Assembly: GCA_019262145.1 (NCBI GenBank)
Contig: CP076745.1
Location: forward strand, 679,093 to 743,092
Origin: Candidatus Methanogranum gryphiswaldense
Lineage (GTDB): Archaea > Thermoplasmatota > Thermoplasmata > Methanomassiliicoccales > Methanomethylophilaceae
Direction: 5' to 3'
Length of the DNA stretch: 64,000 bases
Shown: piece by piece, positions 1 to 64,000 of the stretch
Numbering within the stretch: position 1 is the stretch's first letter
Layout of the letters: each line of letters opens with the position of its first letter
The notes under the pieces: generated by a model
The model's database searches: none
Told to the model about the DNA's origin: nothing
What the model saw: only the letters and a program-made list of their open reading frames with translations
Position numbers and translations under genes: made by a program

Positions 1-1
1 C

Positions 2-997
2 GAAGCGCGCGAAGGCCGTGACCGCAGGGACAGGCCCGAGAGGTCGAACGACAGGACAGAAAGGACCGAGAGGCCTGAGAGATCGGAAAGATCTGAGAGA
101 CCCGAGAGGTCGAACGACAGGACAGAAAGGACCGAGAGGCCTGAGAGATCGGAAAGATCTGAGAGACCCGAGAGGTCGAACGACAGGACAGAAAGGACCG
201 AGAGGCCTGAGAGATCGGAAAGATCTGAGAGACCCGAGAGGTCGAACGACAGGACAGAAAGGACCGAGAGGCCTGAGAGATCGGAAAGATCTGAGAGACC
301 CGTCGAGAGAAGAAAGGATAACACCAGAACAAGGGATTCCGATTCCGATTCTGATGAACGCCGCGAGCGCAAAGAGAGATTCAACTCTGAGAACGCTGAC
401 AGATACAAGAAGAAGAATGTTCACGGGACAGAGAATTCCGAAGAGCGTGTAGACGCTGTTGATAATTCAGAGAGCGAGTCCAAGATCGTAGAGCGCAGAG
501 AGGAATCTGCTGTCATCGAATCTGTACCAAAATCTGAGATTGTCGAGGCATCCGATATCGTTTCAACAGAATACTCTGATGAATCGAAGAAGACAAGGAA
601 GGTCCGCGAAAAGGCAGACAAACCGGAAAGGGCACACAAAGAAGACGACAAGTCCACAAGGACACTTCGTGCAAAGAAGGACAGAAACACCAAGACACTG
701 TCCCCAGAGCAAGAGGTATTCAGAGACATGCTTCTTGATATGTCCTCTACACACAACGCGAAAATACTCGCGGCAGACAACTCTGTGATAAGAGAGGTCG
801 CTGTCAAGGGATTGGTAAGTTCGCTCAAAGAGGAATCTGCGGGTACATCTACCATAATCTTTGATGGTGTGATATCCCAAAGGATACTCGATGTATCTGC
901 CGAGAAGGGCATAAACACTGTGGTGGGTACCCGTAAGGGTAACATCACCAAGATGCCTGCTAATATCGTGATCTGGACCAAAGAAGACCTCTATTGA
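2..997 (+). CDS. dnaG: DNA primase DnaG (archaeal), 3' part
   Basis: The frame is open from the window edge and ends at TGA 995-997, so only the C-terminal ~331 residues are present. The last ~95 residues form the conserved end domain of archaeal DnaG, recognisable by ILDVSAEKGINTVVGTRKG and the final basic stretch. Everything before it, about residues 1-235 of the visible part, is a highly charged Arg/Glu/Ser/Asp linker that includes four exact copies of a 22-residue unit (PERSNDRTERTER...). Archaeal DnaG is a TOPRIM primase also found with the exosome; the TOPRIM core would lie upstream of the window. The linker is far longer and more repetitive than I would expect for the family. A Lon-like ATPase starts 11 bases after the stop, probably in the same transcript. 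Identity rests on the C-terminal motif and is fairly secure. Confidence 0.8.
   Translation, partial: EAREGRDRRDRPERSNDRTERTERPERSERSERPERSNDRTERTERPERSERSERPERSNDRTERTERPERSERSERPERSNDRTERTERPERSERSERPVERRKDNTRTRDSDSDSDERRERKERFNSENADRYKKKNVHGTENSEERVDAVDNSESESKIVERREESAVIESVPKSEIVEASDIVSTEYSDESKKTRKVREKADKPERAHKEDDKSTRTLRAKKDRNTKTLSPEQEVFRDMLLDMSSTHNAKILAADNSVIREVAVKGLVSSLKEESAGTSTIIFDGVISQRILDVSAEKGINTVVGTRKGNITKMPANIVIWTKEDLY
35..298 (+). repeat. four tandem copies of a 66-bp unit in the dnaG linker
   Basis: Units begin at 35, 101, 167 and 233 and read as identical by eye. Homology breaks at 299, where the sequence changes to CCCGTCGAGAG. The unit is a multiple of three and encodes 22 residues rich in Arg, Glu and Ser, so copy number can vary without breaking the dnaG frame. 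Confidence 0.95.
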
Positions 998-1007
998 GGT
1001 GGACTTA

Positions 1008-2525
1008 ATGGCTAAGAAAAAATCTGTGGATGTCTGGGAGGATGTGGCTACTCTTAAGAGCACTGCTGATATCCAGATACCCCCAGACCCTTTAGACAGG
1101 GTTCTGGGGCAGGAAGAAGCAATAGCGCTTGCAAAGATCGCGGCCATACAGCACAGGCATTTGCTGTTGGTAGGACCTCCTGGAACAGGAAAGTCGATGA
1201 TCGCCCGTGCGATCTCGATGAACCTTCCAAAACCTAAGCAGGAGATCAGGGTCGTAAAGAATCCTGAGAATTCTGAAAGGCCATTCCTCGAGGTCCTCAA
1301 CGAAGATCAGGTCAACGAAGAAGAAGGCATACGTGCCGAATCTGTCGGTAAATTGCTTGATCCGGAAAAAGCACCTGTGAATGTTGCTGAACGTCTTGGA
1401 TACATGTGCAAGTACTGTAAGACATATTCATCTCCCAATGAGTTGATGTGTCCGTCTTGTCAGAAGAGTAAAATGGATGTGGGTGCAAACAACAATCCTT
1501 TCGGTGATCTTATCGGAGGACTGTTGGAATCTGCGATGCCACAAGTCATCGCTGGTAAGGACAAGGTCCATACGACACGTGTTCTCGCTGACGGTACTGA
1601 GGAGACCGTGGTATTCGAGCGTGCAGGCGACAAGATAAGGATGTTGGACAACAAGGCGCTTCAGAAGAGGAGCCAGTTGAATAAGAAATCCAATCAGAAG
1701 GTCCTTGTGAAATTCAATAGAGACCCATTCGTAATGGCCACAGGAGCATCGGAGACGGAGCTTCTGGGAGACGTAAGGCACGATCCTTACGGAGGTCATG
1801 AGAAATTGGGAACTCCCGCCTATGAAAGGGTCGTCGCAGGGTCTATTCACGAGGCACACGAGGGTGTGTTATTCATTGATGAGATATCCCATCTGGGAAA
1901 TCTTCAGAGATTCATCCTCACTGCGATGCAGGATAAGAAATTCCCCATAGCAGGAAGGAATTCACAATCCGCAGGTGCCAGTGTCAAGGTCGACAATGTA
2001 CCATGTGATTTCATACTCGTTGCAGCCTGCAATATTCAGGACCTGGAGAGCATATTGTCTCCACTGAGGTCAAGGATAATCGGTTGCGGATATGAGGTCC
2101 TAGTCGATGTCGCCATGCCAGATACCCCTCATAATCGTGCAAAGTATGCTCAATTCGTGGCACAAGAGATACAGATGGACGGTCGTATACCGCCAGCTAC
2201 TATCGAGGCTGTAGAATTGATAATCGAAGAGGGGAAAAGACGCGCAAAGGCCGACAATCAACTTAACTCTTTGACCCTTAGGCTCAGAGAGATGGGCGGA
2301 TTGATCAGGGCGGCCGGGGACATAGCAATGATGGAGAAATCCAAGTTTATCACTGCTGATCATATGAAAAAGGCTGAGAGAAGATCAAGGCCTGTCGAAG
2401 ATCAGATCAAGGAGAAATACGGGTCCTATCAGAAGGGTGTGTCCAAGGATAGCTCTAAAGCTCAGAACGAGAAGTCAGAGTACTATCTCGAGAATGAGCA
2501 TATCGGCGACACCATGTACAGTTGA
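1008..2525 (+). CDS. Lon-like AAA+ ATPase lacking the protease domain
   Basis: The 505-residue protein carries Walker A GPPGTGKS (about residue 55), Walker B GVLFIDEISHL (about 288), and sensor and lid regions that resemble archaeal LonB. A zinc-finger-like insert, CKYC then CPSC with ten residues between, sits near residues 130-145. Archaeal LonB is usually ~640 residues, with membrane segments between the Walker motifs and a Ser-Lys protease domain at the end. Here there is no membrane segment, and the protein stops after the lid in a charged tail. ATG 1008 is preferred over the upstream GTG 999 because GAGGTGG lies five bases before it. It may be an unfoldase, a LonB regulator or a split Lon; no protease gene follows. 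A terminator lies just downstream. Confidence 0.7.
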   Translation: MAKKKSVDVWEDVATLKSTADIQIPPDPLDRVLGQEEAIALAKIAAIQHRHLLLVGPPGTGKSMIARAISMNLPKPKQEIRVVKNPENSERPFLEVLNEDQVNEEEGIRAESVGKLLDPEKAPVNVAERLGYMCKYCKTYSSPNELMCPSCQKSKMDVGANNNPFGDLIGGLLESAMPQVIAGKDKVHTTRVLADGTEETVVFERAGDKIRMLDNKALQKRSQLNKKSNQKVLVKFNRDPFVMATGASETELLGDVRHDPYGGHEKLGTPAYERVVAGSIHEAHEGVLFIDEISHLGNLQRFILTAMQDKKFPIAGRNSQSAGASVKVDNVPCDFILVAACNIQDLESILSPLRSRIIGCGYEVLVDVAMPDTPHNRAKYAQFVAQEIQMDGRIPPATIEAVELIIEEGKRRAKADNQLNSLTLRLREMGGLIRAAGDIAMMEKSKFITADHMKKAERRSRPVEDQIKEKYGSYQKGVSKDSSKAQNEKSEYYLENEHIGDTMYS

Positions 2526-2532
2526 AACCAAT

Positions 2533-2570
2533 ATCCTCATCCTTTATTGGATGGGGATTTTAATAATTTT
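2533..2570 (+). terminator. hairpin plus T-run after the Lon-like gene
   Basis: ATCCTCATCC (2533-2542) pairs with GGATGGGGAT (2549-2558), allowing one G-T pair, and is followed by a T-rich run. It closes the dnaG/Lon-like transcript. Confidence 0.7.
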
Positions 2571-2713
2571 TTTTATATTTGGGCTTTGATGTTCTGTTAA
2601 TGTTGTTTTTAGTATAATTGTTGAATTTTCATTTTTGTTGTACAAAATCACAGTCTTCCGATCAATGTATAAAAATGTATTTTTGATCGATTTTATCCTA
2701 ATTAGGAAAATAT

Positions 2714-2752
2714 ATCCGAAATATATAATATTCAAGAGAGTAATTACAAATC
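2714..2752 (+). promoter_or_regulatory. TATA-type promoter of the sulfur/CoM operon
   Basis: The AT-rich gap 2571-2752 ends with GAAATATATAATATTC, a strong archaeal TATA box centred near 2722. A start of transcription about 26 bases later falls at ~2748, giving an almost leaderless mRNA for the ABC ATPase gene at 2753. No Shine-Dalgarno sequence is seen, which fits. Confidence 0.6.
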
Positions 2753-3532
2753 ATGACTGATCAATTTGACGACATTACCGTTACAGTCTGTCCCGGCATC
2801 ACCAAAGATGGAAGACTTGAAAAATTTGAGCCAATAAAAATCTGTCCAGGAGACACTATTTCAATTGTCGGACCTACCGGTTCCGGTAAGACCGCATTTA
2901 TCAACGATATTGAGGTATTTGCACAGGGCGATACGGTTACAGGACGTAATATCAAGGTGAATGGTGCGGCTCCTCCGGAGATGTTCATCAGAGATCCGGC
3001 ATGCAAACCCATTGCTATGATAACTCAGAATACCAAATGTTTGGCTGATTTGAAGGTTGATGATTTTCTTAGGATGCATGCATCTACAAGAAAGAATTTT
3101 GCAAAAGATATCGTTTCGGAAGTAGTATCTCTTGCCAATCAATTCACAGGTGAAAAGATCAGTCCAGATTCAAGGATATCCTCGCTTTCAGGCGGGCAGA
3201 CCCGTTCACTTATGATCGCAGATGCTGTATTGATCTCAAAAGCCCCCATTCTTCTCTTGGATGAGATAGAGAATGCCGGAATATTCAAGGATGTGGTCAT
3301 ATCCAAATTAAGGGAATATAAAAGGGCAGTCATTTTTGTTACGCATGACCCATACGTATCCCTCCTATCTGACCGCAGGATAGTGATGAAAGGCGGAGAG
3401 GTAGTTGCGATACTGTATCCCAAGGAGACTGAAAAGGAGGCCCTTGTTGCAATTCACAATATGGACATATTGTTCTCTGAGATCCGTGAAAGGATAAGGA
3501 TCGGCGAATTGATAGAGGGTGGATTGAATTGA
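2753..3532 (+). CDS. ABC-family ATPase of the sulfur/CoM operon
   Basis: This 259-residue single-domain ABC ATPase has Walker A VGPTGSGKT (about 40-48), signature LSGGQ (about 145) and Walker B ILLLDEIENAG. A methionine or alanine stands where a classic transporter ATPase has its D-loop context, and no permease gene is next to it. In methanogens, soluble ABC proteins such as AtwA (component A2) act on methyl-CoM reductase rather than in transport. Its place at the head of an operon with a GTPase, an Fe-S protein and a marker-16-like protein suggests maturation of a metal or sulfur centre. The stop overlaps the start of the next gene (TTGA). The family is clear; the substrate is unknown. Confidence 0.75.
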   Translation: MTDQFDDITVTVCPGITKDGRLEKFEPIKICPGDTISIVGPTGSGKTAFINDIEVFAQGDTVTGRNIKVNGAAPPEMFIRDPACKPIAMITQNTKCLADLKVDDFLRMHASTRKNFAKDIVSEVVSLANQFTGEKISPDSRISSLSGGQTRSLMIADAVLISKAPILLLDEIENAGIFKDVVISKLREYKRAVIFVTHDPYVSLLSDRRIVMKGGEVVAILYPKETEKEALVAIHNMDILFSEIRERIRIGELIEGGLN

Positions 3533-4242
3533 ATGTCAGGCTGATGGTAGTGGCTGGTCCACCCAGTGTAGGTAAGACATCCGTGATCAAGAAGATGATA
3601 GAACATCTTTTGCCAGATAAGAAGGTGGCCTATCTGAAGATAGATGTGGTTACGGCGTTCGAAGATGAGGAACTTAGAAAGGAATATGGAATACCTACCA
3701 AGAAAATCTACTCGGGTGACATGTGTCCAGATCATATGGGCATCATGGTGATACGCGATGCTATCGATTGGGCTGAGAGTGAAGGTGCGGACGTTCTTAT
3801 TTATGAGAGTGCAGGACTTTGTTTGAGATGCACCCCATATCTTAGCAATTCCTTCGGCATATGTGTGATGTCAGTACTTTCGGGAACGCATGCTCCATTG
3901 AAGATGGCTCCAATGATAGCGTTGTCCGACGTATGTGTGGTCACAAAGACGGATCTGATATCTCAGGCAGAGAAAGAGGTCTTCAGGGAATCAATACGTC
4001 AGGTCTCACCCGATATGGATATCATCGAGACCAATGCTGTTCAGGGTACTGGCATGAGATATCTTTTCCGTTTGATGGATTCTGTGGATAAGATCGACGA
4101 TATATCTACATTGGAATTGAGAGGAGTGCCGCCTCTTGGAGTATGTACCATCTGCATAGGTAAGAAGAGTGTTGGTTGGCAAAATCATTTCGGGGTCATA
4201 AGGAGGATGGAAGATGGGGACAACATATACCGCGGAGAATGA
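3529..4242 (+). CDS. HypB/CobW-like P-loop GTPase
   Basis: The 237-residue protein has Walker A GPPSVGKTS at residues 10-18, a conserved Cys-containing segment GLCLRCTPY near 98, a TKTD base-recognition motif near 144, and CTIC near residue 205. This layout resembles the SIMIBI GTPases (HypB, UreG, CobW) that deliver nickel or cobalt. The TTG start at 3529 is chosen because GGTGG lies five bases upstream and it overlaps the previous stop. It is translationally coupled to the ABC ATPase and the following Fe-S protein. A role in loading a metal centre is inferred from family and neighbours only. Confidence 0.7.
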   Translation: MNVRLMVVAGPPSVGKTSVIKKMIEHLLPDKKVAYLKIDVVTAFEDEELRKEYGIPTKKIYSGDMCPDHMGIMVIRDAIDWAESEGADVLIYESAGLCLRCTPYLSNSFGICVMSVLSGTHAPLKMAPMIALSDVCVVTKTDLISQAEKEVFRESIRQVSPDMDIIETNAVQGTGMRYLFRLMDSVDKIDDISTLELRGVPPLGVCTICIGKKSVGWQNHFGVIRRMEDGDNIYRGE

Positions 4243-4858
4243 ATGGTCCCCACCTGGTAAGAACTGTGGGCTTTGCGGTCTAAGCTCATGTGAGGAACTC
4301 GTACTAAGGATCAGGGAGGGAAAGACCGGTCCTGAAATATGTCCTTTCTTTTCTTCGAAAGAGAAGATCTCAGATGTAAAAATGATACAGAGTTACAGTG
4401 GCGTCGATGTTGTTGGCCAGCACTATTCATTCGTGATGCAGCCGATACCAGGGGAGATTTCGGCTAGAAAGATCATTCTGCCATTCAGACCAGATCTGGT
4501 GGAGAAGTGGAGCATCGTCAAAGGGGACATTGTCGTAGGACGTCCTGCAGGAGCTGGGTGTCCAGTCCAGCACGTGATAAGAGTAATGGAAGCTGATGAG
4601 GTCACAGGAGTGATAAAAGGGCATGTAGTTGGTCCGTCCTTTTCTCGTGGAAAGGATGTTAAAGATGTAGTGGCATATCACATGCTTGGGTTCGAGGGTA
4701 TGGCTGTGCCAATAACCGAGGAACCTCAATTCGGTAAAAGATACAATTTCCTGCCAGGCTTTTGTATGATGGACAGGTCTCATACAGGTCTTGTCAACAT
4801 GGTGATAAAGAAACCATGGGGATTGAATGTTCGTGTAGAAGACATAATAATATTGTGA
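4214..4858 (+). CDS. Fe-S cluster protein of the methanogen sulfur operon
   Basis: The N-terminus carries CGLCGLSSCEE followed by a Cys-Pro near residue 43, the four-cysteine pattern of a small 4Fe-4S (Fes) domain like that of the corrinoid protein AcsD/CdhD family. The remaining ~160 residues are a beta-rich domain with conserved Gly/Pro turns (GRPAGAGCPVQH) that I do not recognise with confidence. AGGAGG at 4201-4206 precedes the ATG. The gene overlaps the GTPase by 29 bases and is followed six bases later by the marker-16-like gene, so co-translation is likely. It probably belongs to the conserved methanogen set working on sulfur or Fe-S transfer; its exact activity is unknown. Confidence 0.6.
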   Translation: MGTTYTAENEWSPPGKNCGLCGLSSCEELVLRIREGKTGPEICPFFSSKEKISDVKMIQSYSGVDVVGQHYSFVMQPIPGEISARKIILPFRPDLVEKWSIVKGDIVVGRPAGAGCPVQHVIRVMEADEVTGVIKGHVVGPSFSRGKDVKDVVAYHMLGFEGMAVPITEEPQFGKRYNFLPGFCMMDRSHTGLVNMVIKKPWGLNVRVEDIIIL

Positions 4859-4863
4859 TATTT

Positions 4864-6099
4864 ATGAAGGACATAGATAGCGTTCAAAAAAGTATATCTG
4901 AAAAGAAGGCAAAGATATACACGGCGTCAGAATTCAAAGATAAGATCCGCAGGGGGGATAAGATATGTTTGAGTGATGTGGATGCTGTGACGTGCGGCAC
5001 ATTCGGTGTGATGTCAGGTACGATGATGGTCCTTACAGTGCCGGTGACAGCACCAGCCGTTTTCAAGAAAGCAGATCGCATCGAATTGAACGGTGTGCCA
5101 GGCAATGTGGGTCCATGTCCCAATGAATCATTAGGCATCGTGGATTGCATTGTTTACGGTACGGCACACAGAGATCATGATTATGGTGGGGGACATCTTT
5201 TCAGAGATATCGTAGAAGGCAAGATCATCGAGGTCAAGGTCTGGTCGGAAGATAAGATATTCATTAATCACATCACAAAAAAGGATCTTATTTTTTCCAG
5301 GATGATCTTGACGCGTGGTGCTTTTAAGAATTATACCTGTTTTTTCAATGGGTCGTCGGATACATATGATACCATATTTTCTGGGAAGGGCGGTATAAGA
5401 GGGAATCTTTCTGAGGCAACGGTCAGTGGTTGTGGTGAGATCAATCCACTGCAGAACGATCCAGATATGAGATATATCCGTCCAGGTGCTTCAGTATTAT
5501 TGAACGGTTCTCCTGGAATTGTTCTTGGTATGGGCTCAAGAGGTTCTGTTCAGAAACCCAATCTTTCAATAGCTGCGGATGTAGAGGACATGGTTCCAGA
5601 ATACATGGGCGGTTTCAAGACATCTGCCGGTCCGGAATGTCTTACATCGGTTGCATTCGTAATACCTGTAACGGATGAAAGGTCTTTGAAAGATGTTTCA
5701 ATTCTGGACGAGGATTCGGCTCTTCCTTTGGCAGACGTGCATGACAGAGTAGTAAGGTCCAAAGATGCATATTCATCTGTCTGGCAGGGTACCGATCATG
5801 ATATAAAGGCAGATATTTCAAAATGTATCCATTGTGATATTTGCGAAGCAGCAGAGAATTGTCCTGTGGATGCATTGGTATCAGGGGGGATCAAGGATGA
5901 GAAACGCTGCATGTCATGCGGTTATTGTGCATCCACATGTGTAGGCGGTGTTTTTACTGCTGAAATGGGAAGTGTAGATCATGAAGGGAAGGAAATTCCG
6001 ATAATCATCAGACAATCATCACGTATCATAGCGGACGAACTCTGTGAGAATTTAAAGAATAAGGCTGCCAGGGGCCAATGGAAACTGAAGGTGTTCTGA
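4864..6099 (+). CDS. COG1900/DUF39 protein with ferredoxin domain (methanogenesis marker 16-like)
   Basis: Residues ~1-320 match the DUF39 (COG1900) fold, including the Cys-containing segment DVDAVTCGTFGVMSG and GCGEINPLQNDP. Residues ~325-370 carry two CxxCxxC-type clusters (CIHCDICEAAENCP and CMSCGYCASTC), so two 4Fe-4S clusters. In Methanosarcina, COG1900 proteins have been linked with sulfur transfer to aspartate semialdehyde in homocysteine synthesis, and a separate subgroup is the methanogenesis marker 16 metalloprotein. The fused ferredoxin and the operon context fit either reading. The start is ATG 4864, since earlier in-frame codons overlap the previous gene and lack homology. Its TGA overlaps the ATG of cysteate synthase (TGATG). 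Confidence 0.75.
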   Translation: MKDIDSVQKSISEKKAKIYTASEFKDKIRRGDKICLSDVDAVTCGTFGVMSGTMMVLTVPVTAPAVFKKADRIELNGVPGNVGPCPNESLGIVDCIVYGTAHRDHDYGGGHLFRDIVEGKIIEVKVWSEDKIFINHITKKDLIFSRMILTRGAFKNYTCFFNGSSDTYDTIFSGKGGIRGNLSEATVSGCGEINPLQNDPDMRYIRPGASVLLNGSPGIVLGMGSRGSVQKPNLSIAADVEDMVPEYMGGFKTSAGPECLTSVAFVIPVTDERSLKDVSILDEDSALPLADVHDRVVRSKDAYSSVWQGTDHDIKADISKCIHCDICEAAENCPVDALVSGGIKDEKRCMSCGYCASTCVGGVFTAEMGSVDHEGKEIPIIIRQSSRIIADELCENLKNKAARGQWKLKVF

Positions 6100-7349
6100 T
6101 GGGTAACTATGTTTTGAGATGTTTGGAGGGCCATGAACTTGTTGATGAAAATTACACACTTACCTGTTCTTCCAATCATAAGGGACTTCTCAGGACCGAA
6201 TATAGTGAAATGCAGTTAGGACCTAAGACATATGGAGGGATATTCAAATTCTTCGATTGGCTTCCCGTGCATTCCGTGATAAAGACCCGTTCAGGACCAG
6301 TGGTGTTCCGTAACGAGAAGATATCCAAGGAGCTTGGACTGAAGGATCTCTGGATAGGGTTTACAGGATATTATCCTGAGAGGGGTGCATATGTAACATC
6401 TTGCTCTTTCAAAGAGCTGGAGGCATTGCCTACGTATGCCAGGCTGAGGGATTGCGGCGGAGGTACGATACTTCTTGCATCTGCAGGCAACACTGCAAGG
6501 GCGTTTGCACAGGTTGCTGAGGACATAGGAGAAAGATGTGTCATCGTCGTACCAAAGAAGTCTAAAGACAGATTGAACCTAACAAAGGATACGGGAAGGG
6601 TCAGGTTGTTCACCGTTGATGGAGATTACACGGATGCGATACAGATGTCCGACCGTATCGCTGCACTTGGTGGATTCGTTTTAGAAGGAGGCGCCAAGAA
6701 TGTCGCCAGAAGGGATGGCATGGGGACTGTAATGCTCGAAGGTGCGTTATCGATGGGTAGGATGCCGGATCATTATTTCCAAGCGGTGGGAAGCGGTACT
6801 GGAGGTATTGCCGCATGGGAAGCGTGTCTTCGTCTGATGAAGGATGGTCGTTTTGGAAATAAGCTTCCAATATTGAATCTTGCACAGAACATGCCGTTCG
6901 CACCAATGGTAAAGGCATGGAACGCAGGTCGTAAAGATATACTGCCGGAAGATCTTGGAAATGCGTCAGCGGATGAAAATGCGGTTTATGCTGATGTACT
7001 CACCAATCGTAAACCTCCGTATGGTATCAAAGGCGGGGTCTTCGATGCAATGACAGATTGTAATGGCAGATTCTTAGGGATCTCCAATTCTGAGGCTCGT
7101 TCTGCAGAGAAATTATGGTGTTCCATGGAATCAGTTCGTCCAGATCCTGCAGCGTCAGTAGCATTGGCATCGTTGATAAAGGCCATTGAGGATGGATCAG
7201 TATCACAGAATGACAAAGTATTTTTGAATATGACGGGAGGCGGTCTTGAACGTGCAAAGGAAGAATTAGGTTTGACGACCGTGAAGGCAGAAGCGAATTT
7301 AGACACCAGTCTCTCTCAAGACGATCTGAGGAGGATCATAAATGAATGA
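6099..7349 (+). CDS. cysteate synthase (coenzyme M biosynthesis)
   Basis: This 416-residue, PLP-dependent, threonine-synthase-like enzyme makes L-cysteate from phosphoserine and sulfite, the Methanosarcina-type entry into coenzyme M. The N-terminus has a vestigial zinc-ribbon-like segment (CLEGHELVDENYTLTC). ASAGNTARAF around residue 135 binds the cofactor phosphate or substrate, and GSGTGGIAAWEA (about 228) is the glycine-rich PLP-phosphate loop. It is distinguished from ordinary threonine synthase mainly by its neighbour, the sulfopyruvate decarboxylase. ATG 6099 is preferred over 6078 because GGTG lies just upstream and it forms a TGATG junction with the marker-16-like gene. A dedicated aminotransferase for the intermediate step is not in the window. 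Confidence 0.8.
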   Translation: MGNYVLRCLEGHELVDENYTLTCSSNHKGLLRTEYSEMQLGPKTYGGIFKFFDWLPVHSVIKTRSGPVVFRNEKISKELGLKDLWIGFTGYYPERGAYVTSCSFKELEALPTYARLRDCGGGTILLASAGNTARAFAQVAEDIGERCVIVVPKKSKDRLNLTKDTGRVRLFTVDGDYTDAIQMSDRIAALGGFVLEGGAKNVARRDGMGTVMLEGALSMGRMPDHYFQAVGSGTGGIAAWEACLRLMKDGRFGNKLPILNLAQNMPFAPMVKAWNAGRKDILPEDLGNASADENAVYADVLTNRKPPYGIKGGVFDAMTDCNGRFLGISNSEARSAEKLWCSMESVRPDPAASVALASLIKAIEDGSVSQNDKVFLNMTGGGLERAKEELGLTTVKAEANLDTSLSQDDLRRIINE

Positions 7350-8448
7350 ACAAGAAGTAATTGACATTCTAAAATCAGAAGGTGTGGACCTGGTCGCGAG
7401 TTTGCCCTGTGACCGTAATAAATGTTTCACATCAATGCTATATGACAATTTTCAGGTAGTCGATCTGACGCGTGAAGAGGACGGAGTTGGAATATCTGCT
7501 GGTGCTTTCATGGGCGGCATGAGGCCGATAATGTCTATACAGAGCTCCGGTCTAGGGAATATGATGAACGCACTGATGTCGCTAACATCCTTCTATGGGT
7601 TTCCTTTGCCTATTTTGGCAAGTTGGAGAGGTGTGGACAACGAGAATATAGAAGCGCAGAAAGCATTCAATTTGAAGATACCTCAGATGTTGGAGGCATT
7701 CGGGATCAGATATGCGATCATCAAAGATGTCAAAGACATGCCTGTCATAGGTAAGATGATACGTGGTGCGTTCGAAGACAATGCGATCACTGTGATCCTC
7801 ATCTATCCAAGCTTCTGGGGAAGCTCTGCGGATTTTAATTTGGATTACCCATCAAGAGTTCATGAGGTATCATTCAAAATTGAAAAAAAGGTCACACAGC
7901 CTACACTGACAAGATTGAAGGCGATAGGTTCGGTCATGTCATGCATAAATGACGATGATATCGTCGTGTCCAATATAGGTGTGCCGTCCAAGGAGGTATT
8001 TGCGTCCAAGGATCGTAATTTGAATTTCTATATGCTTGGAAGTTACACACAAGCAACTCCGATAGGTATAGGATTGGCGATCTCTACCAAAAGGCAGGTT
8101 TACGTCATAGATGGCGATGGAAGTCTTCTAGGTTCCTCGATATTGCCTGTCGTCGCGTCCATGTCCCTTCAGAATCTAACTATCATATGTTTGGACAATG
8201 GTACATACGGTTCTACAGGAAACCAGATCAATCAAGCTTATTCTGTGGTCGATATGGAATCGGTGGCGAAGGCATACGGAATACGCAATACCTCTTCTGT
8301 ATCGGAGGAGGAAGGTATCGTGAGAGCAATGCGTTCTTCAAAACATATGATGTTCATTCAAATAATGATAATCCCCTTCAATTCCAAATCACCTAATATC
8401 AGTTATTCGGCAGATGAGATCAAGAGAAGGTTCATTGATAGTATATGA
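7342..8448 (+). CDS. comDE: sulfopyruvate decarboxylase, alpha and beta subunits fused
   Basis: At 368 residues this is one chain with both ComD and ComE parts. Residues 1-~170 are the pyrimidine-binding ComD half (REEDGVGISAGAFMGG, the catalytic Glu region). Residues ~185-368 are the ComE half with the thiamine-diphosphate motif GDGSLLGSS followed by CLDNGTYGSTG. The enzyme decarboxylates sulfopyruvate to sulfoacetaldehyde in coenzyme M synthesis and in some methanogens is split into two genes. GAGGAGG precedes the ATG, which overlaps the cysteate synthase stop by eight bases. The stop in turn overlaps the next gene by ATGA. Function is well supported by both motif and context. Confidence 0.85.
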   Translation: MNEQEVIDILKSEGVDLVASLPCDRNKCFTSMLYDNFQVVDLTREEDGVGISAGAFMGGMRPIMSIQSSGLGNMMNALMSLTSFYGFPLPILASWRGVDNENIEAQKAFNLKIPQMLEAFGIRYAIIKDVKDMPVIGKMIRGAFEDNAITVILIYPSFWGSSADFNLDYPSRVHEVSFKIEKKVTQPTLTRLKAIGSVMSCINDDDIVVSNIGVPSKEVFASKDRNLNFYMLGSYTQATPIGIGLAISTKRQVYVIDGDGSLLGSSILPVVASMSLQNLTIICLDNGTYGSTGNQINQAYSVVDMESVAKAYGIRNTSSVSEEEGIVRAMRSSKHMMFIQIMIIPFNSKSPNISYSADEIKRRFIDSI

Positions 8449-9146
8449 TCGAAAATATGCATTTCTGTATCAAGGAAACGGAGATGAATATCACCGTGGA
8501 TGATAGTTTCAAAGATAATATCGCTGATTATGTGAGAGAGGCACGGAGCAGTATCGAGGACAAGATACGTTCCGATCCGTTCTTTGGCATCACATACGAT
8601 CCATATTCCCCATCTGATAATGATGATACACTTATTCGGCACATGTGTTCGGCATCTGTATCTGCAGATGTTGGTCCTATGGCATCTGTTGCTGGTGCAG
8701 TTGCATTGCATGTTATAGAAAGATTGAAGGACCAAGGTTGTACACATGCTGTAATTGACAACGGTGGGGACATAGCGTTGATGTGCGATCATGAGATAAT
8801 AATACGCGTATATTCAGGAAATGACATCACAGAGGACATAGGTATGATAATACCCAAGACAGATGGTATTTTGGGCATATGTTCCTCGTCAGGAAAGATA
8901 GGACATTCTGTATCGTTTGGGAATTCGGACGTGTGCACCGTTATATCCGAAGACCCCATTCTTTCGGATGCATGTGCCACTTCGCTCGGGAATATGATCT
9001 CGGAAGAATCTGATCTTCTAGCATCTTTGGAGAAGATCTGTGAAGTGGAAGGTGTGAGAGGATGCTTCGCATTCATAAACGGTGCCATAGCGTCCTGTGG
9101 CGATCTTCCGGAGTTTATTTTATTGGAAGGAGATGACAAACAATGA
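8445..9146 (+). CDS. UPF0280 (COG2122, ApbE-like) protein
   Basis: The 233-residue protein carries the UPF0280 hallmarks VGPMASVAGAVA (about residue 78) and AVIDNGGDIAL (about 105), and a C-terminal SDACATSLGN segment. COG2122 members resemble the FAD-dependent ApbE fold. In Methanosarcina they have been linked genetically with COG1900 to sulfide assimilation and homocysteine synthesis. Finding both COG1900 and COG2122 in one operon with coenzyme M genes supports a joint sulfur role here. It starts inside the previous stop (ATGA) and ends inside the next start (ATGA), so the three genes are tightly coupled. Confidence 0.75.
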   Translation: MIENMHFCIKETEMNITVDDSFKDNIADYVREARSSIEDKIRSDPFFGITYDPYSPSDNDDTLIRHMCSASVSADVGPMASVAGAVALHVIERLKDQGCTHAVIDNGGDIALMCDHEIIIRVYSGNDITEDIGMIIPKTDGILGICSSSGKIGHSVSFGNSDVCTVISEDPILSDACATSLGNMISEESDLLASLEKICEVEGVRGCFAFINGAIASCGDLPEFILLEGDDKQ

Positions 9147-9805
9147 AGTATGGTGGATTGGAGCCAAAGGAATTCGATTCTAATGCAGTGATGACAATTC
9201 CTGAATATGACAGGATACATGAGAACGTGGTAGACATCGTGGCACACTCTGGTGTAAAACCAGGTACATGGTTGGATACAGGATGCGGGACCGGTAAGTT
9301 GGTATCCATCTGTATCGATAGATATGATCATACCGATTTTATAATGGCAGATCCAATGGAAGGGATGTTAGAGATCGCCATGAAACGTGCAGGTCCACGT
9401 CCAAGATATATTTGTTCTCCGACAGATAAGTTAGATCTGTGTGATGAAAGCATAGATGTGATCACAGCAGTCCTTTCCCATCATTATTATTCTCCAGCTG
9501 AAAGGATAGTTGCAGAAAAGAATTGTTTCAGGATGCTTCGCCCAGGCGGCATATTCGTTACTGTGGAGAATACTGCACCGCGGACGGAAAAGGGACTTGC
9601 GATAGGTTTGGAAATATGGAAGGAAAAGCAGCTTTTGGCAGGTAAGACCCCAAAAGATTCGGACGACCATATGAAAAGATATGGTACCGAGTTTTTCCCT
9701 ATCGGAATACAGCAGCACATCGAGCAATTGAGTGATATAGGATTCAGCACGGTCGAGATCTTCAGGCTTTCATACATTCAAGCTGGATTTTACGCTATAA
9801 AATGA
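9143..9805 (+). CDS. class I SAM-dependent methyltransferase
   Basis: The glycine-rich SAM motif WLDTGCGTGKLV is near residues 37-48, motif II has an acidic residue in ADPMEGML, and motif IV/post IV appears as ITAVLSHHYYSP with RMLRPGGIFVT. The length of 220 residues is normal for a small-molecule or lipid methyltransferase. It is the last gene of the operon: GGAAGGAGATGA precedes the ATG, which overlaps the UPF0280 stop. The substrate cannot be told from the sequence. Confidence 0.75.
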   Translation: MKYGGLEPKEFDSNAVMTIPEYDRIHENVVDIVAHSGVKPGTWLDTGCGTGKLVSICIDRYDHTDFIMADPMEGMLEIAMKRAGPRPRYICSPTDKLDLCDESIDVITAVLSHHYYSPAERIVAEKNCFRMLRPGGIFVTVENTAPRTEKGLAIGLEIWKEKQLLAGKTPKDSDDHMKRYGTEFFPIGIQQHIEQLSDIGFSTVEIFRLSYIQAGFYAIK

Positions 9806-9838
9806 TATTCATCCTCAGATAGCAGCAATATGTTTTTT

Positions 9839-9859
9839 GACCATACACTGTATATGGTC
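9839..9859. promoter_or_regulatory. 21-bp near-palindrome in the leader of the MazG-like gene
   Basis: The arms GACCATA (9839-9845) and TATGGTC (9853-9859) are perfect inverted repeats, and most of the centre also pairs. A TATA-like CTATAAAATG at 9795-9804 would start transcription near 9825, placing the palindrome just downstream of the start and five bases before the ATG at 9864. It could be a repressor site or an RNA hairpin hiding the start. Confidence 0.45.
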
Positions 9860-9863
9860 TTCC

Positions 9864-10181
9864 ATGGCAGTTAGACAGGTCAACAAACTAGTACGTGACA
9901 AGATACCCGCGGTCATCATGGAGTCCGGAGCCGTACCTGAATTCAGGATATTGAATGAAGAGGAATTCTTCAAGGCTTTGGAGGACAAACTTTTCGAAGA
10001 AGTAGAAGAATACAAAAAAGATAGAAATCTGGTGGAACTGGCAGATATCTATCAAGTAGTGATATCCTTGTCCGAGGTCCTGGGCGGAGGACGCAGAGAA
10101 TTAGATTACATTGCAGATGAAAAAAGAAAAGAACGTGGCAAGTTCGATATGCGTATTTTCTTGGAAACAGTTTCTGAGTGA
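9864..10181 (+). CDS. MazG-like nucleotide pyrophosphohydrolase
   Basis: This 105-residue all-alpha protein has the signature of the phosphoribosyl-ATP pyrophosphohydrolase-like branch of MazG: VNKLVRDKIP at the start, then LFEEVEEY and ELADIYQVVISL, which hold the acidic metal-binding residues (ExxE and ExxD). Such enzymes cleave nucleoside triphosphates to monophosphates and are often housecleaning enzymes. ATG 9864 is chosen over the track-like TTG 27 bases earlier because the family begins close to VNKLVRDKIP. The gene stands alone and convergent with the GNAT gene, behind its own promoter and palindrome. Confidence 0.75.
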   Translation: MAVRQVNKLVRDKIPAVIMESGAVPEFRILNEEEFFKALEDKLFEEVEEYKKDRNLVELADIYQVVISLSEVLGGGRRELDYIADEKRKERGKFDMRIFLETVSE

Positions 10182-10634
10182 TCATGAGTTCTGATAGGGG
10201 GAGCCCATCATTCTGACAGCGTTGCCATGATCTGTATAGAAATCTGGCAGGAACTCGGTTTCAATGAACCCCCTTTTCTTATAGAATTCTCTGGCATTTA
10301 GATTGGAATCCCTCACTTCGAGTTGTATCATGGAGCATCCATGCAGTACAGATGCCATTTTGAACTCTTTTAAAAGTTGATCCCCCACGCCTGTTTTTCT
10401 GTATCTATCGTCCACGGCAATAAGTGATATTGTGGATCTGTTATTGTTGAGGAGTGCTCCGCAAAGGAATCCTATGGGTTTTCCGGTGTTGTCGCATGAG
10501 ACCAACTGTCCGTTTGGCCATTGGAGGATAAAAAAATTGAATGTATCAGGAACATAATACTGATCTAGACTGGCACATGTTATCCGGTATACAGTACCAA
10601 TGTCTTCTCTTTTCATTTTTCTTACGACAGGCAT
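10182..10634 (-). CDS. GNAT-family N-acetyltransferase (RimI-like)
   Basis: This 150-residue protein has the acetyl-CoA-binding pattern DDRYRKTGVGDQLL and the terminal NLNAREFYKKRGF helix-strand typical of RimI/Ard1-type acetyltransferases. RimI-like enzymes acetylate protein N-termini. The start at 10634 (MPVVRKMKRED) is chosen because AAAAAGGTTG precedes it and the family begins there; a longer open frame runs into the upstream gene. It is the last of a minus-strand group and begins five bases after the PLD-like gene ends. The substrate is unknown. Confidence 0.75.
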   Translation of the reverse strand: MPVVRKMKREDIGTVYRITCASLDQYYVPDTFNFFILQWPNGQLVSCDNTGKPIGFLCGALLNNNRSTISLIAVDDRYRKTGVGDQLLKEFKMASVLHGCSMIQLEVRDSNLNAREFYKKRGFIETEFLPDFYTDHGNAVRMMGSPYQNS

Positions 10635-10639
10635 TTGAT

Positions 10640-12679
10640 TCAACCTTTTTTTCTTGATATTGCAATTATTGTTCCTATTATAGCAATGGTGATAGCCGAT
10701 ATGCACGCCAACAGATCTTTTTCTTCTGAAAATAGACTCTTCAAATCTGAATTATCGTCCTTGGATATCTTTTCTACGGTGAACGTGTAGTTTGCACTAT
10801 ATTTTGTATCTTCGATAGTGACATCAATATAATGTTCTTCGGCTGTGAGGTCTTGTAGTAGAAGTTGAGGTGTTTTTGTGATCATTTTATCACCGCCGTC
10901 CAGGGACCAAAGATATGTTACAGAATTAGGGCCTTGAACTGTGAATAAACATAGATCATCATGTTCCAAAATACCTTTTTGCATGATGATATTCAAATCC
11001 TCTATATCGGTAGTGTTGTTATTGTTCCAGTCCTCCATGAAATATTCAAGGAAGAATCTGTTCACACCTTCAGAATAGATGATGATCGCAATCTCTCTAT
11101 TATTCAAGAAAGAGTTCTCCGTCCAATTCACGGAGCCTATCCATGTGATGTCATCGTCTATCAATATTCCTTTGTTGTGTGTTGTCCCAAAACCCTCTCC
11201 ACCATCAATATAACAGGCTTTTACGCCAGTTGTGGTGTTGATGAGGTTCACGACCGATGAAACATCGGATATGGAGCCGTCGAGAATGAATTTGCAATCA
11301 ATAGCCTTGTTGGAAGCTGTATTCATCCAGGATATGGGAGAATCATCTTCTAACAGGGAATATGAGCTACCGAGGTCAAGTTGTTCAGAATATATGCTTT
11401 CTGTAGCTTCATCAATCAATTCATTCAATGCATGATATGAGTTGTCAGGAGAAAGAACGGGAACCAATTGAGCATCATACCATACCTCTTCATATGATGT
11501 TGAGGAGGGAGTATATTCAAGTGACCCAGAATATTGTTTTAGATCCGGATACCTCTGCATTAATTGATCAACATCTCCGAATGAAATATCGCGGTCATTT
11601 TTCCATATAACCTCCATATAATCAGCGTATTCTGAACTTTTGATTATGGCTCCCCAACCTCTGTTGGCAGAATTCGAATCGCTCATATTGCTTATTGTCC
11701 AATTCTCTGAGGTGATGATGACGGTATCATTGTCAACGACCGCATATTTGTTATGGAAGAATGAATACCTTTCATAGTTTCCTGCCTCAGCGGTATTGAT
11801 GAGCCAAACTTCTCCTCCTGAATCTACTATGGAGCACATTAGTGAAAGTTCTGTGCTGATATCGTAATTCAAAGGATCTCCTTCCAGTATTATCTTTACA
11901 TCCACATGTTGGTCCCCGGTCCTTTCTTCGAGATCTATGAGCAATGCTACAAGATTCTTGCTGGTAAGCTGGTATATGGAGATCAGGACCTCTTTGTTGG
12001 CCCCTTCAAGTGCATCGTATATAGGTTCCCCATCGGATTCTGGGAAGGTGAATGGCATTATTTCACATTCAAATGGATCATTAGGATCGAACGATATGTT
12101 GGTATATCCGGCTTTGGTCTTTATCCAATCTTCGGATGTGTCGGTGTCCATGATGCCAGTTCTCAAGATGTAACAGTTAGAGGATATTGGAACAGGATCG
12201 CCTGACCACCCAGTAGTTACGCTTCTATTTCCATAGCAAACCACATCTATTGTTGTGGAACCGCTTATGAGAGTAATATCGTCACCGGAATTATTCAATG
12301 CAAAGTTACCTGTTTTAACAATTCCATCGGTACCTACTGCATGAACGTTTTCTCTGGACGAGAACCATTCTTGATTCTCTGTTCTTATCGTAACTGTAAG
12401 GCGGGAATCCTTTTTTATCACAAGAGAAGAGCCGAATGCGATAGTCGCTTCCCCGTCCGTGACTTTCATGCCACGTAGGTCAAAATCGTTTGAGCCATAG
12501 TTATAAAGTGAGAATCCCTCGTTTCCGTATGGATCAATTTCGTATATTCGAATAAGTTCTTTGGATTCACCGTCTGAATTTTCAACTATGAATGGAACAG
12601 CGAGCAATATGGATATGACGATAATAAAAAGGGGGGCCCTCCTCAAGATGTTCGATCCGAGCATCGAGCGGAAGGCCAT
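10640..12679 (-). CDS. surface-anchored phospholipase D-like protein with lamin-tail domain
   Basis: The 679-residue protein starts with a positively charged N-terminus and a hydrophobic segment (FIIVISILLAVPFIV), consistent with a signal or anchor. Next comes a lamin-tail-like beta domain (~45-150, YEIDPYGNEGFSLYNYG), then two PLD half-sites. Each has an HxKxxxxD motif: FHNKYAVVDND (about 310) and THNKGILIDDD (about 525). An Ig-like stretch follows, and then a C-terminal membrane segment (LLACISAITIAIIGTIIA) with a basic tail. PLD enzymes cleave phosphodiesters; this one would act outside the cell on lipid, DNA or wall polymer. ATG 12679 is preferred to TTG 12691. It lies in a metabolic operon, which gives no clue to its substrate. 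Confidence 0.75.
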   Translation of the reverse strand: MAFRSMLGSNILRRAPLFIIVISILLAVPFIVENSDGESKELIRIYEIDPYGNEGFSLYNYGSNDFDLRGMKVTDGEATIAFGSSLVIKKDSRLTVTIRTENQEWFSSRENVHAVGTDGIVKTGNFALNNSGDDITLISGSTTIDVVCYGNRSVTTGWSGDPVPISSNCYILRTGIMDTDTSEDWIKTKAGYTNISFDPNDPFECEIMPFTFPESDGEPIYDALEGANKEVLISIYQLTSKNLVALLIDLEERTGDQHVDVKIILEGDPLNYDISTELSLMCSIVDSGGEVWLINTAEAGNYERYSFFHNKYAVVDNDTVIITSENWTISNMSDSNSANRGWGAIIKSSEYADYMEVIWKNDRDISFGDVDQLMQRYPDLKQYSGSLEYTPSSTSYEEVWYDAQLVPVLSPDNSYHALNELIDEATESIYSEQLDLGSSYSLLEDDSPISWMNTASNKAIDCKFILDGSISDVSSVVNLINTTTGVKACYIDGGEGFGTTHNKGILIDDDITWIGSVNWTENSFLNNREIAIIIYSEGVNRFFLEYFMEDWNNNNTTDIEDLNIIMQKGILEHDDLCLFTVQGPNSVTYLWSLDGGDKMITKTPQLLLQDLTAEEHYIDVTIEDTKYSANYTFTVEKISKDDNSDLKSLFSEEKDLLACISAITIAIIGTIIAISRKKG

Positions 12680-12687
12680 TTTATCAC

Positions 12688-13395
12688 TCAAAGGTATTTT
12701 ACTAGATCCAGCATGGTTGCGCGCGGGTCCTTGGACTTGATCACGCCTGAAGCTAAAAGAACTCCGTCCGCTCCCAATTCCAAGGCAGTCTTTACGTCTT
12801 GTCCGGTCTTAACCCCTGCACCGCATAGAACAAAAATCTTTCCGTTCACGGATTTCACAGATTCAACAGTATTCTCTACGATCTGAGGGTTAGCGGATGT
12901 GACAGATATGTCACCGCCTATGAGTTCAGGTGGTTCCACCGCTATAAAATCTGGATGGTGATGAGCGATCAGTGTAGCTGCTTGTACTGTGTTCGCACAG
13001 ACGACAGTTACCAGATCACATCCTTTTGCCAACTCAAGACACTCTTCGATAGCACTTATGGACACCTGGTGTTCAGAGTGGTTGATCAATGTTCCCACGG
13101 CTTTGGTTGCCTTAACCATAGATGGTGTGACCCATCCTGTGGAAGATCCGGGTGCATGTGGATCTATATTCTGTGAAAGAACAGGTATCTTCACTTCTCT
13201 GGCAATTAATCCGAGTTCGACCATCGGAGGGCATATTGCGATCTTGATACCGGTTTCTTCGGAAACGGATTCACACATTCTTGCTATCTCTAATGATCTT
13301 TCGCCGTCTGCCTCGCGGTAGGCTTTGAAATTCACTATGATTGCCGGTTTTGATATCGGTCTGCTGTTCAAGGTTTCGCCTCGATCATTCAACAT
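12688..13395 (-). CDS. tpiA: triosephosphate isomerase (archaeal type)
   Basis: This TIM-barrel enzyme of about 235 residues interconverts dihydroxyacetone phosphate and glyceraldehyde 3-phosphate. Visible landmarks are IIVNFKAY at the N-terminus, the catalytic His in LINHSEHQ, the catalytic Glu in IAVEPPELIGG and the phosphate loop LLASGVIKSKDP at the end. It is about 20 residues shorter than bacterial TIM, as is usual in archaea. The start at 13395 overlaps the aldolase/phosphatase gene by 11 bases; a shorter start closer to the first strand is possible. It works with the preceding gene in gluconeogenesis. Confidence 0.85.
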   Translation of the reverse strand: MLNDRGETLNSRPISKPAIIVNFKAYREADGERSLEIARMCESVSEETGIKIAICPPMVELGLIAREVKIPVLSQNIDPHAPGSSTGWVTPSMVKATKAVGTLINHSEHQVSISAIEECLELAKGCDLVTVVCANTVQAATLIAHHHPDFIAVEPPELIGGDISVTSANPQIVENTVESVKSVNGKIFVLCGAGVKTGQDVKTALELGADGVLLASGVIKSKDPRATMLDLVKYL

Positions 13396-14575
13396 CTTTC
13401 TTCTTGTGGCAGCTGCTCTTTTTAGGAGTTGCTTCAAGATCTTCGAATCTGTCCTTCAGTTCTTTGAGAACCTCGGGCCTGGATGTGTATTCCATTTCTT
13501 CTGCACCTAGTATTGAAGGTACAAACGGTCCCTGAGATCTCATGAACTTGCTGGCCTTGATAGAATTGCTGCGTGCGTGGTCAAATGTTGGAGATCCAAA
13601 GAAATCTACTGGAATGTGCTCTCCATCCTTAGAGTTCATTGGTTCAAGTCCCTGAAGGTGTCCTTCATTGAGCTGGAATCCAAGACAGCATATTCTCGGA
13701 GGTCCGTCAAAGTATGTGGGGTCCGAATCTTCTGGTGAACATGGATACAGTGCACCGATGTGTGAGCCTCTCATCCATCCTGCGACAAGCATGGTGTAAT
13801 TGATGAAGGGCTGTGTGTATTCTCCAACTGAAGGAAGACCACTCTGGCATCTGCATATGCAGACTGGGTCATCCTTTCCGATGTATTTTCCTGCTGTAAG
13901 GTTTAACTTATCCGTGGACACAACGCAGGCAGGGCCGATTCCAGCTCTTGAATTAACTCTTTTTATTGCGTACCTGGATGTATCTCCTAGAAGGGAAAGT
14001 ATGCTCCAGGCTTCTTCTGGGGCGGACATTACTACTTTTTTATGATCCATAACATCTTGGATCTCAAAATCAAATCCCTGTTTGGCCCTGGCATCTATAA
14101 CAAGTCCGGTGGTCGTGAAAGGATCAAGGAAGATCCTTGTCAGGGGAAGAGAGTATGCGGATGGTTCTGTTTTATCTGCCATAAAGAACAGAAGGGGTTC
14201 TGAACCTCTCTCGACAAAGGACATCTCTGCTGAACCTGGGCCAGCTCCTTTAACGTTACCCGAGAAGGCATCTGTGAGGATGTCTTGTCCGGCTGCGTAC
14301 AGTTTCATTGATTTGGCGATCTTTGTCGCTTTTTGGAAACAGTCCCATGCAGCGCTGTGAACTTCTTTGTTATTCTCCCCTTTGTAGTGGGTCATGTAGA
14401 GATTAATATCATCTCCTACACGTGTGACATAGAAATCCTCGATGACGCCGGCCTTCTGTTGTTCTTTCAGAATGTCTTTAGACGCTTGAAGCATTGATGG
14501 GTGAGGTCTGGAGTGTCCAACTACGGACCCAACATCTGCTTTTATAATTGATACAGTGACTTTTTCTGCAGCCAT
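13385..14575 (-). CDS. fbp: fructose-1,6-bisphosphate aldolase/phosphatase (bifunctional)
   Basis: The 396-residue protein matches the archaeal type V FBPase that condenses triose phosphates and dephosphorylates the product in one polypeptide. It opens with VTVSIIKADVGSVVGHSRPHP, the characteristic N-terminus with Asp and His metal ligands, and carries DPFTTTGLVID and PEDSDPTYFDGPPRI further on. Length is normal for the family plus a Lys-rich tail. The start at 14575 has GGTG five bases upstream; an extended frame back to 14824 lacks homology. It overlaps tpiA, so the two gluconeogenic steps are coupled. Confidence 0.9.
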   Translation of the reverse strand: MAAEKVTVSIIKADVGSVVGHSRPHPSMLQASKDILKEQQKAGVIEDFYVTRVGDDINLYMTHYKGENNKEVHSAAWDCFQKATKIAKSMKLYAAGQDILTDAFSGNVKGAGPGSAEMSFVERGSEPLLFFMADKTEPSAYSLPLTRIFLDPFTTTGLVIDARAKQGFDFEIQDVMDHKKVVMSAPEEAWSILSLLGDTSRYAIKRVNSRAGIGPACVVSTDKLNLTAGKYIGKDDPVCICRCQSGLPSVGEYTQPFINYTMLVAGWMRGSHIGALYPCSPEDSDPTYFDGPPRICCLGFQLNEGHLQGLEPMNSKDGEHIPVDFFGSPTFDHARSNSIKASKFMRSQGPFVPSILGAEEMEYTSRPEVLKELKDRFEDLEATPKKSSCHKKKDVE

Positions 14576-14743
14576 GAATTCACCATTGTTGAATGGGTGT
14601 CGGTTAGTGTTCTGAATTATAATAATGTTTTTCATACAGTTAGGAAGTAATATCGTCAAAAATCTCAACCGTCGGTAGAACAAAATATCGGAATGATATA
14701 TTCCCCAATATTGTTGGATGTTAAACATCCGGAAGTGATTTAG

Positions 14744-14893
14744 ATGATGGAAAACATGAAAGCCAAAATGGTAGAGAAGATGTCGAATAAGAAGAGTGAT
14801 AAAGAAAAGAATTACACGCTTCACATTATCGGTGCCATTGTGATAGTGGCTTTGGTCATTACCGCGTTCAGCTATTGGTTCCCGTTAAATTGA
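14744..14893 (+). CDS. 49-residue single-pass membrane micro-protein
   Basis: A short frame opens at ATG 14744 with GGAAGTG seven bases upstream. It encodes a Lys/Glu-rich N-terminal half of ~26 residues, then one membrane helix (IIGAIVIVALVITAFSYW) and ends in PLN. It sits divergently from the fbp gene and just before aspS. The layout, a charged cytoplasmic part followed by a C-terminal helix, is like Sec61-beta/SecG-type or tail-anchored proteins, but it is too short to assign. The ribosome binding site and clean topology argue that it is real. Confidence 0.6.
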   Translation: MMENMKAKMVEKMSNKKSDKEKNYTLHIIGAIVIVALVITAFSYWFPLN

Positions 14894-14966
14894 ATCTTCA
14901 TTAAAGTGGCCCTTTAATGGGATGTAGGTTTTATATTTCAGGCAGAACTACGGCAGTCTGTTTAAC

Positions 14967-16271
14967 ATGACAGTCATCAGAGACTCCAGCAACATCGCAG
15001 TGAGCGACGGTACGGCAACCGTGAAGGGTTGGGTCCAGGATATTAGGAATCTAGGAGGTATCTCCTTCCTTACACTCAGGGACAGGTATGGGACCATTCA
15101 GATCACCATGCCCAAGAAGAAGATGGACCCACTACTTTTTGAAAGTATAACAAAACTCTCTAGAGAATCGGTCATTGCCGTCACAGGAGAGGTAAAGGAG
15201 AGCAATCAGACCGTTTTGGGTCTAGAGTTGATACCCAGTTCATTCCAACTTTATTCTGAGGCGGCTGTTCCACTTCCAATGGGAGTGGTAGATAAGGTAA
15301 ATGTCGAGATGGACACGCGTTTGAACAACAGGTTCATGGATCTGAGGAAGCCAGAGATAAAGGCCATCTTCGAATTGAGATCTATGATGACCGCCCTTAT
15401 CAATGAGGCAATGCAAAAATTTGGATTCACTTGTGTAAGTACTCCGAAGATAGTGGCATCTGGTGCTGAGGGAGGTGCTACTTTATTCAATGTGGATTAT
15501 TTTGGAAAGCCCGCATACCTGGCACAGAGTCCTCAGCTATACAAGCAGATCCTCATGTCCACAGGACTTGACAGAATATATGAGCTGGGTCCAGCTTTCC
15601 GTGCGGAGCATTCCAACACCAATCGTCATGTGACCGAATTCATATCATTCGACGGAGAGATGTCTTGGATCGAGAGAGAGGAGGATGTGATGGCCATGAT
15701 CGAGAAGATATTGGATTATGTCCTCAAAGGATTGAAAGAAGTGGGCAAGAAACAGCTTGCCATACTTGGAAAGGACATCAATGTTCCAGCTCTTCCTTAT
15801 CCTGTACTTACATATTCTGAATGCCTTAAAATGGTACAGGATTCCGGTATGCATCTGAAAGAAGGTGACGACCTAGGGACAGAAGGAGAAAAGGTCGTAG
15901 GGGACATAATGGCCGAAAAGGGATACGATCTCTATTTCATCGCCGAATATCCAGAAGAGGCAAAACCGTTCTATATTATGGAAAAGGACGGAACATCCTA
16001 TTCGTTCTCTTTCGATCTCGATTACAAAGGTCAGGAGATCTCTTCCGGAGGTCAGAGAGAGCACAGGTACGACAGACTTGTCGCCAGAATGGAAAAGAAA
16101 GGATTGAATCCATCGGATTTCGATTTCTATCTTGATGCGTTCAAATACGGTATCCCTCCGCATGGCGGATGGGGCATTGGATTGGATAGGCTCATCGTGA
16201 AGATGTTGGACCTTCCCAATGTGAGAGAAGCGATATTGTTCCCAAGGGACATGAGCAGACTTTCTCCCTGA
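14967..16271 (+). CDS. aspS: aspartyl-tRNA synthetase (archaeal type)
   Basis: The 434-residue class IIb synthetase has an N-terminal OB-fold anticodon domain (VKGWVQDIRNLGGISFLTLRD, residues ~18-38), motif 2 FRAEHSNTNRH and motif 3 GWGIGLDRLI. It is the compact archaeal/eukaryotic form without the bacterial GAD insert. Archaeal AspRS is often non-discriminating and charges both tRNA-Asp and tRNA-Asn when AsnRS is missing; that cannot be decided here. It has its own promoter-like AT stretch and a strong terminator behind it. Confidence 0.9.
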   Translation: MTVIRDSSNIAVSDGTATVKGWVQDIRNLGGISFLTLRDRYGTIQITMPKKKMDPLLFESITKLSRESVIAVTGEVKESNQTVLGLELIPSSFQLYSEAAVPLPMGVVDKVNVEMDTRLNNRFMDLRKPEIKAIFELRSMMTALINEAMQKFGFTCVSTPKIVASGAEGGATLFNVDYFGKPAYLAQSPQLYKQILMSTGLDRIYELGPAFRAEHSNTNRHVTEFISFDGEMSWIEREEDVMAMIEKILDYVLKGLKEVGKKQLAILGKDINVPALPYPVLTYSECLKMVQDSGMHLKEGDDLGTEGEKVVGDIMAEKGYDLYFIAEYPEEAKPFYIMEKDGTSYSFSFDLDYKGQEISSGGQREHRYDRLVARMEKKGLNPSDFDFYLDAFKYGIPPHGGWGIGLDRLIVKMLDLPNVREAILFPRDMSRLSP

Positions 16272-16275
16272 AACA

Positions 16276-16306
16276 TATCCTCTCCCTCTTTTCAGGGAGG
16301 GGATAA
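16276..16306 (+). terminator. hairpin after aspS
   Basis: TATCCTCTCCCT (16276-16287) pairs with AGGGAGGGGATA (16294-16305), a stem of about 12 bp with one G-T pair and a six-base loop. The downstream run is not T-rich, so it may act as a stability element rather than a strict terminator. Confidence 0.5.
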
Positions 16307-16371
16307 TACATTCGGTCATTTTCGGTCTACCCCATGATTCGTTTTAATATACTCAGTCAATCCATTGAATC

Positions 16372-16908
16372 ATGGCGGCATCGGGAGACATCTACGAGAG
16401 GGAATTAAAGTATCTTCTCACCGGAGACCAAAAGACCATTGCCAAGATGGTAAAGACTTGCAATCCAATAGAGCATGAAGCATACAGCATCATGATGTCA
16501 GATCCATTCATGGTTGTAAGGGCTGCAGGTTCATTAGGTGTAGACCTTGTTGCACTCAGATGGGATTTTTCATTTCCAATCGAGGTAAAGAGTTCTGGCG
16601 AGGACGTGATGCATTTCAGTCGGAATCCCAGATTGGGAGAGCAGGCCCAGAAGATGCGCAACGATTGTGCTTCGTGTCATGTGATACCCATTTATGCCTA
16701 CAGGTTGAAAAGTATAAGAGGCGACCCGTGGAGGATCTTTACAATTCCTTCTGATACCAGGCTCAAGGGCCGCAGTGCGTTGCTGAAGAGAAGGATCCCC
16801 GAGTTCGAGATCACATCCAACGGTAATTTTATAATGCGGTGGGAGGAGGGGATGAAGCTGAGCGATTTCCTCTCATACATGAACATGAGTGAGTTTGATA
16901 AGGAGTGA
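16372..16908 (+). CDS. hjc: Holliday junction resolvase Hjc
   Basis: The 178-residue protein has the Hjc nuclease fold: GDIYERELKYLL at the N-terminus, VVRAAGSLGVDLVAL with the metal-binding Asp, and FPIEVKSSG, the E-x-K of the PD-(D/E)xK site. It resolves four-way junctions in recombination. Archaeal Hjc is usually 120-140 residues; the extra C-terminal ~45 residues form an added domain without a known match. It follows aspS with its own TATA-like TTTTAATATAC near 16341-16351, so transcription is likely independent and the mRNA near-leaderless. Confidence 0.8.
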   Translation: MAASGDIYERELKYLLTGDQKTIAKMVKTCNPIEHEAYSIMMSDPFMVVRAAGSLGVDLVALRWDFSFPIEVKSSGEDVMHFSRNPRLGEQAQKMRNDCASCHVIPIYAYRLKSIRGDPWRIFTIPSDTRLKGRSALLKRRIPEFEITSNGNFIMRWEEGMKLSDFLSYMNMSEFDKE

Positions 16909-17025
16909 GACGACCGTCAGTACTCATAGGGATCATCATAAATCAGCCGAAAGTTATCTTCATTCGGTCAAGTCTCGTACATTAATCGGGACCTTGCATA
17001 AAAGACTGGCGTTCGACTCAGTTTC

Positions 17026-17101
17026 CGTTTATATATAATATATAGAAAACCTCGTGCGTGGCTTAGCTAAATATATAACCAAGTACGGAATTCGAAATAC
17101 C
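17026..17101 (+). promoter_or_regulatory. hisD promoter region with two TATA-like boxes
   Basis: TTTATATATAATATATAG (17026-17043) and CTAAATATATAACC (17066-17079) are both TATA-like. The second is centred ~29 bases before ATG 17102 and would give a leaderless hisD message; the first would give a ~45-base leader. No Shine-Dalgarno motif precedes the ATG. Confidence 0.5.
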
Positions 17102-18358
17102 ATGTCATGGAAGCAAGTCGACGAAAATTTTTGGAAGGATAACCGTGCATCAAAAGTTGATTCGGTTATCGATACCGTTCAGGAGATCATTGATCAGGTC
17201 AAGAGAGATGGTGACAAGGCACTTATAGACCTGACGAAGAAGTTCGACAAGATCGATATCAAGTCCATCGTTGTCACCAGAGATGAGGTCGATGAGGCCT
17301 ATGATGAGGTAAATCAAGACCTCGTAGATGAGCTTGAAGAGGCAGCATATCGTATCCAACGCTTCCATGAGATGCAGGTGCCCCCGGACCTATGGACACG
17401 CGAGATCGAACCAGGCATAACATTGGGTGTCAAGAGCACACCTCTTTCCAGGGTCGGCTGTTATATTCCAGGAGGAAGGGCATCGTATCCGTCCACAGCA
17501 TTGATGTGCATCATTCCGGCACGTGTGGCGGGAGTGGATGAGATCGTTTGTTGTACTCCTGCACCTATCAACCCTATCACACTTGTCGCTCTCGACATAG
17601 CAGGTGTTGACGAGATATACAAGATCGGGGGGGCACAGGCTATCGCCGCCATGGCATTAGGGACAGAATCAATTGAGCCGGTCCAGAAGATCGTAGGTCC
17701 TGGTAACGTATATGTTACCGCGGCAAAGACCATTCTGAGGAAGAATGTAGAGATAGATTTCCCTGCAGGTCCAAGTGAGATCGGCGTTCTTGCCGATTCA
17801 TCCGCAGTACCTGCATTTGTGGCATCCGATCTGATCGCTCAGGCCGAGCACGACCCATCATCCGCATGTCTCATGATAACCAATGACAAAGGTCTTCCAG
17901 AAAAGGTCTGGAAGGAGATGGAATTGATGATATCTGCGGCTCCAAGGAAGAACATAATCGAGAAGGCCCTCAACAATTCAGGATATATCGTGGTTGAGGA
18001 TATGGATCTGGGGATAGAGATAATGAACACCATTGCGCCCGAGCATCTTTCGATACAGACCAGGGATACCTTCGACACTCTTTCCAAGGTGACAAACGCT
18101 GGTTCGATATTCATCGGGCCGTATACTCCGGTTGCAGCAGGCGATTATGCCTCAGGAACTAACCATGTATTGCCCACGGCCGGACACGCGGCCACATCAT
18201 CAGGACTTAATGTTGCACATTTCCGCAAGACATCTACCGTGCAGATCTTGACTAAGCAGGGTCTTTCGATTCTCGCCCCTACGATAGAGGCCATCGCCAC
18301 GGCGGAAGGTCTGAATGCGCACTGCGAGTCAGTAAAGATCAGGAAATCTGAAGAGTGA
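17102..18358 (+). CDS. hisD: histidinol dehydrogenase
   Basis: This 418-residue zinc enzyme carries out the last two oxidations of histidine synthesis, histidinol to histidine with NAD. Family markers are GCYIPGGRASYPS, GPGNVYVTAAK, DFPAGPSEIGVLAD and the catalytic region APEHLSIQ. The start ATG 17102 fits a leaderless transcript; an in-frame GTG 48 bases earlier adds residues without homology. No other his genes are adjacent, so the pathway is scattered. The polyphosphate kinase gene starts seven bases after the stop. Confidence 0.9.
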   Translation: MSWKQVDENFWKDNRASKVDSVIDTVQEIIDQVKRDGDKALIDLTKKFDKIDIKSIVVTRDEVDEAYDEVNQDLVDELEEAAYRIQRFHEMQVPPDLWTREIEPGITLGVKSTPLSRVGCYIPGGRASYPSTALMCIIPARVAGVDEIVCCTPAPINPITLVALDIAGVDEIYKIGGAQAIAAMALGTESIEPVQKIVGPGNVYVTAAKTILRKNVEIDFPAGPSEIGVLADSSAVPAFVASDLIAQAEHDPSSACLMITNDKGLPEKVWKEMELMISAAPRKNIIEKALNNSGYIVVEDMDLGIEIMNTIAPEHLSIQTRDTFDTLSKVTNAGSIFIGPYTPVAAGDYASGTNHVLPTAGHAATSSGLNVAHFRKTSTVQILTKQGLSILAPTIEAIATAEGLNAHCESVKIRKSEE

Positions 18359-18364
18359 AGTTAC

Positions 18365-20446
18365 ATGACAGATCCAATCGATCTCTATGACCATTCATTG
18401 TACATAAACAGGGAATTATCCTGGTTGGAGTTTAATAGACGTTGTCTTCTTGAGGCAGAGGATAAGACCAATCCGACACTGGAGAGAGTCAAGTTCTTGG
18501 CCATAGCATATGGTAACATGGATGAGTTCTTCATGATACGCATCCCCGGCATGATATCGAGGGAGATAATGGATTCTTTGACCTATGTGGGACCAGACTC
18601 TTACGAGAATCATGATGAATTCGTAAAAGACGTCAACAAGAAGGTCGAATCTCTCGTAGAAGGTTATGATTCCTGTTGGAACGATCTGAGTGTTGATCTT
18701 TCAGAAAAGAACATCCGCATCAGGACAATTGAATCTCTTAACAAGATACAGAGAAGTTGGATAGATGATTACTACAAAAAGAGGGTGCACGCCCTTCTGA
18801 CGCCCTTAGCGTTGGATGTTTCGCACCCATTCCCTTTCATTTCAAACAATTCTCTTAACCTGGCCGTGAAGATAAAGAAGAATGAGAATGAGTATCTGTA
18901 TGCAAGGGTAAAGGTGCCTACAAGCATACTTCCCAGATTCGTTAAGATACCCTCTGATAAGACCGGGGTCGACTTCGTACTTCTGGAGAATATCCTTAAG
19001 GCGAACATCGGACTGCTTTTTCCAGGAAGCGACATCGTAGGGATATACAACTTTAGGGTCACCAGGAATGCGGATGTCAAGGTAACGATAGATGAGGCTT
19101 GCGATCTGATGTCCGCAGTAGAGACATCATTGGATTCCCGTGATATGGGATTCCCGGTCAGGATGATGGTCGAAGAGGATATGCCTCAGGAGATGATCGA
19201 TCTTTTTGGCCGTAATCTTAAACTTTCAAATTATCAGATACACAAGGTATCCGTCGGGGGTATGTTGCTTACAGACCTATGGGAAGTGGCAGGTCTGAAC
19301 TATCCCAAATTAAAAGAGAAGCCATTCTTACCGTTCTGTCCGCCCGAATTCGGAGAGGATGCATGTATATTCAACACCATCAGGGAAAGGGATTGGATCC
19401 TGTTCCACCCGTACGAATCTTTTGATGCCGTCATACATCTTCTGAACGAGGCTGCCGACGATCCCAAGGTCCAGAGCATTAAGATATGCTTGTATAGAAT
19501 CGGAAAGGATCCGTCCATGATCCGCGCGTTGATGAGGGCGAAGGAAAAGGGGAAAGCAGTCTCCGTTCTAATGGAATTACGTGCGAAGTTCGATGAAACG
19601 AACAATATACATCTCGCAAAGGAATTGGAGAAGATGGGGGTGCACGTGGTCTATGGTCCGGTCGAACTGAAGGTCCATTCCAAGCTTCTGCAGATCATAA
19701 GGCTCGAAGGAGAGCATCTGATCAGATACACTCATCTAAGTTCCGGAAATTATAACTCCAGCACAGCCAAGCAATATGGCGACATTTCATTCTTCACTGC
19801 GAATCAGGTGATAGGACAGGATGTCGGGGAACTCTTCAACGCTCTCACTGGATTCTTCGGGCCGAGGGATTATTCGCATCTTCTTGTGGCACCGCTTACA
19901 CTCAAGAGCGAGCTGCTTCGCAAGATAAGACGTGAGGCGGACAACCAGCGTGCAGGGAACAAGGGATATGTCGTCCTCAAGGCCAACGGTCTTGTGGATT
20001 CTGATATCATTGCTGAACTGTACAGGGCATCACAGGCAGGCGTTAAGATCGAACTTATAATAAGGGGTCTGTGTTGTTTGCGTCCCGGTATTCCCGGTGT
20101 GTCTGAGAACATTCGTGTGACAAGTGTCGTTGACATGTTCCTCGAGCATTCAAGGATCTACTATTTTGAGAATGGCGGCGATCCTGAGATGTACATGGGC
20201 TCTTCGGACATGATGCCCCGTAATCTCATTGCAAGGGTGGAAGTGCTATTCCCTGTCCTGGACAAGGAGATGATGGTGAACATCAGGGAAAACATTCTGA
20301 ATGTGCATCTCAACGATAATGTGAAAGCAAAGGTACTGAACTCCTCCGGTGAGTATTTGCCTGTTGTCAGAAAGAGCAGGGCAAAGAAACTCCGCTCGCA
20401 GAAATGGTTCATCGAGAACAGGGGTGTTTGGCATGGGAAGCATTGA
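18365..20446 (+). CDS. ppk1: polyphosphate kinase (PPK1)
   Basis: The 693-residue protein has the complete PPK1 layout: N-terminal NRELSWLEFNRRCL, a PHP-like head domain, and two PLD-like catalytic halves. The phosphorylated His is in KVHSKLLQI and the second His is in FLEHSRIYYF. PPK1 reversibly makes polyphosphate from ATP. It is followed by, and overlaps by 14 bases, an exopolyphosphatase, so synthesis and breakdown are encoded together as in many bacteria. PPK1 is scattered in archaea, and transfer from bacteria is possible. Confidence 0.9.
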   Translation: MTDPIDLYDHSLYINRELSWLEFNRRCLLEAEDKTNPTLERVKFLAIAYGNMDEFFMIRIPGMISREIMDSLTYVGPDSYENHDEFVKDVNKKVESLVEGYDSCWNDLSVDLSEKNIRIRTIESLNKIQRSWIDDYYKKRVHALLTPLALDVSHPFPFISNNSLNLAVKIKKNENEYLYARVKVPTSILPRFVKIPSDKTGVDFVLLENILKANIGLLFPGSDIVGIYNFRVTRNADVKVTIDEACDLMSAVETSLDSRDMGFPVRMMVEEDMPQEMIDLFGRNLKLSNYQIHKVSVGGMLLTDLWEVAGLNYPKLKEKPFLPFCPPEFGEDACIFNTIRERDWILFHPYESFDAVIHLLNEAADDPKVQSIKICLYRIGKDPSMIRALMRAKEKGKAVSVLMELRAKFDETNNIHLAKELEKMGVHVVYGPVELKVHSKLLQIIRLEGEHLIRYTHLSSGNYNSSTAKQYGDISFFTANQVIGQDVGELFNALTGFFGPRDYSHLLVAPLTLKSELLRKIRREADNQRAGNKGYVVLKANGLVDSDIIAELYRASQAGVKIELIIRGLCCLRPGIPGVSENIRVTSVVDMFLEHSRIYYFENGGDPEMYMGSSDMMPRNLIARVEVLFPVLDKEMMVNIRENILNVHLNDNVKAKVLNSSGEYLPVVRKSRAKKLRSQKWFIENRGVWHGKH

Positions 20447-21956
20447 CGGCGAGGTTGTCGGTTTCATCGATGTCGGTACAAATTCTGTGCATGTCCTAGT
20501 GGTGAAATATTATGAAGGATCGATGGGAACCACGATCTTCCAGGATAAAGAGGTCATACGTTTAGGACAGAGTCTCTATTCCAATGGTTATATTGACAAG
20601 GAGACGATAGAGAAGGCGCGTTTGGTCATAAACAACTTTGCAGAGACCGCCAGGAACATGGGTGCCGATAAGGTAATTGCCATGGCGACATGCGCTGCCA
20701 GAGAAGCGAACAATAAGAAAGAGCTTTTGGATGCGATAAGATCGGACGGGGTCGATGTCAGCATTATTCCAGGGTATGAGGAGGCCAGGCTCATACGTCT
20801 CGGACTTTTCGGTCCGGTCGCTCCCAAGGAGAACACATTAGCAATCGATATAGGGGGTGGCAGCACCGAGATAATACTCTGTCGCGAGAAAGAGGACGTT
20901 TACCTGGATAGTCTCAGCGTGGGTGCTGTAAGATTCGCATACGGTTGCGGCATATCACCAAATAAAGCTCTCACATTTGCAGAGTACGATCATCTGAGAA
21001 GAGAGGTCGATCTCAGATCGAATCATACATGCAGAAAGGTCAACGAGTACGGGTTTTTACGTGCATATGGTTCGTCGGGCACAATGATCGCACTGGCGGA
21101 GATGTGTGCTGCCAAGAGAGGAGACAATGATTCCTCTTACATGATGTACTATGAGCTGGTCGCTCTTATGAAAGAATTGTACACCAAGGATGTGAAAGGC
21201 AGATGCACCGTTGTAGGAATGAACCCTTCCAGGGCAGACATAATTGTTGCCGGTGGGGCCATAGCTGAAGAATTGATGTATCTCCTTAACATAGATCGCA
21301 TAGAGATAAGTTTGAACGGTCTGAAACAGGGGATGCAGATAGATTATCTCATGAAATTTGGGAATTCCGATTTCAATGTTAGGGAATCTTCAGTAAGAGG
21401 ATTGGCGGGTAGATGTCAATACGATAAACAACACGCCGATATTGTCCGTAAGAATGCATTGTTCCTTTTCGACCGTATGAAAGAACAGGGCGTACACAAA
21501 ATGGATGGTGAGATGAGGGAGCTCTTGGCCTATTCATCAACTCTTCATGATATCGGTGAGTTCATCAATTATCCGAAACATCAGATCCACACATTCATCA
21601 TAATAACCAATTCCAATCTTGGTGGATTCACAACAGACGAACTCAAGACAATGGGGTTCATTGCAAGATTCCATCATAAGAAATTCCCTGCAAAAGATGC
21701 AAAGGTCTTCGGCGACATGTCACCAAGGCAGATCGCAAATATTCGCGAATGTGCCTTGATGCTGAAGATAGCAGATATACTGGACAGGCGTCACAGTTCT
21801 GCCATAGAAGAGATAGATGTCACTTTGGATGGAGACACGCTGATGCTCGAACTTAGATCCGAACTCGATATGAGCATGGAGGCTTGGAAATTGGTCTCTA
21901 TTGAGCCCGATATCGAGGATGTGTTTGGATTGAAGTTCAAGATAATCAAGTCTTAA
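20433..21956 (+). CDS. ppx: exopolyphosphatase/pppGpp phosphohydrolase (Ppx/GppA) with HD-like C-terminus
   Basis: The 507-residue protein starts with FIDVGTNSVHVLV and has LAIDIGGGSTEI, the two phosphate-binding loops of the ASKHA fold. The C-terminal ~190 residues form an HD-type helical domain (STLHDIGEF then HQIHTFIII). Ppx removes terminal phosphates from polyphosphate. ATG 20433 lies inside the end of ppk1; a longer frame upstream only shadows ppk1. Its stop overlaps the end of the convergent CDGSH gene by four bases. Confidence 0.85.
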   Translation: MGSIDGEVVGFIDVGTNSVHVLVVKYYEGSMGTTIFQDKEVIRLGQSLYSNGYIDKETIEKARLVINNFAETARNMGADKVIAMATCAAREANNKKELLDAIRSDGVDVSIIPGYEEARLIRLGLFGPVAPKENTLAIDIGGGSTEIILCREKEDVYLDSLSVGAVRFAYGCGISPNKALTFAEYDHLRREVDLRSNHTCRKVNEYGFLRAYGSSGTMIALAEMCAAKRGDNDSSYMMYYELVALMKELYTKDVKGRCTVVGMNPSRADIIVAGGAIAEELMYLLNIDRIEISLNGLKQGMQIDYLMKFGNSDFNVRESSVRGLAGRCQYDKQHADIVRKNALFLFDRMKEQGVHKMDGEMRELLAYSSTLHDIGEFINYPKHQIHTFIIITNSNLGGFTTDELKTMGFIARFHHKKFPAKDAKVFGDMSPRQIANIRECALMLKIADILDRRHSSAIEEIDVTLDGDTLMLELRSELDMSMEAWKLVSIEPDIEDVFGLKFKIIKS

Positions 21957-22603
21957 TGTGAAAGGTGGGACGAGTCACAGAAAGGCATGTTGCTTGATTT
22001 TCCGCATCTGCATAGAGCAACACGGTTCCTTATCTCGTATTTCTCTCCATCAGCGGAGATGACAGGTACCTTGCCTTTGACCCATATTGGGCCGATGCCA
22101 TGAACATCATTGGTAACGGATATCTCCATGTTGAATTCAGGTTCCTGTTTCTCACCTTTTATGATGAGGGTCAGACTGCCTCCAGGGCAGTTGTCGCATT
22201 GGCTCCTTGCATCACCCAGATATTTTTCTTTTTTAATGGATTCCTCTATTTTCTTACCAGCGTGACAGAATCCTGCACCAGTGCATAAGATCGGTTTTTC
22301 CATTAATTGGACATTTTCGCATCCATTGGTTATTTTGGACGTCTTGTCGTATGGTTCATTCCCTGCGGTTTCTTTTCCATCGAAATGTACAGCTGCATGT
22401 GATCCGTCGCAGAATGGCATGGATTTGGATTTTCCGCATCTGCATAATGCATATATCTCATCAGTGGAGTATTTTTTGTCGTTCGTCCAACCTACGGGTT
22501 TTCCAAGGGCATCGATCTTCACCGAAATCTCATCTAAAGGAATATTTCCATAGACCATGTAAGGTCCATTCTTCATAATTTTTATATTTCGGTCATCATT
22601 CAT
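21953..22603 (-). CDS. CDGSH iron-sulfur domain protein
   Basis: The 216-residue protein has two full CDGSH motifs, CRCGKSKSMPFCDGSH (about 53-68) and CRCGKSSNMPFCDSSH (about 196-211). Each has the three-Cys, one-His ligand set of a 2Fe-2S cluster. Between them is a partial site (CTGAGFCHAGKKI, later CDNCPGGSL) of the Fer4/MitoNEET-like iron-binding zinc-finger type. Such proteins handle electrons or clusters. The second site has Ser where the consensus has Gly. It stands alone and convergent with ppx. Confidence 0.8.
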   Translation of the reverse strand: MNDDRNIKIMKNGPYMVYGNIPLDEISVKIDALGKPVGWTNDKKYSTDEIYALCRCGKSKSMPFCDGSHAAVHFDGKETAGNEPYDKTSKITNGCENVQLMEKPILCTGAGFCHAGKKIEESIKKEKYLGDARSQCDNCPGGSLTLIIKGEKQEPEFNMEISVTNDVHGIGPIWVKGKVPVISADGEKYEIRNRVALCRCGKSSNMPFCDSSHLSH

Positions 22604-22925
22604 ATCAAATCAGTATCCCATCCTGCTAAGCAATATTTAAACTCTGTTGATGTTTAGCATAGACTAAATCTTGTTTTGTTGTTTTTGATCGTTTTAGCAA
22701 TATGGTCTAATATTTGGAAGATTGTACGCGTAAATCGTAGATTCATCAAATTAATTCGTAATGGATTTATCATAATTTGGAATAAAGATGCAATAATTAC
22801 CTAGCTTTTTATATTCAAATAAACATGTCGGAATCATAGCAGGAGTCAACCCCTTGCACATGGTTTCGACCTGTTGATTCCTGCTGAAAATTTCATATCC
22901 CAATGTTTTTGAGAGATAATGCGCT
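22604..22925. other. intergenic region between CDGSH and nreA
   Basis: This 322-base AT-rich gap holds divergent promoters. TTTTTATATTCAAAT (22806-22820) is a TATA candidate for nreA, predicting transcription from ~22835, right at the hairpin at 22838-22885. On the other side, TTTAAACTCTG near 22636 is a candidate for the CDGSH gene. No tRNA or open frame of note is seen. Confidence 0.5.
22838..22885 (+). ncRNA. structured 5' leader hairpin upstream of nreA
   Basis: AGCAGGAGTCAAC (22838-22850) pairs with GTTGATTCCTGCT (22873-22885), 13 bp with one G-T wobble, closing a 22-base loop. It sits at the predicted transcript start of the DNA repair gene and ends 40 bases before the ATG. It is either a leader element or a small RNA. 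Confidence 0.4.
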
Positions 22926-24215
22926 ATGGGAACATGCATGTCTAAAACTGGTTTCTTTGATGAGATGGCCGCTTATAACAAGGCTCCTACGGAGACGGGA
23001 CTCTGTTCCATCTGCAAAGGTTCAAGGAAACTATGTGGCAAGGATAGATGTCCTCTGATGATCAAGTTCTATTCTCAGCAGAGGACGATGCCTCTGATCA
23101 ATGTAAAGGATCTTGCTGGATGCAGTCCTCCTGCGGTCTTTGTAGGAAGATACGGCTATCCGAAGGTCGACATAGGTCCGTTGTTGCCTCCTGAGTTCGG
23201 CGATACTTCAATAATGGATAAGCCTGAAAGATGGGTGGGTAAGTCGATAGATGAGATCGTGGACATGAGGTTTAGGTTGGTCCGTGGCAAATATAGGATA
23301 GACGCTACTAATTTCAAGACGGCCGGCAGGATAGTGGACAGCATACAGGAATTGGCACTGACGGAGAAGCCTGTTGAGGTGGAAGCGAATTTTAGGCAAA
23401 AACCCACCGGAAGAGTGATCTTGGACGATGAGGTTCAGCCGTTCGGTCCATCTGCACGCATGGACGATATGAAGATGGGCAATGGAAGATTCGAAAAGAA
23501 TCTGGAGAAATCTTATTACGATACGGATCTCAACGCTGTCGGTGCGGTCATCAACGCATACAATGGAGGGACGCTGATCTCCGAGATCCAAAAGGCATTC
23601 TCTGTCGGTACCATGGGCATGGACAAGAGGAGACGTTTCGTACCTACTAGGTGGAGCATAACCGCTGTCGATGATATGATTGGCAAGAATCTGCTTAAAA
23701 CGACCAAGTTTTTTGATACGATCGATGATTTCCGGATATATTATTGGGAACAATTGGACAACAGATGGTGCATCATGATGATGCCGACGACGTGGAGATA
23801 CGAACTTATTGAGGCATGGTACCCCAATACAACATGGAATCCTACAGGAAGGGACATCGACATCATCTCTGATTGTGAATTCTTCGATGGTCGTTCAGAA
23901 TATGCGCACATAGGTGGATGCTACTATGCGGCCAGGATGGCGGTCAACGAACTTCTAACCAAGGAGAGACGTACCGCGGGAGTGGTTATAATGAGAGAAG
24001 CGCATCCCGGATACGTCATGCCTGTAGGCGTATGGAATGTCAGAGAGAATGTCAGAGCCGCACTCGGTCAGACGACCCCATACCATTTTGATACTCTGAA
24101 TTCTGCACTTACATACGTCGATAGTGTGATGGACATCAAGCAGAACATGTGGATAAAACATTCAGGCGTCATGAGCGATTATCTTGTTCAAAGGAGGATC
24201 GAGGACTATTACTGA
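22926..24215 (+). CDS. nreA: archaeal DNA repair protein NreA
   Basis: The 429-residue protein matches the Nre family. An N-terminal zinc-binding segment CSICKGSRKLCGKDRCP (about 26-42) is followed by the long conserved region with CSPPAVFVGRYGYP and ADGYLVQ-type end. The last residues, QRRIEDYY, fit the PCNA-interacting box Qxx[I/L]xx[F/Y][F/Y], as described for NreA, which acts in repair of alkylation and mitomycin damage. An in-frame ATG at 22938 is an alternative start. The radical SAM gene overlaps its 3' end. Confidence 0.8.
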   Translation: MGTCMSKTGFFDEMAAYNKAPTETGLCSICKGSRKLCGKDRCPLMIKFYSQQRTMPLINVKDLAGCSPPAVFVGRYGYPKVDIGPLLPPEFGDTSIMDKPERWVGKSIDEIVDMRFRLVRGKYRIDATNFKTAGRIVDSIQELALTEKPVEVEANFRQKPTGRVILDDEVQPFGPSARMDDMKMGNGRFEKNLEKSYYDTDLNAVGAVINAYNGGTLISEIQKAFSVGTMGMDKRRRFVPTRWSITAVDDMIGKNLLKTTKFFDTIDDFRIYYWEQLDNRWCIMMMPTTWRYELIEAWYPNTTWNPTGRDIDIISDCEFFDGRSEYAHIGGCYYAARMAVNELLTKERRTAGVVIMREAHPGYVMPVGVWNVRENVRAALGQTTPYHFDTLNSALTYVDSVMDIKQNMWIKHSGVMSDYLVQRRIEDYY

Positions 24216-24984
24216 TCTTTCTGAATATGGGAATGTGGGTGAATGGGACGGCCCGTACAGGATGATCGAGTGTAAACGCGCACTTTCCCCGTCAGGTCTT
24301 CCAGGTATCAACTATGCGTTGAATCCTTATGGGGGATGTGAACATGGCTGTGTCTACTGTTATGCACCTGAGGTCCTGCATACTGATTGGAAGGATTGGA
24401 GGGTGGTAAAGGTCCGTTCCAATATAGTTGAAAGGCTGGCAGTCGAATTGTCCGGCCTATCGGGAACGATCGGCATCGGCACGGTCACAGATCCATACCA
24501 GGGTGCGGAAAGAAGGTTCCTTCTGACGCGGTATTGTTTAGAAGAATTGAAGAGACATGATTTCAGGGTCCATATTCATACTAAATCGGACCTCATATTG
24601 CGGGACATCGAATTGATATCGTCAATGAAAGGCGAGGTCGGGATAACGATAACTGGGCTGGACGATAAACGTTCCAAGATGACAGAGCCCGGGGCCCCAA
24701 TGCCCGATAGAAGACTGAACGCATTGAAACAGCTTACCGATGCGGGTTTGAACACTTATGCTCTGGTAGGGCCTGTGTTGGATCATCTCGAAGGACATGA
24801 ACGCGAATTTGTCGATGCGATCGTTTCCACAGGAGTTCGCAGAGCAGTTATAGATTCACTTAACATGAGGCCGCAGTTGGGAGAACGCCTACAAAGAATG
24901 AATATCAGAGGTTCTGATAAGGCAAAGGATACGATTCGTCAGATGTTCCGTGAATCTGGTCTCAAGGTCGAAAACGTTTTCTGA
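24184..24984 (+). CDS. SPL-like radical SAM protein
   Basis: The radical SAM motif CEHGCVYCYAPE gives the CxxxCxxC cluster ligands near residue 52, preceded by NPYGG. Later GTVTDPYQGAE and the TIM-barrel strands match the spore-photoproduct-lyase-like Rv2578c/COG1533 group, whose substrates are mostly unknown. The start is uncertain: the frame opens at TTG 24184 inside nreA, but AGGAGG at 24192-24197 points to a later start, possibly the GTG at 24235. Overlap with nreA suggests co-transcription and perhaps a DNA repair role. Confidence 0.7.
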   Translation: MFKGGSRTITDLSEYGNVGEWDGPYRMIECKRALSPSGLPGINYALNPYGGCEHGCVYCYAPEVLHTDWKDWRVVKVRSNIVERLAVELSGLSGTIGIGTVTDPYQGAERRFLLTRYCLEELKRHDFRVHIHTKSDLILRDIELISSMKGEVGITITGLDDKRSKMTEPGAPMPDRRLNALKQLTDAGLNTYALVGPVLDHLEGHEREFVDAIVSTGVRRAVIDSLNMRPQLGERLQRMNIRGSDKAKDTIRQMFRESGLKVENVF

Positions 24985-25602
24985 TCAGCTCTTGCTGTAT
25001 AACCTAAGCCAGGCTTGAGCGGCATATATCCTCTTGCGCATTTTGATAAGTTCTCTTTTATCTACTTTTAGGGCATTCTTTCTCTTCCAAATGTATGAGG
25101 ACTCCCATTTCATTTTTAGAACAGAAGATAGTTTTTCTACACTTGAAAGGTACGCATCCGTAAAATCATTGTATGCCATGCATATGGCGCAACCGTCCTC
25201 CACTCTGGAAACAGCATCTTTAAGCTCATCCCATGTGTTTTTTGTTGCTTCGTATGGTATGCATCCTACACGCTGAAAGAAGTCGTTCGCATCGTTGGCA
25301 TATTTTGCCTTGGAATTACGAAAATTATCACCATATCTTGTAAAGCGGACCTGCATGGATTCTTTGATCCTTTGTATGTCCGAGGCTTCTTTGATATTTT
25401 CGGTGTTGAGTTCCTCTACAATGCAATGTAGTGTTTCTTCAACATCACGGTCCGTATAAGTGTTGTCAAAATTAAATGACCTGATCCATATCAGGTTGTT
25501 TTTGACCTTTGAACCGCAATAAACACAGAAGCCTTCCTTCCATTGCTCTTCTAGTTTTACTTGTCCGCCACATTTAGGGCATTTATGTACTACTAGTGTC
25601 AA
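24985..25602 (-). CDS. zinc-ribbon protein of unknown function
   Basis: Residues 8-29 form a zinc ribbon (CPKCGG then CVYCGS), as in TFIIB-like or DUF-type ribbons. The remaining ~175 residues are mainly helical with a tail rich in Lys and Arg. There is no enzyme motif I recognise. TTG 25602 is taken as the start because GGTGAAGAG lies upstream. It is convergent with the radical SAM gene. Confidence 0.55.
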   Translation of the reverse strand: MTLVVHKCPKCGGQVKLEEQWKEGFCVYCGSKVKNNLIWIRSFNFDNTYTDRDVEETLHCIVEELNTENIKEASDIQRIKESMQVRFTRYGDNFRNSKAKYANDANDFFQRVGCIPYEATKNTWDELKDAVSRVEDGCAICMAYNDFTDAYLSSVEKLSSVLKMKWESSYIWKRKNALKVDKRELIKMRKRIYAAQAWLRLYSKS

Positions 25603-25924
25603 CTCTTCACCACTTCAGGGTATGATTTATAGACCTATTAAAGGTAGCGGACCTAAAATAGTACTTATTTTGTCATTTATTTTGTTTCTTGCCTTTCTGA
25701 CGTCGCTTTTCTTCTTAGACTTGTCGTCTGCGTATTAATACTTGAAATCCAGTTTTGTGTTCGAACTCATCATTTATTATCATATCTGTAGTACTTGTAA
25801 CAATATTGTGTCTGGGTCTCCCTTAAGTTAAAACATTTTGTTGCTCAAGTCGTGTTGTTATGCAAATAGATTAATATAGAAGAACAAAATTACTGTAACT
25901 AATCATTTAGGAGGAAAGAATCCT
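25603..25924. other. intergenic region upstream of the thermosome gene
   Basis: The 322-base AT-rich gap holds ATTAATATAGAAG (25870-25882), a TATA candidate for the thermosome gene, and the Shine-Dalgarno GGAGGAAAG at 25911-25919. The left part carries T-rich runs and the promoter side of the zinc-ribbon gene. No RNA gene or conserved repeat is seen. Confidence 0.5.
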
Positions 25925-27550
25925 ATGTACGGAAATTCAAACCAACCAATCATAGTACTCAGAGAGGGTACAGAGAGAACAAAGGACAAGGAGGCCCAGT
26001 ACAATAACATCGCGGCCGCCAAAGCCGTTGCTGATGCAGTCAGGTCAACATTGGGACCCAAAGGTATGGACAAAATGCTAGTCAACACAATTGGAGATGT
26101 CGTCATCACCAATGACGGTGTGACGATCTTGAAAGAGATCGACGTTCAGCACCCTGCGGCAAAGATGGTTGTCGAGGTAGCAAAGACACAGGATACAGAG
26201 TGTGGAGACGGAACAACAACCGCGGTCATACTCGCAGGTGAGCTTCTCAAACAGTCCGAGGAACTTATCAATGCCAATGTCCACCCAACTGTCATAACCA
26301 ATGGATATAACATGGCTGCAGTAAAGGCCAACGAGATCCTTAACAGTATTGCGATCGATGCGACAAAGGACGAGATCCTTAAGAAAGTGGCCTCAACTTC
26401 ACTGACCGGAAAATCCGTCGGAGAGGAAGAGGAAAAACTTGCAGAGATCGTTGTAAAAGCATGCAAAGCTGTTGCAGAGGATGGAAAAGTAGATACTAAG
26501 AACATCCGCGTCCAGAAAAAGGTCGGCGGTGTCATCGGCGATACATACATGATCCAGGGAGTAGTCATTGACAAAGAATGTGTACATTCCCGCATGCCCA
26601 AGAAAGTAGAGAAGGCAAAGATCGCACTGTTCGAATGTTCTTTGGAAGTAAAGAAAACAGAGTTCGATGCACAGATCCAGATCACAGATCCTACAAAGAT
26701 GTCCTCTTTCCTTGCAGAGGAAGAGAACTCCATGAAAGCTATTGTTGACAGCATAAAGAAGGCTGGCGCAAATGTGGTCTTCTGCTCCAAAGGAGTGGAC
26801 GAACTCGTTCAGCACTACATGGCAAAGGCAGGCATCCTTGGATACAGGAGATGCAAACAGAGTGACCTCGAAGCAATCTCGAAGGCAACTGGAGCCAACA
26901 TTGTCGGTGGAGCGATGGAGCTCACCAAAGAGGATCTTGGAATCGCAGGCTGCGTTGAAGAGAAACTCGTTGGAGAGGACGGAATGGCATTCATCACCGG
27001 ATGCAAGAACCCCAAGGCGATCACAATTTTCGCCCGTGGTGGAACAGAACATGTCCTCGAAGAGGTTGAGAGGGCCCTTAACGATGCTATCCGCACTGTC
27101 GGTGTAACTATCGAAGACGGTAAAGTCGTTGCTGGCGCAGGCGCACCCGAGATAGAGCTTGCACAGAGGCTCAGGGAGTACGCTTCATCCGTAGGCGGAA
27201 GGGAGCAGCTCGCCATCGAGAAGTTCTCAAAGGCCATGGAGATAATCCCCTGGACACTTGCAGAGAATGCTGGTATCGATCCAATCGACAGCATAATCAA
27301 GCTGAAGAACGCTCACGACAAGAAGAAGGACGGAAAGTACTTCGGACTCGATCTCGATACCGGAGAGGCAGTAGACATGTACAAGGCAAATGTCATCGAG
27401 CCCCTCAGGGTCAAGACACAGGCGATCAGCTCTGCAAACGAGGTCGCGAACATGATCCTTAGGATCGATGATGTCATCGCATCCCGCAGGTCTGCTCCCC
27501 CCCAGGGTGCAGGCGGAATGCCTCAGGGAATGCCACCTGGAATGATGTAA
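25925..27550 (+). CDS. thermosome subunit (group II chaperonin)
   Basis: The 541-residue protein has the group II chaperonin signature: [15 protein letters not shown], the ATP-binding [30 protein letters not shown], and a Gly/Met-rich tail ([12 protein letters not shown]) that projects into the ring. It folds proteins in an ATP-driven double ring in the cytosol. GGAGGAAAG precedes the ATG, and codon use looks strongly optimised. A long GC hairpin terminator follows. Confidence 0.95.
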
Positions 27551-27563
27551 ACCTTATAAGATC

Positions 27564-27597
27564 ACGGGGGGTCATCCCCCCATTTTATTTTTTATTC
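27564..27597 (+). terminator. strong hairpin terminator after the thermosome gene
   Basis: A G-run (ACGGGGGGTCAT) pairs with a C-run (CCCCCC) at about 27566-27582 and is followed by TTTTATTTTTTATT. This is the classic hairpin plus T-run. Confidence 0.8.
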
Positions 27598-27633
27598 CCA
27601 AGTCTATTATACTACACATTATGATGGGCTGTC

Positions 27634-27924
27634 ATGGATGCGAGAATTAGCTGTTGCGGTATAGACTGTTCTCAATGTGAGAACTATCCGGATAGCTGTA
27701 AGGGCTGTAGCATTCAGAAAGGCCATGTTTACTGGACGGTGAATGTGTCTTTGAATGTGTGTCCGATATACGGCTGTTGCAGACAAAAGAAACAAATGGA
27801 CCATTGTGGACTTTGCAAGCAAGTACCTTGTAACATCTGGAAAGAGATGAAGGACCCATCATGGACCGATGAGCAGCATCAGGAAAGTATAGATCAGAGG
27901 CTAGTTTCGCTAAAAAAACTCTGA
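27634..27924 (+). CDS. DUF3795 cysteine-rich protein
   Basis: The 96-residue protein starts with the DUF3795 pattern ISCCGIDCSQCENY and has cysteines through the middle (CKGCS, CPIYGCC, CGLCKQVPC). The Cys spacing suggests a metal or Fe-S site. DUF3795 proteins are common in anaerobes and their function is not known. The gene is free-standing, and a hairpin follows the stop. Confidence 0.7.
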   Translation: MDARISCCGIDCSQCENYPDSCKGCSIQKGHVYWTVNVSLNVCPIYGCCRQKKQMDHCGLCKQVPCNIWKEMKDPSWTDEQHQESIDQRLVSLKKL

Positions 27925-27927
27925 AAA

Positions 27928-27961
27928 TAACAAATTTTACGTGGATTTACGTTATTTGTTA
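27928..27961. repeat. inverted repeat between DUF3795 and the recombinase pair
   Basis: TAACAAAT (27928-27935) pairs with ATTTGTTA (27954-27961), and two ACGT tetramers inside extend the stem with a small bulge. It may be a terminator for DUF3795 or a binding or crossover site for the adjacent recombinases. Confidence 0.4.
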
Positions 27962-28018
27962 ATCTCATACCTAAATTTTTAAACATGTAGGATAATACGA
28001 GTGATGGATGGGAATCCG

Positions 28019-28789
28019 ATGAGGGCAGCACTCTACGTGAGGGTGTCGACCGAAGACCAGGCGACCGAAGGTTTTTCACTCGACGCTCAGACAAAGAGAT
28101 TGAAAGCATATTGCAGTGTGCGTGGTTGGGAGATCGCGGACATATACCGTGATGAGGGTTATTCAGGTCGCAAGACCGATCGTCCGGAATATCAACGTAT
28201 GATGAGGGAATCCGATGGATGGGATGTCCTTTTGGTCCTAAAGATGGACAGGATACACCGTAACAGTGTGAATTTTACGTTCATGATGGACGATCTTCGT
28301 AAAAAGGGCAAGGAATTCAATTCCGTCCAGGAGAAGTTCGACACTACTACCGCCATGGGCAGATTTGTAATGGATATCATGCAAAGAATCGCCCAGTTAG
28401 AGAGTGAGCAGATCGGGGAGAGAGTGAAGATCGGAATGACCCGTAAGGCACAGTGCGGAACTGGCAATATGGGGTCCGGGCACCCGTTTGGCTATGTGTA
28501 TAGTAAGGGAAGTCTCCTTATCATAGAGAATGAGGCAGAGGTCGTCAGGGAGATCTATTCCATGTACAAGAAAGGACAGTCGATGGCATCCATCGCCGAC
28601 GATCTGAATAATAGGATGGTGCCTGCGAAGCGTAGTGGAAAGTGGAACAAGCAATCAATTTGTAAGATCTTACACAATCCATTATACACAGGATACATAG
28701 AATGGGACGGTATTGTTCGTAAAGGTGATCATGAGGCCATCCTCGATCGGGATTCTTACGAGGTCATCAATGGACCATTAAAGGTGTGA
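28019..28789 (+). CDS. serine recombinase, short form, copy 1
   Basis: The 256-residue protein has the resolvase domain (catalytic Ser in VRVSTEDQ, with Arg residues in KMDRIHRNS and later helix E) and the recombinase domain (GHPFGYVYSKG ... ILHNPLYTGYIEWDG). Typical large serine recombinases are 450-550 residues with a zinc ribbon and coiled coil; both are missing here. ATG 28019 gives MRAALYVRVS, exactly parallel to copy 2, although in-frame GTG 28001 and ATG 28004 lie upstream. One base separates its stop from copy 2, so the two are made together. Confidence 0.8.
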   Translation: MRAALYVRVSTEDQATEGFSLDAQTKRLKAYCSVRGWEIADIYRDEGYSGRKTDRPEYQRMMRESDGWDVLLVLKMDRIHRNSVNFTFMMDDLRKKGKEFNSVQEKFDTTTAMGRFVMDIMQRIAQLESEQIGERVKIGMTRKAQCGTGNMGSGHPFGYVYSKGSLLIIENEAEVVREIYSMYKKGQSMASIADDLNNRMVPAKRSGKWNKQSICKILHNPLYTGYIEWDGIVRKGDHEAILDRDSYEVINGPLKV

Positions 28790-28790
28790 G

Positions 28791-29636
28791 ATGAGAGCTG
28801 CCATTTATGTAAGGGTCTCCACCGAGGAACAGGCCCTAGAAGGATATTCTCTTGATGCTCAGACCTCTATACTGAAAGATTATTGCATCTCAGAGGATTG
28901 GGAGATCGAGAGCATATATTGTGATGATGGTTACTCTGGGACTAATGTAAAACGTCCTGCATATCAGAGGATGATGTCCGAATTCGATAAGTGGGACGTG
29001 ATCCTCGTTCTAAAGATGGACAGGATACATAGGAACAGTCGTAATTTCATGAATATGATGGACGAACTTAACAAGCAGGATAAGAAGTTCGTATCATGCA
29101 TGGAATCATTGGACACGACGAATGCTTTAGGAAGATTCGTTGTGGATATGATACAGAGGTTGGCACAATTGGAGAGTGAACAGATAGGGGAAAGGACATA
29201 TATGGGTATGAAGGAGAAGGCAGAGACACTTCATAATTCTCCGGATGTCAATAAGACCCTAGGATTCAATCCGCCTTATGGTTACGATATGGTCGACGGC
29301 ATACTATTTTCGGTACCTGAAGAGATCGAGGTTGTTGGCAGCATATTCCACTCGTATTCTGAAGGAAGCACTTTGGACAAGATTTCATTCGATCTTAACA
29401 GGAATGGAACATTGACAAGACATGGGAATCCATGGAACACATATAACCTTAGGAACATATTGCACAATCCCATATATGCTGGGTATATGAGATGGGATGA
29501 TATTTTGATAAGGCATTTCACTCAAATTGCAGTAAATCCTCAAGAATATAATTGTGTACAAAGGTTGATGGCATCAAAAGTACAAGACCCAAAAAGGAGA
29601 AATGTGGAATTAATTCCTGAAGATGAATTCTGGTAA
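28791..29636 (+). CDS. serine recombinase, short form, copy 2
   Basis: This 281-residue paralogue of the previous gene shares about half its residues by eye (MRAAIYVRVSTEEQA, VLKMDRIHRNSRNF, LHNPIYAGYMRWDD). It also lacks the zinc-ribbon/coiled-coil end that normally directs large serine integrases. AGGTGTGAG overlaps the copy 1 stop and serves as its ribosome binding site. The pair may work as a heteromer, as CcrA/CcrB do, or one copy may have replaced the other; no mobile cargo boundaries were found. Confidence 0.8.
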   Translation: MRAAIYVRVSTEEQALEGYSLDAQTSILKDYCISEDWEIESIYCDDGYSGTNVKRPAYQRMMSEFDKWDVILVLKMDRIHRNSRNFMNMMDELNKQDKKFVSCMESLDTTNALGRFVVDMIQRLAQLESEQIGERTYMGMKEKAETLHNSPDVNKTLGFNPPYGYDMVDGILFSVPEEIEVVGSIFHSYSEGSTLDKISFDLNRNGTLTRHGNPWNTYNLRNILHNPIYAGYMRWDDILIRHFTQIAVNPQEYNCVQRLMASKVQDPKRRNVELIPEDEFW

Positions 29637-29803
29637 TTTTGACTCAGTACTCGCGTTTGTATTTAAAACTAGTGTCCACTTTGATATATCCAGTATGGTA
29701 CAATTATTAACGTCCAGAAGTAAAAAATATTACTGCACCATATGTCATTGAAGATCTATCCATCCAACGATTAATATATATATTGTTGAACGACAATCCT
29801 ATG

Positions 29804-29827
29804 CCGAGGGTTATACCTCATTGGAGG
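29804..29827 (+). promoter_or_regulatory. possible Shine-Dalgarno masking element before the transporter
   Basis: CCTC at 29816-29819 can pair either with GAGG at 29806-29809 or with the Shine-Dalgarno GGAGG at 29823-29827. Two exclusive short hairpins are therefore possible just before the start codon. The stems are only four or five bp, so this is weak. Confidence 0.2.
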
Positions 29828-29834
29828 AAAAAAC

Positions 29835-30332
29835 ATGGTAGAATGTCAAAAATGTCTGGACCCAACGGCGTTCGGACTTTTCTTGGTTGCAGTGGTGTCA
29901 TTGCCGCTCGCGATCTTACAGCTCAAAAATGAAGGAGTTCCTACAGCAGCGTTCTTCGAGGTCTTAGGAATTTTGATCATTATTGTAGCCCTGCTCGCTT
30001 ACAGATCTGACAGTAATTTTGGATTCATAGTATTTGGTTTGGTAGGTGCGGCAGTCGCCCTTACTGGATTCGGAATGGGCGAATGGGAGAACATCACTTT
30101 CGGTGTCGTCTTCATTCTCGCGATCATCTGGTCTGTGCTCATTAAGACATACAAGGCATTGTCCCTCATATTGGTGACAACTGCATTGATTTTCTTGACA
30201 GTCGGACTCTCAACCATCATCGGTGGAGACTACTGGCACTGGATCATCGGTATCGTCGCACTCTTCAACTTCCTGTTCAACATATACCTTTCCTATGCAC
30301 TCGCATTGGAAGGAAAGATCCCAACCTACTGA
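29835..30332 (+). CDS. GPR1/FUN34/YaaH-family acetate (succinate) transporter
   Basis: The 165-residue protein has six predicted membrane helices. It begins with DPTAFGLFLVAVVSLPLA, a variant of the family motif NPAPLGL. SatP/YaaH-type proteins move acetate or succinate with protons. Acetate uptake would supply carbon for a methylotrophic methanogen that lacks acetyl-CoA synthesis from CO2; that is inference. GGAGG at 29823-29827 precedes the ATG, with a TATA box near 29769-29783. Confidence 0.7.
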   Translation: MVECQKCLDPTAFGLFLVAVVSLPLAILQLKNEGVPTAAFFEVLGILIIIVALLAYRSDSNFGFIVFGLVGAAVALTGFGMGEWENITFGVVFILAIIWSVLIKTYKALSLILVTTALIFLTVGLSTIIGGDYWHWIIGIVALFNFLFNIYLSYALALEGKIPTY

Positions 30333-30423
30333 TCGGGATGTGTTGAAAAAGTTGTCAAACCATTTACATAATTCCTTTTCTTTTCACAATGTTTAATAAT
30401 ATCATATTCTTAACCGTGCATTA

Positions 30424-30528
30424 ATGAGAAAAGAACGCAAGATCAAGTTGATGGCGTGGTTCATGGTGATCATCATGATAGCGGTCATCTTCGTGGTAGC
30501 TGCCGCATGGATAGCCGAGAACCTCTGA
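30424..30528 (+). CDS. 34-residue single-pass membrane micro-protein
   Basis: ATG 30424 opens a frame coding a basic start (MRKERKIK) and one membrane helix (WFMVIIMIAVIFVVAAAW) ending in IAENL. TTTAATAATATCATA at 30390-30404 is TATA-like and would give a leaderless or near-leaderless message, in keeping with the lack of a Shine-Dalgarno sequence. The topology is clean and inside-positive; the function is unknown. Confidence 0.45.
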   Translation: MRKERKIKLMAWFMVIIMIAVIFVVAAAWIAENL

Positions 30529-30574
30529 TGTCCGGTCATATATTTCGATGAGCTATGCATCAACTGATGTCAGT

Positions 30575-31630
30575 TCATCGGGAGAAATACTCTCTTCCAG
30601 CATCCATTATCTTTATGAATTCTGAGGAGTCGTTATCTATAGATGCATTCTTGATATCTTTTACAGCTTTAGAGAAATCATCCCAAAGTTTATCGCGGAA
30701 TGCATTCGAGTGTTGTATCTCGTAGTACAGTTTGGGGTCCTCAAGGGCCACCGATTCATTGGTCTCCATGTTCTTACGGAATGTCGTCGAGGCCACGGTG
30801 CACATATCCTGGTAACTGATGCCGCTTCTGTCGAGAACTGTGAAGAATGCTATATTCACAGCATGGCTTAGTCCTAACACGTATGACATGTATCTGTCAT
30901 GGTCGTCGATGTCCATCGTGCGTATGTCCCCGCCCTTGTTCTTGAAAAGTTCCCGTGCCTCGATGACAGCATCGGCATTTCTGCAGTCACATATTATTAG
31001 GTTCCTTCCGTACATAGATCTGGCGGAAGGTCCGAACATCGGATGTAGCGAACATACTTTCTTTCTTTTTGCCATGTTCTTGAGTGTCTTCGAGATGGGT
31101 GTCTTGAGTGATGTAAGGTCGAAGATCAGGGCATCATCACGGCACAGGCCGTTCAATTGTTCCAAGACCCCTTCTGTGACGTCTATGGGGATGGAGACGA
31201 TGATCACATCTGATGAGGATGCATCTTCGATCGTGAGGCCATTGTGGAGGGAGGGGTCTATTAGTTTGATGGTATGTCCATCCGAACTCAGAGTGTTTGC
31301 CATCCACATCCCCATCTTTCCGCCGCCTCCGATAATGGAGATCTCTTTTTTGATAGAATTGTGAGGTGTTACGAGGGATTCTCTATCGACGGCCTCCTGT
31401 ATGAGCGCTCTTGCGATTTTTTCGAGGGTATCGGGAGATATACCGCTGCTCTCGGATGCATCCCTGTATCTTTTCACGACCTTTTCTTCTACGGTCACGT
31501 TCCTTATCGGGAGGCCGTCCTCTATCTTCTTGCGCCCTACCTGTTCAGCCAGGTCGGTTCTTCTCGAAATGAGGTCTATGATCTCCATGTCCGTACGCAA
31601 GATCTCTTCTCTGAGCAGTTCTAGGTCCAT
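30575..31630 (-). CDS. tyrA: bifunctional chorismate mutase/prephenate dehydrogenase
   Basis: Residues 1-~85 are an AroQ-type chorismate mutase (LRTDMEIIDLISRRTDLAEQVG). Residues ~95-351 are an NAD(P) prephenate dehydrogenase with the dinucleotide fold IIGGGGKMGMWMA and the conserved LHPMFGPSA. Together they turn chorismate into 4-hydroxyphenylpyruvate for tyrosine. The 351-residue length fits the fused TyrA form. It lies 36 bases after, and in the same direction as, the ADH synthase gene, forming an aromatic amino-acid operon. Confidence 0.9.
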   Translation of the reverse strand: MDLELLREEILRTDMEIIDLISRRTDLAEQVGRKKIEDGLPIRNVTVEEKVVKRYRDASESSGISPDTLEKIARALIQEAVDRESLVTPHNSIKKEISIIGGGGKMGMWMANTLSSDGHTIKLIDPSLHNGLTIEDASSSDVIIVSIPIDVTEGVLEQLNGLCRDDALIFDLTSLKTPISKTLKNMAKRKKVCSLHPMFGPSARSMYGRNLIICDCRNADAVIEARELFKNKGGDIRTMDIDDHDRYMSYVLGLSHAVNIAFFTVLDRSGISYQDMCTVASTTFRKNMETNESVALEDPKLYYEIQHSNAFRDKLWDDFSKAVKDIKNASIDNDSSEFIKIMDAGREYFSR

Positions 31631-31666
31631 CTATCTCCCTCGATTGTCCTTAAGCATTCATCTTTC

Positions 31667-32461
31667 TTATTGTTTGAGATGTTTTACCGCTTCTTCGACG
31701 GTCGCTTCGTGAAGTACGATATCTGAAATCGCGCTCATAATGCCTTTGACGTCCTTGTGCTGGAATATGTTCCTTCCTATGGATACACCGTGTCCGCCTG
31801 CCTCGAGTGAGTCGTGGACCATGTTGAGGAGATCAAGATCTGAATTGATCTTAGGCCCGCCAGCTATCACTACAGGGACCATTGCCCCTTTAACGACCTT
31901 TCTGAAGGAGTCTATATCACCGGTGTAACTGCATTTCACTATGTCTGCACCTAGTTCTGTGGCCACCCTTGCAGCATGAGCTACTGCAACTGGGTCAAAT
32001 GAATTCTTGATCGTGGGACCGCGTGGGTATGCCATCGCAATAAGGGGCATTCCCCATTCCGTGCATTGTCCAGAGACCATGCCTAGGTCTTTGATCATCT
32101 GAGGTTCGTTCTCTGCACCGACGTTTATGTGCATCGATACTGCATCGGCACCTAGCTTCAGTGCTTCTTCCACTGTTGCGACGAGTACTTTGTTGGTGGA
32201 ATTCACACCTATATCTGTTGAGGCTGAGAGGTGCAGAATGAGGCCCACATCGTTTCCCGATGTCCTGTGTCCTTGTGGAACTATTCCTTTGTGCATTAGG
32301 ACGGCAGTGGCACCTCCTTCGACGACATCGCTGACCGTCTGTTTCATGTCGATCAGGCCCGGTATGGGTCCGATGCTGATGCCGTGGTCCATTGGCACAA
32401 TGACCGCATTCCCGCTTTCCCTGTCGATTATTCTTTCAATTCTGATGTTCTTTCCAGACAT
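31667..32461 (-). CDS. 2-amino-3,7-dideoxy-D-threo-hept-6-ulosonate (ADH) synthase
   Basis: This 264-residue class I aldolase opens with the family motif [12 protein letters not shown], has [13 protein letters not shown] and [11 protein letters not shown], and carries the Schiff-base Lys in [10 protein letters not shown]. In methanogens, ADH synthase (AroA') starts the shikimate route from aspartate semialdehyde and a deoxyhexose phosphate, replacing DAHP synthase. Operon linkage with tyrA supports the aromatic role over fructose-bisphosphate aldolase activity. An inverted repeat CCGTG/CACGG lies just upstream (32469-32489) and may be regulatory. Confidence 0.85.
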
Positions 32462-32723
32462 CCTATCACCGTGTCACGTGTTAGCACGGAACATGTATAT
32501 ATAATTTATTGTAAATATTCCATTATTATGCACAATGTTACCAAATATAATGAGACAAATTGAAAAATGATAATTTTTTGTTAGGATAATATCCATTGAC
32601 ATTCACAATAAGCATCATAGGCAAATCCAAGTCACATCTTGATTTTTAATAATGGAAATGAGACGATCACATCATGTGGACAGGAACATAAAATAAATAC
32701 TGGGGACAAAGCAATATGGGCCC

Positions 32724-33911
32724 ATGGCAGAGGAGAAGCTGTTCACACGCAATTTCATGATATTGATAATCATGGGATTCTGTTTCAGTTTCGCTTTCCT
32801 TTCGATCTACATATGCATGGCAGATTATGTGGACGACATCTTCGGTGGTAACGCCACTTGGGGAGGGGTTGCCGCCTGCATTTTCGTTCTGGGAGCATTT
32901 CTCTCACGTATCTTTATTGCAAGATATATCGACGTCATAGGAAGAAAAAGATCCCTTTTCATCTCGATCGTAATGATGATAATTGCAAACATCCTTTACT
33001 TCTTTGTCCCGGATTTCCTATCATTGTGTCTTTTGAGGATATTTAATGGATTTTTCTACGGTTTCGGTATGTTGGCCATCAATAGCATGGTGGCTATGTT
33101 CGTACCTGCTTCCCGCCGCAGCGAAGGTATCGGATATTACATGCTGTCCTACACTCTCGCCTCAGCGATAGGGCCGTATCTGAGCATGCAATTTTTGCAT
33201 AATGGCGGATACGACTCAATATTTTTGATGACTACGGTGGTAATAATGATCCCAATACTGATGGTTGGATTCTTGAAGGTCGACCGCAGAATTATCACCG
33301 CAGAGGAACGTGAGCGTATCCATGAGTTGAAGATCGACAATCTCATTGAGAGATCTGCTTTGAGGATATCTTTGGTGGTCATGGTCTTCTTCTTTGCGTA
33401 TTCCAGTGTCTTAACGTTCGTTTCTCAGTACGGTGACAGCATCGGATTGGTAGCCGCGACGTCGTGTTTCTTCTTGGTGATCGCAGCATCTACGTTCATA
33501 TCTAGAGTTTTCGTAGGTAAGTTGGCCGATATGCACGGGGAGAATGTAGTTCTGATCCCATGTTTCATAATGTTCATCGTCGCCTTGGTGATACTGAGCT
33601 ATGCAGATTCTGCTTTGATGCTGTTGGTGGCAGCATTCATGATCGGGTTCGGTGTAGCTCTGGTGAACTCTGTTGGACAATCGATAGTCATACGTCAGTC
33701 GAGACCGGACAGATATCCGATATGCATGTCAACATTCCAGATATTCATGGACATGTCCAGCGGGTTCGGGCCGTTCGTGTTCGGTACGCTGATAGTGCTC
33801 TACGGCTTCCATGACACATACTTGATAGCTGCAGGGTTGGGAGTTATCTCGTTGATATTGTACATGTATCTGCACGGGTTCAAGATGATGAAGAAAGAAA
33901 GCAATTGTTGA
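32724..33911 (+). CDS. MFS transporter
   Basis: The 395-residue protein has about 12 hydrophobic segments, the loop 2-3 motif RYIDVIGRKRSLF (about 70-82), and the parallel motif GKLADMHGENVV in the second half, so it is a complete major facilitator. The substrate is unknown; the overall look is of a drug/sugar-type exporter. AAAATAAATAC at 32687-32697 is TATA-like 27 bases before the ATG, predicting a leaderless mRNA. The last 12 codons and the stop lie inside a 35-bp direct repeat. Confidence 0.75.
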   Translation: MAEEKLFTRNFMILIIMGFCFSFAFLSIYICMADYVDDIFGGNATWGGVAACIFVLGAFLSRIFIARYIDVIGRKRSLFISIVMMIIANILYFFVPDFLSLCLLRIFNGFFYGFGMLAINSMVAMFVPASRRSEGIGYYMLSYTLASAIGPYLSMQFLHNGGYDSIFLMTTVVIMIPILMVGFLKVDRRIITAEERERIHELKIDNLIERSALRISLVVMVFFFAYSSVLTFVSQYGDSIGLVAATSCFFLVIAASTFISRVFVGKLADMHGENVVLIPCFIMFIVALVILSYADSALMLLVAAFMIGFGVALVNSVGQSIVIRQSRPDRYPICMSTFQIFMDMSSGFGPFVFGTLIVLYGFHDTYLIAAGLGVISLILYMYLHGFKMMKKESNC

Positions 33912-33981
33912 TAACACGACGTCGCGGCTACCAATCCGATGCTGTCGTTCAAGATGATGAAGAAAGAAAGCAATTGTTGAT
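33878..33981. repeat. 35-bp direct repeat flanking a 34-bp inverted copy of MFS-gene sequence
   Basis: Positions 33878-33912 and 33947-33981 are identical by eye and include the MFS stop region. The 34 bases between them (33913-33946) are the exact reverse complement of 33435-33468 inside the MFS gene. This pattern is what a replication template switch leaves behind. Confidence 0.9.
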
Positions 33982-34130
33982 CCCAAACAGGCTCTTTATG
34001 ATCTGTTGCATCTTCCTGTATTTAGGTATATAGCAAGATATAGAGTACATATTATATGTCGAATAATCTTAAAATCTTGCGATCTAATAAATTACTTACG
34101 TTTTAATGAAATATAAACGGAAGCGGCCAT

Positions 34131-34691
34131 ATGGAAAAGAAAAAATCGATAATAGTTGTATCCGTCATTGCAATCTTGGCGATCGCGACCGTTGCTTCTG
34201 TAGCCATATTATCAAATGATGACAGTAATGATGAGACATCAGGATTGACTGGGATGTACATATACGTGGCACGGGGAACGTATGAGGTCGAACCTATGGG
34301 ATATACGACAATCATGGGGTATACAGGTTCATGGGAACTGACCTTGGATAACGGGAGCGTTGTAGATAATGAATACAGCCTAAATACAACCACGAACACA
34401 TCCTATACAAATGTGGACCTGGGTACAACGCAGCCCGTTCCCGATCATCCTGATGGATATGTGGATCCGATACCGGAAATGAACGAATTGCTTGACGGTG
34501 CGGAGTACATAGGTTATCTGGTCATCGAGACCACCTACTATGGTTCTGTCGGGACATCTGTTTACAAGATCGACGATAAGACCTATTATGCCGACGATTC
34601 AGGGATAGTTTACAGGATGGTGGTCGTCAACGACAAATTTACAGATACCGAGATCCAGGTCGTTTATGAATTGATATCGATAGCTGATTGA
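34131..34691 (+). CDS. secreted or membrane-anchored protein of unknown function, paralogue A
   Basis: The 186-residue protein has a basic N-terminus, one hydrophobic segment (IIVVSVIAILAIATVASVAIL) and a Asp/Asn-rich spacer, then a beta-rich extracellular domain with SGLTGMYIYV and DKTYYADDSGIVYRM. About half its residues match the protein at 54412-54969, which shares the spacer, SGLTG and the YYADDSG segment. No lipobox Cys is seen. The family is unknown to me; an adhesin or sensor role would be a guess. Confidence 0.6.
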   Translation: MEKKKSIIVVSVIAILAIATVASVAILSNDDSNDETSGLTGMYIYVARGTYEVEPMGYTTIMGYTGSWELTLDNGSVVDNEYSLNTTTNTSYTNVDLGTTQPVPDHPDGYVDPIPEMNELLDGAEYIGYLVIETTYYGSVGTSVYKIDDKTYYADDSGIVYRMVVVNDKFTDTEIQVVYELISIAD

Positions 34692-34799
34692 AGTTGGTGT
34701 TCGCAGTATTATCTCTAAGTGATTCGTAATATACTCAGATTTTTTTGATAAGGTAGAAAGTGCCAATGTGATAAATATCGGACAATCATAAAATTAAAA

Positions 34800-34820
34800 T
34801 TGGGGTGTGACCCCGGAAGC
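34800..34820 (-). terminator. terminator of the Cys-rich gene on the minus strand
   Basis: On the minus strand GGGGTCACACCCC is followed by AATTTTAATTTT, a five-bp GC stem with a T-rich tail. It lies ~35 bases after the stop of the Cys-rich gene. Confidence 0.5.
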
Positions 34821-34853
34821 ATATTTGAAAATAACAAGTTCATTTCTTTATCA

Positions 34854-35051
34854 TCATTGTGATGACTTTTTTTTCAATCGGTCAAATATACTTTTTTTGT
34901 GAGTACTAGTGCAATCTGAACATAGACAATCCTCATCGTGTTCACTAGTACATTTGGGGCAATGACAATCATCATCAGTATCATCATACTTTTCATGATC
35001 GTTCAAGCAACTGGAACACTGGCAATCGTCACTATGTTTGTGTTTATTCAT
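34854..35051 (-). CDS. Cys-rich CxCxxC repeat protein, short form
   Basis: The 65-residue protein has three CxCxxC units (CQCSSC, CHCPKC, CLCSDC) separated by Asp/His/Glu-rich spacers, then a basic helix (KKSIFDRLKKKSSQ). The units match those of the protein at 35708-36004, which lies 650 bases away in the opposite direction. The pattern suggests a metallothionein-like zinc, copper or other thiophilic metal binder, or a zinc-knuckle scaffold. ATG 35051 is preferred over TTG 35060, since GAGAGTTGA lies upstream, as at the partner gene. Confidence 0.6.
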   Translation of the reverse strand: MNKHKHSDDCQCSSCLNDHEKYDDTDDDCHCPKCTSEHDEDCLCSDCTSTHKKSIFDRLKKKSSQ

Positions 35052-35060
35052 TTTCGTCAA

Positions 35061-35707
35061 CTCTCATTTAGGGGTTTGGTTCGAAGACCGAATAATTGCA
35101 TCGATACATTGTTTACAAGAGGAATAGGCCTTTCAAAACGATATCTATGAATGAAAATCATCATGTTTATTGTTCATTTTTGTCATGTAGGGCACGACTG
35201 TCGTTTTTAAAGATATTAATGTATCTGGTGCAATTATTCGATCCACAGGACGGAAGTGTCGACACAATTATTAATAAATTACTATAATGTTATTAATATT
35301 TAATTAAATTTACGCAATATGATAATAGCATAAAAAAAATATTAAGGGTTAAAGGCAAGATTTTCCATATTACAAAAAAATATTTTCTTTAATTTTCACC
35401 TGGTCTGCAAAATAAAATATTTAAAAATTAGTCGTCAATATTTGTACACATTATTACAAATATCAATTAATTTGTTTGTTAGTTAATAATAATAAGGTAA
35501 TATATTTATATAAGATAAGAAAGATTTAATAACAAATATGTGGGTATTGTTTTGTTGATAGGAAAGTCAAATCTGTTGGATCAAAAATAATCAAATTTAC
35601 AACATCGAAAATAGAAAATATTATTGTAATATGAAAGATAATAGCATTCGATAAATGGCTTATACCTAGATACGAGAGAACGCGATAAGTGTACGAGTTG
35701 AGAGACA
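35061..35707. other. very AT-rich region between the two Cys-rich genes
   Basis: This ~650-base gap, over much of its length above 75 % A+T, contains no credible gene. It holds the inverted repeat ATATTTGT/ACAAATAT at 35438-35463, the 15-base palindrome ATATTATTGTAATAT at 35618-35632, and a TATA-like GGCTTATACC near 35656-35665 that fits the downstream Cys-rich gene. It is the shared control region of the divergent pair and a candidate site for a metal-responsive regulator. Confidence 0.5.
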
Positions 35708-36004
35708 ATGAGCATATTGAAACATGGTAAGGATTGTAAATGTCCAAAGTGCACAGGCAAGCATGATGCAGATTGTAAATGCGCAGAGTGTGTAGGTAAG
35801 GAAGTTATGCATGGTAAGGACTGCAAATGTCCAAAGTGCACAGGCAAACATGACAAGGCCTGCGAGTGCTCTGAGTGCATGAAAGAGGTCAAACATACGA
35901 AGGACTGCAAATGTCCAAAGTGCACAGGCAAACATGACAAGAACTGTCAGTGTTCTGAGTGCGCTGGTGTAGTGGAGCACAAGAAGTGCTGCTGCAGATC
36001 TTGA
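35708..36004 (+). CDS. Cys-rich CxCxxC triple-repeat protein, long form
   Basis: The 98-residue protein is built from three ~29-residue units, each HGKDCKCPKCTGKHD plus a second CxCxxC (CKCAEC, CECSEC, CQCSEC), and ends in CCCRS. It has 27 or so cysteines and histidines out of 98 residues and no hydrophobic core, as in metallothioneins. DNA of units 2 and 3 is identical over ~37 bases, so the repeats are recent or kept uniform. It is the partner of the gene at 34854-35051. A terminator follows at 36029. Confidence 0.65.
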   Translation: MSILKHGKDCKCPKCTGKHDADCKCAECVGKEVMHGKDCKCPKCTGKHDKACECSECMKEVKHTKDCKCPKCTGKHDKNCQCSECAGVVEHKKCCCRS

Positions 36005-36027
36005 AAGAGCAGGTTGCGGATCATTCA

Positions 36028-36056
36028 AAGGAGGGGAAGAATCCCTTCCTTTTTCA
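36028..36056 (+). terminator. terminator after the long Cys-rich gene
   Basis: AAAGGAGGGG pairs with CCCTTCCTTT across a short AAGAAT loop (about 36029-36052), followed by a T-run. Confidence 0.6.
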
Positions 36057-36108
36057 AATGATGTGACATTTTATTTACGTACATGTCTGCAATTTTTCAT
36101 ATATGGAT

Positions 36109-36588
36109 TCATTCAACAATCGGTATCCAGATCTCGATGTCGCTTTCTCCATTTTCATCCACGGCCTCACAATAGAATGTCATATCGTATGCTACCTTCT
36201 CATCACGAATGTGACCCGAATCAGGCAATGATTTTTTGTATATATTCTCAAATGTGGATTCAAGAGGGTCTTTGGACCGCGCTTTAAGTGAGAACACTGC
36301 ATATTTGTTTGCCGATAGTTCTAATTTCGTCATATCGGCAGGTATATCGTCGAAGGAGGAGACCTCAACCATGGCATAGCTGTCGAATACCCACGGTTTG
36401 TCCTGTGGTGATCTTTTTGAATAGTCGTTGACACCTACCAGATAGTTGATGTCCGTTCTGTTCTTGATCTTGTCTTTATTCTTGTTGAGTTTATGCCACA
36501 TCCGCGGTATCTTAAAGAATCCGTTTTTGGTGTTTACATAATATCCAATAAGTTTCACTTCTTCTCTATCGACGGTCTTTATTTCCAT
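36109..36588 (-). CDS. GyrI-like effector-binding domain protein
   Basis: The 159-residue single-domain protein has the SOUL/GyrI-like pattern: VKLIGYYVNTKNG at the start, a mid-strand SYAMVEV, DIPADMTKLELSANKYAVF and the terminal acidic strand DIEIWIPIVE, whose conserved Glu binds cations in transcription-activator effector domains. There is no DNA-binding domain, so it may bind or hydrolyse small drug-like molecules by itself. It is convergent with the Cys-rich gene. Confidence 0.65.
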   Translation of the reverse strand: MEIKTVDREEVKLIGYYVNTKNGFFKIPRMWHKLNKNKDKIKNRTDINYLVGVNDYSKRSPQDKPWVFDSYAMVEVSSFDDIPADMTKLELSANKYAVFSLKARSKDPLESTFENIYKKSLPDSGHIRDEKVAYDMTFYCEAVDENGESDIEIWIPIVE

Positions 36589-36742
36589 GGTAGCACCCGT
36601 AACAATGTTATTTGAATTAGGGGCATGGACGATATTTACAATTTTTGTAATATTGTAGTTTCAATCATCATTAAAATGAATTTACACGGGTCTATATTTT
36701 CCAAATATCTAAACACTATAGATCAATATCGCAAGTGATCAT

Positions 36743-37180
36743 ATGAAAATAACACATACTCTGAAAATGAGTGAGTATACCATCGGCTCCCAATCATCTG
36801 AAGATACATACAGGGTACTGCAGAATAGTTACAACATGAACATTCGGCGGATAAATATCATGACCGTATTTTCCGCATTATTATGTTTCGGACTTGCAAT
36901 TTTCCTATTGAGTGAAAGTCAGATGATAGGCGCTCATTGGTGTGTTGGAATTGCATTATTGTTGGCACTCATTTCTTGCATATACGGATTCATTGCGATG
37001 ATACGCACGACAATAATCATACGCTTTGATGGAAGTGGAGATGGAAATGAAAAATGCGATTATAAAGAATTGAATAGAATGATAAATGATAAAAATGATA
37101 AGTTATATGAAAACGTGGCCATTCTTTACATTTTGATAATTGCAATTATCGTGTTCATGTTCTTTTCGATAATATTGTAA
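36743..37180 (+). CDS. three-helix membrane protein of unknown function
   Basis: The 145-residue protein has an N-terminal cytoplasmic part of ~38 residues, two close membrane helices (VFSALLCFGLAIFLL and IALLLALISCIYGFIAMI), a charged loop of ~40 residues and a final helix (ILYILIIAIIVFMFFSIIL). The layout is reminiscent of membrane effectors of nucleotide-signalling defence systems, but no cyclase gene is nearby, so this is not claimed. A perfect hairpin terminator follows. Confidence 0.5.
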   Translation: MKITHTLKMSEYTIGSQSSEDTYRVLQNSYNMNIRRINIMTVFSALLCFGLAIFLLSESQMIGAHWCVGIALLLALISCIYGFIAMIRTTIIIRFDGSGDGNEKCDYKELNRMINDKNDKLYENVAILYILIIAIIVFMFFSIIL

Positions 37181-37219
37181 TCGCAAAATACGATGTAGTT
37201 GTAATTTATTTATAAAAAT

Positions 37220-37252
37220 AGTACGGATTTTTGCGATCCGTACTTTGATTTT
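37220..37252 (+). terminator. hairpin terminator
   Basis: AGTACGGAT (37220-37228) pairs perfectly with ATCCGTACT (37236-37244), followed by TTGATTTTCC. Confidence 0.65.
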
Positions 37253-37538
37253 CCTTCATTAACAAATTCATCATAGGTATGACAAATACTGGAAGGATCA
37301 AGTCGTTCATCATAAACTACACGAAAGAGATGTTCCAACCTTATGAATATCATAATATTTGTAACAGTGAACAAGGATGTGTTCATACATTATCATACTG
37401 TTTCTTAGCAGTATTTTCTGAAGTCTGTTAATTTCTTGTTAGATATTATCGTATGAGCATTAATTCTTATATTATCCATTGTCATCAAAACAAAACAATT
37501 TATGTGAATGATCGAGATTCAATTGAATTCTGAGTATC
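37253..37538. other. intergenic region without clear content
   Basis: With the terminator this is a ~360-base gene-free gap. A 50-codon frame (37279-37431) exists but has no good ribosome site and no recognisable motif. The DedA-like gene on the other strand ends at its right edge. I see no RNA gene or repeat. Confidence 0.4.
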
Positions 37539-38117
37539 TCATGTATTCAAAGCTTTCTTGCGTTTCAAATATGAGGCTATGGCGCTTATCAAGATCACGA
37601 TGATCACAAAACACAGTGTCGCCATCGAGGCTTGGCTGCTTCCCAGATATGTGTAGAATATGTTGCCCACGAATAATAGTAAACCGTATTTTATTACGTA
37701 TCCGACCATGATATAGAAGATGCATTTTTTCAGATCCCATGTTTTTACCGTTGCTATGAAAGCGCCGCAAAACGGGATCATAGGAACGATACGGTTGAGA
37801 AGTAATGCTCTTTCGTCTGCTATGAACAAGAAGTCAACGTACCTGTCCATCAGATTAGATATCCTGTGGGGCATCCTGATCCTTTTGATAACAAAATATA
37901 GAACGAATATACCGGCCAATTCACCAAGCATACAGAAAAAGAACAATTCGAGTCCGAATGTCAAATCTGGTCTTGCAATGAAAGCGCTCACGAATATCAA
38001 TTCAGGTAAGGCAGGGAAGATAAGAGCATCGACGAAGAATATCAGTGATACGCATAACAGCAACTGTCCGTCCCCGACCGGTGCTAGGAATGTAAGTATC
38101 CAGTTACCTATATCCAT
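37539..38117 (-). CDS. DedA/VTT-like membrane protein
   Basis: The 192-residue protein has five or six hydrophobic segments and the SNARE-associated/VTT-like pattern: FPALPELIFVSAF near the start, a central GELAGIFVLYFVIKR, and RIVPMIPFCGAFIA corresponding to the conserved R-x(2,3)-P segment. DedA proteins are lipid scramblases. The N-terminal DedA glutamate context is weak, so it may be a distant member. The gene is alone, behind an AT-rich upstream region. Confidence 0.55.
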   Translation of the reverse strand: MDIGNWILTFLAPVGDGQLLLCVSLIFFVDALIFPALPELIFVSAFIARPDLTFGLELFFFCMLGELAGIFVLYFVIKRIRMPHRISNLMDRYVDFLFIADERALLLNRIVPMIPFCGAFIATVKTWDLKKCIFYIMVGYVIKYGLLLFVGNIFYTYLGSSQASMATLCFVIIVILISAIASYLKRKKALNT

Positions 38118-38233
38118 TTGATATCCTCATGTGTAAGCCTATAATCAAACAAGATATATCAAATCAGACACATATTGAAATTTCTTATTGAATAAGATCA
38201 TATTTTTTCAGAGAGTTGGAATTCTCCTTTTCT

Positions 38234-38395
38234 CTAATAGTATATGCCTATTGCAGCATAGACAACTGCAGACCCTGTGATGAATCCCATCGAAGAGCTT
38301 AAGTTATGATTCATAAAGAACCAGATATATACTGCAATTAATGGGATCCATAATACCAAATACAGTCTTGTTGTGTCTATTTTACTTATTTGCAT
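38234..38395 (-). CDS. 53-residue two-helix membrane protein
   Basis: ATG 38395 has GGAAGT five bases upstream and opens a frame for two membrane helices (LYLVLWIPLIAVYIWFFM and GFITGSAVVYAAIGIYY). It begins 31 bases after the 107-residue membrane protein gene ends, in the same direction, so the two likely form a small operon. No family is recognised. Confidence 0.55.
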   Translation of the reverse strand: MQISKIDTTRLYLVLWIPLIAVYIWFFMNHNLSSSMGFITGSAVVYAAIGIYY

Positions 38396-38425
38396 AGTTA
38401 CTTCCTACTGTGTTTTAAATTCATT

Positions 38426-38749
38426 CTATGCGGTTTTGTCAGCTTTTGCTACTGGTCTCACTTTAAGTAAGAAATACAGGACGAACCATGAGCAAAGACC
38501 TATGACAATGAATGAGGGCTTACTAATCCTTAGGAATCTGCCTAATTCTCCGTCCACTTTACCTGATATGAGATAGAGGAATATACAGATTACAAGGGGT
38601 ATCGCATATTCTAAGACATTAGTTATTTTTAACGAACTAAGCACATCTGGAGAATATTTTCCATACTTCTTTCTGACTACATACATGAGTGCTAGAACCG
38701 ACAAAGCGAATATAGCGAACAAAAATGTACAAAAGAATGTCCAATCCAT
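38426..38749 (-). CDS. 107-residue three-helix membrane protein
   Basis: Three hydrophobic segments (FFCTFLFAIFALSVLALMYVV, LEYAIPLVICIFLYLIS, FIVIGLCSWFVLYFLL) are linked by short basic loops. The gene precedes the 53-residue membrane gene. No motif points to a function; the pair could be a small transporter or a membrane-modulating pair. Confidence 0.5.
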   Translation of the reverse strand: MDWTFFCTFLFAIFALSVLALMYVVRKKYGKYSPDVLSSLKITNVLEYAIPLVICIFLYLISGKVDGELGRFLRISKPSFIVIGLCSWFVLYFLLKVRPVAKADKTA

Positions 38750-39096
38750 TTTATCATCTTAGTTTACCGACCGTTGACACAATATTTGTTCAGATTAGTA
38801 GGTCAAACTGTTCAGGACTTGGATATTATATAGTTTTTCCGTTTTTCTTTGTAGTTATATGCAAACATTTATTTTCTAAATTTTTTCATAATAGCGACCT
38901 GGATCATATTGTCATAAATATTGTTTAATTTCAATGAGATTTTCATTGTATCATTCCCTGTGTCCAAGCATATATTTTGGAAGGACAGATGGTAGGTCAT
39001 AGTGTGAAAGATATCAAAGAAAGATGTAGATTTTATACATAGCTATTTAACGCTATCAAAGCCATATTTAAATGAATGGGATAATGGAGAACGAAA
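38750..39096. other. intergenic region upstream of cooS
   Basis: The ~350-base AT-rich gap carries divergent promoters. CATATTTAAATG near 39062-39073 is the TATA candidate for cooS, with ATAATGGAG as the ribosome site before ATG 39097. No repeat or RNA gene is seen. Confidence 0.45.
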
Positions 39097-41034
39097 ATGG
39101 ATAATGGATTACCAGAGATAATATCGGTTGAGTGCCTCAGAGTTCCGCCAAAAAGTCTGAAACCCGAAGAGATCGATCAGAAAGTTCAGGATAGGACGCT
39201 TGACAAATCAAGTCAGGATGTACTGAGAAAGACCATGAAGGAAGGGACGGACACAGTATGGGATCGTTACGAAAGACAACAGCCTCCATGTAAGTTCTGT
39301 ACTGAAGGCATATCATGCCAACGTTGTTCAATGGGACCTTGCAGACTGATGGGAGGGGACAGGACCAGAGGTGTATGCGGAGCCGATGCGGATACGATGG
39401 TATCACGTAATCTTTTGGATACGATCGCCACAGGGGCCGCAGCCCATTCTGATCACGGTAGAGAGGTCGTGGAGACCCTTTTGAGAGCATCGAGAGGCGA
39501 GGCTCCAGGTTACGGCGTGAAGGATGAAGTGAAGCTCAGAAAACTGGCCGACGAATACGGAATTGAAGCTAACATGTCCGTAGAGAAGACCGGAGAAGCA
39601 CTTGCCCTGGCCATGCTTGAGGAATATGGTACGATCAAGGGTGAGTTGCAGATGATAAAGAGGGCGCCTGAGGCGGACCTCGAACTATGGAAGAAGGAAA
39701 AGATCCTTCCAAGGAGCATCGACCGTGAGATCGTCGAAGCTATGCACAGGATCCACATGGGTGTCGGTGCCGATTACAGGGGATTCCTATCTCAGGGAAT
39801 GAGGGCATCCATGGCCGACGGATGGGGAGGATCCATGGTCGGGACGGAGATATCGGACGTCCTCTTCGGTACACCTCATATAAACAGATCCCAGGTAAAT
39901 CTGGGGGTTTTGAAGCACGATCAGGTCAATATCTCGGTCCATGGACACAATCCAGTACTGTCCGAGATGATAGTCAAGGTATCAGAATTGCCTGAGATGA
40001 CAGAGAGGGCCAAGAAGGTAGGTGCCCAAGGTGTGAATCTGGTTGGCCTATGCTGTACCGGGAACGAGCTTTTGATGCGTCATGGGATCCATCAGGCGGG
40101 GAATCATATGGATCAAGAGCTGGTGATCACCACAGGAGCCTTAGAAGCGATGATCGTCGATTATCAATGCATATTCCCGACGTTGTCCAATACGGCCGCA
40201 TGTTATCACACAAAGTTGTTCTCGACGTCCCCCAAGGCAAGCATATCCGGTAGTTATTACATGGAGATCACGCCTGAGAACGCCTACGAACAGTGCAGGA
40301 AGATCATCATAACGGCGATAGACAATTATCCGAACAGGGTTCCCGGACGTGTACTCATTCCTGACAAGCCTATGGATGCGATGGTCGGATTCTCTGTAGA
40401 AGCGATAAAGGATGCTTTCGGAGGCAGTCTCAAGCCTCTTCTTGATGTCATAATATCAGGTAAGATAAGAGGATGTGCCGCGATAGTAGGGTGCAACAAT
40501 CCGCATATAAAACAGGATTATGGACATGTGACGCTGGCTAGGGAGCTCATAAAGAAGAATATATTGTGCGTGGAGACCGGCTGTTCGTCGATCGCATGCG
40601 CAAAGGCCGGGCTCATGCAGCCCGAGTCCGCTGAACTTGCTGGAAGCGGGCTCAAGGAATTCTGTACATCAGCTGGTATTCCACCGGTCCTTCATATGGG
40701 GTCCTGTGTGGACAATACCCGTGTGTTGAACCTTGTTGCTGAGTTGGCCAGGCTGGCTTCCGTTCGTATCGATCAACTACCGGTCGCAGGAGCGGCCCCG
40801 GAATGGTATTCTCCAAAGGCCGTGGCGATAGGGAGTTATTTCGTCGGCAGCGGTGTGAGTGTTGTGCTCGGTGTGATGCCGCACATAGCAGGCAGTGCCA
40901 AGGTGGTCAAGGCATTGACAGATGACCTTGAAGATTCAATAAATGCGAAGTTCTGGGTTGAACCGAATCCGAAGAACGCAGCAGCATTGATATTCGATCA
41001 TATAGAGACGAAGAGGAAGGCCATCGGGATCTGA
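39097..41034 (+). CDS. cooS: carbon monoxide dehydrogenase, catalytic subunit CooS
   Basis: The 645-residue Ni-Fe-S CO dehydrogenase has the D- and B-cluster cysteines in CKFCTEGISCQRCSMGPCRL (about 66-85) and C-cluster ligands in its later Cys-rich segments (CCTGNELL, GCAAIVGCNN, VETGCSSIACAKAG, MGSCVDNTR). It oxidises CO to CO2 or the reverse. No cooF, cooC or acetyl-CoA synthase gene is next to it, so electron partner and nickel insertion must come from elsewhere. It is a monofunctional bacterial-type enzyme, possibly acquired. A perfect hairpin terminator follows. Confidence 0.9.
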   Translation: MDNGLPEIISVECLRVPPKSLKPEEIDQKVQDRTLDKSSQDVLRKTMKEGTDTVWDRYERQQPPCKFCTEGISCQRCSMGPCRLMGGDRTRGVCGADADTMVSRNLLDTIATGAAAHSDHGREVVETLLRASRGEAPGYGVKDEVKLRKLADEYGIEANMSVEKTGEALALAMLEEYGTIKGELQMIKRAPEADLELWKKEKILPRSIDREIVEAMHRIHMGVGADYRGFLSQGMRASMADGWGGSMVGTEISDVLFGTPHINRSQVNLGVLKHDQVNISVHGHNPVLSEMIVKVSELPEMTERAKKVGAQGVNLVGLCCTGNELLMRHGIHQAGNHMDQELVITTGALEAMIVDYQCIFPTLSNTAACYHTKLFSTSPKASISGSYYMEITPENAYEQCRKIIITAIDNYPNRVPGRVLIPDKPMDAMVGFSVEAIKDAFGGSLKPLLDVIISGKIRGCAAIVGCNNPHIKQDYGHVTLARELIKKNILCVETGCSSIACAKAGLMQPESAELAGSGLKEFCTSAGIPPVLHMGSCVDNTRVLNLVAELARLASVRIDQLPVAGAAPEWYSPKAVAIGSYFVGSGVSVVLGVMPHIAGSAKVVKALTDDLEDSINAKFWVEPNPKNAAALIFDHIETKRKAIGI

Positions 41035-41047
41035 GGACGAATAATTC

Positions 41048-41076
41048 AACGATACGATAGTATCGTTCTTATTTTT
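41048..41076 (+). terminator. terminator after cooS
   Basis: AACGATAC (41048-41055) pairs with GTATCGTT (41060-41067) around a GATA loop, followed by CTTATTTTT. Confidence 0.75.
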
Positions 41077-41440
41077 CCTCAAATCGTTTATTTCGATCTC
41101 TCAGGTTTGCTGGAGGTCTTGTATCATAAGAATTACAGGTCATTCCTAATCTGTAGTTAATTAGTGATAACGTACAATTTTAGGATCATAAGTAATTTAT
41201 GAAGTTCAATTTCAAATGTTACAAAATAAATTGGTATGGTGAATACATAAGAAAAATTAGAGGTCTGGTCAGATAGTCCAAAGGGAACCTTAGAGGGAAT
41301 ATGGTTATCGATATGATGGTCCGTCCTAATTGTATGCGGTCTTTGTTTTTGAATTGCCGACATAGATGAACAACAATATAAAAAAGTTGCAATAAGTTAT
41401 TATGCTCATACCAGCATATTTTAATCTTGAGGGATACAAC
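41077..41440. other. intergenic region upstream of the oleate hydratase gene
   Basis: This ~360-base AT-rich gap holds ACAATATAAAAAAG (41368-41381), a TATA candidate, and GAGGG at 41429-41433 before the start. No further gene, repeat or RNA is evident. Confidence 0.45.
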
Positions 41441-43216
41441 ATGTATTATTCAAGTGGTAATTATGAAGCATTTGCCCGTCCCGTGAAACCGGAGAATGTG
41501 GATGACAAATCTGCATATATCGTCGGTTCCGGATTGGGAGCCCTGTCTGCAGCGTTTTTCCTTATACGCGACGGACAGATGAAGGGAGAACGCATTCACA
41601 TCCTTGAGAAGGACCCCAGACCTGGTGGAGCCTGCGATGGATATCAGTATGAAGACCGTGGATTCGTCATACGCGGCGGACGTGAGATGGAGACCCACTT
41701 CGAATGTATGTGGGATATGTTCCGTTCCGTACCGTCTATCGAGACAAAGGGGGTAAGTGTCCTCGATGAATATTATTGGCTCAACAAGAGGGATCCGTCC
41801 GGTTCCCTCATGCGTGCGACGATCAACCGCGGAGAGGACGCTCATACAGATGGTAAATTCAATATGACCGATAAGGGCACCAAGGAGATACTGGACCTTT
41901 TCTTCACGCCCGATGAGGATCTTTACAACAAACGCATCGACGAGGTTTTCAGCAAAGATGTCCTGGATTCCAATTTCTGGCTGTACTGGCGTACGATGTT
42001 CGCATTCGAGAACTGGCATTCAGCACTCGAGATGAAACTCTACATCAGGCGTTTCATCCACCACGTGGGCGGTATGCCGACCCTCAGTACCTTGCGTTAC
42101 ACCAGGTACAATCAGTATGAATCCCTGATCTTGCCCTTGGTCAAATATCTGGAATCACACGGGGTGACGTTCCAATATAATACAAAGGTAATCAATGTGG
42201 AATTCGATATACACGGGGAAAGGAAACTGGCAAAGCATATCATCTTCTTGAAGGACGGTAAGAAAGATGCAATCAACCTAACGGAGAACGACTTTGTCTT
42301 CGTAACGAATGGCGGTTGTGTCGAGAATTCCACACTTGGAAGTCACAATGAGCCTGCACCGTTCGACAGTGAGATAAAGGAAGGCGGAGGCTGGGACCTT
42401 TGGCGCAAGATAGCAGCACAGGATCCCTCCTTCGGACATCCCGATAAATTCTGTTATGATCCGGAGAAGAGCAGTTGGATGAGTGGGACCATCACAACAC
42501 TCGATGACAAGATACCTCCGTATATTGAAAAGATATGCAAGCGCGACCCGTTCTCCGGAAAGGTGGTCACCGGTGGTATCGTCACTGTCAAAGATTCGAA
42601 TTGGCTCATGAGCTGGACATTCAACCGTCAGCCGCATTTCCGTTCACAGCCCAAGGAACAGCTCGTAGGCTGGATGTACGGATTGTTCACGGACAGACCC
42701 GGGAATTATGTCAAGAAAACGATGCGGGAATGTACTGGTAAAGAGATAGCCATGGAGTGGCTCTATCATATCGGTGTCCCCGAGTCGGAGATCCCCGAGT
42801 TAGCGGAAAAGAGTGTCAACCTTGTTCCTTGCATGATGCCGTACATAACGGCGTTCTTCATGCCCAGGGAGAAGGAGGATCGTCCTCAGGTCGTCCCGCA
42901 GGGTTCTGTCAACTTTGCATTCCTCGGTCAGTTCGCTGAGACCACCCGTGATACCATCTTCACAACAGAATACTCGGTCCGTACCGGTATGGAGGCAGCC
43001 TACACACTGTTGAACATCGACCGCGGGGTCCCAGAGGTATGGGGAAGCATGTACGATATCCGCGATCTGTTGGATTCCACAGTGAAGCTGTCTGATGGCA
43101 GGAAGATAACCGATATGGAACTCAGTTTCAAGGAGAAATTGGTCCTCAAGGGTGTCATGAAGAAGGTAAAAGGCACGGATGTCGAAAAGTTACTGAAGGA
43201 GTACCACGAGATCTGA
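41441..43216 (+). CDS. oleate hydratase (myosin-cross-reactive antigen family)
   Basis: The 591-residue flavoprotein starts with the FAD-binding AYIVGSGLGALSAAFFL and has HILEKDPRPGGACDGY and later GQFAETTRDTIFTTEYSVR, all typical of the MCRA family, which adds water to cis-9 unsaturated fatty acids. The family is widespread in gut bacteria, while archaeal membranes lack such fatty acids, so host-derived or dietary oleate is the likely substrate (detoxification). ATG 41441 is preferred because GAGGG lies upstream and homology begins there. Transfer from gut bacteria is likely. Confidence 0.85.
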   Translation: MYYSSGNYEAFARPVKPENVDDKSAYIVGSGLGALSAAFFLIRDGQMKGERIHILEKDPRPGGACDGYQYEDRGFVIRGGREMETHFECMWDMFRSVPSIETKGVSVLDEYYWLNKRDPSGSLMRATINRGEDAHTDGKFNMTDKGTKEILDLFFTPDEDLYNKRIDEVFSKDVLDSNFWLYWRTMFAFENWHSALEMKLYIRRFIHHVGGMPTLSTLRYTRYNQYESLILPLVKYLESHGVTFQYNTKVINVEFDIHGERKLAKHIIFLKDGKKDAINLTENDFVFVTNGGCVENSTLGSHNEPAPFDSEIKEGGGWDLWRKIAAQDPSFGHPDKFCYDPEKSSWMSGTITTLDDKIPPYIEKICKRDPFSGKVVTGGIVTVKDSNWLMSWTFNRQPHFRSQPKEQLVGWMYGLFTDRPGNYVKKTMRECTGKEIAMEWLYHIGVPESEIPELAEKSVNLVPCMMPYITAFFMPREKEDRPQVVPQGSVNFAFLGQFAETTRDTIFTTEYSVRTGMEAAYTLLNIDRGVPEVWGSMYDIRDLLDSTVKLSDGRKITDMELSFKEKLVLKGVMKKVKGTDVEKLLKEYHEI

Positions 43217-43247
43217 AGGTTTACAACCAAATCTGATACCGATCAAG

Positions 43248-43282
43248 GGGATGAGTCGTATCAGGCTCATCCCTATTTTTAA
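43248..43282 (+). terminator. terminator after the oleate hydratase gene
   Basis: GGGATGAG (43248-43255) pairs with CTCATCCC (43266-43273), followed by TATTTTTAAT. Confidence 0.75.
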
Positions 43283-43393
43283 TATTCTTGACCGCGGCGT
43301 TCGGTCATCGATTTTTCTAACTGTTTCTTTTGGCTGTTGTCAGGGACATTATAAATCAAGATAAGTGAATGCGTAGGGAAGATAAAGGATGGA

Positions 43394-44263
43394 ATGACAA
43401 TGATATTGGATGAAAATTACATTCTTTCTAATGGTGTAAGGATTCCAAAATTGGGTCTGGGCACTTGGTTCATTAATGACAGGAATGCAGCTGAAGCCGT
43501 TCGTCAGGCCGTTGCTGTGGGATATCGTCACATCGACACCGCTGAGATCTATAAGAATGAGGCGGGAGTCGGTGAGGGAGTACGCACATGCGGAGTGCCG
43601 AGAGATAAGATCTTCGTCAACAGCAAAATAACTGCGAAAGTTAAAACCTACGATGAAGCAAGGGAGATGATCGACGGGTCCATTTCAAAAATGGGTCTTG
43701 ATTATCTGGACATGATGATCATTCACAGTCCGCAGCCATGGAGTGAATGGCGTAAAGAAAATAACCGTTACTTTGATGAGAATCTAGAGGTTTGGAAAGC
43801 ACTGGAAGATGCTTACAAAGAGGGTAAACTGAAGGCCATAGGGGTTTCGAATTTCTTGCAGGATGATCTTGAAAACATATTGACGCATTGTGAGGTCAAA
43901 CCAATGGTGAACCAGATCTTGACCCATATCAGCAATACCCCGTTAGACCTTATCGAATTCTGTCAGAAGAATGACATTCTAGTGGAAGCCTATTCACCGA
44001 TAGCTCACGGCAAAGTACTGAATAACAAGAAGATAGCAGCCATAGCTGAAAGATACAATGCCACCGTGGCGCAGCTATGTATACGCTATGTCATCCAATT
44101 GGGTGCGGTCGCCCTTCCAAAAACGGCGAACCCGCTCCATATGAAAGAGAATGCCGATGTGGATTTCATCATTTCTGAATCCGATATGGAAGCACTGAAG
44201 AACTTTGAGAAGATCAAAGGCTATGGTCTGATACGTATCATGCCTGTGTTCAGAGGTAAGTGA
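43394..44263 (+). CDS. aldo/keto reductase
   Basis: The 289-residue TIM-barrel NADPH oxidoreductase has GYRHIDTAEIYKNE with the catalytic Asp and Tyr, the Lys in VNSKITAK, and MMIIHSPQPW with the catalytic His. C-terminal ALPKTANPLHMKEN is the cofactor loop. It resembles 2,5-diketo-gluconate reductase-like enzymes. The substrate cannot be told. It ends 113 bases before the small ORF and the Cas9-like gene and has no obvious link with them. Confidence 0.85.
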   Translation: MTMILDENYILSNGVRIPKLGLGTWFINDRNAAEAVRQAVAVGYRHIDTAEIYKNEAGVGEGVRTCGVPRDKIFVNSKITAKVKTYDEAREMIDGSISKMGLDYLDMMIIHSPQPWSEWRKENNRYFDENLEVWKALEDAYKEGKLKAIGVSNFLQDDLENILTHCEVKPMVNQILTHISNTPLDLIEFCQKNDILVEAYSPIAHGKVLNNKKIAAIAERYNATVAQLCIRYVIQLGAVALPKTANPLHMKENADVDFIISESDMEALKNFEKIKGYGLIRIMPVFRGK

Positions 44264-44333
44264 TCAATGAATGGGGAACAAATCTATCGGTCTTTTTGTA
44301 TCTAACATCATTAAGACAGGGTTTATGACATAG

Positions 44334-44376
44334 TTTTATAGACGCAAGTCCATTACATATTAGGACGGATGCCCTG
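44334..44376 (+). promoter_or_regulatory. promoter and ribosome site of the Cas9-like locus
   Basis: TTTTATAG at 44334-44341 is TATA-like. Transcription would begin near 44362. AGGACGG (44362-44368) lies eight bases before ATG 44377 and can act as a Shine-Dalgarno sequence. The leader is thus very short. Confidence 0.45.
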
Positions 44377-44496
44377 ATGGAAGGTCCGAATGAAATTCCC
44401 CGCGAAGATCTGTGCCTGGCGGTTTCACGCTCGGTATCAGATCGCATGTATTGTAGGAGAGCTCATGAAGATTTCATGCGGGGCGGTCCCGTATGA
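44377..44496 (+). CDS. 39-residue ORF overlapping the Cas9-like gene by ATGA
   Basis: The frame runs from ATG 44377 to TGA 44494-44496. That stop shares ATGA with the start of the Cas9-like gene at 44493. It has a good ribosome site and lies right after the predicted transcript start. The product is MEGPNEIPRED followed by a basic, Cys-containing middle (SDRMYCRRAHED) and FMRGGPV. No family is recognised. It may couple translation of the large gene, or be a remnant of its original N-terminus region in another frame, although no RuvC-I motif is found in any frame here. Confidence 0.45.
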   Translation: MEGPNEIPREDLCLAVSRSVSDRMYCRRAHEDFMRGGPV

Positions 44497-47309
44497 ACTG
44501 CAATTTTGTTGAATCGGTCCATACTGATTGGCCGACAACCGACAAAAAACAATTAACACCAAAATTTGAGAAACAACTGATATGGCGGATCAACCTTTTT
44601 GAGGACGGCGACCCCATCGGACAAGGCAGGAATCTGAGATGTTCCGAACGCAGACGGATCAGGAGAGGACAGAGGATTACTCTACTTCAAGAATTGTTCG
44701 ATAATGAGATGCGCAAAGTGGATCCAAAATTTTTTAAGAGAAGAAGCATCGACCGCGGGGGCCTTGACGACCCTACACATGGCCTAGATAGATCTGTTGA
44801 CGATTCGGACGATTATTTTAAGAGATGTTGCAAAAAATATCCTACGATATACCATTTGAGAAAGCATATTGCAACCACCGATGTCCGTCCCGATATTCGT
44901 TTGTTCTATCTTGCGGTGCGCAATATAATAGAACACAGAGGACACTTTCTGTTTGAAGGCATGCCCGATGATAGATCTCCCGACCTAGGTTGGATCGTGG
45001 ACCGGACACTGACGTATCTGCGTGACGAGTTCGGGATTAATATGCACGCGGACGGCATAATGTCGGATGTGGAGTCCACTTTATTGGATAGAGGGCTCAG
45101 AATAAAGGACAAGAGGGCGAGGCTGTACTCTTTGCTATCAGCTGACGATGTTCCAAAACGTTCGTTCTTGGATCTGCTCATAGGAAGGACGGTAAGGATC
45201 GTGGATATCTTCGGAGATAGGGTTCTGAACGACATCGAGATATCCTTCAAGGGTCAGGACTACGATGAAGATCATGACAGATACGAGGACATTTTGGGTA
45301 CCGAGAGGACGGTCCTGTTGGATCTGATGAAGTTGATCTATGATTGGTCGACCGTGCGTGAATTCACAGAGGGTGGTCGTCAGATATCCAGTATCATAGT
45401 GGATAGATACGAACAATACGAAAAGGACATGAAGATATTGAGGGACGTATCGAAGAAATTTCTTTCTCCGAAAGAATATGTTGAGCTCTTCAAATCGGAC
45501 AATGTGAAGAATAACCATCGTCATTACACAGGGACCCGTAAGAAAAGCGATCCAAATGAAAGGACCTGCACACAGGAGAAGTTTAACAGATATCTGAAGG
45601 AGACCTTCGAGGATGTGGAAGCCAAGGACCCTTACCTCAAATATCTGCAGTGGAGGACATACGAAGGATCGTTCGCACCTAAGAGGAGGCCAGATCTGGA
45701 CAATGTTATACCGAACTGCATGCATAGGAGGGAATTGGAAAAGATCGTGGAGAACATGTCCAGATTCTATACTTTTTTGAACGAGGACGATGGGAGCGGG
45801 ATGTCTAATGGTGGGAAGATAATCTTACTCTGCACATTCAGGATACCTTATAACATCGGTCCGACGGATATCACTGACCGGTCATGGACAAGTAGCGGTC
45901 AAGATGCCGCGGTATCCTGGACCTCTGAGAGCATAACCGATCTGGAGAAATGTTCCAGGGGATTCATAGACAATATATGCGGCAGATGTACGTATCTGCC
46001 CGAGGAGAAGGCGCTACCAAATGATTCCGTATTGTATTCCAGATGCAAGCTATATGACGAGCTCAATGGCCTAAGGGTCAATGGTAACAGGATCAATCCT
46101 GAGATGAAGATGGAACTGGTGAACGGCCTGTTCTGTGATATGGATAGATGTGGACGGAGGGTTACTGTCAAGGATATCAGGAGACATCTGGCGTCCAAAG
46201 GACTTATTTCAGAAAATGATATAATAACCGGGGTCGATGGGAACGTCAGGTCAGATCTGAGGTCTGAGATGTTGATCAAGAGCATCATAGGCGAAAGATC
46301 GAGAGATCTGCGTATGGTCGAGGACATTATCCACGACGTAGCAGTTCACAATGCGGATGGTTGCGGATTGAGGGAGAGGATCGCCCGCAAGTATTCGGGC
46401 AGATTGACAGATGATGAAATTTACCGTCTGTCGGAACTGCATTCTTCTGGTTGGGGGAAGCTATCGGAACGTATGCTAACAGAGGTCCGCTATCCAGAAG
46501 GTTCGCCGTTCGAGGGGATGAACCTTTTCGATGCATTGGAGTGTACCAATCTCAACATGGATGAACTGTTGAACGATAGGTACGGGCTCTTGTCGAAGAC
46601 AATGGCGACAGTACATGATACTGTGACAGTACAGGATGACGGGATGCAGGGCGCTGTTGCAGTTCCTGCATATACTAATGACATGCGGATACCAAAGATA
46701 TGGGGATGTCTTTACACGATAGATAGCATTCTAAAGATGACAGGATGCGATCTGACGGGGACTGTGATCGAAACCGAGGACAATAGGGTCGACTCAGGGT
46801 CATCGTCAAGAAAAGAGCTCCTTCTTAAGCTGTACAGCCAACACATTGACGATGAAAGGGATTGGGTCGGGGAGATCTCCAAGATCGATGAAGGCAGACT
46901 GCACAGGAGGAAGGTGTTCGCTTACTATATGCAGAAGGGACACTGCATCTACTGTAACAGACCGATACATCTTGAGAGGATAGATGAGGAGGATTACAAT
47001 ATGGATCACATCATACCGCGGTCGTTGCTGATGGATGATGACATCGATACCAACATGGCACTTACGCACAAGGAATGCAACCAACGCAAATCCAACACAT
47101 ATCCTGTCTCGCTCGATATACAGAGGAGCATGCGCAGATTCTGGCTTGAACTCAGGAACGAGGGGTTCATCACAGCGGAGAAATATGACAGACTGACTCG
47201 CATGACATCGATATCCGAGATGGAATTCGAGTGTCTGATGGCACGTGGACTGACAGAGAGGAACGGGATCAGGAGCATAAACGGAGAATATTGGCTGCAC
47301 ATGGTCTGA
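44493..47309 (+). CDS. Cas9 homologue with dead RuvC-I, intact HNH, and no RuvC-III or PI domain
   Basis: The 938-residue protein follows Cas9, closest to type II-A, from near its N-terminus to the end of HNH. Visible parts are a degraded RuvC-I segment (residues ~3-40, where F5 aligns with the catalytic Asp and WPTTD replaces WAVTD); an Arg-rich bridge helix (46-70) with LLQELFDNEMRKVDPKFF; YPTIYHLRKHI and EHRGHFLFEG of the REC lobe; TFRIPYNIGP and CTYLPEEKALPNDSVLY; a RuvC-II-like VIETED (Glu 760); and HNH with Asp 838, His 839 and Asn 863 plus CIYC at 818-821. The protein ends about 40 residues after the HNH core, in the second linker. The RuvC-III HHAxDA motif and the PAM-interacting domain are absent, and no continuation is found downstream. 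A 938-codon frame without interruption argues against recent decay. Confidence 0.85.
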   Translation: MNCNFVESVHTDWPTTDKKQLTPKFEKQLIWRINLFEDGDPIGQGRNLRCSERRRIRRGQRITLLQELFDNEMRKVDPKFFKRRSIDRGGLDDPTHGLDRSVDDSDDYFKRCCKKYPTIYHLRKHIATTDVRPDIRLFYLAVRNIIEHRGHFLFEGMPDDRSPDLGWIVDRTLTYLRDEFGINMHADGIMSDVESTLLDRGLRIKDKRARLYSLLSADDVPKRSFLDLLIGRTVRIVDIFGDRVLNDIEISFKGQDYDEDHDRYEDILGTERTVLLDLMKLIYDWSTVREFTEGGRQISSIIVDRYEQYEKDMKILRDVSKKFLSPKEYVELFKSDNVKNNHRHYTGTRKKSDPNERTCTQEKFNRYLKETFEDVEAKDPYLKYLQWRTYEGSFAPKRRPDLDNVIPNCMHRRELEKIVENMSRFYTFLNEDDGSGMSNGGKIILLCTFRIPYNIGPTDITDRSWTSSGQDAAVSWTSESITDLEKCSRGFIDNICGRCTYLPEEKALPNDSVLYSRCKLYDELNGLRVNGNRINPEMKMELVNGLFCDMDRCGRRVTVKDIRRHLASKGLISENDIITGVDGNVRSDLRSEMLIKSIIGERSRDLRMVEDIIHDVAVHNADGCGLRERIARKYSGRLTDDEIYRLSELHSSGWGKLSERMLTEVRYPEGSPFEGMNLFDALECTNLNMDELLNDRYGLLSKTMATVHDTVTVQDDGMQGAVAVPAYTNDMRIPKIWGCLYTIDSILKMTGCDLTGTVIETEDNRVDSGSSSRKELLLKLYSQHIDDERDWVGEISKIDEGRLHRRKVFAYYMQKGHCIYCNRPIHLERIDEEDYNMDHIIPRSLLMDDDIDTNMALTHKECNQRKSNTYPVSLDIQRSMRRFWLELRNEGFITAEKYDRLTRMTSISEMEFECLMARGLTERNGIRSINGEYWLHMV

Positions 47310-47442
47310 AATGGCACATGGTCTGGGATATCTAGACAATAATTGATCATACATTATGGTTTTTATAAACAACCACATGGGATAAATTTAGTTGGAGTGG
47401 TAGATCATAACAGCCAATATGAATACAATGCACATCATGTGT

Positions 47443-47841
47443 TCATTGTTTGACACTAATGTCTTTGTTTTCACCGTAAACTTCTTGAAACATCCTGAAT
47501 GAATAGGATTGGGATCTGGTCATGGACATATAGGAGCTTATGAGAAGGGTCTCGAGCACCTCGTCCCTGGTAGCCCCCGCGCTCATGGCATGGTTCATTT
47601 GGAGCCTTATACAATGTTCTCCGCCCAGGGCTGCCGCGGCAGACAAGGCTAAAAGGTATCTGGTTTTGGGATCGAAAGAGGAGTCCTTCTCCATTATCTG
47701 AGTGGCCGTTTGCACCATGGGTATGAATTTGTCAGGACGTTCTGCCAAGACCTGTGTGACCAGAGGCACATCGCCGTATCTGGTCTTTATTGCGGTTAGC
47801 ATTCTATCCACTTCGTCGCGTTTCTTTGGATCGCATTCCAT
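47443..47841 (-). CDS. carboxymuconolactone decarboxylase/AhpD-like protein
   Basis: The 132-residue all-alpha protein has the CMD core, GGEHCIRLQMNHAMSAGAT, with the helix pair before and after it. In AhpD-type thiol peroxidases the site is CxxCxxxH; here the second Cys is replaced by Leu (C-IR-L-QMN-H), so redox cycling by a CxxC pair is unlikely. Function is therefore unclear. It is convergent with the Cas9-like gene, 133 bases away. Confidence 0.7.
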   Translation of the reverse strand: MECDPKKRDEVDRMLTAIKTRYGDVPLVTQVLAERPDKFIPMVQTATQIMEKDSSFDPKTRYLLALSAAAALGGEHCIRLQMNHAMSAGATRDEVLETLLISSYMSMTRSQSYSFRMFQEVYGENKDISVKQ

Positions 47842-48098
47842 GAACGTGCACCGACTTACGTGATAATAGAGTTTGTTCGAGTCTAGATGACCTCTGTCTT
47901 TTACAGGGACTCGCTGTGCATATAACCACGGATCAATGGTTTTTAAGTGCTGTTACATTCAATTAATATATGTTAAATGTGCATATTAAAAATGAGAGGC
48001 ACTACATCATTCTCTCCGTGTACTATAACGACATAAGGTAAGAGTATACAGGAAAACAGATGCAGTGTACTTTGAAAAAATCTGATGTCGGTGGTCGT

Positions 48099-48452
48099 AT
48101 GACAGACAGCAAAAGGATCGAACAGGCGAAGGCGATAGCAGAGTTGATCAAGAAGGACGAATACAAGCATTACGGTATTCGTGTCCTTCTTCCAGATGAA
48201 CATTATTCCGAAGGCGATATCGCAAGAGTGTCCCACAAGGGCGGTCTGAAGGAGAGTGGGAGTGATCTCGATACAGGCACATACACGATATTGGTCCCCG
48301 CATATCCAGGTATCGATGACATAATCGAGACAATAGATAGGGCAAGGATGTATGGTAAGAGACTCGCCTTATTGGGATGCCTGGAAGGCAAGGGCGGTTA
48401 TGATCTAGATGAGATATGTATGAAGAATGCGACGGTCCTTATGATAATCTGA
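48099..48452 (+). CDS. conserved-looking protein of unknown function
   Basis: The 117-residue alpha/beta protein has a helical start (AKAIAELIKKDEYKHYG), then alternating strands and helices (IRVLLPDEHYSEGD, YTILVPAYPGIDDIIETIDRARMYGKRLALLGC), which looks like a small Rossmann-like fold. ATG 48099 follows GGTGG and is preferred over the earlier ATG 48060. No family is recognised. Confidence 0.5.
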   Translation: MTDSKRIEQAKAIAELIKKDEYKHYGIRVLLPDEHYSEGDIARVSHKGGLKESGSDLDTGTYTILVPAYPGIDDIIETIDRARMYGKRLALLGCLEGKGGYDLDEICMKNATVLMII

Positions 48453-48646
48453 TGTGTGTTGAATATAAACAAACATTTTTTTGAAAAAGATTCAGTCTGT
48501 ATCAGGGATAATGAGTATTTGGATATTTTTGGTACATGATACGCATTTTGTAAATATTTCTTATTTGTTTCTGGATATGCAAAATAATCATATATCCTTG
48601 TAAGAGATTACAGGGGTCATAAGGACAAATTCTCGAGGGAGTAAAT

Positions 48647-50203
48647 ATGAAGAAGGCATTGCAGATCTCAGTCGTTTCGATAGTTGTGATGATGACGGCA
48701 TTATCCTTTTTGCCGATGATGTCCGCAGATGCGGATTCCGATACCGTTTATCCCGATGAGGGGATAGTCTTTCCGTACGTGGATGTGACCGAGGACATAC
48801 CCAGTAGCATAGATCTCAGGGATTATGGATTGGTAACATCTGTGAAGGATCAGTTGCAGAACGGGACATGTTGGGCTTTCGCAGCATCAAGTGTGATAGA
48901 GACGGCGATCTTGAAGAAGAAGCTCGCAACATTGGATGAATTGGAAATCTCACCATTGCAACTGGCATATTTCAATGCCAACAAAACTACAGATCTGGAT
49001 GGAGGCACTGCCGGGGATCTGATAATCCCCACTTCAGAAAGGTCATATCTGGATCTTGGCGGGGAGGCCTTGCTGACGACGATGGAATACGCTACATGGA
49101 TGGGGCCCGTAACGGCGGACGCTGTGAATTATCCCTATGCAGACGCTACTGCAAGTACCACATTGGATGATAGTTTAGAGTACAGTTCAGATTATGTTCA
49201 TCTGGATGATGCCAAATGGGTCAATGCCAAGGATGTCGACTCTATAAAGTATCTTGTCTCCCAAGGGAATTCGGCCGTGATCGGCTTTTATTTCAGTGGC
49301 GAGAACGCAATTATAATATCATCTCAGACCGAGGGTACGAACTTTACATATTATGGTACGGACGATATAATTCCGAACCATGATGTCACCATAATAGGAT
49401 ATGATGACGACTACCCTGCATCCAATTTTGTGAACACTCCTGCAGGGAACGGTGCCTGGCTATGTAAGAACAGCTGGGGTTCGGATGTCGGTAACGACGG
49501 ATGCTTCTGGATGTCATACTATGATGAATCGGTGAGGTTCGCGGTATTCTTCTCAGTAGAGTCTGCTGAAAATTATGATCATAATTACGAGTATGACGGC
49601 GGAGGGTCCACTAACAACAATATCACATTGGGTTCTGACGCATACATGGCGAATGTTTTTACTGCTTCGGGAGACCAGGTCTTGAAGGCAGTATCTTTCT
49701 TCATGATGCAGAATGCCAATGTTAGTTATACGGTTAACATATATACCGATATCAAAGACCCAGAGGACCCCACTAGTGGCAATATGGTGAGTACGATATC
49801 GGGTATCACGGACTATGCAGGTTACTATACGGTGGGATTGGAAAAAACGGTCGATCTAGATGCAGGTGAGGATTTCTCTGTCGTAGTATATGCGGCATCA
49901 TCGGACAACGAGGACCTGTATCTGCCGATCGATACGGACGAGGTCCGCCTTATGAGTGATCAGCCATGGGTCACATACGATACCTATGCCACAGCGGGTC
50001 AGAGCTTTTTTAGCAGCAATGGTTCAGATTGGACGGATCTGGGTTCAGATGGATCTTCTAACATCAGGGTGAAGGCCTTCACGGACGATATATCGAATGA
50101 GGGTACAAGTTCATATGTCTGGGTATTTGTGATCGTTGCAGTGATATTGATCGTATCTGTGACAACTGCAGTGTGGTTCGTCAGGAAGAACAAGGTGTTG
50201 TGA
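48647..50203 (+). CDS. surface-anchored papain-like (C1) cysteine protease
   Basis: The 518-residue protein has a signal peptide (ISVVSIVVMMTALSFLPMM, then an ADA-type cleavage region). The C1 peptidase domain has the Cys in KDQLQNGTCWAFAASS (about 67-82), the His in PNHDVTIIGYDDD and the Asn in CKNSWGSDVGNDG. A lectin-like beta domain (~330-470) follows, and a C-terminal membrane helix (VWVFVIVAVILIVSVTTAVWF) with a basic end. Such domain order is known from archaeal surface proteases. It would work outside the cell, possibly on host or microbial proteins. It is monocistronic, with a long hairpin after it. Confidence 0.85.
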   Translation: MKKALQISVVSIVVMMTALSFLPMMSADADSDTVYPDEGIVFPYVDVTEDIPSSIDLRDYGLVTSVKDQLQNGTCWAFAASSVIETAILKKKLATLDELEISPLQLAYFNANKTTDLDGGTAGDLIIPTSERSYLDLGGEALLTTMEYATWMGPVTADAVNYPYADATASTTLDDSLEYSSDYVHLDDAKWVNAKDVDSIKYLVSQGNSAVIGFYFSGENAIIISSQTEGTNFTYYGTDDIIPNHDVTIIGYDDDYPASNFVNTPAGNGAWLCKNSWGSDVGNDGCFWMSYYDESVRFAVFFSVESAENYDHNYEYDGGGSTNNNITLGSDAYMANVFTASGDQVLKAVSFFMMQNANVSYTVNIYTDIKDPEDPTSGNMVSTISGITDYAGYYTVGLEKTVDLDAGEDFSVVVYAASSDNEDLYLPIDTDEVRLMSDQPWVTYDTYATAGQSFFSSNGSDWTDLGSDGSSNIRVKAFTDDISNEGTSSYVWVFVIVAVILIVSVTTAVWFVRKNKVL

Positions 50204-50221
50204 TCTACTCAAGCAAGGATC

Positions 50222-50273
50222 GATGATGGGTTCAAAGGAAGGCTAGAATTGTACGCCTTCCACCCACCATCCC
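50222..50273 (+). terminator. long imperfect hairpin after the protease gene
   Basis: GATGATGGGT...GGAAGGC pairs with GCCTTCC...ACCCACCATC over about 50224-50272. The GGAAGGC/GCCTTCC core is perfect. The T-run is weak, so it may protect the mRNA end. Confidence 0.5.
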
Positions 50274-50355
50274 TTAACTTCTGGTTCTTTGTAAAGGCTT
50301 ATTGAGAGCATTGTAATGGTAAAATATAGAGTCGGGATCGACTTACAAGTACGAA

Positions 50356-50781
50356 ATGTCAAATGCCGAGGTATGTTCTATGAATGGCAAATCCGAATTC
50401 GATTCTGAGTTTTGCCGTGTACGGTACATGAAAACTGACAACGAAGTATTTCTTGAATGGAAGAAATTCGCGAGAATGAATGATTACAGAGAACCGACAT
50501 TGTTCGCTTTGAAATTACTGAAAAAGAATCCTGGAAGCAATTTTATCGTTGATGCAAGAAATGGATTTGAAGATGACCCAGAAGATGTAAAATGGGGATT
50601 TTCGGACCTTCTTCCGAATATGGCGAAGACCGATTGCAAATATGTCGCATTCATTCTGGAAAATGCTACGGCCATCGAGAATGAGATGAACATGTGGGCA
50701 ATGGAGTTCGGAAAGTATTTTACAGTAATTAATGTCGATAGTTATGAAGAGGCTGTTCGTAAAATGACATTTCGGACATGA
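50356..50781 (+). CDS. small alpha/beta protein of unknown function
   Basis: The 141-residue protein alternates strands and helices: VRYMKTDNEVFLEWKKF, SNFIVDARNGF, KYVAFILENATAIENEM and YFTVINVDSYEEAVRKM. The order resembles SpoIIAA-like/STAS folds, but no motif confirms that. It could start at ATG 50356 or 50380. It is monocistronic, and the AT-rich stretch after it contains fragments of a decayed frame. Confidence 0.4.
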   Translation: MSNAEVCSMNGKSEFDSEFCRVRYMKTDNEVFLEWKKFARMNDYREPTLFALKLLKKNPGSNFIVDARNGFEDDPEDVKWGFSDLLPNMAKTDCKYVAFILENATAIENEMNMWAMEFGKYFTVINVDSYEEAVRKMTFRT

Positions 50782-51017
50782 AAATAGGAAATTTGACACT
50801 GTTCTCTAATTTTGTGGCATATATGGGCAATCAAATGGGGGGCGTTGATAACTGCCATCTATCCTTTTGATGATTCGCACTTTGTCAAAAAGGATTATTC
50901 CTCTGATACTGCTCATAATATGGTCGTAGAGAAGGTATTTTGCGTATATCACGGGTAAGGGATTCAAAGTCGATTTAGATAATATCGTTGTTGGAAATGT
51001 CGTCTGTCTGAAGGAGA
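50782..51017. pseudogene. possible frameshifted gene remnant
   Basis: Two overlapping plus-strand frames read as plausible protein. One ends VVEKVFCVYHG before a TAA at ~50959; the other runs on as GFKVDLDNIVVGNVVCLKEI to ~51036. Together they look like a short coding piece broken by a frameshift. No family match is claimed. Confidence 0.25.
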
Positions 51018-51446
51018 TTAATGAATCACCGATATGAATTCTGCTTGTGGGCAACGTTCTTTCAGAATACGTATGAATTCCTGTTTGTTCGCAGGTGATA
51101 TACAGACAAGATTATTCTTTCCATAGTAAATAAGAACAGAATCCGAGGACATTCCTAGAGAATAGGTCCAGATGTGCTTGTCCACTATCTTCTTCACAGA
51201 GGAATATATGACAGGGGGTTCGTTGAATGCCATTGGACATTTAATGATCAATTCGTTGGTTTCGAATGTGTATCTGGTGTAATATCCAGATACGATGAGG
51301 GTCAGAATGATCAGTGCGAACAGAGTAAGAATGATCGACGGATGCTTGAAAAGAAAAAGAAAGATCAGAACTATCGTTGTAATGATTGTGATACTGAGCC
51401 AAAAGAAATTTCCGAATTTGGTACGGAATGCAATTGAATCTTCCAC
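51018..51446 (-). CDS. membrane protein with bacterial-PH-like domain
   Basis: The 142-residue protein has two membrane helices close together (LSITIITTIVLIFLFLF and IILTLFALIILTLIVSGYY). A C-terminal beta-rich part follows (FETNELIIKCPMAF, SYSLGMSSDSVLIYYGK, SPANKQEFIRILKE) that resembles the YyaB-type PH domain. The function of this group is unknown. Confidence 0.55.
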   Translation of the reverse strand: MEDSIAFRTKFGNFFWLSITIITTIVLIFLFLFKHPSIILTLFALIILTLIVSGYYTRYTFETNELIIKCPMAFNEPPVIYSSVKKIVDKHIWTYSLGMSSDSVLIYYGKNNLVCISPANKQEFIRILKERCPQAEFISVIH

Positions 51447-51514
51447 AGATAAGTAAGATTATTTCAAAATAAATAATCGATTAGGAAAATATAAAAGAGG
51501 ATAGGGGGCATCTA

Positions 51515-51628
51515 ATGCAGAAGTACTATCTGGATTTTTATTGTTCATTGTGTGTGTATTTCCACCATCGTCAAAAATATTCAATTTTTGTTGTAATCAG
51601 AATGAATATTGCTGTTAAAAATGAATAA
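51515..51628 (+). CDS. possible leaderless 37-residue ORF
   Basis: AATATAAAAG at 51488-51497 is a good TATA box ~24 bases before ATG 51515, and AGGGGG lies close to the start. The product (MQKYYLDFYCSLCVYFHH...) is short, with clustered aromatic residues and no known motif. It may be a chance frame. Confidence 0.25.
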   Translation: MQKYYLDFYCSLCVYFHHRQKYSIFVVIRMNIAVKNE

Positions 51629-51636
51629 AACAAAAT

Positions 51637-52113
51637 TTATTTCTTGTTGTTCTGAAAAGTCCCTGAATACGAGGCAGCCTGCAGTATATGGCCGTCGATC
51701 TTTTCCAACAGTTCTTTGCGGCCGCATTTAGGTGGCAGGTCGACCTTTATGTCGAGTATGTAGACCTTGAACACATACGTGTGCACAGATCTCAAGGGCG
51801 GTTTAGGACCTTTGTAACAATGCTTCCCGTAGGCGATGCCCTGCACAGCCCCTCCCATATTCTCCAGGATATCACCTTTAGGTATCGCTGCCGGGACGGT
51901 TTCCATGACCGGAAGGTTCCATATCACCCAATGGTTGTAGTTTGGGAACAGAGGGTGCGATGCATCGTCCATGGTGATCGCCATGGTGATCGCACCGTCG
52001 CATATGTTCCCGATATGCATCTCCGGGGAGATGTTCTTGTCCCCGGCGGAAAATTCTTTTGGGATCTGGCTGCCATCTGCGAATGCCGGTATGGAGAATT
52101 CCAACTGTTTCAT
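51637..52113 (-). CDS. YbhB/YbcL-type PEBP family protein
   Basis: The 158-residue protein has the PEBP signature: FAAGDKNISPEM-type start (here FSAGDKNISPEM), MDDASHPLF, NHWVIWNLP and YKGPKPP. The ligand pocket residues Asp, His and Pro are present. Family members bind phosphorylated or small anionic ligands; the role in prokaryotes is unclear. There is no signal peptide. It is monocistronic. Confidence 0.85.
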   Translation of the reverse strand: MKQLEFSIPAFADGSQIPKEFSAGDKNISPEMHIGNICDGAITMAITMDDASHPLFPNYNHWVIWNLPVMETVPAAIPKGDILENMGGAVQGIAYGKHCYKGPKPPLRSVHTYVFKVYILDIKVDLPPKCGRKELLEKIDGHILQAASYSGTFQNNKK

Positions 52114-52258
52114 TCTTATGCCCCTGTATGAATTGAGATCGGTGCCATACTTATTTTATACATTCCAATAAACTTGTAATTAATGAGATATTCATTGGTA
52201 GTAATACGTTGAGAGATCCAATCCATGATTATTTTATGGTGTATGCGGATATTCATCC

Positions 52259-53032
52259 GTGGAAAACCTGAAAGAGAAGAGGATGGCCATTCTGATCGAT
52301 GCGGACAATGTCTGTTCCAAATACATCAAGACGATATTGGACGAGGCATCATCCTTCGGCACCGTCAATGTGAAACGTATCTACGGGGACTGGACGAAAC
52401 CTCAGCTGAGGCCTTGGACAGAGGTGCTGCTTCCCAATTCCATACGCCAGGTCCAACAGCCCAATTATACCACGGGCAAGAACTCCACCGACTCGGGGAT
52501 GATAATCGATGCCATGGACCTCTTCTATTCCGGTGCCGTGGATGGATTCTGCCTTGTATCCTCTGACAGCGATTTCACAGGGTTGGCGATGCGTCTGAGG
52601 GAATCAGGCATGTTCATAGTGGGAATGGGCATGAGGACCACGCCTGAGCCCATGGTGGCCGCATGCAACTCATTCAAGTTCCTTGATGTGATCGATCCTG
52701 ATGCGGGTGTGAACAAGGTCGTCGGTCTGAAAAGCGAGGTCGTATCCGAGATACCTATCAAACCTAGGTCCGCATCCAAGGATATAAAGGAACTTACAAA
52801 GATCATAAAGGATATCATCGACCTGAATTCGGATGATGACGGTTGGATGATGCTCAGCGAGCTTCAGCCGGACCTGATAAAGAGGAAGCCTGAGTTCGAT
52901 ACCAGGAACTACGGTTTCAAGAAGATGCTGTCTCTTGTGGAATCCTTGAAGGGATTCGAGATAAAGAAGGAGAACGAGGTCACGAATCCTCAGAATCCTG
53001 ATGCGCATATAGTTTTCATCAAGAACAAGTGA
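52259..53032 (+). CDS. NYN-domain (LabA-like) putative RNase with C-terminal OST-HTH-like domain
   Basis: Residues ~10-150 form a NYN/PIN-like nuclease: AILIDADNVCSKY at the start, DSGMIIDAMDLFYSG and LVSSDSDFTGLAMRLRE supply the acidic metal-binding residues. Residues ~180-255 resemble an OST-HTH/LOTUS RNA-binding domain (DDGWMMLSELQPDLIKRKP ... YGFKKMLSLVESL). The GTG 52259 start is the only good choice. It may act in RNA decay or phage defence. A decayed copy of the middle of this gene lies at 57688-57860. Confidence 0.75.
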   Translation: MENLKEKRMAILIDADNVCSKYIKTILDEASSFGTVNVKRIYGDWTKPQLRPWTEVLLPNSIRQVQQPNYTTGKNSTDSGMIIDAMDLFYSGAVDGFCLVSSDSDFTGLAMRLRESGMFIVGMGMRTTPEPMVAACNSFKFLDVIDPDAGVNKVVGLKSEVVSEIPIKPRSASKDIKELTKIIKDIIDLNSDDDGWMMLSELQPDLIKRKPEFDTRNYGFKKMLSLVESLKGFEIKKENEVTNPQNPDAHIVFIKNK

Positions 53033-53111
53033 GGGCTATGGTCATGTTCTGTTGATAGAGAGTGGACGGCCATTCTTTTCCGCATAATTAAAAAACGACT
53101 AGGGCGGCCAA

Positions 53112-54116
53112 TCAATCATTGAGGCCTTCAGTACGGATGTGTTCAGCTCCAATTTCGGACTCGATCTTATGCAGCAGTCTTGTGAGGCTTTCCAGGTCCA
53201 CGGTCTCGACGGCCAGTCTATGGCGGTATTCTCTGCATCCATGACAGCCGGCTATGAATTTGGGGGCGACGCCGCGGAGTATGTTCATGGCCAATTCCTC
53301 TCCCTTCTCCTGGATGAGGGCATCGGCAAGCGATAGGCACCAATCCACTTGCTGGGATACGATAGGAGTTAGGAGTGTCTCTCCTGTACGATAATAATGA
53401 TCGATCTGAGTGATCAGATATGGATTACCTACTGCCCCGCGGGCAACCATCACTGCGGAGGCTCCTGTGATATCGACGGCATGTATCGCGTCATCCAGGG
53501 AATAGATGTTCCCGGATATCATCAACGGCACGGACATATCCGATTGCAGGTCTTCGACGAGTTCGAAATGGGGGGTCCCGGTGTAAAGTTCTTCTCTGGT
53601 CCTTGCATGCACGGCGATGGCATCCACACCTGCATTTGTAAGTTCGTCGATCACTTGGCGGAAGTTCATGTTATCATTTCTTCCGAGACGTATCTTTGCT
53701 GTGACTGGCACATCTACTGTCTCTTTGATGCGGTGGACTATATCGCCACATCTCTTCGGGTTCTCCATGAGGGCAGAACCGGAACCGTTGCTTACGACCT
53801 TGGATACGGGGCATCCCATGTTGATGTCGAAGAAATCTATGTTCGGATTGTATTCTATCGCGCCTTTCGCGGCATTGGCTAGATTATCAGGGTCGTTGCC
53901 GAAGAGCTGTAGGCCGGTGGGGTAGTTGCGTCCGAATCTGACATAGGCCATGGACCTTTGAAGGCCGTGCACTATCCCGTTGTCGGAGGTCATCTCAGTG
54001 ACGGAGACAGCTACTCCGAAGGGTTTCATGAATTCCCTGTAGCTGCTGGACGTTATGCCTGACATTGGTCCCAGGACCACGCGGCCTTCGATTTTAAGAT
54101 CACCGATCTTCCACAT
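53112..54116 (-). CDS. tRNA-dihydrouridine synthase
   Basis: This FMN-binding TIM-barrel protein of ~334 residues has LGPMSGITSSSYR at the start, the catalytic Cys region DINMGCPVSKVVSNGSGSALM, the FMN loop SGNIYSLDDA, and the helical C-terminal RNA-binding part. It reduces uridine to dihydrouridine in the tRNA D-loop. ATG 54116 fits a leaderless start behind a TATA-like CTGATAAACA; ATG 54131 is the alternative. It is monocistronic. Confidence 0.85.
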   Translation of the reverse strand: MWKIGDLKIEGRVVLGPMSGITSSSYREFMKPFGVAVSVTEMTSDNGIVHGLQRSMAYVRFGRNYPTGLQLFGNDPDNLANAAKGAIEYNPNIDFFDINMGCPVSKVVSNGSGSALMENPKRCGDIVHRIKETVDVPVTAKIRLGRNDNMNFRQVIDELTNAGVDAIAVHARTREELYTGTPHFELVEDLQSDMSVPLMISGNIYSLDDAIHAVDITGASAVMVARGAVGNPYLITQIDHYYRTGETLLTPIVSQQVDWCLSLADALIQEKGEELAMNILRGVAPKFIAGCHGCREYRHRLAVETVDLESLTRLLHKIESEIGAEHIRTEGLND

Positions 54117-54353
54117 TAGGATTGGGACCATAATACGCGTGTTTATCAGGTTTACGTTGGGTATGATTTTATTTTTCTTTTGACGATGATCTTCTCGGCC
54201 CTCATGTCGTCATTTATGGAACTGAAAAAGGAAAGCTGCAGCATATTAACCTAACATGTTGGTGGCCTAAAGTGTTATTTCAAACGTAACTTTTATGTTA
54301 TATCAAAGCATAAGCAGCGTTCATACAACCTCATTGAAACCGATGGGAGGCCC

Positions 54354-54375
54354 CCGATCCTGAACCTCGGATCGG
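54354..54375 (+). promoter_or_regulatory. hairpin in the leader of secreted paralogue B
   Basis: CCGATCC (54354-54360) pairs perfectly with GGATCGG (54369-54375) around an eight-base loop, 37 bases before ATG 54412. No equivalent hairpin is seen before paralogue A. Confidence 0.35.
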
Positions 54376-54411
54376 ATTTCATTCAAGAGAGTAAAATTCG
54401 ACGGTAATCTC

Positions 54412-54969
54412 ATGATAGGAAAAAGAACGATAGCAGTGATATCAGTAGTGATGATATTGGTGGCATCCATTGCTGCATACGCGGTCATAACGATATCTGG
54501 CAAGGATAATGGCGATAATGGTACTGACGATGCCGTCTCAGGATTAACGGGAACATATCTTTACATGACGTACGGCACCTACAACGATGATTCTATGCAA
54601 TATATGGGCACATGGAGAATGGAATTGGATAATGGGGAAGTGATCAAGAACGAAGGTAGTCTGTCCACATACCATGAGACATCGTATCCTATCGTTAATG
54701 TCGGCACCGAATTGCCAGTATCGGACCGCCCTGACGGATATATCGATCATATACCCGAGAAGAACGAGGTGCTCGCAGGTGCTGAATATCTTGGGGATAT
54801 TATCATAGAGACATCAAATTTCGGTTCTATAAGCACCTCTGTTTATGAATCCGGAGATAAGACCTATTATGCGGACGATTCCGGAGCGATATACAGGATT
54901 GTCCTTACCACAGAATTCGGATGGACGGAGATCCAGGTAGTGTATGAATTGAGACAGATCGCGAGTTGA
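54412..54969 (+). CDS. secreted or membrane-anchored protein of unknown function, paralogue B
   Basis: The 185-residue paralogue of the protein at 34131-34691 has the same layout: basic start, hydrophobic segment (IAVISVVMILVASIAAYAVI), Asp/Gly/Asn spacer, then SGLTGTYLYM, an MELDNGEVIKNEGSL strand and DKTYYADDSGAIYRI. The matching core keeps the spacing of strands while surface positions differ. No enzyme motif is seen. The two copies are 20 kb apart, each alone, suggesting a dispersed surface-protein family. Confidence 0.6.
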   Translation: MIGKRTIAVISVVMILVASIAAYAVITISGKDNGDNGTDDAVSGLTGTYLYMTYGTYNDDSMQYMGTWRMELDNGEVIKNEGSLSTYHETSYPIVNVGTELPVSDRPDGYIDHIPEKNEVLAGAEYLGDIIIETSNFGSISTSVYESGDKTYYADDSGAIYRIVLTTEFGWTEIQVVYELRQIAS

Positions 54970-55126
54970 TAATGTAACTGTGTTCTGAGGCCTTAACATC
55001 TTAATTCTTGAGTCAATTAAAAGATATGTTTTAGATATTGGACCAGTAGAGACTGTTAGAAGTGGTCGGACTTTGGTTCTATGTTCAGGTTATCGGTATC
55101 GAGCATAGCAAAGATGCAGATTACAA

Positions 55127-56086
55127 TCAAGAATAGATCTTTCCGATGTATTCGCCCAGTTCCGCCCCGATAATATTGTCACCCTTCTGAGAGTAGTGCA
55201 AGTTATCGTCAAGCATGGTACCATCATCGATCGAGAAGGAATCGGAGGCCGTGGATGCCAGATGGATCGTCTTGCATTCCTCCGCCAATTGGATCTGCGC
55301 GATAGAACTGTTGACCCCTTCGGCCGAACGCACCTTGCTTATGAATCCGCAATCGAAATCATACGGGGAGAACCGTGCATCCCCGATCCCCAGCAAAGAT
55401 CTGTGGATCTCCATGAAGGACCGTTTGTACGTTTCCACATCGGTGTCCGAATCGGATTCGCCTTGTATCCATATGTACGATCTCACGGTGAAGTCATAGT
55501 GTGCGGTATCTATCGTTAGGAGCGCACCGGAGAACACGGTCTGTGCGTAATCATAGGATATCCCTCCGGGGAGATACGTGCTTATGGGGGCCCCTCCGAT
55601 GGCCCCGTTGATCGTGAGGACCTTGTGTCCCGTCCTTTTGTTGTATGCGGCTGCGAAGGGGGCCTCTATGTTGCCTATGTGAGCTACGTTGGTGCTCTCT
55701 GTCATGCTGTGCATTCCGTAATCATTGACCGAGCGGTCATAGAATATGTTGGATACAGGGTCGTCGGATGTGCCGTAATAGTAGGCGGTGCCCAATTCGG
55801 GGACGGGGGATGCGGTGGATGGGTCGGAAGAGTAACGGTACATAGCGTTGCTTTGGCCTAGAATCAGGAAAACATCGAGTTGTGCTTTTTTGACATTTAT
55901 TTTTTCTTTGATTCTACCAGAGTATGTGATGATTCCATCGCCAATATCGCACGCGTGAACGTATTTAATGTCACCGATTTTGATGATTTCTAGTGCGCCT
56001 GCTGCGGATATTATTTGAGGGTTTGATTCTTCATCTGATGTTGAGAATTCCAGATAATCGTTATAATACATAACTGGTTTTTCCAT
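55127..56086 (-). CDS. SASA-type (SGNH) carbohydrate esterase-like protein
   Basis: The 319-residue protein has the SGNH blocks of the sialate O-acetylesterase group: LILGQSNAM with the catalytic Ser, GAIGGAPIS, WIQGESDSD and the terminal DDNLHYSQKG with Asp and His. Such esterases remove acetyl groups from sugars. No signal peptide is visible, although a short hydrophobic start may have been missed. The first ~90 residues are an extra domain. In a gut archaeon the substrate may be host or plant glycans; this is inference. Confidence 0.75.
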   Translation of the reverse strand: MEKPVMYYNDYLEFSTSDEESNPQIISAAGALEIIKIGDIKYVHACDIGDGIITYSGRIKEKINVKKAQLDVFLILGQSNAMYRYSSDPSTASPVPELGTAYYYGTSDDPVSNIFYDRSVNDYGMHSMTESTNVAHIGNIEAPFAAAYNKRTGHKVLTINGAIGGAPISTYLPGGISYDYAQTVFSGALLTIDTAHYDFTVRSYIWIQGESDSDTDVETYKRSFMEIHRSLLGIGDARFSPYDFDCGFISKVRSAEGVNSSIAQIQLAEECKTIHLASTASDSFSIDDGTMLDDNLHYSQKGDNIIGAELGEYIGKIYS

Positions 56087-56273
56087 TATGTTTTGATTGT
56101 TTGTTATTCTATTTCATTTTTTTGATATGATATCGATGGAATCTAAGCCGTTGTTCATATTCATAGAGATACTAAATAATCAACATCAATTAAGGCAAAA
56201 TCATAATTGGTTTGTTATTATTTTTATATGAATTTCGATTGTTATCTTTTAGGATTCTTAAGAGGTATCAAAT

Positions 56274-57482
56274 CTATATTAATTTATTAGTATCTTTAGA
56301 TTTAATTTCTTTTTCAAGTTTTTCTATAAGAGGTTCATAATTAAATGTAGGTTTCATTGCGTTGTTATATAATTTTATACTTTTAACAATCATATAACTA
56401 TTTTTAAATCCAAAATAATTCTGTATACGATCAAGCATCAATGAATTAATATATTTACTACTAACTGAGTTCAATTGTTGTATCTCGATTATTTTCGAGG
56501 TTTGTTCTCTTTCGACGATGGATTGAAAATAATTGGCATCTATCATCGAATAGTGGTAATATTCTTTATTATAATTTTTTAAGTTTCCATTGTATAATTC
56601 TTTGAATATCGGATTGATTAATACAATAATTATCTTAGGGGATATTGGAAGAAACCAGACTAGTTCTGGAAAATAACCGTGGTCTATGTACAGTTTTAAA
56701 TATCTTTTTTGGATTTCACGATATCCATCGTATTTTTTAATCAGATCTAGCAAAAATTTACCATTTCTTGTAATTGGCGGTTCACAATCAGTTAATTGAT
56801 CCCATTCGCTAATTAAATATGAATCCGTAAGGATGAATTCATTATCCCAATCGCATTTCCATATTCCTACGTCCGCAATTTCTGCAGCTCTGTATTTAGT
56901 GGCGAGGGATACTGAACAATTTTTATCATCTAATATTTTTTTGAATTTATTATTTATTATCACTTTGAGATCGTACAATATTTGTTTCTTTTCATCGAGT
57001 TCTGAAGTACATTTAAATGATTTATCAGGATAGGTAAATTGTAAATGTCTATTTGAAATATCTTCAAGATTATGGGGCGTCAGTTCATCAACATATGGTT
57101 TAAGATTTCTTTCCCATCCGACTTCGTCTATTTCTTTTGAAGGAACTCTAATGAATTCAGATAAAAAGAAACGTTTTATTTCATCAATTTCGTATGCTGA
57201 AAGTGATATGGTGTTTGTTTTTGACTGGTTGATCTTATTAGCAATTGGAAGAAATGCTTGCTCAATCCGAGTGTTTAATCTTTTTTCTATTTCCGTTTTA
57301 TCTTTATTATTTTCATCCCAGTATAGATGGTCTTCTCCAAATATTTTATTCGTTTGATATTTATTGAGCTCATTTGTCCTGTAATTGTATATTTCTATGA
57401 GTTTTTTCTCATTATTATTTGTTGAGAATTCATTTACTATAAATTTAGGAATAAAATGATTGTAAGTATACGGAGCAGTCAT
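56274..57482 (-). CDS. DUF4238 protein
   Basis: The 402-residue protein opens with YTYNHFIPKFIVNEFS, the HFxPxFxLxxF motif of DUF4238, and has a central FFLSEFIRVPSKE segment; the end is Lys/Asn-rich. DUF4238 proteins are often found next to defence genes, function unknown. The gene is strikingly AT-rich, with Lys, Asn and Ile codons dominating, unlike the neighbouring SASA gene, so recent transfer is likely. It borders the defence island. Confidence 0.75.
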   Translation of the reverse strand: MTAPYTYNHFIPKFIVNEFSTNNNEKKLIEIYNYRTNELNKYQTNKIFGEDHLYWDENNKDKTEIEKRLNTRIEQAFLPIANKINQSKTNTISLSAYEIDEIKRFFLSEFIRVPSKEIDEVGWERNLKPYVDELTPHNLEDISNRHLQFTYPDKSFKCTSELDEKKQILYDLKVIINNKFKKILDDKNCSVSLATKYRAAEIADVGIWKCDWDNEFILTDSYLISEWDQLTDCEPPITRNGKFLLDLIKKYDGYREIQKRYLKLYIDHGYFPELVWFLPISPKIIIVLINPIFKELYNGNLKNYNKEYYHYSMIDANYFQSIVEREQTSKIIEIQQLNSVSSKYINSLMLDRIQNYFGFKNSYMIVKSIKLYNNAMKPTFNYEPLIEKLEKEIKSKDTNKLI

Positions 57483-57687
57483 TACATAAGCGATTATGTA
57501 ACTTCAAAATATTATTTTTTTGTATATAATTGATGTTTATTGTAATTTGATCATAATGGTAATTAATGGGGATGAAAATCAAAACATGTGTTTATTAAAA
57601 ATTCAAAGGAAAAGCGGATGAAATTTCCAATTTATGCAGATAATTTGGTATTGTTAGTATGAACGTATATGTGGCGATTGGATGCAG
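57483..57687. other. AT-rich gap between DUF4238 and the NYN remnant
   Basis: No gene or RNA is recognised. The DUF4238 promoter should be here, close to 57483. It grades into the decayed NYN copy at about 57688. Confidence 0.4.
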
Positions 57688-57862
57688 TCCCAATTGAAGT
57701 TATGGATCGAAGTGCTGCCTCTTAATTCCATACTCAAGTATGGCAATATAATTACACTACTGGCAATAACTCAACAGATATGATGATTAAATAGATGTTG
57801 TGGACCTTTTCTATTCAGTTACTGGAATACGATATCCCCATCCATATCGTTGGAATGGTCTG
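57688..57862 (+). pseudogene. decayed fragment of a NYN-domain gene
   Basis: The DNA matches the middle of the NYN gene at 52259-53032 across frames. It has LWIEVLPLNSI (for PWTEVLLPNSI), then, shifted, NYTTGNNSTDMM (for NYTTGKNSTDSGM), VVDLFYS and finally IHIVGM (for MFIVGM). At least two frameshifts and in-frame stops break it, and the stretch between VVDLFYS and IHIVGM is deleted. Confidence 0.7.
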
Positions 57863-58143
57863 CAGGATATATAAATCAGATGAAAAACGCATATATTTGC
57901 CAGATTGTACAAAAGACTCGTAAAAAGGGCGGTCGGCGGCAGTTCTCAAACAATTTGACTGATCATAACAAGGAGTTGACGATATTGAAGACAAACAACA
58001 ATAGATCAACGGATGCTGTGTACGCACAGGAGAACTGCAATCAGAACATCATATCCAGTATGGACAGTGAACACGTAACGGACTCCATTCTCTGCCTGCT
58101 GCAGGAATCGGGAATTGGAGAATCGGAGCGCATAAGTAAATGA
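57850..58143 (+). CDS. doubtful ORF of unknown function
   Basis: The 97-residue frame begins inside the decayed NYN piece and continues with Asn- and Gln-rich sequence, ending in VTDSILCLLQESGIGESERISK. The second half could be a real short gene starting later (for example near 57985), possibly a small regulator for the following R-M genes. No DNA-binding motif is visible. Treat as unproven. Confidence 0.25.
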   Translation: MEWSAGYINQMKNAYICQIVQKTRKKGGRRQFSNNLTDHNKELTILKTNNNRSTDAVYAQENCNQNIISSMDSEHVTDSILCLLQESGIGESERISK

Positions 58144-58255
58144 TTATACGCAAAATAATCGATATTCAAGTTGCTCTGTGGCAGAAAATACTTAAAATAA
58201 GTCAATTTTTACATAATGCAATGAATTCTATATTTCAAATTCAATACTCCCGCAA

Positions 58256-58669
58256 ATGGACAATCATTCGCCTGAACAGCGTCATATAAACATGCAGGCA
58301 ATAAAGTGCAGGAATACTGGCATAGAAGTGGCGCTCAGAAATGAGTTATGGAATAGAGGGCACAGATATAGAAAGAACTGCAAGGATGTCATGGGAAAGC
58401 CGGACATCGTTTTTGTAAAGAAAAAGGTAGCAGTGTTCTGCGATTCGGAATTCTGGCATGGATATAATTGGAATGAACAGAAGGATCGTATCAAAAGCAA
58501 CAGGGAGTATTGGGTCCCCAAGATAGAACGCAATATCGAGCGTGATCGGGAAGTCAATTCAGTCTTGAGGTCTCAGGGTTATGAAGTCATACGTTTCTGG
58601 GGCAGAGACATAATAAAAGACGTTTCCGGATGCGCAGATGCGGTCATAGAGGTTTTATCTCGCCGGTGA
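58256..58669 (+). CDS. vsr: very short patch repair endonuclease (Vsr)
   Basis: The 137-residue protein has the Vsr layout: RHINMQAIKCRNTGIEVALRNEL region near residues 7-29, HRYRKNCKDVMGKPDIVF with the metal-binding Asp, FCDSEFWHGYNW with catalytic His, and the end YEVIRFWGRDI. It nicks T:G mismatches made by deamination of methylated cytosine. A TATA-like CTATATTTCAAA ~27 bases upstream makes the transcript leaderless. Its partner, the C5 methyltransferase, follows. Confidence 0.85.
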   Translation: MDNHSPEQRHINMQAIKCRNTGIEVALRNELWNRGHRYRKNCKDVMGKPDIVFVKKKVAVFCDSEFWHGYNWNEQKDRIKSNREYWVPKIERNIERDREVNSVLRSQGYEVIRFWGRDIIKDVSGCADAVIEVLSRR

Positions 58670-58743
58670 GCTTTCACTTTCGGTCACCCAAAGCGGCAAT
58701 TTATATATTCACCAGACCTATGGAATTACAGGGAGAAAAAGCC

Positions 58744-59757
58744 ATGTCTACAACGGAATCGATATCCGGCCACATTCATTGCGACAGGGACGTCCGCAGA
58801 CAGTATGCTGTAGGGAGCATGTTCGCCGGAATAGGGGGGATATGCAGGGCATTCAAAGATGCAGGTGCAGAGATAGTCTGGGCTAATGAGATAGATCACA
58901 ATGCATGTGAGACCTACAGGAAGAATTTCGGATCCGGATATCTTGTAGAGGGAGATATAATGAAGATTGACAGTGCGGGCATTCCCAAACTGGACATACT
59001 TACTGCCGGATTTCCATGTCAGGCATTCTCGATTGCAGGATACAGAAAAGGATTCAAGGACCCGAGAGGAGCCCTTTTCTTCGAGATCGTAAGGCTCATA
59101 GATGACAAGGAACCCAGAGTTGTCTTCATAGAGAACGTGAAGAATCTGGTAAAGCACGATAACGGCAACACATTCAAGAATATACGCCAATGTCTGGAAG
59201 AAAGCGGATATATTGTCGATTACAGAGTGTTCAATACTAAAGATTACGGCAATCTTCCTCAAAATAGGGAACGTGTGTACATAGTGGCTTTCAGGGACAG
59301 AAAAGATTATGATCATTTCGCATTTCCGGGTCCCGTGTTACTCGATGCAGACATACATTCAATCATCAGAACAGATAGAAAAGAGAATAGCTGTTATTAT
59401 TACGGAGAATCATTTTCCCATTACAGGGAATTGAAAGACGCAGTGAAGAACAGAGATACGGTTTATCAGTGGCGCCGCATATATGTTCGTGAGAACATGA
59501 GCGGAGTATGTCCTACTCTGACAGCGAATATGGGAATGGGGGGACACAATGTCCCATTGATCATAGATGATTTCGGCATCAGAAAGCTGACACCCGAGGA
59601 ATGTCTTGAATTCCAGGGATTTCCGCAAGAGTTTTCTTTTGCGGATGTGAGCAGAGCATGCAAATACAAACAGGCCGGTAACTCTGTATCGGTGCCTGTG
59701 GTGCGCAGGATAGCCGAGAATATAATAGCTGCAATGAATAAAACAGACGGGTGCTGA
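58744..59757 (+). CDS. DNA (cytosine-5-)-methyltransferase
   Basis: The 337-residue protein has all main C5-methyltransferase motifs: I FAGIGGICRAF, IV GFPCQAFS with the catalytic Cys, VI ENVKNL, VIII QNRERVYIV and X GNSVSVPVV. The target recognition region lies between VIII and IX, near residues 210-270. ATG 58744 is chosen because GGGAG precedes it and ATTTATATATTC at 58697-58708 is a TATA box; the longer frame overlaps Vsr. The restriction gene overlaps its 3' end, so this is a modification gene of a type II system. Confidence 0.9.
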   Translation: MSTTESISGHIHCDRDVRRQYAVGSMFAGIGGICRAFKDAGAEIVWANEIDHNACETYRKNFGSGYLVEGDIMKIDSAGIPKLDILTAGFPCQAFSIAGYRKGFKDPRGALFFEIVRLIDDKEPRVVFIENVKNLVKHDNGNTFKNIRQCLEESGYIVDYRVFNTKDYGNLPQNRERVYIVAFRDRKDYDHFAFPGPVLLDADIHSIIRTDRKENSCYYYGESFSHYRELKDAVKNRDTVYQWRRIYVRENMSGVCPTLTANMGMGGHNVPLIIDDFGIRKLTPEECLEFQGFPQEFSFADVSRACKYKQAGNSVSVPVVRRIAENIIAAMNKTDGC

Positions 59758-60890
59758 GAAAATTGGCCATTGAAAGAAGATCCGATTCAATAAGGGAGTA
59801 TGAAAGGCTCATTAAGTCAGTTTGTCTCATATCGAATCTTTTTTCCGAGAATGATAAACCGTACATCGATTACCGTCTTGCAGAGAATATGTTCTGCAGG
59901 TGTTTTGGTGCAGATAATCTTTCGAGATCGGACTGTTCAGTCGATGCGAGGCTGGGAGATCTCGGAGTGGGGATAAAGACATTTTTAGGTGTCGGAAAGA
60001 AACCATCTTTTCAAAAGGTGGCAGAATTTAACAAGGATAGCCCCAGATTCAGAGGGATGGACCTCACAGAATTGGTCGGATGCGTATCTGAACTGAGGAA
60101 TGAGAGGATAGATTTCACAAAACGCACATATGGAATCTCCGATATACAGTATCATTGTCTTGTAAGAGATTCTGGTTGTGTCAGCATAGTTGAGTGCCCT
60201 ATGCAGCAGATAGACATCGACAGGATATCTGTGCAGGGGAAGAAGCACGGGAGCAGTGCAGTGGCTTTTTCTGACGGTTCGAATGATTACTTCTTCAATA
60301 CATCGAAGAGTACCCTTTATTCGAAATTCGATATATCGAGGCCCCTGCTCGATATAGACGTAGATATAATCGAGGATCCGTTTGATGTCCTCCTTAAGTT
60401 GCTTGATAATGGAACAGGGACTATAGGCGGAATGTCTTCGCAGGAATGTGTGGAGCTACCGCTTTATTCTGTCAGGAACGGAAATCCGTATGTTCCTGAA
60501 AAGAGCGGAATAAACCAATGGAATGCGGGAGGCAGGGCCAGGGATTACGATGAGGTATACATACCGGTCGCGATACGCATACACAGGGAACATCCAGGAT
60601 TCTTCCCGGGAAGGGACAGGCCCTTCGATCTGAGGCTTCCCGACGGAAAGACAGTGCTTTCAGCGAAGATATGCCAGCAGAATGATAAGGCATTGATGAC
60701 AAATCCGAATTCGGCTTTAGGAGAGTGGATCCTCAGACAGGTGCTGGATGTATCGGAAGGGGAGCTCGTTACATATGATATGCTTTCGATGCTGGGAATC
60801 AACTGTGTCAGAGTCTATAAAAATAAAGATCTGGACTATTCCATAGATTTCGGATACAGGGATTTTTCATTGGAATATTTAGATAACTAA
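59751..60890 (+). CDS. type II restriction endonuclease with C-terminal B3-like domain
   Basis: The 379-residue protein begins at GTG 59751, overlapping the methyltransferase stop by seven bases. The N-terminal half has DARLGDLGVGIKTFLG, which fits the D...(E/Q/I)xK core of a PD-(D/E)XK nuclease. The C-terminal half (about 245-340, NQWNAGGRARDYDEVYIPV, FFPGRDRPFDLRLPDG, ALGEWILR) matches the B3-like DNA-recognition domain of the NgoFVII/BfiI/EcoRII group. Methyltransferase, Vsr and this enzyme make one R-M unit. The recognition sequence is unknown. Confidence 0.7.
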   Translation: MLRKLAIERRSDSIREYERLIKSVCLISNLFSENDKPYIDYRLAENMFCRCFGADNLSRSDCSVDARLGDLGVGIKTFLGVGKKPSFQKVAEFNKDSPRFRGMDLTELVGCVSELRNERIDFTKRTYGISDIQYHCLVRDSGCVSIVECPMQQIDIDRISVQGKKHGSSAVAFSDGSNDYFFNTSKSTLYSKFDISRPLLDIDVDIIEDPFDVLLKLLDNGTGTIGGMSSQECVELPLYSVRNGNPYVPEKSGINQWNAGGRARDYDEVYIPVAIRIHREHPGFFPGRDRPFDLRLPDGKTVLSAKICQQNDKALMTNPNSALGEWILRQVLDVSEGELVTYDMLSMLGINCVRVYKNKDLDYSIDFGYRDFSLEYLDN

Positions 60891-60965
60891 GATTGTATGT
60901 AAAGGAATCTGAATATTTTTGGGTGCAATATAAAACACAGTTAATTAAGACATGGAGACTTCCTG

Positions 60966-61724
60966 TCAGCTTTTATATTTTGATTTATACCAATCTTCGA
61001 ATTCTAATATCTTTGTTTTAATTTCAAAAGAATCTAGAGATTCGATTACAACAATATCGCTGTAAGCATACAAAAATACCTGAAGAGCTCTCACTTCATC
61101 CCTGGAAAGAGGATTGCCTGAATCAGATCTTGATTTATAATAGTCTAAAAATGTATGAGTCACATATTTATTCATAAATAAAGTACGATCCAAAATATTA
61201 TTGGCGAGATCTTGATTAGAAAGCATTACCTCAGTCAGTTCGAATTCATTTCCCGTTCTAGTTGGGTCAAAGGTCATGTCTGCAATAGTCCAAAGACGGG
61301 GAAGCACACTTTCTCTTCTATTTCTTTTTGTAAGAACAACAGGAAATACAAATTCTTTCTGAATTTTTGAAATCTGCTCGTCTTCAGTCTTCTGATCAAG
61401 TTTATAGCGATATCTGAGATATGGCAGATAATGATGAGACATAATGGTCCAAAATGCACCGTTGCAAGCCACTTCAGGAGATAAATTCAGAGTTTTATAG
61501 ATGATCTTAGCATTTTCCACATCGGTAGATGGCGGTTCTTTGTCTGGATTCATAACAAAAGGGATAGGGTCCACTTCCAGTGATGAAAGCTGGGAATCAT
61601 ATCCAAGTTCACGGATAAAATCGCCAAGCCAGTAATTGTCATTAAAAAGATATTTTTTAATGTTGATTGGAACGGCCTCAGTAATCTTAGGCAGACAGGA
61701 TATATCGAGTTTTTCAATATTCAT
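60966..61724 (-). CDS. third gene of the GHKL-ATPase defence operon, unknown
   Basis: The 252-residue protein is mostly helical, with NGAFWTIMSHHYLPYLRYRY near residues 88-107 and PRLWTIADMTFDPTRTG about 143-159. It is perhaps related to the DUF6339 group found beside GHKL ATPases, but this is not certain. It overlaps the end of the preceding gene (61714-62526) by 11 bases, so the two are coupled. There is no catalytic motif I can name. It is convergent with the restriction gene. Confidence 0.45.
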   Translation of the reverse strand: MNIEKLDISCLPKITEAVPINIKKYLFNDNYWLGDFIRELGYDSQLSSLEVDPIPFVMNPDKEPPSTDVENAKIIYKTLNLSPEVACNGAFWTIMSHHYLPYLRYRYKLDQKTEDEQISKIQKEFVFPVVLTKRNRRESVLPRLWTIADMTFDPTRTGNEFELTEVMLSNQDLANNILDRTLFMNKYVTHTFLDYYKSRSDSGNPLSRDEVRALQVFLYAYSDIVVIESLDSFEIKTKILEFEDWYKSKYKS

Positions 61725-62526
61725 TTATATCACCGTAATATTTGGACAGGTAACTGCTAGATTCAAACATCATGTCTTCAATAATTTTCATTGCAATGTC
61801 ATATGCCGAAAAACCTTCAATAGAGTCGCCAATAAGATCATGAATTTTTCCATCTAAAACATAATACCATTTATAGGGGATTTCTTCAGAAGTTTCAATC
61901 CAAAAACTTTGTATTACCTGTTGGAGGACAGGAACGACAAACATTGACGTAAATATCTGTCCGCATTCTTTCCGTCTCAAAGAATTATAATTTTCGAATA
62001 CAACTTTAGGTAAAGAAATCACAATATAATTCTCTTCAAAAGCATACGCATATCTATCACCTGACATAAAACGGCAGATAGATTCGGCGGCTTCATTCGG
62101 ATCGCGGAAAATGGTAATTTCATACTTCTCTGTTTCCGCAATCATAGCTCCTTTGGGAAGTATTATGAAAAGACCGCTGTAATCTTTATCTAAATTTTCA
62201 TTAGTATATCCGCGTATTTCCTCATTCATGATTATGCCTGGGGTAATTACAATTTTATCTGCAAATTCAGACTTTACAAGCTTATACATGAATTTCTGAG
62301 GAATCTTGACTAATTTTTTGCTGTTTGTAGCGGAACATACGATCAAAATGCAAAAATTGGCATTTCCTTCTTCGATAAGTGCATTCAGTTCTTCATCTAT
62401 AAGCTCAAACTTACCTCTGATAACAAGATGAATACCAGAATCAGAACATGAAATATCACAATTGATAATTGAAAGATAATCGTCTGAATTCTTCTGCAGT
62501 TTAGGATAGGGGTAATTATTGGACAA
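61714..62526 (-). CDS. second gene of the GHKL-ATPase defence operon, unknown
   Basis: The protein of ~270 residues begins YPYPKLQKNSDDYLSI and is beta-rich, with CILIVCSATNSKKLV, then a helical end. TTG 62526 is taken as start because GGAGGGTGAG lies just upstream; the frame is open back to 62577, but that part overlaps the GHKL gene. It overlaps the GHKL stop by 11 bases. No family is recognised; it behaves as an obligate companion of the ATPase. Confidence 0.5.
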   Translation of the reverse strand: MSNNYPYPKLQKNSDDYLSIINCDISCSDSGIHLVIRGKFELIDEELNALIEEGNANFCILIVCSATNSKKLVKIPQKFMYKLVKSEFADKIVITPGIIMNEEIRGYTNENLDKDYSGLFIILPKGAMIAETEKYEITIFRDPNEAAESICRFMSGDRYAYAFEENYIVISLPKVVFENYNSLRRKECGQIFTSMFVVPVLQQVIQSFWIETSEEIPYKWYYVLDGKIHDLIGDSIEGFSAYDIAMKIIEDMMFESSSYLSKYYGDINEY

Positions 62527-64000
62527 TTTTCTCACCCTCCACATCGATTCTGCAGGAAATTGGATAATCCAACACAATTGTCAGAGCATTGCGCTCATTT
62601 TTTATCGGATGAATAGGACCTATGCGTCCATCTGACACATTATATTTTGTTCCGTTGGGGCCGTACGCAGCCTTTATGTCAACAGCTCCCCCATCGCTGT
62701 TATCTGCATAGATAATGTGTGCTTTAAGATAAATTTCATCAGAACTATCCACATTAAACATAATATGATATGAATTATTTTTGATATCAGTGCAAATTGT
62801 ACGAACTTTTATAAGATTGACCTGTCTGATTTTAAAGATACGTTTATAATCGCTATCGCTGACAGGATTGACAGAGGGAGGAAGCGGATCAACAACTGAT
62901 TCATTTGTATCGTTATGTATGGGTTTGGTATCACTGTCGTAATCAAACGATGATTCTTCTTCTGTCTGACCGGCAGGCAATATAGATTTAACAGTAGCCA
63001 AAGGTTTCGACAGTTCGGAACTTTTCTTTTTAGTTTTGACCCTGCTGATCGGATCATAAAAGAATTCCTTTTTTGAAATTTCTACATTCTCATTTTCATC
63101 ATTCACAGGAATATACCTGTTGAGACCGATCGCATCTTTGCTATCCTTCATATCCAGCGCTGTCATTTCATCAGCAATTTTACGAATATCTCCTTTTATT
63201 GCATTTATAAGATTCTTCACATCTTTCTTACGAGACTCATCAGTCACTTCAATATTCCATTCATTATGGGATATATCTTCAGCAGAAAGCAAAAGGGAAG
63301 AAGCTTTCGGACTTCTGATAATTGCAAGACCGATTATTTTTTCACGGGGCAATTTATGAAACTTGCTGCTGATGGTCATTCCAGCTCTGACAGATGCAAC
63401 ATAGAAATTATCTTCTGATTTGGCCAAATAAATTCCATAATCAGCACAAATGTATTTAGGGCCTTCAAGAAAACATTTAATTAATTCAGAAATGCGGTTA
63501 ATCTCTGCAACTTCTTCCTCAGCAATAGGATTGAGGCATCCTAAAACATATTGAATGGAATTGTCATCAATAATAACGCCGTTAATATCTATAATTAATT
63601 TCTTTTCTAGAATGCTAACAAAGAAATCGCGGATTACTGCGAGTTTTATCTGATCGTCATCATTCGAACTATCAATAAAAGCCGGTATGTATATGTCTGT
63701 ACCTGGAACATCTCTGCTGAAATCAGGATCTAAAAACAATTGGTGCGCTGAATGCTTTTCATTTTCATCATTATAACATCCTACACTGTCATGTTTTACG
63801 TTATCATCATCGCGATATGTGATTTGATAAGAGCATCCAAGAGAAGCTTCATATCCTTCAGTATCCAGTGTAGAAAAAAATACACAACCGATACCAGACA
63901 TTCTGTAGAATGATTCCTTCCCTCTTCCTTTGGAACCGCCGGATTGAGAATCTTTATTCGAAATTCCTTTGCCCAAAGTAATAGCATTCCAGGGTGTTGC
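62516..64000 (-). CDS. GHKL (Hsp90/MORC-like) ATPase, C-terminal part
   Basis: The open frame runs off the window edge at 64000, so the N-terminal part of the ATPase is missing. What remains starts with PWNAITLGKGISNKD and the glycine-rich lid SGGSKGRGKES, as in Hsp90, MutL and MORC ATPases. About 480 residues follow with a mid acidic linker and a beta-rich end (~430-486). MORC/MutL-like ATPases are known in restriction-linked systems with Vsr and cytosine methyltransferases. It is the first gene of a three-gene minus-strand operon. Confidence 0.65.
   Translation of the reverse strand, partial: ATPWNAITLGKGISNKDSQSGGSKGRGKESFYRMSGIGCVFFSTLDTEGYEASLGCSYQITYRDDDNVKHDSVGCYNDENEKHSAHQLFLDPDFSRDVPGTDIYIPAFIDSSNDDDQIKLAVIRDFFVSILEKKLIIDINGVIIDDNSIQYVLGCLNPIAEEEVAEINRISELIKCFLEGPKYICADYGIYLAKSEDNFYVASVRAGMTISSKFHKLPREKIIGLAIIRSPKASSLLLSAEDISHNEWNIEVTDESRKKDVKNLINAIKGDIRKIADEMTALDMKDSKDAIGLNRYIPVNDENENVEISKKEFFYDPISRVKTKKKSSELSKPLATVKSILPAGQTEEESSFDYDSDTKPIHNDTNESVVDPLPPSVNPVSDSDYKRIFKIRQVNLIKVRTICTDIKNNSYHIMFNVDSSDEIYLKAHIIYADNSDGGAVDIKAAYGPNGTKYNVSDGRIGPIHPIKNERNALTIVLDYPISCRIDVEGEKIVQ

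What the first reader, a model, noticed from the sequence alone, without database searches (positions are those of the whole stretch)
44493..47309. A long-lived, truncated Cas9 homologue with HNH only, in an archaeon
The sequence shows a 938-residue protein collinear with type II-A-like Cas9 from the RuvC-I region to the L2 linker. HNH is complete (Asp 838, His 839, Asn 863, numbering almost equal to SpCas9). The RuvC-I Asp aligns with Phe 5, RuvC-II keeps Glu 760, and RuvC-III and the PAM-interacting domain are absent. Known Cas9 needs all three RuvC parts and the PI domain. An uninterrupted frame, a plausible promoter and host-like codon use argue for selection. Cas9 is rare in archaea; Methanomassiliicoccales relatives are known for Cas12a. 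It could be an RNA-binding regulator, a target-strand nickase with a new mode of recognition, or a domesticated HNH effector.
Basis: partly seen in the sequence, partly recalled or inferred. Interest (0 to 1): 0.92.

Follow-up and report, generated by a model that had tools for sequence, protein, structure and literature searches.

The report
Orphan Cas9 stripped to REC-HNH
A methanogenic archaeon carries a Cas9 relative that has lost one of its two DNA-cutting domains and its target-reading end, yet evolution still preserves the guide-sensing and other cutting parts, so it has probably been put to a new use.

Summary
ORF 44493-47309 (938 aa) is a true Cas9 homologue (NCBIfam Cas9, E 1e-114). 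It runs from the bridge helix through REC to HNH and stops where RuvC-III and the C-terminal PAM/repeat-binding half should begin. The HNH catalytic D838, H839 and N863 are present; the RuvC-I Asp is gone. The missing half is nowhere else in the complete 1.52-Mb genome, nor is cas1 or the relatives' CRISPR repeat. Full-length Cas9s exist in other genomes of the family; one checked locus has cas9-cas1-cas2-csn2 plus an array.

New evidence favours a selected, repurposed gene over a relic. The window protein's identity to its sisters, relative to sister-sister identity, collapses only in the RuvC remnants (0.32, 0.42) and stays at 0.71-0.86 in bridge helix, REC and HNH (permutation p = 1e-4; all seven sisters are even). 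Drift of the whole gene at the RuvC rate should leave about 17-28 stops; none is seen. AlphaFold2 folds REC and HNH confidently, the RuvC remnants not.

Best reading: an orphan "REC-HNH" Cas9 derivative outside adaptive immunity, possibly an RNA- or hybrid-gated single-strand nuclease; the activity is inferred. Main weakness: only one genome has it, so dN/dS cannot be measured.

The parts
44493..47309 (+). orphan REC-HNH Cas9 derivative, 938 aa
   Evidence: Open reading frame; Cas9 family models; solved Cas9 structures
44505..44603 (+). RuvC-I remnant (aa 5-37), catalytic Asp position is Phe5, constraint lost
   Evidence: Identity ratio 0.32 (95% 0.15-0.51) against sisters 0.95-1.09; pLDDT about 23-50
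44604..44723 (+). arginine-rich bridge helix (aa 38-77), mostly conserved
   Evidence: Ratio 0.71; R46, R49, R53, R54, R57, R58, R61 invariant in A2; Cas9-BH at 24.2 bits, just below cut-off 26.3
44724..46583 (+). REC lobe (aa 78-697)
   Evidence: Cas9_REC 1.4e-83 over aa 180-697; ratio 0.78 (0.73-0.83); pLDDT mostly 80-95
46584..46817 (+). RuvC-II remnant (aa 698-775), keeps Glu760 but constraint lost
   Evidence: Branch 5.98 against 0.41-1.17 in sisters; ratio 0.42 (0.27-0.57); aa 712-732 and 754-770 pLDDT below 50
46908..47162 (+). HNH nuclease domain (aa 806-890)
   Evidence: HNH_4 8.7e-13; D838/H839/N863 aligned to catalytic residues; C818, C821, C862 kept, fourth Cys position is His859; pLDDT mostly 75-95
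47163..47309 (+). L2 linker and short C-terminal tail; RuvC-III and C-terminal half absent after aa ~922
   Evidence: Alignment ends at the RQLVET position; no homologue of the missing 402 aa in the genome, with three positive controls

Best explanation
It is an orphan derivative of a type II-A-like Cas9 that long ago lost its RuvC fold and C-terminal (WED/PAM-interacting) half and left the CRISPR-Cas system, but is still under selection for its bridge helix, REC lobe and HNH nuclease. What remains is the part of Cas9 that grips the guide RNA and RNA:DNA hybrid and then swings HNH onto the DNA strand paired to RNA. What is lost is PAM reading, the non-target-strand cut and half of the guide scaffold contact. 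I therefore propose an RNA- or hybrid-gated single-strand DNA nuclease that does not search double-stranded DNA by PAM, and that uses a non-CRISPR RNA or senses RNA:DNA hybrids directly. Shown: architecture, intact HNH triad, absence of cas1, of the relatives' repeat and of the missing half, domain-specific constraint, predicted folds. Inferred: expression, RNA or hybrid binding, nicking, cellular role. I put the first part (a retained, RuvC-less Cas9 derivative) at about 0.7 and the specific mechanism at about 0.25; the figure below is for the statement as a whole, read loosely on mechanism.
For: Collinear Cas9 homology with intact HNH triad. Loss of constraint confined to RuvC-I/II while bridge helix, REC, L1, HNH and L2 keep 0.71-0.86 of sister-level identity; p = 1e-4; none of seven sisters shows the pattern. 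Relative branch length 0.278 of tree for RuvC-II against 0.052-0.140 elsewhere. No stop in 938 codons where whole-gene neutrality at the RuvC rate predicts about 17-28. REC and HNH modelled confidently, RuvC remnants mostly below pLDDT 50, and the model matches SpCas9. No cas1, no relatives' repeat within 3 mismatches, no missing half elsewhere.
Against: One genome only, so constraint is inferred from a single long branch and dN/dS is unmeasured. The whole protein is accelerated, and 24 of 99 near-invariant Cas9 positions are changed against at most 8 in any other sequence, including HNH D836N and several REC residues. Engineered SpCas9 needs REC1, the RuvC core and the C-terminal domain for guided DNA binding, while HNH, REC2 and REC3 are dispensable (PMC8476515); this protein keeps the dispensable parts and lacks needed ones. 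No structured RNA or anti-repeat was found next to it.
Confidence: 0.45

Rival explanations
1. A decaying Cas9 relic: a fast-evolving Cas9 lost its C-terminal half recently and the leftover frame has not yet been broken.
For: Single copy in one genome, no cas1 and no relatives' repeat; overall acceleration with 24 of 99 near-invariant positions changed; a short neutral period of about 20-80 substitutions could leave the frame open.
Against: Relaxation confined to RuvC while REC/HNH stay constrained; neutrality of the whole gene at the RuvC rate would leave about 17-28 stops.
Confidence: 0.22
2. An RNA-binding regulator or decoy in which the REC lobe holds an RNA and HNH is kept only for folding or gating, not for cutting.
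For: Bridge-helix arginines kept; REC retained over 620 residues.
Against: HNH keeps its full catalytic triad and metal-ligand pattern; no partner RNA seen nearby.
Confidence: 0.18
3. A defence or stress nuclease in which HNH cuts DNA without any guide and REC serves as a sensor of something else.
For: HNH also scores against PtuB-type defence HNH models, though far below Cas9.
Against: No defence model hit in the eight neighbouring genes tested; REC retention is unexplained unless nucleic acid is sensed.
Confidence: 0.1
4. Half of a natural split Cas9 whose RuvC/C-terminal partner is encoded elsewhere.
For: Engineered SpCas9 lobes expressed apart reassemble on sgRNA (reviewed in PMC6098869).
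Against: No homologue of the C-terminal half anywhere in the complete genome at E up to 10, while the same query finds it in three relatives.
Confidence: 0.03

Closest known systems
Full-length type II-A-like Cas9 of related methanogens (L003-L008, L029)
   Same: Collinear bridge helix, REC, L1, HNH, L2; 34-38% identity; Cys zinc-type pattern in HNH
   Different: They keep RuvC-I/II/III and the C-terminal half. L003 sits with cas1, cas2, csn2 and an array; arrays also lie near five others
SpCas9 and StCas9
   Same: Predicted fold matches them best; HNH triad at nearly equal numbering
   Different: No RuvC nuclease, no PAM-interacting domain, no CRISPR neighbourhood
IshB (HNH-only relatives in the IscB family)
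   Same: Working idea: an HNH protein without RuvC (own knowledge; the name appears in PMC12477157)
   Different: IshB is small and has no REC lobe (own knowledge); this is a reduced Cas9, not an IscB-type protein
L090 Cas9, uncultured Clostridia (CALVME010000027.1)
   Same: RuvC-I Asp to Ser, RuvC-III His-His to Ser-Tyr, HNH triad intact, no cas genes or array recognised on its contig, mild RuvC relaxation
   Different: Full length, 1329 aa; its genome has cas1 on another contig
MISER minimal dCas9 constructs (PMC8476515)
   Same: Cas9 with large domain deletions that remains a folded protein
   Different: They keep REC1, the RuvC core and the C-terminal domain and lose HNH/REC2/REC3; here the opposite set is kept

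Membership tests
Cas9 (type II RNA-guided endonuclease) | Sequence homology over REC and HNH above curated cut-off | tested here: met
   TIGR01865 384.7 bits against cut-off 100; Cas9_REC 282 against 25
Cas9 (type II RNA-guided endonuclease) | Complete split RuvC nuclease (I, II, III) | tested here: not met
   RuvC-I Asp and RuvC-III absent; RuvC-II unconstrained and unfolded in the model
Cas9 (type II RNA-guided endonuclease) | Intact HNH with catalytic Asp/His/Asn | tested here: met
   D838, H839, N863
Cas9 (type II RNA-guided endonuclease) | C-terminal WED/PAM-interacting domain | tested here: not met
   Absent from the ORF and from the genome, with positive controls
Cas9 (type II RNA-guided endonuclease) | crRNA/tracrRNA-guided DNA cleavage | not testable with these tools
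   Needs biochemistry
Type II-A CRISPR-Cas system | Adaptation gene cas1 present | tested here: not met
   No Cas1 match in the genome; nine control genomes ring
Type II-A CRISPR-Cas system | CRISPR array and tracrRNA | tested here: inconclusive
   Relatives' repeat absent genome-wide within 3 mismatches; no array in the 120 kb around the window, and no spacer-like array recognised in the window. The whole genome was not scanned for unrelated arrays
IshB / HNH-only IscB relatives | PLMP domain plus HNH, no REC lobe | tested here: not met
   620-residue Cas9 REC region present; no PLMP-type family among the Pfam hits
Pseudogene | Uniform loss of constraint, stops or frameshifts | tested here: not met
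   Relaxation only in RuvC, no stops

The most novel reading that the evidence does not exclude
A natural Cas9-derived nuclease that works without RuvC, without PAM recognition and outside CRISPR immunity. Its REC lobe recognises RNA:DNA hybrids (R-loops or a host-encoded RNA on its target) and licenses HNH to nick the DNA strand of the hybrid.
Probability: 0.22. Interest if true: 0.92.

Novelty: new variant of a known kind. Interest (0 to 1): 0.72.

Why it matters
Cas9 is treated as needing RuvC as its scaffold and the C-terminal domain for guide and PAM binding; deletion mapping of SpCas9 agrees. A natural protein that discarded those and kept REC and HNH under selection would show that the hybrid-sensing and target-strand-cutting module can stand alone. 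It would give Cas9 an exaptation outside immunity, which as far as I know has few examples, and a compact PAM-free nickase scaffold to study. The question is directly testable with one purified protein.

Tried and rejected
C-terminal RuvC-III remnant (RSIN...EYWLHMV read as a shortened RSINDYHHAKDAYLN): suggested by eye and by the alignment, but below shuffled controls; dropped. Frameshifted RuvC-I upstream: not detectable. Split Cas9 in trans: no match, controls positive. Guide-like RNA in the 229-nt upstream gap: folding z = -1.0, no Rfam family, no anti-repeat above background (the method found a clear repeat partner in only one of four relatives, so it is weak). Close orthologues: none by pattern scan of genome or viral contigs with the single protein, none in the order; phage and plasmid collections gave only distant Cas9. 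Synteny with the same genus: the aldo-keto reductase on the 5' side is absent from both genus mates and the 3' neighbour's homologues there are only 28-50% identical, so the empty site could not be compared. L090 relatives: all canonical at the RuvC sites shown where those sites are covered, so L090 is a single case. I took stretches near the locus only and did not rebuild the genome from them.

Full report
1. What is there. The ORF at 44493-47309 (+) is 938 codons with no internal stop in a genome held as one contig of 1,516,968 bases, 99.93% complete. It matches NCBIfam TIGR01865 Cas9 at 1.2e-114 and Pfam Cas9_REC at 1.4e-83. HNH_4 scores 8.7e-13, and the bridge-helix model is just under its cut-off. 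Against solved structures the best hits are Cas9 proteins, from 9jwk (1.5e-88, query residues 12-928) to SpCas9 (about 1e-70). Only one HNH_4 protein is found in the genome.

2. What is missing. In alignment with full-length relatives the RuvC-I Asp position falls on Phe5 (by spacing to Trp13), and RuvC-III and everything after it are gone; Glu760 of RuvC-II and the HNH triad D838/H839/N863 remain. Three HNH cysteines (C818, C821, C862) match the CxxC...CxxC pattern of the methanogen relatives and the fourth position is His859. No RuvC-I, RuvC-III or C-terminal remnant is detectable next to the ORF above shuffled controls. The C-terminal 402 residues of relative L003 find nothing in this genome at E up to 10, while the same query finds its homologue in three relatives.

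3. Context. The genome has no Cas1 match, while Cas1 rings in nine control genomes, and no copy of the relatives' repeat GTTTGAGAGTGTTGACAAA within three mismatches. No array lies in the 120 kb around the window, and the two tandem runs flagged in the window are not spacer-like arrays. Neighbours read as CO dehydrogenase-like, oleate-hydratase-like, aldo-keto reductase and carboxymuconolactone-decarboxylase-like proteins (my reading of the sequences); eight of them give no defence-model hit. Genome size and window GC (43.5%) resemble strain U3.2.1 near Candidatus Methanogranum (1.51 Mb, 43.7% GC, PMC8638594), but identity was not established.

4. Relatives. Seven other genomes of the family have homologues at 35-38% identity: six full-length, with open frames of 1334-1370 aa, and one cut by a contig edge. 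L003 lies in cas9-cas1-cas2-csn2 followed by an array of about 74 repeats (gene names from my reading of order and sequence), so these are ordinary type II-A-like systems. CRISPRCasdb reported no type II in complete archaeal genomes in 2019 (PMC7145573). No genome of the order (147 searched) has a second truncated copy. Two genus mates lack the gene.

5. Selection or decay. In a tree of 40 Cas9 proteins the window branch is 1.34 substitutions per site against about 0.3-0.63 for its methanogen sisters. The excess is not even. As a share of tree length it is 0.060-0.068 in three REC stretches, 0.089 and 0.101 in two others, 0.103 in HNH and 0.278 in RuvC-II. Identity to sisters divided by sister-sister identity is 0.32 in RuvC-I and 0.42 in RuvC-II, but 0.71 in the bridge helix, 0.78 in REC, 0.86 in L1, 0.76 in HNH and 0.72 in L2. 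Permutation of sites gives p = 1e-4, and every sister taken as query scores 0.79-1.09 in the RuvC parts. A simulation that drifts the RuvC parts to the observed excess loss and applies that rate to the whole gene gives a mean of about 17-28 stop codons, never fewer than 5. The simplest reading is that the RuvC fold was lost long ago while REC and HNH stayed under selection. This rests on one branch. A full-length stage with a degenerate RuvC before truncation is also possible, but a full-length RuvC-dead Cas9 (L090) shows milder RuvC relaxation (0.58-0.65).

6. Structure. AlphaFold2 on 43 sequences gives mean pLDDT 77.8. Bridge helix, most of REC and HNH reach 80-95, while segments 1-22, 31-42, 712-732, 754-770 and 916-938, which carry RuvC or its borders, are below 50. 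Foldseek places the model on SpCas9 structures at 3e-40. The alignment-based model shows compatibility with the fold, not activity.

7. How it may work. In Cas9, REC and the bridge helix hold the guide and the RNA:DNA hybrid, and L1/L2 swing HNH onto the hybridised DNA strand (established knowledge). Exactly this set remains. Deletion mapping of SpCas9 shows that REC1, the RuvC core and the C-terminal domain are indispensable for guided DNA binding, while REC2, REC3 and HNH are not (PMC8476515). So this protein cannot be a standard guided binder by known rules. I propose RNA- or hybrid-gated nicking without PAM search; this step is inference. Counter-evidence is the general acceleration, with 24 of 99 near-invariant positions changed, and the absence of any recognisable guide RNA nearby.

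8. A parallel. L090, an uncultured Clostridia contig, has a full-length Cas9 with RuvC-I Asp to Ser and RuvC-III His-His to Ser-Tyr but an intact HNH triad, and no cas genes or array recognised on its 11.4-kb contig. Its relatives are canonical at the RuvC sites. RuvC loss with HNH retention may thus have happened more than once.

9. Verdict. Observation confirmed; interpretation partly supported and sharpened. New variant of a known kind: a Cas9 derivative that fails two defining features of Cas9 (RuvC, C-terminal domain) and lacks cas1. A full-text search of the held library for orphan, solitary or RuvC-less Cas9 returned one paper, on a Campylobacter mobile element whose abstract describes no such protein; the library omits most subscription journals.

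Noticed in passing
L090 4996-8985 (CALVME010000027.1): Full-length Cas9 with RuvC-I Asp to Ser and RuvC-III His-His to Ser-Tyr, HNH intact, no cas genes or array recognised on its contig; RuvC mildly relaxed.
   Followed up: partly
L021 8861-19696 and L022, L024, L026: Type II-A-like Cas9 loci in methanogenic archaea of this family: L021 has cas9-cas1-cas2-csn2 plus about 74 repeats; related repeats beginning GTTTGAGAGTGTTG are shared across genera.
   Followed up: partly
window 33435-33468 and 33878-33981: A 34-nt perfect inverted copy and a 35-nt perfect direct duplication at the 3' end of a transporter-like gene, as left by template switching or an assembly slip.
   Followed up: no
window 35711-35962: Three 81-nt tandem repeats that read as Cys-rich units (HGKDCKCPKCTGKHD... 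and similar).
   Followed up: no
window 20-358: 66-nt tandem repeats (CCCGAGAGGTCGAACGAC...), probably a low-complexity coding stretch at the window's left edge.
   Followed up: no
L134: Cas9 homologue with NIEHIYPQ at the HNH motif (catalytic Asp replaced by Glu), unlike its relatives.
   Followed up: no
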